Positions 1-64,000 of a DNA stretch of 64,000 nucleotides are shown one piece after another. The notes beneath the pieces were generated by a model. The model worked only from the letters and a program-made list of their open reading frames with translations, made no database searches and was not told the DNA's origin. A program made the translations under genes and the position numbers. Each line of letters opens with the position of its first letter. Positions within the stretch are counted from its first letter, which is position 1. This DNA comes from Ananas comosus (lineage: Eukaryota > Streptophyta > Magnoliopsida > Poales > Bromeliaceae): the NCBI RefSeq assembly GCF_001540865.1, contig NC_033645.1, positions 2,722,773-2,786,772 on the forward strand, read 5' to 3'.

Positions 1-1042
1 TGGGATAAGGAGGGTGTGCACGCTCTTTCCACTTGTTGTTGGTGGCAATTCTATAATTTATTCAACAATAGATGGTGGTTGCGGATAGAGAAGAAAGAGG
101 GAGCGGGGAAACCCTTGGGAAGCGGGCCTGATGGGGGTCCACTTTTATGACTGACGGCGTCCGTTTTTCTAGAAGGTGCGGGAAGAAGAAAGTGATATTA
201 TTGGCCGACGGCTGCTGCGCGAGCGACGGAGAAGAAACTTCCTCTCCCTTCCGTTTGCGTGCTTGGCGTGCGGTTGTTCCGCACGCGGGATAGACGCGCT
301 CCTGTAAATAGGAGGCGCACTAATAAATCTGTTCTTTTCTTGTGATTAATGCATCCGACCGTACAAAATGAATCAGATCCTTAATCAGATGGCACGGAAG
401 CATCCTTAGGAAAGAAAAATAAATAAATAAAATGTAACAGCCTATGTATTCTATGTGCCGTCTCTCTCAATCAATCACAATGACTCCCTAATACTTACTC
501 ATCCCACCATATTTTATAAAAATTTACTTTTGTATTTGCACGTAACTGCTATATAGAAATACTTCTCTCCGAAGAAAGCCTTCAATGGTTTGTTCTTTTC
601 TCTTTTTTTTCCCTTCTTTTCGTTTTGAGCTGTGAAAATATACATGCAAGAATTCTGCATTTTCCACCAAACTGCAATATAAAATTAGTTTGTTATGTTG
701 ACCATCATTCTCTTTGAAAGTGCAAAAGAGAAAAGCAAAACGCCGAATCACGTCAATCAACCGAAATAACATTAAATAGAAACAATAACATAAACCAAGG
801 AACAGCAGAATGAGAGCATAGATCGTCCACTAGCAATTTAAAATAGGGATCGCATTATGAACTGAAAGAGGATGATTGGTTATGCTGATAGTGTTGTGTC
901 ATAATCATGTTTTTTAACACATTTCTGCAGATACTAATGTTATATTTTCGTGAGCATGTTTGCAGGAACAGCATTAGCATAGCTTTTATAACATAAGTTC
1001 CGCTGCGACTTTTAGATCATGTAACTCGCATTAGCATAGCTT
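1..1042. other. 3' flank of the aminopeptidase gene; no gene recognised
   Basis: No coding region is supported here. The stretch lies downstream of the minus-strand aminopeptidase stop codon at 1043. The first 330 bases are GC-richer than the rest and could be the promoter or 5' region of a gene outside the window, but I see no reading frame that supports this. Bases about 950-1045 contain a short repeated phrase (gcattagcatagctttta) overlapping the 3' end of the coding sequence, consistent with 3' UTR. Confidence 0.4.
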
Positions 1043-4000
1043 TTATGCAGCCAAACTTTTCGAGGCAATCTCATAGACATTCTCTGAGAGTCCATTTGCC
1101 GACATAATCATCTCCAATTGTGCCTGTACAACAGAAAAACAAGACTTTTAAGCAAGTTAAACAGCATAGCATTTTACATGCAGGAGGGAGGATACTTAGT
1201 AATAAAAAAGATGCCACTTTTTGACTGACTTCATCCCAAAGCTAAGCAGAGTATGGAAAAGAAGGAAAAGAAAGAAAAGAAAGGGCAAAAGAGCACAACA
1301 GCTAAGAACAAGCTCACCTTAGCAAGAGTTTGCCTGGTCTCATCATAGCGTCTCCACCTCGAGAAGGCTGACACCATGCGGGAGGCAACCTGGATTTCAA
1401 CACAGTCGAGAAAATTGCAGCAACAAAAATCAGAAATTATTACTAGCAATTCTATTGTCCGTAAAAGGGAGAATAATTATGTGTTGGTTTACAATTGTTA
1501 AGTTCTGAACCCCCATACTCCTAAACTGAAACAAACCTGAGGATTGATCTTGTCAAGTTGTAACACGACGTCACCCAAGAACTTGTAGCCTGACCCATCT
1601 TTTGCGTGGAAATTCACAGGTGATCCGCAGAATCCGCCTATTAGTGAGTAAACCTGAATCACAAGCAAAAATGGTATTGTGTACTTGAACCCAAAAAAAG
1701 AGGGCCATAAACATGATACTAGTAAAAGACAGATTATCACCTTGTTCGGATTGCGTAAATCAAAAGCAGGGTGAGACAACAGCTTTTGAACATTAGCAAC
1801 ATTCCCTGGAATATCTGACATTGCTTGAAGAGCAAACCACTTATTCACAACCTATGATAGAAGAAATGCCAAAAGTTAAATCTGCTGCGCTAACACTTTG
1901 AACAATCAACAAGCAACAAATTAAAAAGTAGTTTTGGGCCTTTTTAATATATGTGAATAGCCCTGAAAAATCATCAATCATCTCCATTCATATATATGCC
2001 CCTTTAAAATATGAATTTTCTTGCAAAGCTGCCGAAAGTGCAGTTTTTGTCACTGACAAAAACTATGTTGGAGACTCATCCAATTCGAGGAGAAAGTTTG
2101 GTTTGGCATTTTAGAACATTTTCAAAGAGCGGCATTCCCCAAAAACTATGGTATACATGCATGAAGTTAAAACTTTTGAAAGTCATATATGGATATGCAC
2201 ATAAATTTCTCAATATTTTCTGAAATGAAACCTGCAATAGAAGGCATGGGATTTAATCTATCAACAAGATTCTTACCAAAAAGTCATCCTGCCACTTGTT
2301 ATAAAAATCAGCAAGGACATCATCCCGGACTTGACCCGGATTTTGGGCAATGGCAGCTAAGGCGGCAAACTGCTCAGTCATATTAGTTGCAGACTTGTAC
2401 TCATTCAATGCAAGTTCAGTGAGCTCCGGCTCATTCAATGATGCCAGATAGGCTACAGGTAATAAAACAGATATTTACATTTAAGTTCACCACCATGAAT
2501 CATTCTAAATCTATCTCTGAAACTAAATTGCAAATTCAACAATAAACATACCAAGAGAGGTGTTTTTCAAAGCCCGACGAGCCATACTTGGATGATCAAA
2601 AACATATGGTTCTGAGCTTCTATTGTTTTTCAGCTAGAAGAAAGTATAATTGTAGTCAGTCACCAAGTGCAGAAATAAAAACAAACTACAAAGAAAGGAA
2701 TCATATCTCAAAGACATAATTCATACAAAAAAAAAGGCAGCACAAAAGGATTGATAAACTCACAGTGGCGAGAAACTCTTCCTTTAGCTGGAGGGCCAGC
2801 TGCTTTTTAATGAAGGTACGAACGGCATGAACAGCATCAGGATCTGCAACTGCCATCATGTCCATAATCTCTCCTTCACCAGGTAAAGTAATGGCCTTTG
2901 AAATAAATTCCTACAAATCCAGGGTAACTTAAAATGTCAGCAAAGAAAATTGGAACCAAATGAGTGAAGCTTGAGAGTTAAGATTAAAGAACACTCTTAC
3001 TTTATCCAAGCTTGAGTTGCACAGGATACTTCTGATCCCATCAACAAAATTTGGGTTGAGAACTAGTGACTTGTTTTGCTGATAGTCGGCTACAAGATTC
3101 AGCATCAACTTGCGTGCTAATACTTGACCAGCCTCCCATCTATTAAACAATTATACAAGCATTATTCTCATAAAAATGACGATATTTTGTTGAATGGAGA
3201 GATATTAGTAGAAGCATACCTGTTGAATTCATCTGAATCATGTGCAAGTAAGAAAAATAGATCACTGTCCATCAGATCAGAATCAAGACGAATTGGAGCG
3301 CTAAAACCTCTCAAGAGTGAGGGAATTGGCCGCTCAGGTATATCAGAGAAAACAAACTCTTCTTCCTTCTGGAGAACAAAAAGATAGTAGTGTGTTTAAA
3401 GCCACTAATAAAAGTTATGGCATAAAAGTCAGAAAAGAAAAAATGAATCCAAATGGCTAGTGTTTTTCTGTGTTGAAAGCTTTCTGTTTGGTGTTTAAAA
3501 TTACTGTAGAACCAAACTGTTACTTTATTCATGATTAACAAAGCTGTCTCACCTATCAATGAATGTGAGGTTTGACAAAAGAGTTCAGATCAATGCCAGA
3601 CAAGATACACAACAAAATGCCTTGTTCACCTATCAACATCACCTTGTCTCTTCAAAATGAATACTTCAACTGATTTGGTGTTGCACAATAAAAATTGCAT
3701 AAAATTTGAAACTTGTACATGAAAAACAAATCAACTCAAATTTAAATCAACAGTATCACTCAAATAAATTAGTTGAAGTGTTAAACTACAGAATATCACT
3801 GCAAGGCATATTATGGGTGACGCAAAATTTTGAGCAATGCTAAACACTAAAATGACATATAATAGACAAGTAGTTTATCACAATTGTGCTTAAACACTCA
3901 TAATTTTCTCACCTTTTTAACTTGAAGTACAGTGGTAAAGACTGGCTGATTGCCGTTTTTGAGTGCCTGCAGATTTCCATTGTTATAAATAAAAGAGAGG

Positions 4001-7000
4001 GGCATATCTTTTCCAGTAGAATCGAGGAGTCCAACAGCAACAGGTATGAGCATTGGTTCTTTCACCGGTTGTCCAGGAGTTGGAGGCACTTCTTGACTGG
4101 TAACATAAGAAGACAAACAAGTAGCTGAGTAGAGGCACAGCACGTAAATCACATTAATAAAGTTTTTGATGACTTAAGTTATAGTCAGCATCCCTTTATT
4201 GAGGAATTGTGGCTTGAAAGCATCAAAATGACTCTAACACTGCTATCATGAATATGTTTCCATTAGGATTTCCACAGATGGAATTAAATCACCTAATCTT
4301 TAATTCTTGCGGAGTATATTATTAAAAATTAGGTGTTCCTCAAGGACAAAAGCTAAATCACATTCATAAAATTTTGAGTGGGTAAAGATATATCCAAGCC
4401 AATGTACGTGAAATAAATAGTAATTAATATTAACCTATTGAAGAAATAGTAACTCAAATTGAAATGAAAAAGAGCACAACAACAAAAAGTCTCTGACATT
4501 ACAGTTGCCATGAAGTACTCGTAAAAAAAGAAAACTTTGTAATTGAACAAAGTTACCGAGGTAAATAGTGATAATGGACGACATAAACTGAATAGATGGA
4601 AGCCCAATAAAAGTAATTAAAAGACAGGCATTAGAAGTATGGACCTGAACTTCAAAGTAAATGTCTGCGCATTAGGATCATAGGAAGTAGTAACCTTAAC
4701 GCTAGGTGTCCCTGCTTGAGAATACCTGTTGTATTCCCAAAATGTAAGAAGAGTTTGAACAAACTGGAAAGAAAAATAGAACAGCGCTGCTACTACCATA
4801 ATAAGAAGTTAGAAAAGTCTGCACTATTTGCATCCCGCATAGCAGCATAGAAGTCTTCACAGGTCACAGCTTGTCCATCATGTCTTTGGAAATAAAGATC
4901 CATGCCCTAAAGAACCAAACAAAGTCAAGAACCTTGGTGAGAAAAAATTAAATACAGGATGACTTTCTGACACCCAAAAAAAAAAGAAGAAAAGAAGAGA
5001 GGAGCAGAGAACCAGTATAGATACGCTATAAGAGAACCAGTATAGATACGCTATCATAGCTAGGTATCAGCTTAGATGATCAAAGGTGACAATAATAGTA
5101 ATGAAAATTATGATTCACTATCAGAAAGGAAGTGACATTCGTTAATTTAATATTAAACTATCTAGGAAAAAAAAGAAATAATAACAAATCACGTACAGTA
5201 AGATGCAGTAAGTTAGAGAGGGAGCAAATAAGAGAAAGGGGAGCATCATGATTATACCTTCCGGAACCCTGAACTCCCAAGCAAGGTTTTGTACATTCTA
5301 ACAACTTCGGCACCCTAATATTTTTCACATATCATTTGCCTCAACAATTCAAATTTAGAAATGAAATAAGGAAATTAATATGGCAAATGATAGAGTGGCA
5401 TACCTTCTCATAAACCTGTAATTGAACAACCGCGGGCACCGGATAATAGAGCATAGCAAGTTCAGAATGAAGAAGGAAATGTCAATGACTGCTAATATTG
5501 ACAACACAGAAAAGAAAAAATAAAAGGAAATATAAAGACGTACCGTAACTGTATGTGAATGACAACTCAGATTGTTAAGCAAAATTTGTCACAAAACAAA
5601 AATCACGGAGACGAGTTAGAAAATAACCATAATAAGTACATAAAAGATTAACACTTAATAAAGTTTTCATATAATTATGAGCTTGGAAACGGATAGCGAC
5701 GAAAAACACCTGTATAGAAGTTGTCCATCTGCCAATCAAATACAGACCAACACATCAAATACCATGTCAGGTGGTGAATAATGAACAACTTCCAGGAAAA
5801 AGCTTCCGAGTATTGAAGTACCAACCTTGATGTATGAATGTGGTCGAACAGGGTGTGCCATCGGGCCAGCATCCTGGAAATTGCAAAGAATTTAATCAGC
5901 ATACTGATCTAGCAGATAACAAATGACAGGACAAGACCCGCTAATATGAGATAAGAATCAAGAAAAAGGAACAGTAAGCTATAGCCAAGTAAAATATCAC
6001 AATAACTAAGAGACACACGGTTAGGAGTCCATGAATGTCGTGAGCTCTTGGACACATGACAAAAAGGAGAATAAACAATTAAAGTTATTCTAGTCTAAGA
6101 AGCCAGAATTTTGTGAAATCTACCCACTTAGATTGAACTTTAGCAGAATAGTTATAGATCATGAAAATACATCTTAAAGTTATTTCAAAGTTAATAGTAG
6201 GTATTAAAAATGGAAATGAATAAACCTGTGGAAACTGGTAATTTCGCAGCCTTGAAACATCAGCTATGCGTTTAACTGTACGACTACCCAAGTCAGATGA
6301 AAATTCCTGCCAACAAGTTATCAGAGGAATAACTCAGGGTTCCACAAAACTGTAGCATGTTATCTGAGGTACGAAATACATGCTAGTGTTAGCAGTACCT
6401 GATCTCTAAAGACGGTCAGACCTTCTTTGAGACTTAGTTGGAACCAATCTCGACATGTTACTCTGTAATCAGATTACTCATTTAATGATGCATTTTGTGG
6501 TGAATATATGAAATTGGAAACTACAATGAAACAGTTTGTGGCTTCTAGCAAACTCATTTAGAATAAAAGGAAAAGAAAGAGCCTATAGTTGTATCTTGCT
6601 GTTAACTTAGTGTAATAGCAGACTCACTTGCGGTACTACAATTTAGCAAGAAAAAGGAAAGAACTATACAATTTAAGATATGACAGAGAAAATTTATCCA
6701 ATAAACATGGATTACATCACAAAGGGTCTTCATGATATTTTTCAGAAAACATACCGATTTCCAGTCCAATTGTGAAAATACTGAAAATCAAACAGGACAA
6801 GAAAAAAATTAGCTTCAATTCAATAAAGTGCCTCAAGTATACAATAGAGAATGTCGAATATTTCTCTAACAGGCCCTACCTCATGACCGATAACTCCCAA
6901 AATTGCAGCATAGTCTCCATCTGAAGCAGTTTCAGGCGATGCTAAGACAAGCTTAGAATTAAATATCTGCACATTTACAATTTAAATACCATCAGTTAGT

Positions 7001-10000
7001 ACAATAAGTTAATTCAACAGTACGTAAATAGGCAGATTAACTTCAGGATTCTTACGTTCAAACTCTTGTTTTCCATGGCCCCCCTGCAAACAACAGAATC
7101 CCAGGTTGTTAATCCATTTTGAAGAAGTTACTAAACATAGTTCATAAACAGAAACTATCACTAATAATGGATAGGACATCATGTGACTGATAAAGCATTA
7201 CTGTAATAATGTATCCATGTTCTGCAACCAAAAAATATTTCAAAACCACACTCAACTTTCTAATTTAATCTCATGGAATCACAGGGAGATAGGTTGAAAC
7301 AGTATAAATATAACCAGCCTTACATGTTAAAATCAGGAACAGCAACAATGTTGAACAAGTCAAGATCATACTCAAGACCAAAAACCTGTTACATGAAGAA
7401 AGTCAAAAACCAAGTAATATCACCAATCTCATAGAGGATAACGCATATATCATTATCACAAATGCGAAATAGGGCAAAAATTTACTAACTTCTTCGTCCC
7501 ACTTCATTGCTGCCTTCAGAGAATACATAGCATGGGCAGTTTTTGGTACATCCTGTGCAGGGGTCCAGATTCTCAATGCTACTTTCCGACCAGAACAAGT
7601 CACAAATGAGTCTTCTCTGCTTTCCAATTGACCAGCAACTAATGCAAACAAATAGCTGGGTTTCTTGAAGGGATCCTCCCAAAGCACATAATGTTTGCCA
7701 TTCTGCAGATATAAGGGACATCACGAAGGTAAAAATAATCATTACAAGGGAATTCCACTACACCTCAACTGTTAATTTAATATCAGAATTTTATGCTTAG
7801 ATCCCAATATACCTCGAGGTCACCTTGTTCTACAAGATTTCCATTTGATAATAGTACCGGATAGAGTGATTTGTCAGCTTCAATCCAACAAGTATATTTC
7901 GCCATCACATCAGGGCGATCCTGGCAATACAATATCACATTTCAAAGGTGATCCTTTGACAGTTTAAGATCAATTTTGTTGTGATGAAGATATGGGCAAT
8001 AACGTCAGTTTTAGTTATTAAAATCTCATGTTAAATTCTTTATTATACAAGACATAAAAATAAAGACCAACCATGCCAATTAAAATAAAAAGTCAAGATA
8101 TGAAAAAACAAATTTCTGTAAAATAGCTAGAGAAATTTATGGCAGATTGATAATCAAGTAGTAGTTTTGCGTCATAGCACAAATTACCTGATAAAAAGTG
8201 ATTTTCCTGAATCCTTCTGCCTCACATTGGGTACAGAAATTACCAGAGGTCTTGTATAAACCCTATAAAAGAAGAAAAAATAAGCCTAAAAGCACCAACG
8301 TATAAGTAATATGGAAATATCGTTTGTACCTCCAAGGATGTATTGTTCTGAGGATATATTTCTGTAATAATCTCCAGTGTAAATGCAGAACTAGGCGGTG
8401 ATGTCAAAGTCAGATAGCGTGAGTCCAATTTATATTCTTCCCCCTAACATAACACAAAGTCAGACAAAAGCATATGTCAGACAAGATGCTGTCTACATAA
8501 TGATCTAAAATAATACAACCTAAATAAGTAATCAGTAACCGTTGGTGGTCTACAATATATCATCCCACAATCATATTATTTGGACAGCCTAATATATACA
8601 CTAGTATTAGCAACTTTCTTGAAACAGGCATTTTAGATCGTGGCCTACCATTCAAGTGCGGTTTCATGGTCACAACAGTCCAAATTGTTACCAAGATGAA
8701 GGGAGCCCAAATTCATGGTAAGACGAGGCTTTATGCCTTGAGGTGTAGAAAAGATCACTATGTCTTTAACCTCTAGTTGACCATGTTAAGATAGCAGTTT
8801 AGTGATTATCTTGCAAACAGAAATAATTATAGGCTGAAGAGCAAGAGTTGTAAGATTACCACCTTCAGCTCCTTGCCGTCAAGTTTGATTGACAATAGCT
8901 TTACGTCACGCCCATGCAGAACCAGAGGACAAGAAATACCTGGCACAAAGAGGAATAATTAAGTAAAAAAGTTTGAACACTACCATATAGTAATTTTTCA
9001 AATGAGCTGCATTGGTTGAACGAGAGGATCAGCACAAAGTGAGCAGTTGTGTGATAATTAAATTAAAGATGACTTATAATACAAAGATAATGCAAAAGTT
9101 TTTTCCACATAAAATGAAACAAACATTTACCTTCAACTCTGGGTAAAACAGCTATTTTTGACGAAACTATAGTTTTGTCTTCGCCAAGCTGAAATCTCAG
9201 ATCCACCTATAGCAGTTTGACATGAAAAAAGAAAATAGGCTTCAGAAATTACATTATCAAACATCCAAGGATGAATGCCAAGGGTAACAACAATTAATCT
9301 GCAGATGCGCTCCTAACACCAAGAGGGTCCACGAAAGCTCCAGGCCCAGGGAATTTAATCACATTTTGATTGATAGTATTTCAATCACAAAGTTCATGTA
9401 AGTCAAAAGAATTTGCATGATCAGGGTTATGAACCAGCTAAATGGTAGTTATACGTCATTGTTAAGTCTTGCTCAGTTGACAAGTAGCAGGTGAGAGTAA
9501 AAATTTCACCAGAATGCACAAACAATTCATTCCCCTAAAATAAATCCACTGTAGCACTGAAATTTTTGTCACAGCATAAAGCAGTAGATAAGTGAATGTT
9601 TATAAAGTTACCGTGTCAAACAGATAGTCAGGCATCTTGTAATCCTTCAAGAAAATCTCTTTTGGAGTATCCATTTCAGGTTCTTCAATTTGGGAAGGCT
9701 GCGGCTTTGTTGCAACTGAACAAATTAATCTCTTGCTGACTAGTTTTACCCTCTGAATCATGTAATCAAAAGATCAACAGAGCCACATATAAGGAGAATT
9801 CAGATTAACAAAAACAAATAAATATGGCTAGGTAACAAGCATATTAGACCATGTAAATTTTCGTCTGATCAAAGAAGCCTATGATAGGAGAGTGACAAAT
9901 TAAGCATGCAATTATAAAGGCACAAGAATATCTCATCATGATTCATTTATGCACTACTAAAAATCAAAATTTTAGCTTACTAATGCTGATTCATGATTGC

Positions 10001-11017
10001 TCTATAAGACGAATGAAATGGAAAAAAATGAAATGAATAGGTACTCACAGGTGAAGACGACAGAACCAGAGATCTCCTCAAATGGGCATCCTATAACCAA
10101 AAAGAGTTAGACATATCATTTCAACCAAGAGAGAGAAAGAGCGAGAGAGAGAGTAAGCCATGGGGTGGTTAGAGAAAAGGATGCAATCTTATATAACAAC
10201 AATCTTACCGCCTTCCTGATGTTCAAATGACTGCTAGAGTGAACTCCCTTTGAGCAACTCTTTATTGGTAAATGTGAAGACAAACTGCGGGTTGTAAGTT
10301 GAAACTGCAAAAAATCAAAGAAAAGCTCTTAAGTAACAATGGGTCAGAAATGGATGTCACTTGAAGAATTCATCCAGACAAGGCCAAAATTTATGCAATC
10401 TGCGACTCTTAAAAGTCACTAGGACAACCAGAAAGCAAACATCTAAATTTTCACTTTTCAGTACTTAAAACATGCAAGGACGAAGCTATTTTGTCGATTT
10501 CACAAAGCGTAAATAGTTTATTCTCAAAGCCAGCACAATGCTGTAACATATTGGACTAAAATCTAATTGAGATTGGGGAACAAAAATGTACGATGATGAA
10601 CACAACACAATTCATTTCAATTCCATCATAATACGCAGTAACATTTATCTGTAGTAAACAATCAAATCCAGAGAAGTCGACTAAGACATTCCCAGTAATC
10701 AATAAGAAAATAATAAGATTGTGTGGTCTCTAATGATGCTTTTAAATCAAACGAAACAGTAATTACTACACTCCTCAAAATTATTCAGATATATTAATCA
10801 AAGGGATAAGCTTCTAAGCACGACCAGAATGAAGAAAAGTAACCTGAAAACACCTCTCGAAACCAAAATAACCTAAAAAAAGCTCCCACTCAACATGAAA
10901 TTTGGATAAGAGCCAAAACAACAGGGTTCAGATGATCACATTAAAGGACGAGAACATGCCCAGAAACCGTGTCTTTACCAAACTCGAACCTTTGCACGGA
11001 ACTATCAAACGAGCCAT
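1043..11017 (-). CDS. Puromycin-sensitive (PepN-type, M1 family) aminopeptidase, organelle-targeted form
   Basis: Zinc metallo-aminopeptidase that removes N-terminal residues from peptides. By hand splicing I find 33 coding exons totalling 2919 nt, a closed frame of 972 codons plus stop. Exons include 10979-11017, 10209-10304, 10049-10090, 9612-9752, 7490-7702, 7056-7083, 6880-6966, 6755-6780, 5826-5873, 5710-5728, 5544-5548, 5404-5415, 5258-5314, 3913-4096, 2277-2452, 1741-1851 and 1043-1123; all boundaries chosen are GT-AG. Visible motifs are the exopeptidase signature GAMEN (7056-7083) and the zinc site [11 protein letters not shown], split between exons 6880-6966 and 6755-6780. I chose the ATG at 11017 because [13 protein letters not shown] matches the transit-peptide start of the rice protein; an in-frame ATG lies 18 nt upstream. 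A later ATG (MDTPKEIF, exon 9612-9752) could start a cytosolic form. This is the class of Arabidopsis MPA1, needed for meiosis, by family knowledge. A non-coding first exon probably ends near 11391. Confidence 0.93.
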
Positions 11018-11500
11018 TTCGAGTGAAACCCCCATCGCCTATTTCTGATAGAAAGAATCCAATCATTCCCCAAATTTTCACAAACACAAAAACCACTAAA
11101 AATCCGAAAAACTGGAGAACTGCAAACCGATTCACATGAAGATAAGTGTTATCCATCAAATTAAAGTGTCAAGTAACACGATATAACTTAGAATCATCAT
11201 AAAAATCCCCGAAAAATGGAGAATAACAAAACTGATTCACACGAAAACAAGTGTTGTAGCCGATTTAAGCAAACTACAGCTTATGATCATCAGAAACTAC
11301 GAAATGAAGGAGAAAACAAGACGATTTCACGAACGACTGGGGCGGTAAACTACGAGGAAATGGGAATCGAAACGCGCATGAGATCGAGATACCTCGGATC
11401 AGAGGCGGAGCAGGAGAGCGGTGGGGAAGGAGATGGAGATCGGTATCGAAAGAGTTTTCGATCCCCCAAACACTTGAGAGGGGATTGGATGGAGGAAAGA
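11018..11500 (-). promoter_or_regulatory. 5' UTR region of the aminopeptidase gene
   Basis: The minus strand here contains no competing reading frame with ATG. A good donor (CCGAG followed by GTATCTCG, about 11390) suggests a non-coding leader exon at about 11391-11500, spliced to just upstream of the MARL start. A pyrimidine-rich run at 11400-11440 on the minus strand fits a plant leader. The exact transcription start cannot be placed. Confidence 0.45.
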
Positions 11501-11787
11501 TAAGTATATTTATTTATAGAATTATAGTCGAGCAAAACGAGGTGAGGTCGCGATAGGACGCAAATGTCCCCACCCGTTAGAGGTACCGGTTAAAAATATC
11601 TTAGGTGAAATATGCAGGAAAATCCCTCAGCTATACGATAATCTAGTACGTGGCCCTAAGCCTTTTTAAAATTTTGCTAAACTTGTGTGAAACTCGTTAT
11701 CAGAACTGGTAGTTCTACTTTGATTTGACTATATGATTTTTAAAACTTTCGGTTCCAAAATTTTGCATGTTAATTTTTTTTTCTTTT

Positions 11788-11887
11788 TTTTTTTTTTGAG
11801 ACTAGATAGCACGCTACCTGCTTCATTTATTAAAGATATGAATTAAGCTATTACTGTGAGGCAACCAGGACCTCGTGAAAAGGGTCC

Positions 11888-11928
<41 letters not shown>
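11788..11928 (-). mobile_element. LINE 3'-end fragment with poly(A)
   Basis: On the minus strand this reads as the 3' tail seen in every LINE copy of the window: an AATGAAGCAGGTAGCGTGCTA-like stretch (about 11806-11835 on plus as its complement) followed by a poly(A) run (poly-T at 11779-11798 on plus). A second A-run of about 37 nt lies at 11890-11926. Only the 3' UTR is left; this is a strongly 5'-truncated insertion. Confidence 0.6.
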
Positions 11929-11930
<2 letters not shown>

Positions 11931-12030
11931 AGTGTTTAGGATTTAGTCAAAGAATGTCTTTTCAAGAATCAGCATGTTAATTTCTTTTGATTTGGGTTCT
12001 TTGATAGCTCTTCTGTTGTAAAATTTCTAA

Positions 12031-13002
12031 GGCCCCGTTTGGATCGCGGGATAAGCGGGGATAACGAAAGTTATCCCCGCTATTCCGCCAAACGGGGTGA
12101 AATTTGGCCGGGATATTTTATCCCGGTCAAACCTTGCTATTCTCGGTTATCCCGGAATAGCAAGGGATTTGCTATTCCACCATTTTGGTGGAATAGTGCT
12201 ATTCCAATGCTTAATTTCAAACTTAATTAAACTTATAAATTGAATTAAACTAAATTATATAAATATAATATGTTATATATTATAATACATTATTTTTATT
12301 ATAAAATTATTAATTGTACTATATTAATACATATTATTTATATTTAAATATTATAATAAAATTTATAATAAATTATATTTAAATATTATAATAAATTCTT
12401 TTTATTAAATTTAAATTTAAGTAGAATTTTTAAAAAATTTATAAATTTATTATAATAAATTATTTTTATTAATTGTTCCCACCACTATTCTTATTTTAAA
12501 ATTTTAAAAATTAAAAATTTAAATTTTTAAAATTTATAATTTATAATCTCAAAATTAAAGTTTAAAATTTAAATTATAAATTTTAAATTTTAAATTTAAA
12601 TTTTGATATTTTAAATTTTTGAAATTTAAAATTTGATATTTTATATTTTTTTTAAATTTAAATATGATCTTAAATTTAAAGTTTGAAATTTAAAATTTAA
12701 AATTTTGAATTTAAAATTTGAGATTTTAAATTTCAAAGTTAAAATTTTAAATTTAGAAATATAAATTTAAAAATTTAAAAATTCAAATTCAAATATAATA
12801 AGTGGATAATATCATTATTTTTTATTTACAAAACCCATTATCTTTTTTATTCCATCTTACCTAACCAAACGCTATTTTTTTTATTCCAGGAATAACCCAA
12901 TTTTCATCCAAACGTAAAATTGATCTAATCCTCGCTTATACCTCAATTTATACCTATCCCTAGAATAGCCACTTTTTTTTTATCCCCGAACCAAACGATA
13001 CC
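12031..13002. mobile_element. Tourist/Harbinger-like MITE, about 972 bp
   Basis: The ends are inverted repeats: GGCCCCGTTTGGATCGCGGG on the left and, on the complement of the right, GGTATCGTTTGGTTCGGGG, both continuing into GGGATAA. The element is flanked by TAA at 12028-12030 and TAA at 13003-13005, the 3-bp target duplication typical of PIF/Harbinger-type elements. The interior (about 12200-12830) is extremely AT-rich with no coding capacity, so it must be non-autonomous. A diverged relative of the interior lies in the MATE intron at about 16580-17000. Confidence 0.8.
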
Positions 13003-13005
13003 TAA

Positions 13006-13598
13006 GTGATCTAGCTATGTGAATTAATATATTTTAATTAAATTTGCTAAAATAAAAACAAATTAATTAACATTGGTATATACCATGTGGATATTATAGG
13101 TATGAATTTTTAGATGTAATGTACAATTTTGGCACCGTAAACTTATGAGGTTCTTCTATCTTTCGGAAAATAATTGAAGTAGAAATTAAAGCTATCTCAC
13201 TTTTCTTTCTACTTTGCTCCTCGTTTACAGCAGGAAAATGTAACCTGCTACAATCTTAAGCACAAAAGTGTACAGCACAATGTGAGAAACAACACTCTCT
13301 CTTGATCATATGCTCCAATATGTAAATGACAACATCTTATTCACTCACCCTTTTGTTCACCATGTGAGGGGAGTTAAAAGAAAAATATAACCACAAAAAT
13401 TTTAAAAACAACAATAATTCTTGCTTTTGTTTTTCCCCCTTCTGCTGATACAATGGCAGAGAGTGTACAATACTAAATATAATAAATAGGGGGTGGGGTA
13501 GAAATAAAATATATCCTCTCAAACTAGTGGCAAGAAGCTGAGAAGGAAGAGCACAAATCTACCAGTCTAATTTCAAACTATTTTCTAATCAGATTATT
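13006..13598. other. Intergenic, 3' flank of the MATE gene
   Basis: AT-rich sequence between the MITE and the MATE stop codon. No coding region, tRNA or recognisable repeat was seen. It should contain the 3' UTR and polyadenylation site of the MATE transcript, but I cannot place them. Confidence 0.35.
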
Positions 13599-16574
13599 CT
13601 AATTTGAATTGACTATGTCGGATTTCGAAGCTTTGCTTTCGCCTTCTCCTCCCCACAGCCGCACCCGTTCAGAAGCTTGCGCGGCCTGCAAACGTAACAC
13701 ATCTTCAGAATGCTGAAATAAAACATCTTTCATAATTGTTGGTTGTATTCTGATCCAAAATTTTTAGAATTGCAAGCAGTAACAACTAAAGAGTAGCTGT
13801 TACCTAGTTAGCGACTTCTTCGGTCTAAAAGATCTTTATATATTTTAAGGGAAAAAAAGATCAGAACAGTAATGCTAGAATTATTTTGGTGCAGTTTTAG
13901 TTTCTGAGCAGAACAAAATTGGAATTTACCTCAGCTTTCCAATCAGTTTTCCAAACTACATACAACAAAATCGCGGTTTGAAGTGCAGTTCCGCAAAGCA
14001 TTCCGGCCCAAATTCCCTGTGAACATTGCATTAAATCATGCTCAATTTGTTCTAAAAAGTTTTTAAATTTGTACACGTATTGAAATTAAATAAAGTTCTA
14101 ACAAAATCGGCTTTTCTACGGAAACGAATGTTACCTGTGGACCCAGGTGGAGCACATAGCCCAAAATGAACCCCAGAGGAAGGCCAAATATGTAATAGCA
14201 ACCCAAGTTAATATATGCAACAAGACCTTGCCATCCACCTCCAACAGCAACCCCTGCATCGCATTGTTGCGACAAGTTTACGGATTTAATCACAAGTTAT
14301 TTTGCTGCATATATGGTGAGAAACTTTACATTATGACTCGCAATCAATTCTAGCCCAAATTGTATGGATAGTTCCTTTGCTTCTGTTAACATTCACTTTG
14401 GTTATTTATTTACTGAAATTTCCCATATTCTGAAATGTCATTGTTTGCAAGATTATGTGCAGAGCACAGAGCATGCAACGTAGGAAATTGCTAGTCCTAA
14501 ATTACTGGACCAAGTCACAATATCTTCGAAGTACAGGAGTTTACGCGTGCATTTTTATTCTTAATTTGAAAGAAACATTACTTACCTGATATCACAGGCT
14601 GAACGCTGTTAAGCACCATAGTAACTGCAAGAAGGTACGCTAATTTTGCGACGGCACGTTGCAGTTCCTTGTCATTTGTGAATATAACTGCGAAATGCTC
14701 GCGAGATGCTAATATGATGGCCATGGCGAGGAGCCCGATAGCCAGCGACTGCACGACGACCACGATGACGGCGTACATCGTCGCCCTCGGCCGGCCCGAT
14801 CCGAGCTCATTTGAGACACGAACACTGCGAAGAAGTCACAGATCAAGTATAACAGAAGTATATGTAGAAATTCTCAAAGAGTTTGATTTTTTTTTTCCCC
14901 CTTATTCTCACTGTTCTACCTGATAGCAGCATTGATTCCAATGAATAGCATGCCTTCCCAACCGTTTATGCTCATGCTGAAACAGAGCAAAAGAAAGAAA
15001 TCCTGGTCAAACTTAGTTTTTCCTATCAGTGTTAGCGATTTTGTTCAGTTTCTGAAGTAATTTTTTACTTATAAAATAGAACTTAAGCTGTAGCGCAACT
15101 CAAAACCAATTTTGGATGCTGAAGTGCAGATAATCTGATTTTAATTTCTGTTTCTTGCAGTAGTATAAAGTTGCCGTCCCTTTTGGCCCACCGGGAACCT
15201 GAACCAGTAGCCGTTTTTGTAGAGCTGTTTGGAGAAGCATCAGCATGGCCCGAACCCCACTCTAGCTTCACCCAAAAGCAAAAGTTTGGACTTTTTTTTG
15301 CCAAGTTTCTAAATTTCTAGAGCTAGAGCTTTTAATTTGAAAGTAAAGCTAAAACGAACTAATAACTCTCAAAAGTATAACCTCCAATTTAACTTCTAAA
15401 TTTCTACTGATCATTGTATCGGACGAAGAGATTTTAAAACAGTCAGTTCTAATTAGACAACATATCTGCGCAAGCTCTAGTAAGGCAAAAGCAACAGAAC
15501 GTGAAACTTCTATACCAAGTGTAATATCGAATAATAGTTGCATGAGATCGAGAGGTTCGATCATTACCAGATAGAGATGGAGTCGACGGCGATCTCGGCG
15601 TTGTTGAGGTGTCCGGTAAGCAAGACGAGCACCATCATGTACCAAATCTCGAGGCACAGCATTATGGCGGAAGCGAACGACAACTTCACGAACGCCCACA
15701 GCTCCCTGAACGCCGCCGACGACAACCCCCTCCATCCGTCCTTACACCACCCCACCACGTAAGTCACCTGCGTACAAGTTTGCAGCAAAATAATGATAAA
15801 TTCGACGTTCTCATCGTAGAAATGATTTTTTGCAAAATTGGTATTTTCTAAGTGTTTGTTTTCACAACCTGCGCAACCGCCACCATCCACGCCGACAGAT
15901 TATACGCGACGGCGGCCCCGGCGAGGCCCCAGCCGAAGACGAAGATGAAGAGCTCGAGCATGGCGACGTGGGCGACGAGCGTGGCGAAACCGATCCAGGC
16001 CAGGAACATGACCTTGCTCTGGGCCTGGAGGAACTTCTGGGTGGGGAAGTTGACGGCGATGGCGAAGAGCTGGGGGATGATGCTGACGGTGAATTTGCCG
16101 GCCTCGACGGCGATGGCTTCTTCCTGGCCGAGGAGGCGGAGGGCCGGGGTGGCGAAGACGTAGATGGGGCACATGAGGGCCGCGGAGGTGAGGAGGATGA
16201 TCCACGAACGTTGCAAGTACACGCCGAGCATCGCCACCTGCCCGGCGCCGAAGGCCTGCCCGCACAGCGTCTCCAGCGCGCTCCCCATGCCCATCTGCCC
16301 GCCATGTCAGTCAGCCAGTTAGTTAGTTAGTTAGTTAGTCTGCCTGCTGTCAGCTAGTGTGGCAACAAACATGTAAGATGCAAAAATAATAAAATGAAAT
16401 GAAATAACGCGTTTCCGGATCAACCTGATTCGTATTATTCGCGTGACAGGCGAAATCTCATGTCAAATTAATACAGTTTCTACTAAATTTTTATTTTATT
16501 TTATTTTTGGCTAATCAAACGTAGTCAGAAAAATAAATTTACAAAATAATATAAAATTTATTTGTGAATATAAT

Positions 16575-17000
16575 ATTACTCTAGTTCCAGTGTATTTGGT
16601 CCGGGTATAAATTAAGGTTCCCAAGCGTTGTGTTTTTTAGCCAGAATATTTTATTACAGTTAAACTTAGCTATTCCAATAGCATCGGATAAACTACTCCA
16701 CCTTTCCAGTGGAATATTGTTATTACAAGTTTTAAATCCAATTTTTATTAAAATTATAAATTAAATTAAAACTAATTTATGTAGAAATTATATCTTATTT
16801 ATTATAATAAATTATTTCATTATAAAATTATTAATTGTACTATATTAATACATATTATTTATATTTAAATATTATAATAAATTATTTATAATAAAGTATA
16901 CTGAAATATTATAATAAATTATTTTTATTAAATATTATAATATATTATTTTCATAATAAATTATTTTTATTAAAAAAATATTATAATATTTAATTATACT
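16575..17000. mobile_element. Diverged copy of the 12-kb AT-rich MITE inside a MATE intron
   Basis: The block from about 16790 to 16900 repeats, almost word for word, phrases of the interior of the 12031-13002 element (ttaattgtactatattaat and following TATTTAAATATTATAATAAA-like units). The left part contains gtatttggtccgggtata, a weakened version of the terminal repeat. The right end is not clear. It lies in the large first intron of the MATE gene. Confidence 0.6.
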
Positions 17001-17524
17001 TTGGTAGCTGCCTATAGCTTGGTTGGTGAGTTATTATTTGAATTTTTGGTTAGTTAGTTCGCACGCACAATTGTTGTCGCCATGAACTAAATGCTTGATA
17101 GGCGACTAGTTGTAGTGGTCCTACGTTTGAGATGCTTCTGCTCTCACGGCACAGTAACCGATGAGCCACCGTAAAGTCGTGAACGGACCGAATCTCATGG
17201 CTCTTCCTCACCACCCCCAACGCATAAACTTTAACGAACCACGTCTAAGACTTCGTTGGTATTACGGAAAGATTACGTTACGTGCGGTGATAAATACCAT
17301 AGAAGCACAAAGATAGAAGCAGAACCAAACAAACCCCAAGTAAAAAATAAAAGCAAAGAGAGAACGAGAATGACGAATTGGGATTACGAGGAAGCCAAAG
17401 GAGAAGGTGGAGACGACGGAGAGGCTGATGGCGACAGCGGAGAGCTCGAGGTCGCCGAGGTGGCCGACGAAGATCTGGGTCGTGGAATTCGTCCCGTAGA
17501 GGCATATGATGTTGAAGGCGATAG

Positions 17525-17525
17525 G
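17525..17525. other. Assembly gap (single N)
   Basis: A single undetermined base within the first coding exon of the MATE gene. The MATE reading frame stops making sense immediately on its right, so the N stands for missing sequence rather than one unknown base. Confidence 0.9.
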
Positions 17526-17577
17526 NTATTATGGCTCGTATGAAAGATGTGCTAACAAAGTAAACATAACATCTTAA

Positions 17578-17628
17578 ATAAGGGCTTGTTTGGTTCATCC
17601 ATTTTGGATATGGAATGAGAATCGCCAC
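17578..17628. mobile_element. Possible Tourist-type MITE terminus
   Basis: TAA followed by GGGCTTGTTTGGTTCATCC resembles the terminal repeat of Tourist-like MITEs (compare the element at 12031). Only one end is visible; the rest would lie in the gap or has been lost. It separates the MATE N-terminal codons (17631-17738) from the rest of the gene. Confidence 0.4.
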
Positions 17629-17854
17629 GCCTCCCCCGCCGTCCGCACCACAGGCGCGTCCTCCGCTGCCGATTGCGGCGATACTTCCGCATCCTCTTCG
17701 ACGCCCTTGTCGCCGTTGAGGAGGAGAGGAGAATCCATTGATCCCATGTAAGAAAATGAGGAGGAGCAGATGTAAATAAGCTCCTATATATTCCTTTTAT
17801 TTTTTGTGCAGTTGCTTGCACTTTTGTAGCTCTAATGGTATTAAACTTGGACAC

Positions 17855-18325
17855 GTGACGTGGTAGTTAGAGACACACGGTCTCTACCACGGTATCTGGT
17901 GCGTGACCGTACCAATCGCAACGTACGAGTCGACTCTAGTGTAACGGAATCGGATCTAAGTACGCAATAAACAATTTTAAAAAGTGTAAAAAATACTTAT
18001 TTTTAAAAACTTTTTGACTGTTTAAATTTGATATATTTCTAATTTCTAACTGGAACAGTTAGAGCAAGTGAAAATAAAGCCGTCAAAATTACAGAATCCA
18101 GAGGGGAAAAAAAGTAAACTTTGGACTTCGTTTTAAATGCCCTGCATATTTTTGTCGAGAATAAAGATGTGTTTCGAGTAATTAAGTTGATCCCCATTAT
18201 CACTACACTCTTCATTTTTTTTTTTTTAATGCAACATTCTAATTCATGAGTGCAGTCACAAAATACAGTTATTGATGCCAATGAAAAGAACGAAAAAAAA
18301 AAGAAAACTTAAAAAGCTAATGCTT
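17855..18325. other. Intergenic, upstream side of the MATE gene
   Basis: Sequence between the MATE 5' end and a LINE fragment. It should hold the MATE promoter if exon 1 at 17738 is right. I saw no coding region or clear element. Confidence 0.3.
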
Positions 18326-19490
18326 TTTTTTTTTTTGAAAAATAAGTAGCAAGTTACATGCTTCATTCATTAAGAAAAATGAACTGAGCGTACAAGATGA
18401 AAGCAACTAAGGCCTTCTGGAAACAGGCAAAAGAGAGGTAAAATTAAAAAGCGAAAGAGAAGGGGCAAGGTGAGAATATAAAGAAAAAAAAAAGAAAAAA
18501 AGTCTAGTGACACATCAGAGTAGTGCGGTCCAATTGCTATTCAGAATTTTGACACGTTCTAGAAACCGGGTAGCGTTGGGCGGATTTTTTCGAAAAACGG
18601 AGTTGTTTCTATCCGTTTAGACCACCCACCAAATCGCAACTAGAATGATCAAGCCTTGTGTTCTCAATGAGTCAACAGGGTTGCCAAAAATTACGGCCTA
18701 AAGACTTCGGACGTCGCCCGTGATGTCGTCAGTTGTGTCCAATCCTTCCACATTGAGGAGAAGGTATCGTACGTAAACACAGTTACTGAATAAATGATCG
18801 CAGCTTTCCGTAAGTACCACACAGAAAACACAGTTTTGGTCTACAAGCATACCTCGATTGAGCAATCTATCAGTGGTGAGTAATCTCTTCCGAAGTAACA
18901 GCCAAATGAAGACTTTGATTTTGATTGAAATTTTCAAATTCCAAATGTGCAAGTTCATCGAGACTCGCTGTCCGGCATCTGTGATGAACTGGTAAAGAGA
19001 TTTGACTGTAAATAGTTGATTGGAGGTCCACCGCCATTTGGTTGAGTCTGGTCTGTTGCATGGGTAGTGGCCTAGGAGCAAATCTTTAAACATCGTTAGC
19101 CGTCTGCGACTTTCGATAGATTGGGACGCCTTGAAACCGCGACAGATTAAGCGCTATCTCCATCTGTCAGGGTTCCAGCACTGAGATACTTGGACCTCCT
19201 TGTTTCTAATGTTCCGAAAGATATCCGAAAATAGGGTGCGAAGAGCGGTTTCTCCAATCCAGATGTCGGACTACATCTTGATATTTCTTTCATCACCTAG
19301 CTCATAGGTTACTCCACAAGTAAACACTTCTCGACACCGGGCCACACTTTTCGACCGCTGGAAGTAGGGGACGAAGGCTCTACCCTCGAGTAGTGGCCTT
19401 CTTCTGACATAATAGAGAGATCTAATTAATTTGCACCAAAGTAGGTTTGGCTCATTGAAGAAGTGCCACCATCATTTGGTTAATAAGACC
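18326..19490 (-). mobile_element. 5'-truncated LINE, ORF2 C-terminal part
   Basis: Minus-strand translation from about 19490 down gives degraded ORF2 with LLWCKLIRSLYYVRRRP, then an open stretch at 18698-19093 with the zinc-binding reverse-transcriptase-associated domain (KIKVFIWLLLRKRLLTTDRL, then a CVFC and CDHLF pair). It ends with the family 3' tail and a poly-T run at 18326-18336 on plus. The rest of ORF2 is absent, as usual for 5'-truncated L1-type insertions. Several frame breaks show it is dead. Confidence 0.8.
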
Positions 19491-19839
19491 AAATTCATGG
19501 ATCTTAAAAAGCTATTTCACTGTTGCGTGTACTACATGACATCTTATTTTAGGTTTCTAGCTACATTAACATTAAAATTTGACTAGTAGCTAAGTAAGCC
19601 ACTGATTCACTCAATCATTCCTATTTGATGCCTGCATTGTGTTTAATGTACGATAGTGATTATGATACTGATTCAAGTAGTTAGCTAACTAATCAAATAA
19701 TTATTTTTACTTGTCTTATTTATATTTTTTTCATTAAAAATTTTAAAAGCTATTAGATTTTTGAAACATAAATAATATGTAAAAATAACATTGTAAAAAA
19801 TAGTCGTCGACTACTACGTTATCCGGATTGGTATTCTAC

Positions 19840-20094
19840 TGGTGGGTAAATTGGGAGGTTAGGAACAACGTATTCTTTAGAAAGATCCAACAGGACCCGT
19901 CCCTTGCAGCTTACAAGATTAAGCAACTGACGAATCTTTAAGAGCAATTTCTATCAGCTAATTGGCGGCACGCTTGTAATCGGTAGTTTTTTTTTTTTTT
20001 TCCTACGCCCCCTCTGAGGACTGTGTTGTTTCACTTCTGTAGTTTAATTCACTTTTTTAATAAATGAAGTGGGTAACGTACTATCTATTTCTTA

Positions 20095-20095
<1 letters not shown>
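19840..20095 (+). mobile_element. LINE 3'-end fragment
   Basis: Plus-strand frame at about 19849 reads WEVRNNVFFRKIQQDPSL, the C-terminal end of plant L1 ORF2, followed by a T-rich 3' UTR and the family tail AATAAATGAAGTGGGTAACG at 20059-20078. The poly(A) has been replaced by an (AT)n/(ATT)n microsatellite at 20096-20155, a common fate of LINE tails. Confidence 0.7.

Positions 20096-20155
<60 letters not shown>
20096..20155. repeat. (TA)n then (TTA)n microsatellite
   Basis: About 30 bases of alternating TA pass into TTA triplets. It sits exactly at the 3' end of a LINE fragment. Confidence 0.9.
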
Positions 20156-20156
<1 letters not shown>

Positions 20157-20899
20157 ACATTTGATGTGGTATACGAAACATGCAGATGCATGCAATAACT
20201 TATTCTTAGTTAGGTGCTTGTTGCGACGCCCATTAATTTTGTTGGAGCAATGTTTGGAAATACCCTTTCTTTTATTTTTCTATCATTATAATTTTATATT
20301 ACGAGGAGCGCGTTCGGTATTGCAACTCAAGCAGACGAGAGAAAATAAATTATAACCGACTAAAATAATTTAAATTTTATTTTTTCAAAAAAAAATTACA
20401 AAATATTTTTAATTATGAAAGCGCGCTATGACCTGCGTGTTTTTTCTGAATTTTGAAGATTGAGCTTGCGAACTCGAGAAAGTTCTCGGCATCAGAGTTT
20501 CTTTTTTTGGTATCGCAATCACAATTGTACGGGGATCGGCGTGTGACCGGAACAGAGGACGAAGAGGAAGATGGTCTAATGCTGATGTGGTGCACCAAAT
20601 CTAGCCAAAACATTCAGAACACAGTGATAATTATTGTCCTGGACCCACTATTGCACAACACTAGCCATTCTTTGGACTCCAAATTAAAAAAATCTGCCGA
20701 CAATTTGGTGGTTCGGCTTATTTTAGAGTCAACAACGACTGAAAAGTGTAGCAATTTATCGCAATGACTATCTTACAGTTTCATTTAAGACCGGCAATTA
20801 TTTGTGAGTCAGCTTATATTTAATTCAAAATAAATTTAACATCGTTCGCTTATTTAATGTGTCAACTCTAAATTTTCATTTTAAGAAATAGATCTTTAC

Positions 20900-21057
20900 A
20901 CCGACCGTTCCTAAAGTAAGTGGCAAAGAGGTTGGTGGTTGATATCCGAGGCCCAAGTTCGAACCCTAGTTGATTCACATTTCCAGCTAAGTTTATTTAT
21001 AAATGAAATAAACGAAACAGGTAACGTGCTATCTATCTCTCAAAAAAAAAAGAAGAG
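20900..21057 (+). mobile_element. tRNA-derived SINE, complete copy with 15-bp target duplication
   Basis: The body is about 158 bp and is flanked by a perfect 15-bp duplication, GAAATAGATCTTTAC, at 20885-20899 and 21058-21072. The 5' part has RNA polymerase III boxes: an A-box-like AGTGGCAAAGAGG and a B-box AGTTCGAACCC. The 3' part ends with AAACAGGTAACGTGCTATCT and an A-run, the same tail used by the LINEs in this window. This copy defines the family. Confidence 0.88.
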
Positions 21058-21904
21058 GAAATAGATCTTTACGGTAGATGTTTAACAAATGAGTCAGACT
21101 CATGTTTGATAATAACAAGTGACCTTATTATGGTTCGGTGCAGTTGCTACCGGGATCGCAAAACCTCCTTCCCAATCTCGGTCTAGATCACACGCATCGA
21201 TTCGTGATTGGCAAAGAGTGGCGAATTGGAATAGTAGAGTAGTATGTACTTCAATTTTTCTTAATCTAATTTATTTAGTCACCTTAAATAAATGTGATTT
21301 CTTAGATAGAATCATAAAAAAGAGTCATATATACTTGTATAGAAAAAAAAGTTGAGAGTACTGTTTTGATTAGAAGATAGAATATTTAATTGACCTTAAT
21401 TGAAAGAAAAAAAAATTATATGGAAACAAAGAGAAGTTACTCACTTTTTTTACATACATGTCTATCTATATTGATATTCTAAATGAATCATATTTCAAAA
21501 TAATGTTCTGACTAATTCTATCTCTCTCGTACTGCGTTCTAGACAAACTACTGAACCATGTTTTCACATACATCTACCACAGCATGCCATATTTCAGATA
21601 ACTTGTGCTTTTGTGCTGAGTTTGAGCTCGGGCCTTAATTCAGGTCGTTGGGTGTGGTGGGGGAGAAGGTGTGTTAATTGTTGGACATGAGCGCAATTGT
21701 ATCATCAGAACTATTTTCCAATTTTTATTGAAAAATATACCAAATTATATAAAGATTAAAATGTGTTGAGATCTTCTTAATAAGTATAATTTTAATGTGT
21801 TGAGATCTTCTTAATAAGTATAATTTTTAAGTTATCATATATAAGCTTTTGCATAAGAGGATCTTGCTTATTGAATTTTTAATTTTTGCCGTATTGAAAA
21901 ATAT

Positions 21905-22005
21905 ATATTTTTTTTTAGAAAAAGGTAGCACGCTATCCGCTTCATTCATAGAGGAGTTGAATTAGGCTACAGTGGTGAAGCAACTGAGGCCGAGAGAGAG
22001 AGGGA
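21905..22005 (-). mobile_element. LINE 3'-end fragment
   Basis: Poly-T at 21908-21917 followed by the complement of the LINE tail (GGTAGCACGCTATCCGCTTC, 21924-21943) and a short piece of 3' UTR. The coding part that should follow has been replaced by the rearranged plus-strand reverse transcriptase piece at 22040-22440. Confidence 0.6.
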
Positions 22006-22039
22006 GAGAGGAAAAAAAAAAAAATCTAATAGCAGGGAC

Positions 22040-22435
22040 GAGTGAGTGCCCCCTGCCTTGAACGGCTCACTGCACCTTTTAGCATAGGGGAAATAAAACA
22101 AACGGTTTTTCAGCTTGGGGGTGACAAAGCGAGTGAGTGCCTCCTGTCTTGAACGGCTCACTGCACCTTTCAACATAGGGAAAATAAAGTATAGCGAGTG
22201 AGTGCCCCCTGCCTTGAACGGTTCACTGCACCTTTCAACATAGGGGAAATAAAGCAAGCGGTTTTTCAACTTGGGGGTGACAAAGCTTCGGGACCTGACG
22301 GGTTCCCACTTAAATTCTACCAAACTTTCTGGGACACTCTCAAAAGGGATATTGTGAACATCTTCCAGAAAATGTATGAGGAGAGGCTATCTACTAATTC
22401 CATTGGTTTTGAAAAATATATAGAACGTTAAATAA
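22040..22435 (+). mobile_element. Rearranged LINE reverse-transcriptase fragment with a triplicated segment
   Basis: Plus-strand frame from 22198 reads FNIGEIKQAVFQLGGDKAS followed by GPDGFPLKFYQTFW, the start of the L1 reverse transcriptase. The region coding for CLERFTAPFNIGEIK appears three times (about 22042-22124, 22125-22194 and 22195-22280), the middle one shortened. This is a dead, internally duplicated fragment. Confidence 0.7.
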
Positions 22436-24020
22436 AGAGTGCTAAAGTCTCTATTATTTCGTTGTGCAATGTTATGCTCACTTTACATGAGTGTTTAGCT
22501 ACAACTTGGGCTAAAATCAGATTGGGCCAGGTCGTGTTTGTGAATGCTAACAAGTTCCACCAACCTAATCTGAGTTGGGCCTAACCAACTCTTTTTTTTT
22601 TCTAAATGCATGAGAGCACTTTTAAGGACATTTATAAAGCTACAAACACGAAATTTAAAACAATTTTACATTGTAAAAATGCATGAAATATTTCTCCAAA
22701 TAAGTCATTGCCTATCCACACCTCAAATAGAAATGATGGTGATTCTTTTAGTATTTTATACGCCTAAACCATCCACTGATAGTCTGATCGGTAAGTTACC
22801 TCACTTTGGAGGAGCGGGTGGTGGATTCGGTCCCACTTTGTGTGAGTTACACGGAGTTACCACCATTCTTAAAAATTTTAGTGCCTTACTATTATATTTG
22901 TCACTATTGCTAAAATTGAGTAACAAAATTGACTCGTAACTTACTCCAAGGGCACGTTGAGTAGCGTTGAACTTGAAACCTGTCGATCTGTAAGGCCTAT
23001 CATTTAGTGTGATGTATATTTCTGAATCACTGACGTCTCAGTTAGCTAGCAAACAATCACGCAACATCAGAATGTTAGTGTACAGTGTTGAGTCTAGGGC
23101 CAAATTCGAACTTCTGAGCCACTAAGTATATGTGATCAGTATTATAGATTCCAATTGACACAGCTTTGTTGAAGTCTTCAGCCTTCAAATTTTGGATTCT
23201 TCCTCTGAAGCCCTTCAACTCAACCAAGCTAGTCGACGCAGGGCGGTCGGGCTTTGGCTAGACATTTAAGAATTTTCAAAATTAATTTCGAAAGGGACGT
23301 CGAATTTGATCTTATCTTATTTGCAAGAGGAAGGTTTACTGGTAAGAGTCATCCGAGTCGTCCGTTCACAAGTTTTACAACTTCTTAATCTACTTATGTG
23401 GCAATTCATTAACTATTTTTCTCTCTGATAATTAACATTTGTTTGCAAATTTTGAATGATTATTATCCTCACATTCTGTATCAATCATTTAACCAAATCT
23501 TTAATTATCGTCTGTTGCCACTTAGAAGTACATGGAGACTCGGTCAGGAATTCCCTCAACTACAAGTCATCCTAAAATAGACACTTCAATTTGTCTTGGT
23601 CGTTTTTTTAACTTATAATTTTTTAAATAAAAAAATTTAATTTGATCAGTTTAATAATTAGCTACTGATAATCAAGTAATCTAAATTTATTCGCTACAAA
23701 GTAGTTTACATTATTAAATTTGATGGAATAATCAATTATTTAATCTTTCCAACTAAAATCACTCAATTTTTTTAAAAAAAACATAAGATGGAGAGATCTT
23801 AACTAAAAAAAAAAGGATTATAGTTCAGCATTTGAAAACGGCATATATTTGAGAGGGTCTCCACATATTTCTTTTTAATCTTAAATTAAACATTTTTAAA
23901 ATTTTGACATTTGAGAATCAAATTAAAACAGTAAATTATAGAAAGTTGAGTTAGAATGCTATAAGTAACAAACATGCTGCATTACCGACCATTTATTTTT
24001 GACGAAGGAGACTCCATATC
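22436..24020. other. Intergenic, no gene recognised
   Basis: AT-rich sequence with no supported reading frame. Only short open frames occur (for example 22610-22939 on plus), with no recognisable domain and no splice-linked partners. No clear repeat family was identified. Confidence 0.3.
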
Positions 24021-24034
24021 GACAATCAGCATTG

Positions 24035-24195
24035 TTTTTTTTTTTTTTGAGAGAGAGATAGATAGCACGCTACCCTCTTTGTTTATTTTATTTAGAAATA
24101 AACTTAGCTAGAAATGTGAATCAACTAGGATTCGAACTTGGGTCTCGGGTAATCAACCACCAAGCCCTTTGCCACTTGCTCTAGGGACGGTCGGT
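24035..24195 (-). mobile_element. SINE, second copy of the 20.9-kb family
   Basis: The reverse complement matches the 20900-21057 copy over its full length: AGTGGCAAAGGGCTTGG, then AAGTTCGAATCCTAGTTGAT, then the shared tail and A-run (poly-T on plus at 24035-24048). Flanking GACAATCAGCATTG (24021-24034) and GACAATCGACATTG (24196-24209) look like a slightly diverged target duplication. Confidence 0.85.
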
Positions 24196-24591
24196 GACAA
24201 TCGACATTGTTGAACATAATTTATATCACCTGAAGTATTCAGAAACTCTTTTCAACATCATTGGTCTAATGATCACATGGTTTCAAAAGTTGTAATTTTA
24301 ATAGCTAATATAAGATATTTTTTCATTTAATGGCGTAAAAATATCCAAATAAATTAAATTTTAGTTAAAAAATTACTTAAACTATTTAAAATAAGATCTA
24401 TACTATTAATCTTATAATCGTTATTTTTTAAAAGATATTTATTTTCAATTATTTATTTTTATATCAACTTAATGGACAAAAAAATAATATCAAAAAATAT
24501 ATAAAATTTAATTTTGAAATATTTTAAGTAATTTAAATTATTTTTAACTGTGCCTGTCCATAGTTATGAGGCTCCATCCTCAAAAAAAAAA

Positions 24592-24971
24592 TTGGGAAAA
24601 CTTCAAAGACGCGTACCCCCATTGTGGTTTCATTTTTTCTCATTTTAGTATCATGTGGTTTAAAGTGTATCAAATTAGTACTCTATGATTTTGTACTTTT
24701 TTATTTTAGTATCCTGCGGTTTAAAGTGTATCAAGTTACTACCCTGTGATTTTGCATTTTCTCACTTTAGCACCCTGTGGTTTAAAAATTACAGGGTACT
24801 AAGTTGATAAAAAAATAAAACAACAGAGTACTAACTTGATACACTTTAAATAATAGGGTACTAAAGTGAGAAAATGCGAAACCTCACGGTACTAACCTGA
24901 TACACTTTAAATTATAGGGTACTAAAATAAAAACGTGCCAAACTATAGGGAGGTTTTTGAAGTTTTCCCAA
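24592..24971. mobile_element. Fold-back MITE, about 380 bp
   Basis: The ends are perfect inverted repeats of TTGGGAAAACTTCAAA. The interior is an imperfect palindrome built of several repeats of a phrase like GGTTTAAAGTGTATCAA and its complement, so the whole element can fold back on itself. No coding capacity. It lies about 180 bp upstream of the kinase gene start. Confidence 0.8.
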
Positions 24972-25150
24972 CATTTTTTTAAAAAAAAAAGAGTGGCAAT
25001 AAATTCTGCTTGCTATTGAAACAGCAGTCCAAGTGTCTGAATAAGCATACAGCGGAAGGTGGTTGTTTATATAATTTTATATTCAACAGAAAATATCTTC
25101 ATTTCTGCGCTGTCCAACGTCGGCGTAGACTCGTCGTACTACCGTCGACG

Positions 25151-25329
25151 ATGAGGGTTCCCAACCCGCCGGCGCTCTCCGACGATCGGAGGTCGCAATC
25201 CAGCAACCGGAAACCTACCATCGGCCACCGAAAACCTGCGGTCGCCGCGGCGGCGCCACCGACGACCCCGGAACGGCGCGGCGCCGCCTCGCGGAGCCCC
25301 TCCGCCGCGCGCGGGACGAGGACGCCGCC

Positions 25330-25374
<45 letters not shown>

Positions 25375-28021
25375 CTCCGGGAAGAGCTGGATCAAGTCCT
25401 TATTCCGAGCCATCAGATGTCGCTCCGGCAACCCCGAGACCGGCGCCTACCCGGCGACGAAGCCCTCTCCATCGGAAAGGGTGTTACGGTCTCCGTTGCG
25501 TAAGCTCTCGATATCGCCCTCGATTGGAATTGACCTGCTTGTTTCCGCTAGATCATTATGAGATCAAGTCCTTGTGATGGTTAAAATTTATGAAAAATGA
25601 GAACTTTGTTGTTCTTAGGAATTTCATTTCGATTTTGAAGCTAAATGAGTTTAAGATTTTCCTTAATCGGGTTATTCATGTGTGAACAACTTCCTAGAAA
25701 TATGAGAAAGTTTAGGCAAATTTGTGTAAGAAGCGCTTAAATCAGTGTGAAATTGATTCAACTCTATTTTGTACTACTTTTTCCTTCATATTAGAACCTT
25801 TCACGAATGGACAACTGTTGGATTATAAAAATTAGAATTTTTGATAAAATATGGGTTACGAAGAACTCAGATTATCAAGATATTGATCAAATTTTACATG
25901 ATTTGATCATTTTGTAGCAACACCGCTGAGGGATAAGAATGGGAGTTCCCGTGGTGGTGGCAGCATGGGGAGGAGGTCGGGTAAGGGGACATATAGCGGC
26001 GGCAGCTATCACGGTTCGCCGAGGACCTCCTCAACTATGAAATTCACCCTGACGGAGATCCAAAGGGCGACTAAGAACTTCTCTCCGGCCTTGAAGATAG
26101 GGCGAGGCATGTTTGGCACTGTTTATAGAGGGACACTTGACGACGGCACGCTTGTTGCAGTTAAACGCGCCGAAAAGGTTAGGTTCTGTTTTGATATCAA
26201 TTTGGGGTCTTGCAGATTGATCAAAGTATTGATTAAAGAGAGAGAAATTCATCTGGAATTTTTTTTTTTTGGCAGAGACTGGATGATACCCAGCTGGGTG
26301 TCGAGTTCCAAAGCGAGATCAAGACTTTGGGGCGTGTAGAGCACTTCAATTTGGTTAAGTTTTATGGGTGTTTAGACTGTGATGGTGAAAGGATTGTTGT
26401 TATTGAACATGTACCTAATGGAACTCTAAGAGAACATTTAGAAGGTATGTTCCATTAGCTTCCTTCTTATACTTTTCTTTCAATCTCCTCATAATTGTCC
26501 TATAATTCTGCTTCGCTTTTGAAGATTAGTGGGAACACTTTCTAGTTTGAGTATTAGTTTTGTGTATGGCGCATATCAGCTAACTAGCTCTTAGTCAAAT
26601 GCAGGTTTCTATGGAAGCCATCTTGACCTTACTGCGCGGCTAGATATCGCAATTGATGTGGCTCATGCTGTCACATATCTTCACACGTATACAGGTAACT
26701 TTGAGAAGCATAGTTACTCATGCAACTTAATATGTTTCCAGTATTATATATTGTGACAATTAGTTAGGCTATAGTACTAAAACTTTTATGGGAGTTTCAT
26801 TGTTTGTAGTCTCTGTGTCATTTTCTTCTGTTAAATGAAGTTGATAAAATGACATAGTGTTCGTATAGATTGCTCATTTATGAAACCTATAATGCCTTTA
26901 CCATATTCGATACAGTTGAATCCTAACATACATTCTTGTGCTCATTAATCATAGTTTAGCACAAGTAATTAATGAGATTTTTATTCTGTGCAGACCATCC
27001 TATAATTCACAGAGACATCAAATCCTCTAACATCCTTCTTACCGAAACTCTCCGAGCGAAAGTTGCTGATTTTGGATTTGCTCGATTTGGTACTGGTGAT
27101 ACCGGAGTAACACATATTTCGACCCAAGTTAGGGGGACTGCCGGTTACTTGGATCCAGAGTATCTTAAGACTTACCAGCTTACAGAGAAAAGTGATGTAT
27201 ATTCCTTTGGTGTATTACTGGTGGAGTTGGTTTCAGGGAGGCGTCCGATAGAGACTAAGCGGGAACACAAAGAACGTATAACAGCTAAGTGGGTATGTCT
27301 GGTTCTCCACTGATTTTTTAGTGCAAGCTACATCATTTTAAGAGCGACTTATAAGGTATTTTAGGTTAGTGAGTGAGTAACTTTTTCATCCAAGATATTA
27401 AAAACAGAGGTCTGAATCAAGCTTTAATTTAATAACATGACTAGTTGCAGTAGAGGATTCTGCATGTTAGGCGTTCTTTGTGCATCCTTATTTCAAATTT
27501 CAGGGTAGAAGGTTATTTATCACATCCTAAAAATTCAACAACTAAAAACTCTTTCTACTAACTGTGTGAGCTGTGATGGCTCCTCGCACCTCTCAAATAC
27601 CGAGTACCTAGTGCCCCTTGTGAGAAAGCAAAGAACCTATATGCCGTTCAGGATTTGTTCAAACAGATTCTTAGTATTTTATGATGACACTGATATTAGT
27701 CTCAACTGGTTTTGTCAGTATAACCATCACTTATTTGTCCTACATTCATAGGCAATGAAGAAGTTCATGGAAGGGAACGCTATCGAAACATTGGATCCAA
27801 ACCTCTCAGTGACTCCTGCAACCAATCTGGCTTTGGAAAAGATACTGGAACTCTCTCTACAATGCCTTGCTCCGACAAGACAACAGCGGCCGAGCATGAG
27901 AAGGTGCGCAGAAATTCTATGGAATATAAGGAAGGATTACTGGGAGATGTTGTCCTCTGACCCCATCTCCAAATCCTCCCATCATGGCAGGAAGTCTTCG
28001 ACTACCCTGGAAAAGATTTAA
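25151..28021 (+). CDS. Receptor-like cytoplasmic kinase, calmodulin-binding CRCK type
   Basis: Serine/threonine kinase without extracellular domain. Six exons join in frame: 25151-25499, 25918-26177, 26276-26444, 26605-26694, 26994-27292 and 27752-28021, total 1437 nt, 478 codons plus stop. The N-terminal 100 residues are basic and rich in Pro/Thr/Ser, with a Pro-Thr run. The kinase domain shows the glycine loop [11 protein letters not shown], the lysine in VAVKRA, the catalytic loop [11 protein letters not shown] in [10 protein letters not shown], and [10 protein letters not shown] in the activation segment. All key residues are present, so it should be active. The segment from [15 protein letters not shown] to AKWAMKKF is very like Arabidopsis CRCK1-3. 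Exon 1 ends at the strong donor GTAAGC, the only one giving the right phase. Confidence 0.92.
25331..25372 (+). repeat. CCGACG-type hexamer repeat in kinase exon 1
   Basis: About seven copies of CCGACG (read CCGACGCCGACG) code for alternating Pro and Thr in the disordered N-terminal region of the kinase. It is in frame, so length changes would alter the protein without breaking it. Confidence 0.85.
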
Positions 28022-28063
28022 TTAACAAATTATCTGCCAAGTTTATGCTACTCCTATACTATT

Positions 28064-28845
28064 GGGTTAATTGCATACACCTCCCTGTAAACATCATGAA
28101 GTATAGATATATCTCTACAAAGTCCAACTTTTTTATGTTATTTCTATAAAAGTCCTATATTTTCAAATATGTTCCTGCCGCTAGAATCCGTTAGAAAATT
28201 TTAGTTAACCATAGGTAAAATACTTAATCATGATTAGTCAATGAGGTAAATTGATATTTTTATCTTTCTTATATTATAATTTCTTCTCTCAATTGAAACT
28301 CTAGCAGTAAGAACTTTTCTTCTTTTTCCTCTTCCTCTTCCTCTTCCTCTTCCTCTTCCTTTTTCTCCTTCATGTTAGTTTTGAATCCGTAATTAGAATT
28401 TCTGTCCCCATTCATCCACAACACGTGTTGCATTGTCCATGTGGAACGCTTGTTGTTTTTCCATTTAATTTTTTGTATGACTTTTTTTTGCTCAAAAGAG
28501 AAGGTTTAGAAAAAAAGAAATAAGAGAAGAGGTTGCAATAATGGTGGATTGGATTGAGTTTTAAAGAAGAAAAAGATGAGGAAGAGGATGACCATTGAAA
28601 ATTTTTTAGGGGAACATTTTTGCATGATTATAGCAATTGGAGCTTTTGGAGAGATAAATTTGTGATGACAAAATTGATATTTCACTTATCTGCTATTAAA
28701 AAATAAACAGTTTTCTAACAGTAACAAACAGAGGGAAAAATATGAATATTACTGGACTTTTACAGAGATAGTATAAGAAAGTTGAATTTTGTATGAATAT
28801 ATTTATAATTCGCTATATTTATAGGGAGTTGTATGCAATTAAACC
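28064..28845. mobile_element. MITE-like inverted-repeat element, about 780 bp
   Basis: The left end GGGTTAATTGCATACACCTC is repeated inverted at the right end (complement of TTGTATGCAATTAAACC at 28829-28845). The similarity continues inward for about 90 bases on both sides (CTGTAAA..., AAAGTCCAACTT). The interior contains a (CTTCCT)n tract at about 28325-28365 and no coding region. It follows the kinase stop codon by about 40 bases, so kinase transcripts may end in it. Confidence 0.7.
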
Positions 28846-28849
28846 TTTA

Positions 28850-28859
<10 letters not shown>

Positions 28860-28885
<26 letters not shown>

Positions 28886-29230
28886 AAGTTCTCCCCATTA
28901 TTTGATTTTCGCCCTTTTGTATATATGAGATTAGCAGAGGCTGGCAATGTGTAATTATGTTTCGCAGATTTGTAATGCTCGATAATCTTATCACAAAAAA
29001 TTAATAAAAGGACAAAAAAGGATTTATATTTTGTGACTGTACAAGTTGAAAGGGGTAGCTTTATTATTATTATTTTTTATTGTACAAGTTGTGCTGTACT
29101 GTACTATGAGGAATGCCTCGGTCAAGTCAATCAACCTGACGTCACCCACTGGAGATGAAATTTTGGTGGTAAATTTTTAGTCAAGTCAGCGCCCGCCATA
29201 TGAAGACTGAAGGTTTTGACAAAAGTCAAA
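28860..29230. other. Intergenic with (TA)n tract
   Basis: A (TA)n tract lies at about 28856-28882. Nothing else was recognised before the LINE fragment that follows. Confidence 0.4.
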
Positions 29231-29239
29231 ATTTTTCTC

Positions 29240-29835
29240 CGGCCGGCTTTATAAAAGAGACTGTCTATTCTGGACAACCTATTTAGAAGGGGTGGGGCAG
29301 GTAACAATGGGTGTATCATGTGTGGCACTGAACTAGAGATAGTAGATCACCTGTTGGTGGGTTGCGTAGTCAGCAAGGTCGTTTTTATTTCCGTTCTAGA
29401 CGTGTCCTACATCTACCCCTCATGTGAGGACGCCAAGATCGTTTGGGAAGAGCCGGTGAGGAGAAGGTCACAGACGGACACTCCGAAGCCTCAAATTTTT
29501 GGAGCGGCCATCTGGTAGGTGATTTGGTGCGCAAGAAATAATGTTATTTTTTGAAACATATCCATGAATGCTATCTCTACTGCTCACCATATTCGAATTC
29601 CGGCGAAAGAGTGGACCGATTTTTGCAGAGTCGGATGACGTTTGTTTTGCTACACCTTTTGGTTCGGACATATGTTTTTGCTTCTTTTGTGCTCTTTTTT
29701 TTCTAGTTTCTTTCTTCTTCGTTTTGTTGTCTTCCTGAGGCCCTAGCTGCCTCACCATATGTAACTAAGTTCATTTATTCAATAAATGAAGTAGGTAACG
29801 TGCTAACTTTCTCTCTCTTAGGAAAAAAAAAAAAT
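29240..29835 (+). mobile_element. 5'-truncated LINE, ORF2 C-terminal end
   Basis: Plus-strand frame near 29280 reads GAGNNGCIMCGTELEIVDHL, the zinc-binding domain at the end of plant L1 ORF2, followed by VIWCARNN-type residues with frame breaks (about 29515-29545). The 3' UTR ends with AATAAATGAAGTAGGTAACG at 29779-29798 and an A-run at 29823-29834. Confidence 0.75.
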
Positions 29836-30170
29836 CCTGTTCATCCAATTTTAAGATGGTGTCCAATTTCTTTTGGATTGTTCGACTACTTGATTCACTC
29901 AAAAATTGGATGATACTGAAATTTCGTTCCTAGCTAGCTCACATGTTTCAGATCATGTCGAATATTGTCGTTCGCGGATTCGCATGTCTGATTATCGAAA
30001 CTGAAGTACAAGTGCAGAGGCATCCATCTTTCCAAAAATAAAGTAAATCTACCCAAAGTATCTCCTATTTATGTATAATTTATATCAACTTCTTTACTAT
30101 CATGGCTAATTAACATGCATATGTATATTTATTAATGTTATAGCCCATTCCGTGATCGCATATTACTAAC
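29836..30170. other. Intergenic, nothing recognised
   Basis: AT-rich stretch between a LINE tail and a SINE-like element. No reading frame or repeat was identified. Confidence 0.3.
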
Positions 30171-30177
30171 TATTTTT

Positions 30178-30320
30178 AGCACAAGTGACTAAGAGTTTAA
30201 TAATTAGTATTCAAAATTTTAAATTCAAATCCCGATTGTTTTATATTTTTGGCTAAATTTAGTTCAAAAAAATGAATGAAGCGAATAGTACGCCACTTTT
30301 CTCGCTCTCTATAAAAAAAA
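30178..30320 (+). mobile_element. SINE-like element, diverged
   Basis: It starts AGCACAAGTGACTAAGAG (A-box-like), has a B-box-like AAATTCAAATCCCGA, and ends with AATGAATGAAGCGAATAGTA CGCC followed by a (CT)n-like stretch and an A-run, the same tail design as the other SINE copies. It is more diverged than the 20.9-kb copy and may be a subfamily. Confidence 0.6.
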
Positions 30321-30917
30321 AAAAGAGTTAATATTGCAACCAATTAACAAGTGGGCCAGAGCCCAGCCCAAGCCACAGAGTCTGGTCCAACCTAGTTTTT
30401 TCTTTCTAAAGGCACAATCTCATGCCAAAAAAGGGGAATAAAATTATACATTGGACCACAATCTTTCTATATATAGCAGTTTTTTACTTCTCGAGAAAAA
30501 GTATATCAGATCATAATATTCCTATGTCAATAGATTAAATTAACTTAGATGAAATTGCTGATCAGGTTTTCTTAAAATTAATTATAAATAATGTACTATT
30601 TCTGTTGTACTTGTGCTTGTACTCTTGATCGATGTTTCTCCTCCTTTGATTGGAAACTAAGAAAAAGATAGTACAATAAACAAATTGGATAGTTTTTTTG
30701 TTGACTTTTATGATTTGCATGCCTTTTTTTTTTCTTTTCTCTTTTCCTCTTTCAATGTGACAGATAAATTTCTTAGATTCATCAATGATTAAGAATATGA
30801 ATTATCTATTGGCTCTTACTTTGGAAGAGTTGCTACTCAATCTACTTTAAAATGATTCTAAATATCTTACAAATAAATTAAAAATAAATGGAGTATGTAT
30901 ATATATATATATATATA

Positions 30918-31456
30918 GGCCATGACTACTATACTATTATGAGTATTGGAGCTCTCGTACTCATAAGTTGTTTTCAATGATGGAGCTTTCGAATCGACGA
31001 TCCACTCAGTTAAATATGATCTAGAGTATTTGAAACTTCTAAAAAATAAATTTCGTAAATTTTCGAAATCATAATAAAGTCCATCAAGTGAGCATAAAAT
31101 GAACAGTCAAAATCGAATGACGTCCTAAAAAGAGATGATCGGATCCTTCAATTCAAGATCAGAGTTATTGATATTTATCTATGTAGTGAATAGAATTTTC
31201 TATCAAAAATTCAATAAATTTCGATTCTTTTACACCGTTAAACTAGCAAGATATTCCATACCGGCCATTAAAAAATTGCTCAAAATTTGGTGACCCTTAA
31301 TTCGAATGTAAAGATGTCGAAATTATAAAATTTGATTTCTAGAAATTTTAAAATCTGTTAAATAACCGTTAACATTGGATCCATCGATCGGAAGCTCTAT
31401 TATTCAAACAAACTTATGATACGAGGGCGATCAGACCCATAATAGTATAGTAGCCG

Positions 31457-31460
<4 letters not shown>
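30918..31460. mobile_element. Fold-back MITE inserted in a (TA)n tract, copy A
   Basis: The arms are inverted repeats: GACTACTATACTATTATGAG on the left and, complemented, GGCTACTATACTATTATGGG on the right, continuing for well over 100 bases (GAGCTTTCGAATCGACGATC on the left, GAGCTTCCGATCGATGGATC on the right). Both ends abut TATATA tracts (30897-30917 and 31461 onward). No coding capacity. Confidence 0.8.
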
Positions 31461-31535
<75 letters not shown>

Positions 31536-31544
31536 ATATATATA

Positions 31545-31760
31545 AAATAGCAAGATATTCCATACCGCCATTAAAAAATTGTCAAATTTGTGACCTCTTA
31601 ATCGTAAGGTAAATGATGTCGAAAATTATAAAATTTGATTTCTAGAAGTTTTAAATCTGTTAAATAACGTTTAACAGTGTGGATCATCGATTCGGAAGCT
31701 CTATTATTGAAACAACTTATGAATACGAGGGCGATCAGTATCATAATAGTATAGTAGCCG

Positions 31761-31764
<4 letters not shown>
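31545..31764. mobile_element. Partial duplicate of the right half of copy A
   Basis: This block repeats bases 31240-31460 (AGCAAGATATTCCATACC to TAGTATAGTAGCCGACCC) with scattered small indels, and is separated from copy A by an about 80-bp (TA)n-rich spacer. It therefore looks like a local duplication, or a second element deleted for its left half. It also ends in a long (TA)n tract (31765-31857). Confidence 0.75.
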
Positions 31765-31841
<77 letters not shown>

Positions 31842-32225
31842 ATATATATATATATATAGTACGCTTGAGATGATCCTTATTTACGTGGACATTATTGTTT
31901 TTACAGGAACTATATTAATTGTGTGACTTTGTACTTTTAAAAAAAAAAAAAAAATCCTTTTGACCCTCTCAGTGGGAACGGACGGTTTGGAGGATCCTAC
32001 CCGATCTTAACAAAATTATGTAATCAAATAAAAAAGAAATCGTAGGAAGTGAAGGACTTAAGCTCTTTATTTCTATGTATGGAGTTTTTTCTCTTATTTG
32101 GCCTTTCTACTTTTCACTTCACATTTAACGCTAGAGAAATGCTACGGAGGAAGTTATTTGTAAGAAAAAGATTTTCTGAAAGAAAAAAAGGAGCTCTATA
32201 TATATATATATAGAGAGAGAGAGAG

Positions 32226-32514
32226 TCTAGGTACTATACTTATTATATTCTTATGAATATAGACCTTCTTGTACTCATAAATTTTTAACCGTTAATTGAT
32301 GGGATGTGTGGTTACGATGATGGTGGTTAATTTCCACTTAGAATAATGGTGGTTCCCACTTAGAATGATAGTAGTCCTCTAGAGTTGAGCGGGTAGTTGG
32401 TTGAATAGTATGATCTAACAGGTGAAAATAATCAATGAAATATATAAATCTAAAAGCTGAAAACTTATGAGTATAAGAGAGCCAATACTTATAAAAGTAT
32501 AGTAACCGGACTCC
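32226..32514. mobile_element. Small fold-back MITE, copy C
   Basis: The left end TCTAGGTACTATACTTATTA and the complement of the right end (GGAGTCCGGTTACTATACTT) share the same order of words, with TACTCATAA on both arms. It is preceded by a (TA)n(GA)n tract. It is related in end design to copy A. Bases 32560-32746 contain a further partial copy sharing GAAAACTTATGAGC and TATAATAGTCCTAGCA. Confidence 0.65.
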
Positions 32515-32746
32515 TTATAAGTATATGTCTCTTTATATTCGTTAGTTTTCGACAGTAAAATATATTCCTTTCATCATTTCCACCTATTAGATCATACTAT
32601 TTAATTAACCACTCACTCAACCATAGAGGATCACCATCATTTTAACTGGAAACCATTATTATCCTAACTACACATCCCTTTATCCATCCACTGAAAACTT
32701 ATGAGCACAAAAGAATCTATACTCACAAAAGTATAATAGTCCTAGC

Positions 32747-32764
<18 letters not shown>

Positions 32765-32828
<64 letters not shown>
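32765..32828. repeat. (GA)n microsatellite
   Basis: A pure GA run of about 60 bases directly follows a (TA)n run at 32745-32766. Confidence 0.95.
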
Positions 32829-32830
<2 letters not shown>

Positions 32831-33365
32831 GTGCTGGTATGCTTATGGAAGCACGGAGGCTTCCGTGCTTTCAAGTCGTTTTCGATGTTCGGACTTTCGA
32901 AACGACGATCGGCTCCGTTAGACTTGATCTAGAGTATTTGAAGTACCTAGAAAATAAATTTTGTGATTTTTCGATATCATTTGCCTAGTGATCAAAGGGG
33001 CTCAAAATCAATAATTTTAATGGCCGTGGTGAGCCGTTTGCAAGTTTAACGGTGTAGAAATATTCAAATCACGTGAAATTTTGATAGAAAATTCTTTATA
33101 CTATATAAAATAAGATTAATATCTTTGATCTAAATTTTTAATGTCATATCATCACATTTTGTGAGATTTTTATTTTCAGCCGCTGATTTTGAGCCCCTTC
33201 GATCACTAGGCAAATGATATCGAAAAATCGCAAAATTTATTTTCTAGGTACTTCAAATACTCTAAATCAAGTCTAACGGAGCCGATCGTCAATTCGAAAG
33301 ATCCAACATCGAAAACAACTTGGAAGCACGGAGTGCTCCGTTCTTCCATAAGCATACTAGCCGCA

Positions 33366-33368
<3 letters not shown>
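32829..33368. mobile_element. Large fold-back MITE with about 190-bp arms, copy E
   Basis: The arms at about 32829-33018 and 33170-33368 are nearly perfect inverted repeats (TGGTATGCTTATGGAAGCAC on the left, complement TAGTATGCTTATGGAAGAAC on the right). They share an internal phrase with copy A (GATCTAGAGTATTTGAA). The element sits between a (TA)n(GA)n tract and a 45-bp (TA)n tract, the insertion habit described for Micron-type MITEs in rice. Confidence 0.82.
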
Positions 33369-33415
<47 letters not shown>

Positions 33416-34356
33416 CAAGCTAAAATGACACACCTATATCAATAATTATTATCTAGCATTCATTTTTCCTTGTAATCCCTAACACGTAATGAATAAAGAA
33501 CTGTTTTTGTTGGCAAATATACCTGTACCTAGGAGGCTGGTAGCTAGGCAGTAAGACGAGACATCAATAATTAATATTATATATACTTTGAAAAGTGATC
33601 TCTTACAACATAATAAAGTCGAAAAAAAGGAAGAAACTAGAGCTCCTCTGATATTTATTTCTAAGGTGCGTACCTGTTAAAGAGGTTAGGAAATTTAAAT
33701 CTCAAAGCATTGGATGAAGGAAGAGGGTGGCTCTAAAAGGAGCTTAGGATTTGACTTTGAGGCTTCTTGCCTCTCCTTTTTTTGTTTTTCGATCACTTGT
33801 CGAATTTGAGAATTCAAACGATTGATTGATCCAAAGAACGTATGCATGGTAAAACATTTGAAGTTAAAGTCCAAGGCAAGATTTATCCACCTCTTAAGGT
33901 CAAAATAGCAAACTATGTACGAATTTTTATCCGTTAAATTATGAACAACTTTATATTAGCTGATTATATATAGTGTAATTGTGAATATGGACTTGTCACA
34001 CGTAATTGCATGCATCTGAGTTTCCCGAAGAGTGCCAAGAGTAGTAATACATGATATACTATCACTTACATATTTTACAATCTTTTTACTAACTGATTAA
34101 CATGGTGATACGAAAGATTTTAGTTGGATCGATGATTGATATAATTTATGAGGAGAGTGCTGGTGCAATTCGTGTAAAAAATGAGTGGTAACCATAATAT
34201 ATTGTTAACTAAGTAAATATTAGAGAAACAATGTGACAGCAATACATGTAGGCATGGCATTTTTGAAGAGTGAAATGTACCGCAAGAATAAAGGGTATAT
34301 ATGGTGCATCTCATAGTAGTGAAAACTTTTTTAAAAAAAAGAAATTGAATGCTAAT

Positions 34357-34461
34357 AGTGAAAACTTAATTGGAACTTATTAATAAGTTCCAATTAGTGA
34401 AAACTTAATTGGAACTTATTAATAAGTTCCAATTAGTGAAAACTTAATTGGAACTTATTAA
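34357..34461. repeat. 39-bp tandem repeat, about 2.7 copies, with internal palindrome
   Basis: The unit begins AGTGAAAACTTAATTGG and contains the palindrome GGAACTTATTAATAAGTTCC. The copies are identical, so the array is young or homogenised. Confidence 0.9.
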
Positions 34462-35432
34462 TTGAAGCTTCTAACCCTATTGAGGATAAGTGATTAGTTT
34501 ATGTTAAGCATCTTTTAATCACCAATTATATAAGGCGGTCCCCTACCTTTCATGGGGTAGATCAACGAGGGTTACTTAGGCATGGTTCCCTGCGCATTTT
34601 TAAGTATTTTTTTTGGCGGAATGCCGTATTAATGCATGCTTAGTGGATTCTTTTTATGTCCTTATTCGATCCGCAGGATGTTAAAAGTGAGGAAGTGATT
34701 TCAAAAAGATTTGAAAAAGGAGGGAGAAACAAATTAGAGGGATCGAGGACCACAATTGGATGGTGGTAAGGATGAGCTAATTAAGAGTGTTAGATGCTAA
34801 TGATCTTCTAATATGATCTCACATGCAGGTCTAATATATAACTTTGGAATTTCGGCTGCAACTTGCTACTGCTTTTCTTTGTAAGACTAAGTTGTATATA
34901 TTCAAAAGAGTAATTAATGTATTATGGAAACTTTATGCTGAATCCATGTGAAGGGTGGTCCCTTTATTGCTAAATAAATGAACTATCTCTCAAAGAATAT
35001 GCAAACTACAGAAAAGGATTATACCATCTACAATTAATCCAACATTTGCCCATCAAAGTAAATGCCTGTTTGCATAGGACCAAAGATATTAGATGGATAC
35101 CAAAAATTGTGCTAGTCAATCATTATCTCCATTATATTGATCTCATGCACACAACTTATCATAGATCTAATTTCTGTGATAAATAATCTAGTCTACTTTT
35201 CACGTTGATGAGGAAGAACTGGTATTAATTGTATTAAAGAATGAAAACGAAAGCATGATCTTCTTTCATTGGGCATGTCCTTTAGGCATGATTGATATCC
35301 ATCAATCTTGGAAAATCTCTGGCATAGGAAGATCATGTCCATAGTATGTCATGCCATATTAATTCAAGGTTATTCTCCAAAACAAATAAAAAGAAAAGGA
35401 AAAATGCGACATGCTGGTGGACTTTGACATAC

Positions 35433-35493
<61 letters not shown>
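35433..35493. repeat. (GA)n microsatellite
   Basis: About 60 bases of pure GA repeat with no gene nearby. Confidence 0.95.
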
Positions 35494-35495
<2 letters not shown>

Positions 35496-38400
35496 ACCAA
35501 CTACATACGTACTAGCTTCTGAATTCTTGATTCAGTCCTAACTAATGTATATATATTCGATCAGAAAATTGATGTTTAATAAAACTGATAAACTGTCACC
35601 TATCACAAATTCAAAGGTTTGCAAAAGCTCTCGAAAATGACTGATGCTAACCGATCATGGCACCAAACTTGCACACGAATCTTAAACACGTACGCCCTTG
35701 ACTTTGAACAACTCTAGCAGCACTTTCATTGATTCACATTAATTACATATGCATTAATTCAATTCTATGGAGTCAATGTTTAACTGTATGTAGTTTAACT
35801 TTACATAGTTTTTTTATCTTCTGCACTCTATAAGGTTTTAGAAAAGTATTTCCGAAGAATCTACACTTAATTAATTTGCACATATTACATTCAGAATAGA
35901 GGAAGAAATAATTGTCAAGAGGGGAAACAATTCATTAGAGAAATCCCACATTGTGTAAGATATATATCTACTTAATCTCAAATTGCTTAAAATTTCAGAG
36001 TACATAGAAGATCACACCAATATGACATGTTCCTGTAGTTTTGACATACATAGTTAGATCACCCAGAGTAAGAAATTAACTTTATCAATTTATGTCAATT
36101 GATGAAAGGACAAAGTACTGTTTGAGGGGATTAAGTAGTGTTCCAAAACCTTACTAAGAGATCGTTTCAATGTAGTTGTGGAAACAACATTAATAAGCAT
36201 ATCAGATTGTGTTTTTGTGGAAACTCACATTGATGCTGTCAAATTTATTTCCTTCACGTATTAAGATTGATGGCAACTGATAAGCTTATTGTCAATTTTT
36301 TTTAAAAAAAGGGAAGAAAAAGCAATCAAGCAATAAGAAAACTCTTAATAGTTGCACTGGAAAAAGAAAGTAACATGCATGGTATGCCTTTAACCATCTT
36401 TTTAAATTCTTTCTTTCTTCCTTTTTCTCTTTATTATTATTATTATTTGTTTCAATCACTCTCACATTTGCAATGCCACAGTCCAACAAATAATACTTAA
36501 GGAGCTGATCACGATCTCGTCAAAGTCAGTAGGCACAATGTAGCTTATTCTTGGTTAAGTGGTGGCTTGCGAGAATCGGAGATGTCGACAGGAGATGAAG
36601 GGAGAAGAATAAACAAAACAAAGATGTATCTCTCAAAAAAAAAAAACATCGGAAACCAGTAAGAAATTCCATCAATTTTGAGTGTTGTGCTGTAAATAAG
36701 TACAACAGAACCTAGAGAAGAAGCCAACAGGATTTGTCATACTCAATTTGAAGCAAACTATCAAGTTTTATTCATGAAATTATTGGATTGGGAAACTCAA
36801 ATAAGGGTTCTTAAATGGAAGTTAATCCCTACATAATTAGATTAGCAAGGTATAATTACCAAACACTTGCTGAATAACTAGACTAATTAAGCAATTCAAT
36901 ATCAAAACTTTTTGGAAACAACCTCAACAATCACGGTAAAACATACATTTTATATAGATATTATACTCAAAAAGAAAAAACACTTTGTATAAGATTTAAT
37001 CCCTATATATGAATGCCTCTTCATATTATATGACTTAAAATACATATAAAGCCAAATTAAAATAATAAAGCTACATGCAAAGGGATTAATGTTTGCCATA
37101 CTAATTGCTAACTCAGTAAAAGTAAATTATTACTCATTTGATCGCTTATGATTGGTTGTCCTTAGTTAATGAACACCATATTTTCAGGTAAACCTAGTTA
37201 ACAAGGTCTCTCTCTCCTATAAAATTAAGGGCTTTGCACTTCCTTGTACCATGCCCTATGAAATAGGTTACTCGCGACATGATCTAGCTCTTGAGTATAA
37301 ACCTAGAATTATGATTGATGAGGTTGGATTGATCAGTAGCCATATATAATAGAACTATTCCTTTAACTTTAATTGGAAATTTTTGTTAAGCTGACATCAA
37401 AGCTGAATACTTAGAACAGTATAACCAATGCAACAGTTTTTGTGTTTCTCTCAGTATACCCTAGTGTTGCAAGATTTTATTTATTTATTTTTATTTTTTA
37501 TTTTTTGTGAAAGTTACAGGGGCTAGTCCTTTTAAGTTTTGATCATTAAATTAGAAGTGTTGCAACAAAATCAACTTCTCAAAAATGCTATAACTCAATC
37601 AAGTCAACAGGCTGATATTCCTTTTTTAAAAAAATTTCCCTTGCTTCCTTTTTTCTCGAGAAAATTTGGAACATATTCTCAAAAGGGGGAAAAAAGGATG
37701 AGAAAGAAAAAAGAGCAAAAAATTTAGCTGCACAAAATTTTGGTCTGAGATTAACACTTTTCTCAAGCATATATATCTTACCATGTATGCATTGCAATTA
37801 AGCTCTTGCTACTGATCAAAATGAATTCAATCTTACAATATAATTAAAGCACAATCACATATAAGAGTTGATTATTCTTGATAATGCTGTGGACCATGAA
37901 GCTTCTATAGTTGAATTAACACTTTTCTAATGAAGCACCACACTTGATTGTAGTAATTTAATTTACATGCTCTAATTATATGCAGAGACTAAGCCACTAA
38001 TTAGTAAACCCTTATATAAACTTCCTTGGGGGACATGTTCATGATTTCATGGATCGATCATCATAGAAAAACAGCAATACAACTCATGCAATTTGAAAAA
38101 AAGATTAATCAGAAGAAAATAAAAGCAAAAAAAATTAAAATGCGCGACTTTTACCTCAAATTTCTAATTAGAGACTAGAAGGTACTCATGATCAACTAAA
38201 AATGTTCATAAACAAACCTAAGACGATGCAAACTATATATGTCTCAAAAGAGCAAATATCATATCATGAGAATATCGATTTAAGCCTAATTTGCTACGAA
38301 CCCCATCCATAAAACAAACCTGATCCACAAGTACAATCTAAAGCGTAGATAATAATAGCATTATCGCAACATGATTATGTTGTCGCCTTTGTTAGAGTGC

Positions 38401-38600
38401 AAAGACAAATGTCATTCATTACTACCACATAAATTATATACTACCTAATGAAATTATAAACTGATCGATGAACCGAGTTCCTCATCCTAAAAATATATAG
38501 TTCGTTAATTGATCACCTCCGTGCAGTGAGTGGCATCTCATGATCATTCTTCTTCTTTCTTTCTCTTGATTCTTCGTTCGAGCATATTAATTCATTCCTT

Positions 38601-39514
38601 TTAGTACGGTGGCCTCGCGTGCGCCCATGCGAATGCGTCGTGCCCCAATTGCCCGCCGTTCGGAACCAAATTCGGCGGCAAGTTGTAGATCGGCAGCCCC
38701 GAGGGGTCGGGCAGCCCCGAGGGCCCGACTGCGCCCATCAGCGGTGCCGCGGACACTCCAGGGGGCAGCTGCCCGGGCTGAGTGCTGGGCCCTTCCTCTT
38801 CCTCTTCCAGCGGCAGCCGCTCGTACGTGGCGTTGGCGAACGTGGAGGCAACAACCATCACGGGCCCGGCGGCAATCAGCGAGCCGACGACACTTCCCCC
38901 GACGACCTGCCCCTGGCCGCCAGCTAGGTAGACGGTGAGGCCGGTGGAGCCTGGTGGGGCCGGGCCAGGGAGGAAGGTGCCGGTGAGGGAGAGGATCTCG
39001 AAGCGGCCGTGCAGCGTCACGACAGCCCCCGGAGCTGCGCGACGTTGGCGACGGTGCCAGCGCCGCTGAGCACGCAGACACCGCGCTGGCGGCGGCGCGC
39101 GAACTGCGCGATCGACTCGGCCACGTCGGCGCCCCCGGCCACCTCCATGACGTGGCTTCTCAGCGCGTTGGGGCTGTCCCGGGTGACGAATATGGGGGGC
39201 TTGGGCTTGTTCTTCGACCCGGGGGGCCGGCCCCGGGGTCGGCGGTTGCTCGCCACGACGGCGCCTTCTCGCGGCTCGCTGCTGTTGTCTCTGTCGTCAT
39301 CATCGCCACCGCCGCCGCCGCTCGGCTCAGGTTCTTTGGTCGGCGTGTCTTGATTCGGAGGCTTCGAGCCGGAGGGGCCTGATCCCGTGTCGGAGCCCGG
39401 GAGGCCCAGGTGCGGGCCGGTCCACCACCGGTTCGCCAGCTTGTTTTGTTTTGTTGGATGTTGTAGTAGTAGTAGCAGTAGTAGTACTAAGCTACTCTTC
39501 TTCTTCCTCCTCAC
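38601..39514 (-). pseudogene. AT-hook motif nuclear-localised (AHL) protein gene, frame-shifted
   Basis: DNA-binding architectural protein of the intronless AHL clade. The first frame (39514-39017) carries [14 protein letters not shown], an acidic/glycine stretch, a type-I AT-hook ([16 protein letters not shown]) and the start of the PPC domain ([29 protein letters not shown], given here in part). It stops at 39017. The second frame (about 39030-38601) resumes with [15 protein letters not shown] and continues to the normal C-terminus ([14 protein letters not shown]). About five residues (the LRQP region) are missing at the junction, so a small deletion plus frameshift separates the halves. 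Homologues begin with ATG directly before ANRWW; here that codon is CTG, and the nearest upstream ATG adds an unusual leucine-rich leader. Sequencing errors are as likely as real decay. Confidence 0.85.
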
Positions 39515-39982
39515 TTGCTCTTGCTACTTCCTTCTCTTTACTTCTAATATATGGACGTCCATATATCCCTTTAACCATCTTGAGATAAAGCACATAATTG
39601 GTTACAAACAAAAACCCGCTAGTTAATTAAGAAAGATAAAGAGGAAGAAGCACCACAAAACAAGCTTAAATATACTTATGAAGGACCAGTTTGTAAGGGA
39701 GAATTAAAAGGAGGAAAAGAGTATATATATGTTAGAAGGAAGAGGATTAATAATTACCATCTATGTATGCAGTGTTACATGGTGGAGATTCGCGAAGGAA
39801 AGATAATATTCTACTTGCACTTGGGGGGCTTTGATCGAAGAAGTTGGATGTGAGGAGATGATCAATAGCAGCTTCTAGGGTTATTATTTCCTCCCCTTGT
39901 TTCTGCAACTCATGAAGAACTCAAAGCAAAAAGGGTATAAAGAGAAGGGGAGAAAACTCATTAACAAAGTAGACTTAATTGC

Positions 39983-40024
<42 letters not shown>

Positions 40025-40355
40025 AATGGGTTTAAGGTAATATTATATTAGTAGTTGTAGGGAGAAGGTGGTAATGAGATGGATGTGGGGAGGGATTTAA
40101 GGGTCTTTTGAGTTGTTGGTGAGGTGTTGGTTTAATTAGGAAGTGTGGAAAATAAATAAAGGTGGAATTAAGTGGAAATGGAAAGGGGGGGAGAGGAGAG
40201 GGGTTTGTGTTGGAGGTAGTAGAGGAGTAAGAGGGGAGTAGTGTGTTGCAAATTAGGGTTTGCTGTAGGACTGCGTGTGGATGGATGGATGGATGGATGG
40301 GCAGGTGGGGAGCACGTCGCTTTCTCTAACTCCGACATCCCAACCCCAGAACCAC

Positions 40356-40396
<41 letters not shown>

Positions 40397-40400
40397 TTCT
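39515..40400. promoter_or_regulatory. Upstream region of the AHL gene, with GA repeats
   Basis: It contains two GA microsatellites (39984-40020 and 40357-40391) and a TGGA tetramer run (about 40277-40300). GA runs in plant leaders and promoters are known binding sites for BPC/BBR-type GAGA factors; that role here is inference. No coding region was found. Confidence 0.45.
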
Positions 40401-40927
40401 TTTTCCCCCACTTTTTAATTGCAGAATAATTTAGAGGACAAATGCGAGTTTCACTTATATTATTAAACTTGAATCTACTTACTAAATTTTAGTTTTAAGT
40501 TTAATAGATTTCTTTGCTTCTCTAACAGAGAGTTGATGTACCTTATTTTTTTAAGTGTAATGCTAGATTTACAATTACTTTTTGGTTGTAATCTGTTGTA
40601 ATTTTACAACTTATACATTACCAACTCTTTGACGCTAGTCATATCATTCTTTTATTTTTAAACATTGATAATTAACAAGAATTGTATAGATCCTAGGAGG
40701 TAGAACTACAACTCTTGAATTAAGGATTGTAATTCTCCGATCCTTTTTGGGTTTTTGGCTTAATATTTTTCATATTTTTTAATTAGTTATCCTATCATCT
40801 TTTAAAGATGATGTCACTGATCCGCTATCACATATTTTTTGAAGGGATAATTATCTATGTACTCCTCAAAAGCGCAAGACTTTCATATTTACCCTAGAAA
40901 AGTTTTAATGATGAACTACGTATCCAG

Positions 40928-40929
<2 letters not shown>

Positions 40930-40974
<45 letters not shown>

Positions 40975-43400
40975 AGGGGAAGGCGATCGACTGTACGCCG
41001 ATCAAGACGACTAGGGAGTTGGCGACCACGGCGACAGGGAAGACGGCGGCCAAGACGACAGGCAAGACGGCCAAGACAATTGGCACGACGGTGCTAGGGA
41101 AGACGGCGGCCCCCTGTCCCAGACAGCTGGGGAATCCTCTGCGTCGGTCAATCGAGCGAACTGGAGCAGTGAATGTCATTTCATCTGGACTGAGTATAGA
41201 CTTGGAGCGGAGGTTTCAAGAGCTTAAACATCATCTGGGCAATGGAGTTATGGCAACCACCCACCCCTCAAGCTCCAGCATTAATGATCATTCCTTAGCT
41301 AAGAAGGTGATCTGGGCGGACTCAGCTAGATTGGACTTGGCTCAAGTTACCTTCTTCAGCAAGGATGATTCCCCTACTGCTCCTGCCCCTAGTGCTCCTG
41401 CTCCAGCTGTAAAGGACACGGACGGTAAGGGAGCGCCTGCGGATCGGCCTTGGACCGAAGTGCATTACAAAAGAAACGGACGCCTCGCTCCTCCTGGCAA
41501 ACCGTCCTACAAAGAGGCCCTCCTCTACGCAGCCCCACCCTCCTCTTCACGCAACCCTCCATCACCTCTGCGCAACGCTCTCTCGCGTAACCCTCCGCCG
41601 CCACCTCTGCGCTTCGCTCCCGCGCATCGCTCCCGTGCCTCACTCCCTTCGCGTCACCCTCCACCACCTCTTCGTAACATTCTTCGCAACACTCCCCCCA
41701 AGCGCTCTTTCAAGGATCGGTGTTTCCAGTGCCTGGGACGGAACCACAGAGCGGCCGCTTGCCGGGAGCCTTTGCGGTGCGCTCTGTGCCTCAAAACGGG
41801 TCACAAGGCGCGGAGCTGCATGGATCGCCTCCCGATGGACGTCTACCGCTACATGCGCGCTCGCCCAGCTTACCTGAACGTCTTTGTTCCGCAGACAGAA
41901 GACTTCTTTGCCCGGCAGAACAGGCGCCGTAATGCACTCCTTGTGGATGTCGTCCCCCCCGCGAATCTTGGCCACTTCGCTCAAGACACTATCGCCAACG
42001 GTCTCGCCAACCGTTTCGGAGGCTTCCCCACGGACTTTTTGGTGGCTCGCTACAGGGATCGAGAGTTCGTGGTGTTTCTTCCAGAATGGGTTCCAAGCGA
42101 CTCCCTTGTCCGAAGGCTAAACCTCAGCCTGGGGGATATTAGATTACCATGCTATGCCTGGAATCCCTACAGTGGCGCCCGCCGTTTTTCTCCCCCTTAC
42201 AAAGCTTGGATCAGACTGGTATCTCTCCCCTATGAATGTTGGTCTTCCCGTACCGTTGCGGCTATCGTCGGCGGCTTCGCCCGGTTCATCAGGGCGGACG
42301 AGCACACGACTCGCATGATAGATCTCTCCGGCTACCGCTGCCTCGTAGCCGTCAACCACCTCCATGACATACCCGAGAATCTGGAGGTCGCCTTCGGGGA
42401 CGTCTCTTTGTAGGTCCTAATCCAACTTGAGCGTTGGGCTCGGGATGGCGACAATGGCCGTGGTGATCCTCCTCCCCCGCCCAACGAGCGAACGGACCAT
42501 TTCGATCCTGACATGAGATCTTTAGAGGTGGAGCGTCGGTACTTTGGTGAAGTACGAGCGCGGAGGCCCCTGGACCACGACCCCAACTCGGACGGCTCCT
42601 CTAACTCCTCCGAAATCCGAGATCGGAGGCGCTGCCAACCACCTTCACTGGGCCTCATCGCCCCCCTGGAATTGGGGTCGGTGCCGGTGACCGAGGCTTC
42701 TCCGACCTCCCTGGGGTCGGGGTCAGCGCCTGTGGCCGAGGCCTCTCTGGTCTTCACGGGATCGGGGCCGGCTGGTACTCCGGTCGGTGACGCCTCGGCT
42801 GACTCTCCGGTCGGTGACGCCTCGGCTGATCGCATCCCGTACCCCAAGGGCCAGATTTGCCTTTTTCCAAATCTTTCCTCCTCTGTGCAAGTTGACCTTC
42901 CTGTTGGAGAAAGTACTGGCCTGCCTGCTGATCATGCCTCCTTTTTGTCTCACCATACTCAGCCTCGCTTACCGTCTGCCTGTTGTTGGAAAACGAGCCC
43001 TTCGGATCAAGCCGAGATCAGCTTTTGTACAAGCCTCGTTTATCGGGAAAAGTCCCTGCGCATTAATTCTGCTTGGAGCCTCTCCCCCTCAGGTCCAGTA
43101 CTGTACTGCTATGTTTCAAATTTCAAACTACGTTATTTGGGCCTCTGTCCGATGGGACTGTCGTGGACCCTCCTCTTCGCTGCGCTTTTATCTGGCCCAC
43201 ATATCTACCCTGCACTAGGCCCCGGGTCATTCAGTTGGACCTCGGATTCATTCTGTTGGACCTTGGAAAGTCAGCGAACGGCCCGGGCCCACCTCTTCTC
43301 CCTGGGAAGCCATTTACTAGACTCTACCGGTTGGTCCACCTTGGGCCTGGCCTTGGAGAGCCCGGGAAGCCAATTGCTGGACTCTACCGGTGGGCCCAAC
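40930..43400 (+). mobile_element. L1-type LINE, ORF1 region
   Basis: The open frame is continuous from 40857 to an in-frame TAG at 42411-42413, and the same frame resumes beyond it to the gap at 43401. It encodes two CCHC zinc knuckles of the CX2CX4HX4C type (CFQCLGRNHRAAAC and CALCLKTGHKARSC, about 41720-41820), preceded by a Pro/Arg-rich basic region and followed by a DUF4283-like region (AYLNVFVPQTEDFFARQNRR and on). This is the RNA-binding ORF1 protein of plant LINEs. A (GA)n run at 40930-40974 lies at or near the element's 5' end. The TAG is either a true nonsense mutation or an error, since the downstream frame still reads ORF1-like (VLIQLERWARDGD). The sequence ends at the N with no endonuclease yet visible. 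Confidence 0.85.
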
Positions 43401-43401
43401 N
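43401..43401. other. Assembly gap (single N)
   Basis: It separates LINE ORF1 sequence on the left from unrelated sequence on the right, without any sign of a LINE end. Confidence 0.85.
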
Positions 43402-43802
43402 AGGGTAAATATAAAAGACAAGTACTTTTGAGAGTACGTAGGAATTACTCTCATTTTAAAAATGAGATGATTACAATAGTTTTTGCATTTTTAAGAAAAT
43501 TTTGGAGCTAGCTAATCGTTGAACTGCAATGTTCTTTTCACTTTTTTTGTTCAAGATGAAAAGTGCTATCTGTACAATTATGCATAAGTGTAAATCTTAC
43601 ATCTCCATCATCTTAGAAGTCACAAAAACTTCAATAGATTTTTAGTTAAAAAAAAAAAAAAAAGATAAGACAAATAAAGAATAACCAATGTAAGAGTGAG
43701 TTATAAGATTTGTACGTAGTCTAGGAGTGTACAAGGTAGCGTTGCTCTTTAAAGCTTATATAATAGCTAGCTGAGTTAGCTAATATGCTATCCTTACTCT
43801 AA

Positions 43803-43962
43803 GATTTTTTTTTTTTTTTTTGAGAGAGATAGATAGTACGCTACCCGCTTCGTTTATTTCATTTAGAAATAAACTTAGCTAGAAATGTGAATCAACTAGG
43901 ATTCGAACTTGGGTCTAGGGTACCAACCATCAAACCCTTTGCCACTTGTTCTAGAAACGGTC
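43803..43962 (-). mobile_element. SINE, third copy of the 20.9-kb family
   Basis: The complement matches the other copies: tail with poly-T on plus (about 43806-43821), GGTAGCGTACTATCTATCTC on minus, B-box region GTTCGAATCCTAGTTG. The short direct repeat TTACTCTAA occurs on both sides (about 43794-43802 and 43964-43972), a likely target duplication. Confidence 0.8.
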
Positions 43963-46900
43963 AGTTACTCTAAAAAAATTGAAGTTAAATTATTGATAAC
44001 CTGTTGTGAAAATTTAAAATTTGGTGCTCTAAGAAATGCTTCATGATAAATTCAACGACCAACTGCTCAATTCATCTTATTTTACTTGTTGCTTTGTTTG
44101 TATACTCATTAGAATTCAACCGTGTGATAGTAAACTATATCTTAATTCGCCACCTCTTCGTTTACCCAAGTTTGAAACTTTTGTTACATAAATCGACAAG
44201 ACAATAGCATTTTTCACAGCCGTAGAGTTTCAAGACTCTTAATCGATAATGTGGGTAGCTCAAAAAATTAATTGTTAATGAAAAGTTAATAGAGAGAAAT
44301 GAATTTAAACAGTTTATTTTTAGCTTTTTTAGGTGTTCTCTGAAAAAAAGGCTTAGATAGTTGGGAGTTGGGACTAGGATGAAACAGGAACATGATTAAT
44401 TGTAGTTGCAACTTGATTAATTGGCATCATGTAATAAGAAGGTAGTTTAATTTGTTAATTATCTGTGTCCTTAATGTTTATAATTAATCAGTGGAGTCTT
44501 CTACTTACATAAACATTGTCACCTCTAATTATGGGTGCTTCTGACACCTGCAGCTCAAGGCCCTAAAATTAATGATAACAATACATATCAGTAAACTACA
44601 AATCAAAGGTAAGATCAAATGCATTAGCCTAGTTACTGCCTTGATTTTTGTAATTAAATACGATTTATTGCAACTAAGTACATTGAAGAATGTGAAACAC
44701 ATGTGCACATCACGTATTAATTAGTTAGGCATGCAAAACCTTTTAAATATACTTGGTTTTCTTCTTCAAAATATTTCACCAATCTAACTAATAACTCTTT
44801 CTTTTGTTCAATTATTGTATAAAGGGATGCTAATCATGGTAAATATTTAGACTCAACAGAAGCTGTTACCAAAAATAGAATATTAATTAATTATGTCCTT
44901 ATAAATACTATCTTGGTAAATAAATATTACAGCAAACTGAAGTTATTAATTTCTGTGTAGTAGTGGTTTTTAGTTGACGAATAGAAAAGAGAGGGTTGGT
45001 AACAAAGTTTTAAATATGTTTAGCTTATTTAATTTTGTATCACTACAGTACTGTTTTAAAAATATTTGTAATATATTCTTATTCAGTGCAGTTGATCTGT
45101 TGATAATATATTTTTTTAATCTTTTGTTACATATGTACAATAATGTAAACTAAATCATCATTATTAATTAAAAAGCTTTTCCTGATTGGCAATGTGCTAG
45201 TGATCATTGACATGAGCAGAAAAGGATGCTAAGCTCAAACGTGTCGAAAGACGAGATGTTCAATGAAACAGCTCGAAGATTATTATATATAAAGGGTAAA
45301 AGATTATTCAAAGTTGTTGATCTTGATTTTAAATCAGGAATTTTATTTGTTGAGGATTTGTCCTCTTTAGAAACCATGCCTACCCTACTATCCGAGGAGT
45401 CATACGAGAAAACAAAAGAAAGGTCAATTACATTAACAAATTGCCCAAAATGATCACTAGGGCCCCAAATTAAACACTAAAATTGATCCGAATTATGAAA
45501 TCTTTTGGCTCGCCAACTTTAGAATAGATAAACCTTTTAGCAAGTTTGGATTTTTATTAACACTTCGCATGCAAATTAAGGGACCATAAATCTTATATAA
45601 CATGGTATTTTTGCTGCTTTTTTGTTTTCATAGTATCAGAACTCATCTTGTTCAGCGACCCAACAAAAGAAACACACTCAATTTTGTTGAATTTGTGTGT
45701 TTAGAAAGAATAATTCATTTATTTGTGTACCAACTTAAGTATAAATTAATCACGTTGAAATGCGAGTAAAGTAAATTAATCTTCGTTTAATCCTGAAAAA
45801 TCTAACAAATTAAACCAACAATAATTTGACTATGAAATACAGATGAGCATCGATCTGATGAACTATATAAAGCGACCTACCAACAACAAATTAAGCTGAG
45901 GGGAAACTGCGTTAGTCCCATCTCATCTAACGCGACATTAATTAATAATAAACCCCCCACATTAATTAATAAATAAACAATATCTTAATGCTCCTTTAGT
46001 GCTCCCAATGAGGCATGGAACTAGATGGGCTTTCACGAGAAGCTGTTTTTTTAAATATATCGAAAAGCATAGAGATTCCTCATAATGGTGGTCCCCTAAC
46101 ACAAGTTGCAAAGTACAACGGCTCCCCAACTAAAGATCCTCTCATGCTCCATTAATTTAATCTCCAATTTGCCTCCCCCCTACAATTGATTCGTGAGATA
46201 TTAAAGTAAACAACCCAAGAGTTATTTTCTTTTTCCTTAAAAAAAATTATTTAACTGATTAATGATAATATTAATAATGATAATAATAATAGAAAATTGT
46301 TTGGAGTGTAACTCGGCTTGTATCAGATGGATAACCTAAGCTTTGTCAAACTTATTTGATGGTGGTGTGCGTGACATTCCTAACCGGGCCAAGATAATTA
46401 AGATTATGTTTTGCGTTCTCTACTCCAACCCATGATAATAAATATAATTAAGATTCGTACAGGTAAGAGGCACATGAAGAGAGCTTGAGAAAGAGATGAA
46501 ATGATAATAAAGATCGAAGATCGAATATTGTCGAACGCGAATCTCGAGTAACGCAAGCAAACATGCTGTGATAGAAGGTTTCAATTGAATAATTTGTAGT
46601 CGATCGAATACATACAAGCTAAAAGTACAGTGGTTATAACTACAACGATTTTGCTTGATTTTGTGCAATTGTAATTGTTGCATGTACATATTCTATTTGG
46701 GAATATGATATGATCTAATTAAACACAGCATTTAAATTTACATTTAGTTAAAATAGTGATATTGTAATAATTACTTGCTACAAAATAGTCTCTTACATAT
46801 TAGTGCATCAAGAAGACAACTGTGGCATAATTCATGCATAAAATAATAGCTGTAGTAGCAAAAGAGAAGCAATAAAGCGTGAACAAACAATAGTAAATAT

Positions 46901-47234
46901 TGTAGATGCCATGGTATTTATCCTCGAACAAGTCTTTCTAAAATCGATAATCTGGGGCGTGGTTTCCATAATAGGATAGCAGAGAATAAATTTAATAGGA
47001 AATATACGCACCAACTGCGAGATGAAGATCGATTGGGTGGATAAAAATAATGGTGAAGTGGTGGTTTTTTAAAACGTAGAATGTTTAAATACTAAAGAGT
47101 TTGGTGAAAACGATAAATACACTATTCGCTGCAATTATATATCTACTGATCGAATCTAGGAGAACAGCGAAAATTCAGGGCTATTAAGTATATAATCCTT
47201 TCTTCATAATGTGTGTTTGGTCGGGCGGCTCTTT

Positions 47235-47370
47235 GTTTTTTTTTTAAATTTTTTTAGAGAGAGAAAGATATTATACTACCCAATTTGTTTATTTTTTTTA
47301 GAAATAAACTTAGCTGAAAATATGAAGCAATTAGGTTTCGAATTTAGGATTTCAGGTACCAACGCCTCTT
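47235..47370 (-). mobile_element. Degraded SINE copy
   Basis: It keeps the order of words of the family in complement: poly-T, AGAGAGAAAGATATTATACT, AAATAAACTTAGCTGAAAAT, and a weakened B-box (GGTTTCGAATTTAGGAT). It is shorter and more mutated than the other copies. Confidence 0.6.
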
Positions 47371-47944
47371 TGTTACCCCTCATTTTGTTACACCCATACT
47401 ATCAAATTTCTTAGAATCTTCCGAAATCTTTCGGTATATTTTCCCAAGTTGTATAAGACAGATGAGTTCTATAAATTTAGTTAATTTGATAAGCATTTTA
47501 TATTATAGAATTAAAATTCATCTCAACAGATTATGTCATCTATATTAACATACAATCATCATGATATATATTATATGATACATGTGACCAGGCATGCGGT
47601 ATTTGGGCATGAGAAAACGTTGTCAAATTAGACAATGTTAAAATAGTTCGCTGAAAAATCATAATTGAAGTAACAATAAAAGCTCTAAACAAATGTAGCA
47701 TGAGAAAACATCAGCAACTTTTGTAATTACAGTAACAGATAATTACAATCTTCAGCACTCATAATATTTACAAAATAACAGATCTAATCTGACTTGTATC
47801 AAAATGCATTATATATTACACAAAGATGTAGTATCGGTATCGGCACGAAAATCCCAACATAACTTCAGAAGTAGAGCAAGGGTGTGTATCTTATGTTCTT
47901 AAAAAGCTACAGCAAGTAGCGTCGAAGTTGGATGCAACAAAGAG

Positions 47945-50347
47945 TTACTTGGTCATGTAATATATGAGCAAGAAGAGAGCAACGAAGGATGCCACAATGG
48001 TAGCCATTTGACGACTCGATTTGTTCTCAAAAACCTGACATGGAAAAGCTTGGTGAATCAGCAGATTAGTAGAAAGTAACAGCTAAAATAGAGAATCAAG
48101 TTTAAAGTTAATTACCATCTTGAATCTGTCCACGGTTCCAGAAAGGATTCCCCTAGACGCATCCATATCATTTCCCTGAATCAGACCACACCGTTCAGGC
48201 TACTATCATATGCTTAAGAACATGAGAGAGAGAGGAAGTGAGGAACTAAGTACCATTCTGTCGAGCGTACGGTTGTGACTCTCCACTTCTTCATGAATAT
48301 CACCAGTCAACTGTTGGAAGACAAGCATTGTATTTGAGACCACATATAGATATGTGGCAACAGCCGAAAGGAGGTTGCCATCCCAAAAACATCAAACATA
48401 GGGCTTTAAAAAGTTGAAACTTTGGGAAAGGGATGGGTCAACAAATGTTCAGAAAAGAAATAAAAGTTTACAGGAAATCAACATGGTTTCATCATTGTAT
48501 ATCGGCGGCAGAGTTCATTTATTGCCTAGCAGATCAACAACAAAAGCCATTTACGTAGCGGCACAAATAATGGAGAATTTAGGGAAGAGCAGCAAGACTT
48601 CTAATTGATATTTACTGATTTAGAAAAATCTTATGTTAGAGATTTTGAAAAGTGGTTAATTTAAAGAAAATAAAGTTCCACTAGATTTATTAACATAATC
48701 AAGTATTTCTAGAATGGAACTGGGAACTAGGACTAGTGAGACGTGAACGAGACAAGTGAACATACTGAGGACAATAGGGCTGCAGCAAGGTTTGGTTTTA
48801 ATTGCTTAGTTATTTTCATTAGATAGAAATGTACTAATCAACATACTCAAGAAGAACTTTTTATACAAATTAAACACATTGAAAAGGTTGTTGACAAAGT
48901 CGCTTTAGTTAATATATTTATGGTACAAAACAAATGAACACTACACAGTGTGAAGAAGAAATTTACATATTGTAAGACTCTAGAAAAAGCAGATCTTCCC
49001 TGTTTAATCAAAAAAAAAGAAAAAGCAGATCTAAGACTAAAAAAAAAAAAGACTAATGCATTACTAGTAAATTTAAGAATCAGAACGAAAAAAGAATCAT
49101 GAGTTTTATCAACAAGTGTCTAAAGGCAAGTAATTTTGCTATATTGGATCTATAGTTCATTGAGAATGAGAGATTGATAATAAAAGCAAATGGCTAAAAT
49201 AGATAACTACATATATCCATCAAAAATTGAAAAACATTCAAATAATGAATCTAACTTACTCTCTTTAGAAAATTAACTCTATCTTGCAGTCCTTCAATAG
49301 CTTGATCATTTTCATGCTCATCAATTTCGTGAGAGTAGGACAAGGCCCGAATCCCACCCTCCTCAATGCCATCAAACAGAGCAGCTCTGTTGCTGCGATA
49401 GTCCCTAATATATTTAAAAAATTAACAAGACTATCATCTCCCAGAAATCAAAATGAGTGGGAGAAAGACAGAAAAGTTAAAAAAACAGAATAAAGAAAAC
49501 TACTCAAATGATAAGTTGAATGACCTTTTAATAGATCTTTGAACAATATACTGTACAGAAATAAACCAACATTTATATTTAAAAATGAAAATAACCCCAA
49601 AATTAGGGTCATTTTGCGGGCAAATTTTATGTCAAAAACGAAGTTAAACTATAGGGTTGGGATAAAGGAGACTTTGAGTATATCATATGTGTAAGCTTGT
49701 TCCTACTTAGCAGCAGACACTACTAGAATTGGGGAGAAGTTTTAAATATCTGTACTGAGCGGATCATGATTGAGAGGGGGTGGTCATAACTGATAAAGAT
49801 TTCTTAGCTTTGCAGAGTATGAGATATAAAAAGTGAATAGAAAATCTGACTTATTCCCCGATTCGCCCATACCGTAAATGTGAAAATGAATCACTAAGTT
49901 TATCTGTTCACTAACTGCATCTAAAATTTGGAAAGAAGTAACAGAATAAGAACCATCAACAAGTTTATTTTACACCAGATAATTGGACTACAATGGTACT
50001 GTCCGCTTTTACAATGTCACTTTCTTACATAATTTTTGGCATCTGACCTGAAGTACTTCAATTCTTCATTTGACATCATCATTCATAAGTTGGGCAATTA
50101 ATTTATTAGCTTTAACTGCAGTCTCAATACCAAAGAGAATTTGGCTATTCTTTTTGGACAATCATCGTATATCTGCTGTATAATATGCTCTCCTGGTGAA
50201 TTTTGCTAAATGGTGATTACTAGAAACAGAAGATGACAACTTACAAAAGATGTTACAATAGTGCCATTATTATAGTGTTCTTATAATCAATTTCGAACAA
50301 ACAGAAAGAAAGAAAGAGCTACAGAAAAATAACCTTCTCGAATTCAT
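47945..50347 (-). CDS. BET1: BET1-like SNARE (Qc-SNARE of ER-Golgi transport)
   Basis: Small tail-anchored vesicle-fusion protein. Five exons on the minus strand join in frame: 50334-50347, 49260-49404, 48254-48310, 48116-48175 and 47945-48034, total 366 nt, 121 codons plus stop, the usual length of plant BET1/BS14 proteins. It starts MNSRRDYRSNRAALFDGIEE. The SNARE heptad region runs about residues 33-93 (SHEIDEHENDQAIEGLQDRV and on), and residues about 103-119 form one hydrophobic anchor (IVASFVALFLLIYY) followed by a short lumenal tail. All introns are GT-AG; the first coding exon is only 14 nt, which is why it is easily missed. Family knowledge gives the ER-to-Golgi role; the match of the tail FENKSSRQMATIVASF is close to Arabidopsis BS14. 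Confidence 0.92.
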
Positions 50348-50699
50348 GGCTCCACTGAGAACTGAGAATTATGCTGCTCGTCTAAGAAAAGGTCCCAAAA
50401 TCCTATTTATTCGCCATATTAGGAAGCAATTAGAACATCCAGCATCAGAATTTATCTATAAACCAATCAATCAGCACATATATGCAATGCAGTAGTTTAT
50501 TTTCCCTAAATTACATCAACTAAACTATTTCGTTGCATTGAAGTGTTGTAAGGAAACACCGAAAACGAAATTGACCGTGTGTGATCGAAATTGAACCATC
50601 CATTTCGCTGTTTCCCCAAATCTACGCCAAAACGAAAGTTAACAGGATCCAAAACTTAATTAACACAGCATGATGAAAGAAATACCGAATCAAACAAAA
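50348..50699. promoter_or_regulatory. 5' flank of the BET1-like gene
   Basis: It contains the upstream region of the SNARE gene up to the contig end. Pyrimidine-rich leader-like sequence lies near 50590-50640 on the minus strand. No clear TATA box could be assigned. Confidence 0.35.
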
Positions 50700-50700
50700 N
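50700..50700. other. Assembly gap (single N)
   Basis: Unrelated sequence on the left meets the middle of a LINE ORF2 on the right, with the ORF2 frame open from the very first base after the N. Confidence 0.9.
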
Positions 50701-52437
50701 GGACTAGAAGTTATTGTTCGATCGTACTCTCTTACTGTACGCCTTTCCCATCACGCGAGCGGCTCGACCTTCTTCATCACTAATGTTTACGGGCCCCCCA
50801 CCTGGGAGGGTAAGGACGCCTTCTGTTCTGAATTGGCTTCCCTCAAAGATATTTGCTGCACCAACTGGGTCATCTGTGGGGATTTTAACTTCACCAGAAA
50901 TCAAACCGAAAGGAGTGGGCGTACTTGGAGTAGAAAATCCATGGACATGTTTTCGGATCTCATTAATAACTTAGAGGTCATTGATGTTCCGCTTTCAAAT
51001 CAAAGCTTCACTTGGTCTAACATGCATCGTCAACCCACCATGGCAAAACTAGATAGGTTCCTCGTCTCCACGGAATGGGACCTCTCTCACCCACTGTGCA
51101 AGGCCAAAGCCCTCCCCAGAATCACCTCTGATCATACTCCGATTCTCCTCTACTCTAGGCTCCCCCCTCCGACGCGTAGGTTTCATTTTGAAAAGGTCTG
51201 GCTCACGAAAGAGGATTTTATCTCCAAAGTACCACTATGGTGGAACGAAGTCAGCCCTAAAGGATCAGCGATCCTCACTATAGCTGCTAAACTGAGGCAC
51301 TGCAGAGTTCGTATGAAGGAATGGTGCAAATCGAACTTTTACAATATTACCGTAGCTAAGAAGTCCCTTCTGGACGAGCTCCAATCCATTGATCAGATGG
51401 AAGAGCTCCAAAATCTGAGCTTAGATCTCCACGAAAAGAGAGCACGCATCAAATCAAACCTCACACAGATTTTGGAAGAAGAAGAAGTCCTCTGGAAAAC
51501 CAGGTCCAAACAATTATGGCTCAAGGAGGGGGACGCTAATACCAAGTACTTCCATGCTGTGGCCAACGGCAGGAAACGCACCAACTCCATTGAAGTAGTA
51601 GAAGATGACACTGGGAGACTGTTAAACACGGAGGATCACAAAAGATCATTTTTCTATCAGCATTTCCGCCGATTGTTCTGTCAGGCAGAGGACGGACCTT
51701 CCTCCTTCGGGGACTGGAGCGCTCTCTTCCAATCCAACACGCTACTACAACCTGAGTGCCTAACTGCCCCCTTCGACATGGAGGAAGTCAAGGCTGCTAC
51801 TTTTCAACTTGGTAGTGATAAAGCTCCTGGACCTGATGGGTTTCCACTTATCTTCTACCAAACTTTCTGGGAAACCGTTAAAGACGACATTTACAAGATT
51901 TTCATTGACCTCCAAGGGGGCACGCTTTCCACAGCCCCGATTGATTACTCCTTCATCTGCCTCATTCCCAAGAAAGAAGGCGCGCGCCAGGCCAAGGATT
52001 TTCGCCCAATTAGTCTCATCAACGGCATCCAGAAAATTATCTCCAAAGTTCTTGCGAATAGGATTGCCCTTGTTCTACCATCTATTATTTCTCCTTCCCA
52101 ATCGGCCTTCCTCAAAGACCGACTGCTTGCGGACTCGTTCGTCAACGCCTGCGAATTAGTCAGTTGGTGCTCCAAAACCAGGAAGGAATGCGTCAGTATC
52201 AAAGCGGACTTTGAAAAGGCTTTCGACAACGTTCGGTGGCCCTTTCTGAAAAGAATCATGCTTTGGCTTGGGTTTAGTGAGAAATGGTGGTCCTGGATTG
52301 AACAGTGCGTCTGTAATGCCAAATTAGCCATCCTTGTGAACGACACTCCTACAAACTGGCTGAAAACACGAAAGGGTCTTCGGCAAGGCGACCCTCTCTC
52401 CCCCTATCTCTTCTTGATAGTTGCAGATTGTCTTTCT
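50701..52437 (+). mobile_element. L1-type LINE ORF2, first part (endonuclease end and reverse transcriptase)
   Basis: The frame is open from 50701 without a stop to the seam near 52437. It begins in the endonuclease domain (TFFITNVYGPP, WVICGDFNFTR, then TWSNMHRQPTMAKLDRFLVS). It then passes through a linker into reverse transcriptase: KAPGPDGFPLIFYQTFW, FRPISLINGIQKIISKVL, QSAFLKDR, KADFEKAFDNVRW and GLRQGDPLSPYLFLIVADCL. The catalytic YADD-type motif should follow within about 30 codons but does not appear in this orientation; it is found, in the same frame, in the mirrored block starting at 58725. The lack of stops over 570 codons suggests a recently active element. Confidence 0.93.
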
Positions 52438-52478
52438 GGGATCGAAGAACATCAAACATCGTCACCCCTCTCCTCTTC

Positions 52479-54589
52479 TACCTAGCCGCTTTGGATTGCG
52501 CTCGTCGTTCGTCGAACCCCTATAGCCTACACCGCGACTCGGACCACTACCCCATGCACCTGCTGGGGGCCCTGGCTCGCCGGCGGAGCAACCACACGGC
52601 GTTCACCACGCCGCAGCTGCCGCGGTGGTCCTTCGCGCACTGGCAGCGGAAGACGATGAGGCGGTGGGGGCTGGCGGAGGCGGCCGCTAAGGGGACGGAG
52701 CTCAGGGAGTTCTAGTTCCGGTTCGGGGCGCGGCGGTACAAGCTGGAGTAGGGGCTGCTGACCCCCCCGATGCGGCGCGGGACCTAGCGGCTGTAGCGGG
52801 CGAGGAAGCTTACGGAGTGGCGGGAGGTGGACGCGGCGTACCAGCAGTGGCTACGACTAGAGCGGGAGGAGCAGGCCCCCTCCCCTGGGAACGAGGAGAG
52901 CGAGTTCGAGCTATCCACGAGGCCGAAGAGGTGGCTACGGGAGCGGGAGCAGCGGGCTAGAACGTCCATAAAAGAAAAGACGAGTATTTTTTCTTACCGG
53001 GGAAAAGAAGATGTGAGACGCTCTGGAGGAAACGAGCGTTGTCGTTACAGCGGGGGCGGGTCTGGGTCTGGGTCTGGGTCTTCGAAATGGTGAGGAGAGG
53101 GGGACAACCGGACAAGACAAATAAGAGGGAGGACAAGAGTAGGCGGAAGACATGAACAACGGTGCTGACAAATAATGAGAATAGTAGCGTTGTACGTCCG
53201 CGGAATCCTGGAAGAAGAATCTTCTGTCGAGCTAACGGCTCTTCCCAAGACTTACCGAGGCCCTCGAGCGAGAGTTGTTACGGCAGGAGCTCAGAGATTT
53301 AAAAATAAACTGGCTCGAGTCATCGAGCGGTGTTCTGGAGCAGGATGAGCGATCTTTGACGGCTAGGGACCGCAGAAACTTCTAGCCGCTTACACTACAA
53401 AGACTAGACCACCTCAAAAAGGCATATCGGTGCCGTGACGTCCTCAAAACACCCCCTCATAAACTACGGGGACGTCCGAGTCGACTATCCATGTTCTTGA
53501 AGGCAAAAGGTTGAAGCGACGCGAGGGACCCAGACTAGATGTACCCTTGCTTACTCCACGTGTGGCATGAAGGTACACGGCCGCGTGAGTCGTTCAATCT
53601 AGAAGTCATGTGCAAGGAGTCGTGGCTCCTAGTAACGGTCGACTAAGTTGCTACGGGGTTAGATCTTTAAGATCTCCATCCTTGATGCTGTCGAATAACA
53701 CATAACGAAGCATGTTCAAGATTAGTAGAACACTCCGTACTCCTTTCATGAGAACAGAACTAAGGACGAAATTAAAGACGTTGTCCAGTCCCTGCACTAG
53801 CCCCTGTCTCCCGATCTTCAGCAGAGGGCGTGGACGTTCTCTAACGCTTCTGAGTCTCATCTTTCTCCCCTACTACTCGTTCCTCCTGAGCTCCTACTTG
53901 TCCCGTCCCAAAGTGTAGTTCCCAACTGCCGTTATAGAGCCCCGACGGGACTCGACGTTATGGATCGTTATGTACAGAGACTGTAGTGGTTACGCCGAGA
54001 GCTTAGCCAGCCGTGAACGTCGTCTTTAGAGAGACTAAAGGCTGAACAGAACGAACTGTCTCTTCTCTTATAATGTCTTAACGGGGAACTGTTGCCTCAG
54101 GCGCGGTACAACTCACCGACGAAATTCGACTCCTCCAAGCGTGAAATGGAGTCTGGGCCTCCCGAAAGCCTACAGCCAGAACCAATATAACCCCTCATGT
54201 CACGATTGTAGGCCATATACAACGACCCATTTCAACCCCTCAGACTAGAGCCCGATCTTTACAAAAGTTCCCCAACGGGATTGAACGTCTTCGACCTTGA
54301 CTCCCCGACGACGAAATCGCTCGCACGAAACCGAGAGCGCCATTATGTCGAAAGTCGTAACTTTATGAATACCCAAGTACCTATGTCGCGTAGAGGTCTG
54401 CCGTCCCTTGAATACCGGTACCGTGCTGGTAAGACCTTGTAACTCAAATAAGGAGGATATTAACAATCATTACGCCGACTACTATCCCCTTGGCCACGTC
54501 TCTTAGCCCGAGTCTATGAACGCATGGCAAGGGAACGACCATTCTCCTACCTAACGGGTCTTAGACATTAAGTAAACGTAGGTTGGACT
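52479..54589. CDS. COI1: COI1 jasmonate receptor F-box protein (readable only as the plain complement)
   Basis: F-box/LRR subunit of the SCF-COI1 ubiquitin ligase; it binds jasmonoyl-isoleucine together with JAZ repressors in the nucleus. Reading the complement from left to right gives exons 52479-52966, 53199-53676 and 53786-54589, total 1770 nt, 589 codons plus stop, against 592 residues in Arabidopsis. The start is the complement of tac at 52479. The N-terminal F-box region shows LVMGYVDDPRDRAAASLVCR and the family hallmark ATPDRLRRRFP with KPRAAMFDL. LRR landmarks include YMGTNEVHTVLPC, DLQYTFLSTEDHCQ, DRGLEVVSRTCKRLRRLRVE and FRLVLLDREENITELPLDNG; the end is QILAYRSLAGKRMDCPESV. Introns obey GT-AG in this reading. 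No frame breaks were seen. In true orientation it would lie on the minus strand, convergent with the MEE59-like gene. Confidence 0.95.
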
Positions 54590-55893
54590 TCCCGTGTATA
54601 ACATCGAAGAACAATCAAAGGAGAGTAGTGCACACAACTGAGAATCAGTAACTCTAGCAATCCACATTAATACAGAACAAAAATACAGTTGTGATCAAAC
54701 TAGTGGCTAATAATATATGATAAGTCCTCTCTGTGGACTTGTTCAGTGTAAAGAGTTCAGTAACGTGTAAAGGAAGTCATAGTAACCTGTATAAAAACTA
54801 GAAATGACGACTAGCAATACTAGTAATACCTCACGGTAGTGGCGTAGACATAGTAGGAGCTACGATTACTCAAGAAGCGTCACAAAAATAACGATCACGC
54901 AAGAAGTTTTACAAATATATAAGGTTACGTGTGTATTATACACAAGTAAGACAAGCCGCAAGTGTATCTCGTGGTTATCTGGGAACATGGTAAATCCTAA
55001 ACAGGGAGGGCAGTCGGACAAAACCCTAAAGCGAAAACGGCAACACATAGTGATACGAGACACTAAGAACCTCACACTCTTCTACTAGACGACACAGTTG
55101 TAAAGAATTGACTATTCAAAAAAACAAGAGATTTAGGACTGTGTAGTAAACCAATTACTGAACAAAGGCTAAAGAATAAACAAACCATAAGAATACCATA
55201 CATAGCACAATATTGTATACGATCGCTATTTAGTATAGAACCGTTCCCATATTACGATAAATAATGACTTTGATTATAATAGCAGTGATTAACCTAGTCG
55301 TACATGATGTGGACAGACGCTTTATCTAGATCAAAGAAATAAGCACCCTTTGGAGCGCTAGTACAATAGTGTTAAGATTGAAGTTGTTTTTGAACGTTTT
55401 CAATTGTCTACTACCGAAAACGTTACTTAGGCGATTGTAGTTAAGCCATCCTACCCGTAAGAGTCTTAGTCCATTTTACGATAAAATCAAGGACCCTACG
55501 TTATTCTTAATGTCCTTATTTTAGAATGTGTTACAATAAATCGAAGACCATCCCACCGTTTATATATTGACCGTCTGTCTGGTATTATCGACAATATTTC
55601 GTTCTAGAAATACGTTTTTATCTACTTCGTTTACCTTTATCTATATTGTACCGACTTTAATGTTACCAAGGTGGTGTATCTATCGAGAAGTTCCTCGTTT
55701 GATTGATCCGTGTAAAGAAACAGGGACTTTAACCTTCGTTGGTCTGCCATCTACACGCAGAAAGTGAACGAGCCACTAATAAGTAAGGTATTCAGTGTGT
55801 AGTGAGGACATTCCAAACACGCTGCAACCTTGGTGGACTTTGGTTTCGTCAAATATGCTAATAGCTGTACTCGTCCTCGGTAAACCAATTTTC
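54590..55893. other. Intergenic between COI1 and the MEE59-like gene (mirrored)
   Basis: In corrected orientation this is the space between two convergent 3' ends. Neither mirrored reading gives a further gene that I recognise. It should hold both 3' UTRs. Confidence 0.5.
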
Positions 55894-56584
55894 AGTTCGC
55901 TCGCCTCAGCCCCCATTATGGCATAGTCGTCTACCATAGGTGAGTAAACAACGGCCTAACGGGGACGTCCTTTGTACCGGCAGCCTACGTAGTCACAGTC
56001 CGCATTAAACCTTCCTCGACGGTAACCTAAAGAGGTAGAACTACTTCGGACATGGTCAGACGGTTCGTTTTCCCCATCCATCCTCGTCCCGTACTCTATA
56101 CTACTTATATATATATATATATTTTTCTTTTTCTCGTCTGTACTTTTTATATAAAATATACATGTCACACCACGACGAACAGCTGCGTCAACTCTAGTAG
56201 CATCATGAGACAGACGTGCATAAGGAGATGGTGGAGTGATGGAAGCGTTTGGTTGAAGACGTTATATTGCACGCTGTGTCGTTTGTTTAAGACTGTAAAG
56301 GATAGGTTCAGGATTATGTGTCTCTCTCCTTCTAGATCTCTCTCAGCTTCCTCCTGGACCGGCCTCAACCGGAGCTCCACAACCTTGAACACCACGAGCC
56401 CCTACCTCAGCAGCGCCGCCCTCCCTCCTTCCCGCAGCCGCATCTGCCTCCTCTTCAGCGACGCCCTGCCGAACCTCACCGCGACCCCGCGCTAGGGGAG
56501 CTTCATCAGCGCGCGGAGGCGGAGAGAGGAGAGGAGGAGGAGGCCCCAGTTCACGCGCAGCGAGGCTAGGCCGGAGGTGCTGTA
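55894..56584. CDS. MEE59: MEE59-like plant protein (readable only as the plain reverse)
   Basis: Small conserved plant protein of unknown biochemistry, named after an Arabidopsis embryo-arrest line. Reading the printed letters from right to left gives exons 56584-56357, 56257-56165 and 56058-55894 (228, 93 and 165 nt), 161 codons plus stop, with GT-AG introns. It starts MSWRPDRSDAHLTPEEEE, continues RHSKPSRSDFSSVYADAL, then KLVCEGSEVVEEYVQTEYYD, HHTTGTGFIKMEKSNG across the second splice, and ends near GNPATNEWIPSAD. These words and their order fit the family as I remember it (Arabidopsis At4g37300). I assign no function beyond that. In corrected orientation it is on the plus strand, with a LINE poly(A) about 260 bp upstream of its ATG. 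Confidence 0.85.
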
Positions 56585-56843
56585 GAGATAGAGAAAGGGA
56601 CGCGGAGCGAAGGGAACGGAACAGAACCGAACCGAACGGGCCTTCTATTAATTCTATCTATCTACACACGCACACACTGTCCGATGATGCACCTTCTCGG
56701 AAGGGCCTGACGCACACATATAGGAACGGAACACCTGGTCTTACATTCTCCGGTGTGAAGGGTGGTTTTATAGACCCTGATTCACAATTTCCCAATAATG
56801 TCCATTTATATTCATCAGAAATTTCAAGCCCTTTACGTAAACT

Positions 56844-58725
56844 AAAAAAAAAAACTCTTTTTCCTTTCCGTCGTGCGATAGACGAAGTAAGTAAATCTTC
56901 TACTTAATCCGAATGTATTACCTCCGTCGGCCCCGGAGGCTTCCCTCTTTCTCGCAGTTTTCGGTCTTTTTGTTTCTGTTCTTTTGCTTTTGCTGTTCTC
57001 TGATTTTGGTTTTCTTTCCTTTGCTCCCATTCCCTTCGTTTTCGCTGTTTTTGATTTTGCTTTTCTCCTTCTTTCTTTCTCATTTTGCTGTCCGCAGTTT
57101 TTCGTCCCTAGGTCGTCCCAGTTGCTCCTCGCTAGATCCACAGTTCGTCGTCAAAGTGGGCAAGGTCCGTGGCTTATCCCAACCCCCGTTAGAGAGCTTT
57201 CTAATTTGGTAAGGAAAGGCAGGTTTGCTGGGTGGTTTACCGTCTTTCCTCCCTCTCCCTTCATTCAGATAGAAACCGCAGAGAATCTAGTTATTCAAAT
57301 CTGGTCTCCAGGGAGTGTAGCAGGCGCCCTAGTCTGTCTCGGAGGTTCGGCGGATGCGAGTCGTTTTACTTCGCTTGTTTCTGTGTCCTTGAGTACTCCA
57401 CCAGCGTTGAAAGGTTTAATTGCCGTGTCTTTTTTATACAAACTAGGCCATCGGTGGGGACGAATACCTCGGACAGACGTCACCCCTAGGAGAATGCTTC
57501 ATCATCGGTATTCTTATGAAACTAGAACGGTCCTTATAAGTTAAAGGTCTATACAGCTGAATCCCCCAGATGGTACGGACTCAGGCACTCTTTCACTATC
57601 TCCCTAGACTGACTTTTGAAAACCAACCTCCAGGTTGCGGTAAACTAAACCAGACCTTCGACTCAACCGGCCTACCCGGCTTCGTTCAGGTATTCGTCCG
57701 AGAAAACAGATACTATCAAGGGTCCATCTCCGGGACGACCAGGCGCCGTCTATATAACGGTGGCGGTTGGTAATCCCGGGGTCGAGACTCGTTATCAACA
57801 GAGGAACAAAGCCCATACCGACATCTACAGCCCCTTCTCTCATGCTTCCCCTCGGAGCGGTATGGTTTAACTACTGGTTTAGAATTATAGAAACGGCAAA
57901 GGCTCCAACATCCAACATGGCGTAAATTTCTACAGGGCCGTAGCGTAATGTGAAAAGGTGGTGACTCTTATACCATGCTTCCGGGGCGGGAGTAAGTCTC
58001 CAAACGCAGATTATATTATTTAGCTAGACTGATTGAAGAAGGTCCCATCTAGACCAAGCGATTTCTTCGCGGTGGTGGTGAATCAATTTTCGCGACATAA
58101 GTATCAGCGGTTTAGGATCTAAGGATCCGGAGGAAGAAAAAACGAAAACGTCTGACGAGAGGTTAAATGCTCCGTACGGGGAGGTCTATACAAACTCGTA
58201 GGCGCGGTTTTCTTTCGAGAAGAGTTCCGAAGTTAAGCCGCGTCTCGGGTAACACCTCGAAATTTCTGCCTCTCCTTCACTTCACCGTATAAACTTTCCT
58301 GTCTCAAGTGCTCCTAGTTGGAGGGAGGAACCCTCTCCTCGAACCGGAAGGTGGGAAGTTAGGAGAATAGTTACGCCAACTATTACTAGCTGGTCAGGAG
58401 AAAAGCGTTCCTAGATAACGTTTCCCCATCGGGGTCTATCGCCTATCCCTCCGAAGGTTGAACCGTCGGGTCCTACAATCGTTCGGACCATCGAGATCTC
58501 CACAAACTCGGGTCTATCATGTCAAGCCTGAACAGGTATAACTAAGCCTCAGGTCTCCGGGTAAGTATTTAAAAGGTATTCTTTGCGTTTAAAGCGTCCT
58601 ATATAAAGGACCCGAGCGTCTTCTTCTAGCACAGCAGCCGTTTAACTTAGTCTTATCAGACTGTCAGGCTTCAGCCCGGTTAAGGGGCTTCTTCCGATAA
58701 GGACGTCCGGTACAGCCTTTCAGAC
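56844..58725. mobile_element. LINE ORF2, second part, and 3' end (readable only as the plain reverse)
   Basis: Read from 58725 leftwards, the frame continues ORF2: GIGPTSDCQTILIQFADD gives the reverse transcriptase catalytic site, then LRINMDKSELYYLGSN and RYLGLPLCNRSLRKEDWSII. The zinc-binding domain lies at about 57540-57420 (KIKVFLWLLLRKRIPTADRL). The element ends with AATGAATGAAGCAGATAGCG at about 56892-56873, the tail common to all LINE copies of the window, and an A-run at 56853-56844. Together with 50701-52437 this makes an almost complete ORF2; I saw no stop codon in the portions translated. Confidence 0.9.
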
Positions 58726-58726
58726 N
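58726..58726. other. Assembly gap (single N)
   Basis: Right end of the mirrored block. The sequence to the right is in normal orientation (CRL1-like and cyclophilin genes read normally). Confidence 0.9.
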
Positions 58727-58953
58727 GCCGCCACTAGCATCGACGGAGGTGTGGGTAAGGTAGAAGAGAGTAGCGCGGCGTCGACGTGGTGCCAGCAGAG
58801 GAAGAAGAGAAACCACAAGAAAAGAGAAATGAGAACAACGAGAAGGAAGAAGAAGAAGATGAATGGTTACCTTTGGATTGGGAATCGAGAATGGGGATTA
58901 GGGCGAAGTAGTTGCAGGAGCTCGTGGGATTCGGAGAAGTGTGCGTGGTTCAT
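58727..58953 (-). pseudogene. 5' end of an unidentified gene, cut by the gap
   Basis: On the minus strand an ATG at about 58953 opens MNHAHFSESHELLQLLRPNP and continues to IQ followed by a good donor (AAAG, GTAACC) near 58869. The rest to 58727 looks like a T-rich first intron. The next exon would lie beyond the gap. The upstream side carries GGCCCA site-II-type motifs (59188-59212), which supports a real promoter. I do not recognise the peptide. Confidence 0.5.
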
Positions 58954-58959
58954 TTTGGC

Positions 58960-59560
58960 AACGCTTCGTACACCAGAATAATTAGCGGTTCATTCCTAAC
59001 GGTTGGAATTATTACGTGGACAAGGTTCACCACGTCATTGATGAACCACTCAAACTATTCACCGCTCATTCTACAATTTGGCGGCGATGATTTCAAAAAG
59101 TGGCAGATGGACGGTCGATAACTAGGCGGTTCACTTATGATATGGTGAACAGCGCATAGGTGATAGGACGAATCTATCCAAACAATTACGGCCCATTTAG
59201 GGCCCAATTAAACTAGCCCGAGCTAGATGGACCTCAGTTTTTATAGGCCCCCGATTAAATTACACTATTTATGCCTATGAAGGTTATTGGGCCTTTAATT
59301 GTATTGTTTACTACTTTGTCAAATTAGGCTCGGAAGGCCAATTTTAAAATTTTGTGAATTACCAAATTAATTACTAGTATCATATTAGTTTTAAGTGGGT
59401 TCTAATTATATATGTTCTAGATAAAGACACATGAAGCTTTCAATTTTCATAAGTCCGTGCGATTGATGCAGTCCCAAATTTGCACCAACTTTTCACCACC
59501 ACAAATAATTGACGAGTACAATAAGATCCAAAACTTCTAATTGTTATGGGACGCAATCAT
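58960..59560. other. Intergenic, promoter side of the truncated gene and 3' flank of the LOB gene
   Basis: Several GGCCCA/TGGGCC words occur at 59188-59293 (for example GGCCCATTTAGGGCCCAATT). These are site-II elements often found in promoters of plant housekeeping genes. No coding sequence was seen. Confidence 0.45.
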
Positions 59561-60401
59561 TCATGCACTGTTTAAATAAGCAAAGCTTGTTTGTTGAACA
59601 TCTTGTTGCGCATCTAAAGTGGCCATGGCACAGGAAGAGCTCTCGTCGGCGGCAGCGAAGGCGACAGGATCATCGTTCACGTATGAATGTGGGTCGTAGC
59701 ATTGATGAGGTGCAGGGAAAGAGATCGAATTGAGAAGCCCGTTCTCATAACAAAGCATGGTTTCGGCGTTAATCGAATTCGATGGCTTCTGGGAAAAGCC
59801 CGAGCCATGTTGTGCTTGGCTGGGTAAGAACCTGCTACTGAAGTTGTCTTCTTGGAGGCTTAAAGTAGAAGGAGAACAGTTGATATGGCCTTGTCTTGCT
59901 TGGGCCTTTAAAGAAGCTACTTGTGCTTGCAAATTCACTACCTGAAGAATAAAAACAAGTAGTTGTAGATGTTAATGCCCTGAAATATTTGCCAAAACCA
60001 TGGCTTTGTTGATTTGTCCCTATCAATGTTCAAGGTTCACAATTAAGCTATTTTAAGTAGTGATGAACTGGTCAGAGTGAGACTTCAACTTTGTAAGATG
60101 TCTTTTATTAATCGGTAATTACCTGCTGCTGGAGCGCGAAGATGTGAGCGACGCAGCCGTAGATTGGGTCTCGGACCCTGGCCTGCGCCTCGTACGAAAT
60201 GGTGACGGCCGCCTCGCACCGGTCGGCCACCGGCAGGTGCGCGAGGAGCTTCGAGGCGTTGCTCGCCCCGAACACCTTGTGGATCGCCGCGAAATGCGCC
60301 GCGCCTTGCTCATGAGAGAAGTAGGGGGCAAACACACATCGCTTGGCGCACTTCCTTCTTAGAAACTTGCATGCTCCGCAAGGAGAGCCAAACCCCGTCA
60401 T
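59561..60401 (-). CDS. CRL1: LOB-domain transcription factor of the CRL1/ARL1 (LBD16/LBD29) class
   Basis: Plant-specific DNA-binding protein that in rice (CRL1) starts crown-root primordia downstream of auxin. Two exons on the minus strand: 60123-60401 and 59561-59941, 219 codons plus stop, with one GT-AG intron after QQQ, the normal LBD position. The LOB domain is complete: [15 protein letters not shown] (CX2CX6CX3C zinc-like block, about residues 8-22), the GAS block within [17 protein letters not shown], and the leucine-zipper-like part across the intron ([15 protein letters not shown]). The N-terminus [13 protein letters not shown] is the same as in rice CRL1. The C-terminus is divergent, as usual, but ends FAYLNSA like the rice protein's AYLN end. 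I call it an orthologue from the sequence; expression and role are inferred. Confidence 0.93.
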
Positions 60402-60474
60402 CTTAATTTGCTTTTAAATTTTCACTTCCTGTTCCAAAACTAATGTGTAGAAGAAGAGAGTATCATCACCTTGT

Positions 60475-60540
60475 TATTTATAAACACGAGGGAAATTGAG
60501 ATGATCTTATTGTATCGAATAGTTTAATTGCTTTTGTCTC
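60475..60540 (-). promoter_or_regulatory. CRL1-like promoter: TATA box and auxin response element
   Basis: On the minus strand TTTATAAATA (60475-60484) lies about 75 bp upstream of the ATG at 60401. The core auxin response element TGTCTC is on the plus strand at 60535-60540, about 50 bp further upstream. Rice CRL1 is known to be auxin-induced through such an element; the functional link here is inference. Confidence 0.5.
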
Positions 60541-62380
60541 CTTGATGGGCTACACTTTTCATTACTTTTAGTCACGCAATGGATCACCTTACTTTCACCT
60601 CATCATCTCGAGTTCCATACTCGTTTTGTGATCCCATTGAAAGGAATAATCAAAGGACAAAAGGAGATAAAACACCAACCAAACTCCAATTCCAATGCAT
60701 GAAAGTGTGACTTGTTTGCTGTAGTGATTAGTTGGCCCCCTCTTTGCTATTGTTTAGGTTATTGATCACCCTTGTTTAACTTGTGATCTAATTATAAGCA
60801 TTTTGTCACACTACAGGCCCCCCAATATATTTGGTTGAGTTGGCAAATGAATAAGTTTGTTTGGCTTATTGCTTTTGATGTCAGTTTGGCTCAATTTTTA
60901 CTTCTGCTTTCGACGATAGTCGTATAACAAGTCATCTTTGTTGCAACAACTTCCGATATATTTGTTTTCTAAAAGCATTGTTAGATAGTCTATATTCAAC
61001 AATACAATATCCTACAGCAAGACGAAACTGGGACTTAATAAACTTTGTAGAGCCGCTTAGAGGCGCCCGACATATGGCCCTACTGATGATAATGCACCCT
61101 AACTCTATTAGCTAGGCTGCCTAATTCTGTACTTGATCGTCGCATTCGAACTAACCCTTGGCGTCTTTAAGAACTAATACATAACCTAATGTGTTGCATT
61201 TTATATTAATAGCTGCTCTTATCCTTGTGATTATCGCTTAGCAATAGCAGATAACAACACTAATTTCCAGAGAAACAGGAAAAGCAACCATTGTGAGAAA
61301 AACAAATTTGAAAACTATAACTCGGACTATTTCAAGTAGCAAACCAACATCACTTTGTTTAGAAAAGGTGTTGCAACATCAGATGGCTACAGTTTATAAA
61401 GGAGAAAAAGAAACTCATGAGAGAGGAGGAATACCCTACCCTCCCCCCCTTCTGTGTTTCCATAATAAGCCTTGTAGGTGCCACTCTCTCTCCTTTCTAT
61501 GTGAATGGCCCCTGCGAATGGGTCGTGACTTTTCTACAGCTTCGAGCATGGTAGTACAAAAAGATTGTACGTAAAAGGACTTTCACGGTGAGTGCATTTC
61601 AAACGTCGACCGACATTCGAGAAGTCAGGATTGAATACAGATACTATCTGAGAAGTCAGAGATTTGAATCCTGCATTACAAATGTACGCACAAAGATTTA
61701 ATTCTCAGACAATCAACTATTCTAAACAGTGATTACTTCTGAAATGTTTAATTGATTATTGCTAGTTGGAGCAAAACGTAAGGCCCACGTGTCACGAGTC
61801 ACGACCGATCGCAAGCCACGTGGGCCACCACGGACGGTCGGCGTGAATCAGCTCGTGCCGCGTGGACGACAAAGGAGGGCCCACCGAAATGCTAGTCCGA
61901 GTAAGCATTTCGTCGTTTGGGGCTTTTGGGGGAGGCCCAGCTCTGTGTTTGGGACCAAACCAAACCAAGTGGGGGTGGTAAGGTGGTTGGGTTGGAAAGG
62001 GAGGAGACAACCCATACTACACTACACCCAAAAAGCAATGTTAAAGGTTATGGAGCTGCATTAAACTATTAATTGAGTTTATGATTTATGTATTATTATC
62101 TCAATCATTAACTTGCTAAATTATAATTTATGCAGCTAACATCTAAATTGACTAATCCTCGTGTAAAAGTGTGTACTAAAGTAAGGAATTATTAAAAATT
62201 TCAAGAACCAAAAAGAACCAAAGAGTTGGACTTAAACATAAAATCACACAGTAATTGCACAATTTACAATTTGGCCCATTAAACATATTTTTGGGCCTTG
62301 AACTCTGGGTACTAGGCCAAGAGGATCATAGGCCCAATGACCATTTATTTCAAGAGGGGCATTTTCGTCAATTCGATCTA
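60541..62380. other. Intergenic between the LOB and cyclophilin genes
   Basis: No supported coding region. Two G-box cores (CACGTG) at about 61787-61792 and 61818-61823 form an inverted pair: GGCCCACGTG and CCACGTGGGCC. The plus-strand frame at 61293-61574 has no recognised domain. Confidence 0.4.
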
Positions 62381-62499
62381 AAACCCTAGCCCCAAATATG
62401 CAGCTATAAAGCTTCCCTGTTCTTAAAACCCTAACGCCTAAACCCTCTCCGAGCTCCGTTTCCCTTCTCTTCCCTACACTTCTCTTATCGATCGACAAG
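62265..62499 (+). promoter_or_regulatory. Cyclophilin core promoter and 5' UTR exon
   Basis: Site-II-like words (TTGGCCCATT at about 62271, TGGGCC at about 62293, AGGCCCAATG at about 62330) are followed by telo-boxes AAACCCTA (about 62381 and 62426) and a TATAAAG at about 62405. The untranslated exon ends with AAG at 62499 before a GTGTGT donor. Site II plus telo-box is the known design of promoters of translation and growth genes in plants. Confidence 0.6.
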
Positions 62500-63130
62500 G
62501 TGTGTGTGTGTGTGTGTTTTTTTTTTTTTTGTTGAGATGCACTTAATCTGTATAATTTTTTCATTTATTTTATTTTTTTAGTCCGATGTTTAATTAGAAA
62601 AAGCGTTAGAAAATAGGCACATATCGAAGGCTTGGGAGGAGAAAAAAAATTAAACACTCCTTGAGCTCAAAAATTGTGCAAAATTGTAATCGTCTCTGCA
62701 TCAAATGAGCTCCCGCAATATATAATTGCGGAGATCATTCTAGGATGACGGAAATTTTTTAATACACCAAATTATCACCTTTTTTTTTCCCTGAATTTGG
62801 TCATTTCCCTCGGAAAAATTCTAACAAAAATCTGATCTTTCTACAAAAATTTATGCATCTGGGTAGATGGGTTTGTTCCAAAATCATAAACTTTGTTGTA
62901 TAATTGCCTTTTTTTTTAATTCTTTTTACTCTACCTAATTTGTTCATCCGGGTACATTGGTCAAAAATAAATAAATTTGCTTATGATTCCTTTTTTTTTT
63001 GGTATTTTGTTTCACCAAAAGTAAATAAATGGGTTTCTTCAGAAACTGGTAAATTCATTGTATAATTGCTCACCGCTGCAATCTTATATTGTACCAAACT
63101 AGTTCATCTGGCTAAATGGCTTGTTCAAAA

Positions 63131-63350
63131 ATCATTAAATTTGTTGTATAATGTCTTATATTTATTTCTACTTTTCATTGAACAGGGCTTCATTAGGTCT
63201 AGAAATAAAAAATGGCAAACCCTAGGTTTTTCTTCGACCAAAAATTATTAAATTTGTTGTATAATGTCTTATATTTATTTCTACTTTTCATTGAACAGGG
63301 CTTCATTAGGTCCAGAAATAATGGCAAACCCTAGGGTTTTCTTCGACATA
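63131..63350 (+). repeat. Tandem duplication of about 112 bp across the acceptor and start codon
   Basis: The block TTGTTGTATAATGTCTTATA to the phrase coding ANPRFFFD at 63139-63238 is repeated at 63253-63349. Both copies carry the polypyrimidine/AACAG acceptor, the leader GGCTTCATTAGGTC and an ATGGCAAACCCTAGG start. The left copy has small indels that break the reading frame; the right copy is the functional one. Confidence 0.9.
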
Positions 63351-63842
63351 CTGATTGGAAAGGCGAAAGCCGGGCGCGTAATAATGGAGCTGTTCGCCGA
63401 TGCGGCCCCGAAGACCGCTGAGAACTTCCGATGTCTGTGCACCGGAGAGAAGGGGCTCGGCATCTCGGGCAAGCCACTTCACTACAAGGGCTCGACGTTC
63501 CACCGCATAATCCCCAATTTCATGTGCCAGGGCGGGGACTTCACCCGTGGCAACGGCACGGGCGGCGAGTCCATCTACGGCCTCAAGTTTGCGGACGAGA
63601 ACTTTGTGAAGAAGCACACTGGGCCCGGCGTGCTCTCGATGGCCAATGCCGGCCCGAACACGAATGGCTCGCAGTTCTTTATTTGCACCGCAAAGACAGC
63701 GTGGCTCGATGGGAGGCATGTGGTGTTCGGGAAGGTTGTGGATGGGTACAGCATCGTGGAGGCGATGGAGAAGGTCGGGTCGCAGAGCGGGAGGCCGTTG
63801 GAGACCGTTGTGATTGAAGATTGTGGGCAGCTCGAGGAGTGA
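63321..63842 (+). CDS. Cytosolic cyclophilin (peptidyl-prolyl cis-trans isomerase)
   Basis: Single coding exon, 173 codons plus stop, following a leader intron (62500-63298). It is the one-domain cyclophilin A type with the plant-specific insertion [11 protein letters not shown]. Catalytic and cyclosporin-site residues are present: [15 protein letters not shown] (Arg, Phe, Met, Gln), [12 protein letters not shown] and the tryptophan in [14 protein letters not shown] chose the ATG at 63321 because [10 protein letters not shown] matches the family start; an open frame extends upstream through the duplicated leader but is not conserved. It folds proline-containing proteins in the cytosol. Downstream sequence to 63960 is 3' UTR. 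No defect seen. Confidence 0.95.
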
Positions 63843-64000
63843 GTGAATGTGAAATGTTAAGCTGATGGTCTCTTCTGCTAGTTCAGAGTAATAAGATTTG
63901 TATAATGAGATGTTCTTGTGGCTTAAAAATGAAGTATATTTATGTATTCCCATGAAAGCAGTTGTTTTAATGCATCAGCATTGGGTCCCTGCTATCTCTT

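Follow-up and report, generated by a model that had tools for sequence, protein, structure and literature searches.

The question raised by this locus is whether a block of about 6.3 kb in the window (the whole stretch of 64,000 nucleotides of Ananas comosus DNA that was analysed) is written in a letter order other than that of the DNA it represents and, if so, how it came to be written in this way. When the block was translated in all four letter orders, long frames resembling known families appeared in two of them, the reversed and the complement-only order, and in no other. The evidence set out below confirms that positions 52437-58725 of the window are the mirror image of genuine DNA, with the order of the letters reversed and the bases left uncomplemented.

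52437 to 58725, no strand assigned: mirror block, the true sequence reversed without complementing, as seen from the LINE frame, homologue alignment, composition and tblastn.

One gene in the block encodes COI1 (coronatine-insensitive 1, the jasmonate receptor F-box protein). It becomes legible when the printed letters are complemented but not reversed, and after in-place reversal of the block it therefore lies on the minus strand.

52479 to 54589, no strand assigned: COI1 gene, in the plain-complement reading only, not reversed.
52479-52966, 53199-53676 and 53786-54589: COI1 exons, in the complement reading.

In the complement reading, the COI1 frame starts at 52479 and remains intact over 589 codons, with a single stop at its end, across introns of 232 and 109 bases that both obey the GT-AG rule. 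The encoded protein shares 588 of its 589 residues with P0001 of Ananas comosus, its residues 15-583 align to the solved Arabidopsis COI1 (PDB 3ogk_B) with E = 7.1e-229, and Pfam recognises both an F-box_5 domain (E = 1.8e-14) and a Transp_inhibit domain (E = 9.9e-23). The likeness to known COI1 thus extends over the full length and includes the F-box as well as the LRR parts, the difference being that the gene of the block is readable solely as a plain complement. A coronatine-insensitive 2-like gene of pineapple (Aco001397) is named as the potential jasmonate receptor in passages of PMC10644199.

When P0001 was compared with the window by tblastn, the printed window yielded nothing better than E = 1.0, whereas the reversed window yielded the three exons at E = 0.0, 0.0 and 3e-100. 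Because of these E-values on the reversed versus the printed window, the mirror reading is far beyond chance. Chance resemblance was ruled out on the same tblastn values.

The left edge of the block falls within the ORF2 of a LINE, the two parts of which are printed in different letter orders.

50701 to 52436, plus strand: first part of the LINE ORF2, printed normally (end of the endonuclease and first two thirds of the reverse transcriptase).
57198 to 58725, no strand assigned: second part of the LINE ORF2, readable backwards only (end of the reverse transcriptase, and zf-RVT).

In tblastn, the LINE homologue P0241 aligns with its residues 84-659 to 50707-52437 as printed and with its residues 660-1166 to 58724-57198 read in reverse, with no residue missing between the end of the printed segment at 52437 and the start of the reversed one at 58724. 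Following in-place reversal of 52437-58725, the LINE is restored, without any base gained or lost, to a single frame of 781 amino acids that ends in an in-frame stop. The restored join is spanned by 112 of the 120 LINE homologues listed, and 105 of these 112 are ungapped within about 8 residues of it. The RVT_1 domain is itself split over the join, with profile positions 1-135 of 205 in the printed part (E = 1.9e-22) and positions 146-204 of 205 in the mirrored part, where the segment scores 26.0 bits (below the cut-off of 29.6). The mirrored part further contains zf-RVT (E = 1.2e-18), and the endonuclease is represented by its C-terminal part only, at 21.9 and 25.1 bits (below the cut-offs of 24.5 and 27.4). 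The succession of endonuclease, reverse transcriptase and zf-RVT is the domain order of a plant LINE (L1-type) ORF2. Because the first half of the LINE lies at the left on the plus strand, reversal in place, and not complementing, yields the true order: the correct order of the LINE was regained by the former operation and not by the latter.

The edges of the block carry an uncertainty of about 3 bases that is symmetric, in that the edge pairs from 52438-58724 through 52434-58728, obtained by shifting both edges jointly, are indistinguishable. An earlier note on this DNA had placed the start of the block at 52438, which is one base off, as the pair 52438-58725 leaves the LINE frame broken (588 amino acids, then a stop). 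The COI1 and LINE ORF2 readings that the same note had described in mirror or complement order were recovered by gene model, Pfam and tblastn.

A further copy of a LINE elsewhere in the window offered a comparison that stays within the window.

18542 to 19507, minus strand: older, normally oriented LINE copy that aligns with the reversed but not with the printed block.

The reversed block matched this older copy both by tblastx (54% over 269 residues, E = 6.5e-110) and by blastn (64.8% over 611 bases, E = 2.3e-22). The printed block, compared with the rest of the window by blastn and tblastx, gave no match at 1e-3. The mirrored LINE (58088-57490, read backwards) and the minus-strand copy at 18542-19507 are related elements. 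A short repeat, with copies at about 11.8, 18.4, 21.9 and 29.8 kb, likewise matched the reversed block.

Reading the block backwards also reveals what is likely a second gene, as judged from its open reading, which we presume to belong to the MEE59 family.

55894 to 56584, no strand assigned: putative MEE59-like gene, in the backwards reading only (56584 down to 55894).
56584-56357, 56257-56165 and 56058-55894: MEE59-like exons, read backwards, in the chosen model.

This reading is open across GT-AG introns and comprises three exons in the chosen model, a provisional choice from at least 12 GT-AG models. Pfam returned no family for its first open stretch of 90 residues.

As a control, 360 proteins (120 each from the COI1, flanking LOB protein and LINE searches, so that the choice of proteins depends on the window) were aligned to both strands of the window by tblastn at E <= 1e-5. 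With the printed reading, none of the 360 proteins matched in the block and 240 matched outside it, and with the reversed reading 233 of the 360 matched in the block and none outside it. These counts bear out the claim of the earlier note that the block is reversed and not complemented. Protein hits after reversal, the absence of which that note had set against its own claim, were found for the same 233 proteins, and its prediction that annotation made in the usual way would miss the genes agrees with the complete lack of protein matches to the printed block. An ordinary genomic inversion would likewise reverse the order of the parts, but, being a reverse complement, it could still be read on the opposite strand, whereas tblastn on both strands matched none of the 360 proteins to the printed block. 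Neither would an inversion explain why the reversed block, but not the printed one, matches the LINE copy at 18.5-19.5 kb. With the printed block unreadable on either strand, an ordinary inversion was rejected, and we consider its probability negligible.

Composition, which does not depend on homology, agrees with the protein evidence. For each piece tested, a word model of order 4 was trained on sequence that excluded this piece as well as the block, and scored as the log-likelihood of the printed minus that of the mirror order. The block scored –125.2, while 30 equally long pieces lying clear of the block (but overlapping mutually) scored between +44.2 and +144.0; composition therefore prefers the mirror in the block and in none of the 30 pieces outside it. 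A mirror reading exchanges CG with GC, TA with AT, and TG/CA with GT/AC. For the block, the counts are 386/290 for CG/GC, 430/325 for TA/AT and 602/804 for (TG+CA)/(GT+AC). The corresponding counts are 151/217, 486/589 and 784/615 in the left flank, and 196/262, 342/413 and 680/544 in the right flank, so that all three ratios of the block are inverted with respect to both flanks.

Outside 52001-60000, the bins of 2 kb favour the printed order with the sole exception of 32001-34000, which is slightly negative at word orders 4 and 5 and not at order 3. This bin contains TA and AG runs, and its 250-base bins are all positive in a model trained on that stretch; its mirror-like signal is probably a repeat effect. 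A composition test for long segments detected no second mirror block in the 64-kb window.

At its right edge the block meets a single N, and a gene in normal orientation follows further to the right.

58726, no strand assigned: single N that abuts the block on its right; the window has four Ns in all.
59564 to 60401, minus strand: LOB-domain gene with two exons, in normal orientation (60401 to 59564).

Composition leaves this right edge unsharp, the best mirror segment being 52137-59137, and the stretch 58727-59137 scores –1.6, –1.7, +0.2 and –4.4 with word models of orders 2 to 5. The orientation of 58727-59563, beside the N, is ambiguous by composition between printed and mirror. The LOB protein is identical to P0121 (an Ananas comosus LBD29 entry) at 216 of 219 residues. 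The first 97 residues of P0002 (the CB5 COI1 model), searched by tblastn against the window in both readings, gave a best E of 0.017 at a distant position (5.9 kb), and adjacency of the upstream exons of P0002 to the block on its right side is thus not supported. Moreover, P0001 (COI1) and P0121 (LOB) are located on different contigs in their source, so that the piece may or may not belong at its present place.

The other Ns of the window are consistent with joins. A LINE ORF1-like frame with DUF4283 (40851-42410, plus strand) lies before the N at 43401, the LINE ORF2 begins at P0241 residue 84, six bases to the right of the N at 50700, and an AT-rich stretch of 7.3 kb separates these two Ns. 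Pieces separated by single Ns may stand in the wrong order. A cyclophilin-type isomerase frame is present at 63252-63839 (plus strand).

How a mirror image could have come to stand in the window is a question first of whether it exists in the plant. For mirror-image DNA that is physically present there, parallel-copied by an unknown process, the sequence itself is the only witness, while known polymerases and recombination routes are all antiparallel and inversions give reverse complements. In addition, COI1 is intact to the residue and without decay, which fits an error in the text and not an old, unreadable insertion, and we regard physical mirror DNA as exceedingly improbable. Because no known enzyme copies DNA into a parallel-strand mirror, the block is best taken as a string-handling artefact, the letters of which are real but which is an artefact as biology. 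That a text error in one form or another, in assembly or in later handling, underlies the block is virtually certain. The protein counts, the LINE frame and the composition likewise support the earlier note, which had put the block down to a string having been reversed during assembly or in the handling of files.

Within this class of errors, a string-handling error during genome assembly, made when the 6.3-kb piece was inserted at a join or as a fill, is the probable cause. The single N at 58726, at the very edge of the block, suggests such a join or fill step. Contigs often end within repeats, and some scaffolders mark a join without a measured gap by one N; a left edge within a repeat and a right edge at an N would fit a join or a gap fill in assembly. 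The piece was probably kept in minus orientation with its position correctly determined, and at write-out one of the two reverse-complement steps was probably omitted. The left join would then be exact because the place of the piece had been correctly determined. Counting against an assembly step are the left edge of the block, which has no N, as well as the unsharp composition at the right edge and the slightly negative bin 32001-34000.

Alternatively, the public assembly could be correct and the block could have been reversed later, by a script or deliberately, in preparing the present copy. In-place reversal of a correct sequence would yield exactly the seamless join that was found, and the pineapple COI1 proteins P0001 and P0002 are public in readable form. 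Furthermore, no public protein equal to the printed LINE frame was present among the best 120 of 1741 matches (the best of which have 59-65% identity), and because no listed public protein equals this frame, the public record is not shown to carry the mirror. However, an edit placed at random would only rarely have an edge at an N, of which the 64,000 bases contain four (by our own estimate, an edge comes to lie within two bases of any of them in about 1 in 1,600 cases). The proteins P0001 and P0121 differ from those of the window by 1 and 3 residues, respectively, and lie on different contigs; they likely derive from another assembly and are uninformative here. A later reversal is unlikely in our judgement, and an error during assembly remains the preferred reading.

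Reversed, non-complemented DNA serves as a negative control in sequence searches, and the block results from the same letter operation, by which composition is retained and homology to real DNA is lost. Such controls belong to test sets, whereas the mirror block sits within a genome sequence. Contig orientation errors in assemblies resemble the block in that a piece lies near its right place in the wrong orientation, but they are reverse complements that can be read on the other strand, whereas the mirror block can be read on neither. In a pineapple assembly, wrong orientations and misassemblies were manually corrected, as stated in passages of PMC8774480. The mirror block is not described in the passages of the pineapple papers PMC8774480, PMC8945601, PMC10644199 and PMC6022998 that were available, and no title on reversed-not-complemented blocks was among the matches listed in a literature search.

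The finding matters in the first place for data quality, as a jasmonate receptor gene, a likely second gene and half a transposon are hidden from BLAST and gene finders, and mirror errors escape checks that are restricted to both strands. A word-composition test combined with tblastn against the reversed sequence provides a cheap means of detection that is applicable to whole assemblies. A released pineapple assembly might contain pieces mirrored at join or fill steps, leaving the COI1 locus and possibly other genes invisible to standard annotation, and the same might hold for other assemblies; we put this forward tentatively, as a real possibility short of an expectation. If true, mirrored genes caused by this software fault would be present elsewhere too, and a scan by composition or reversed BLAST could find them. 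As for pineapple COI1 itself, calling the gene absent from this locus in the present copy would be false.
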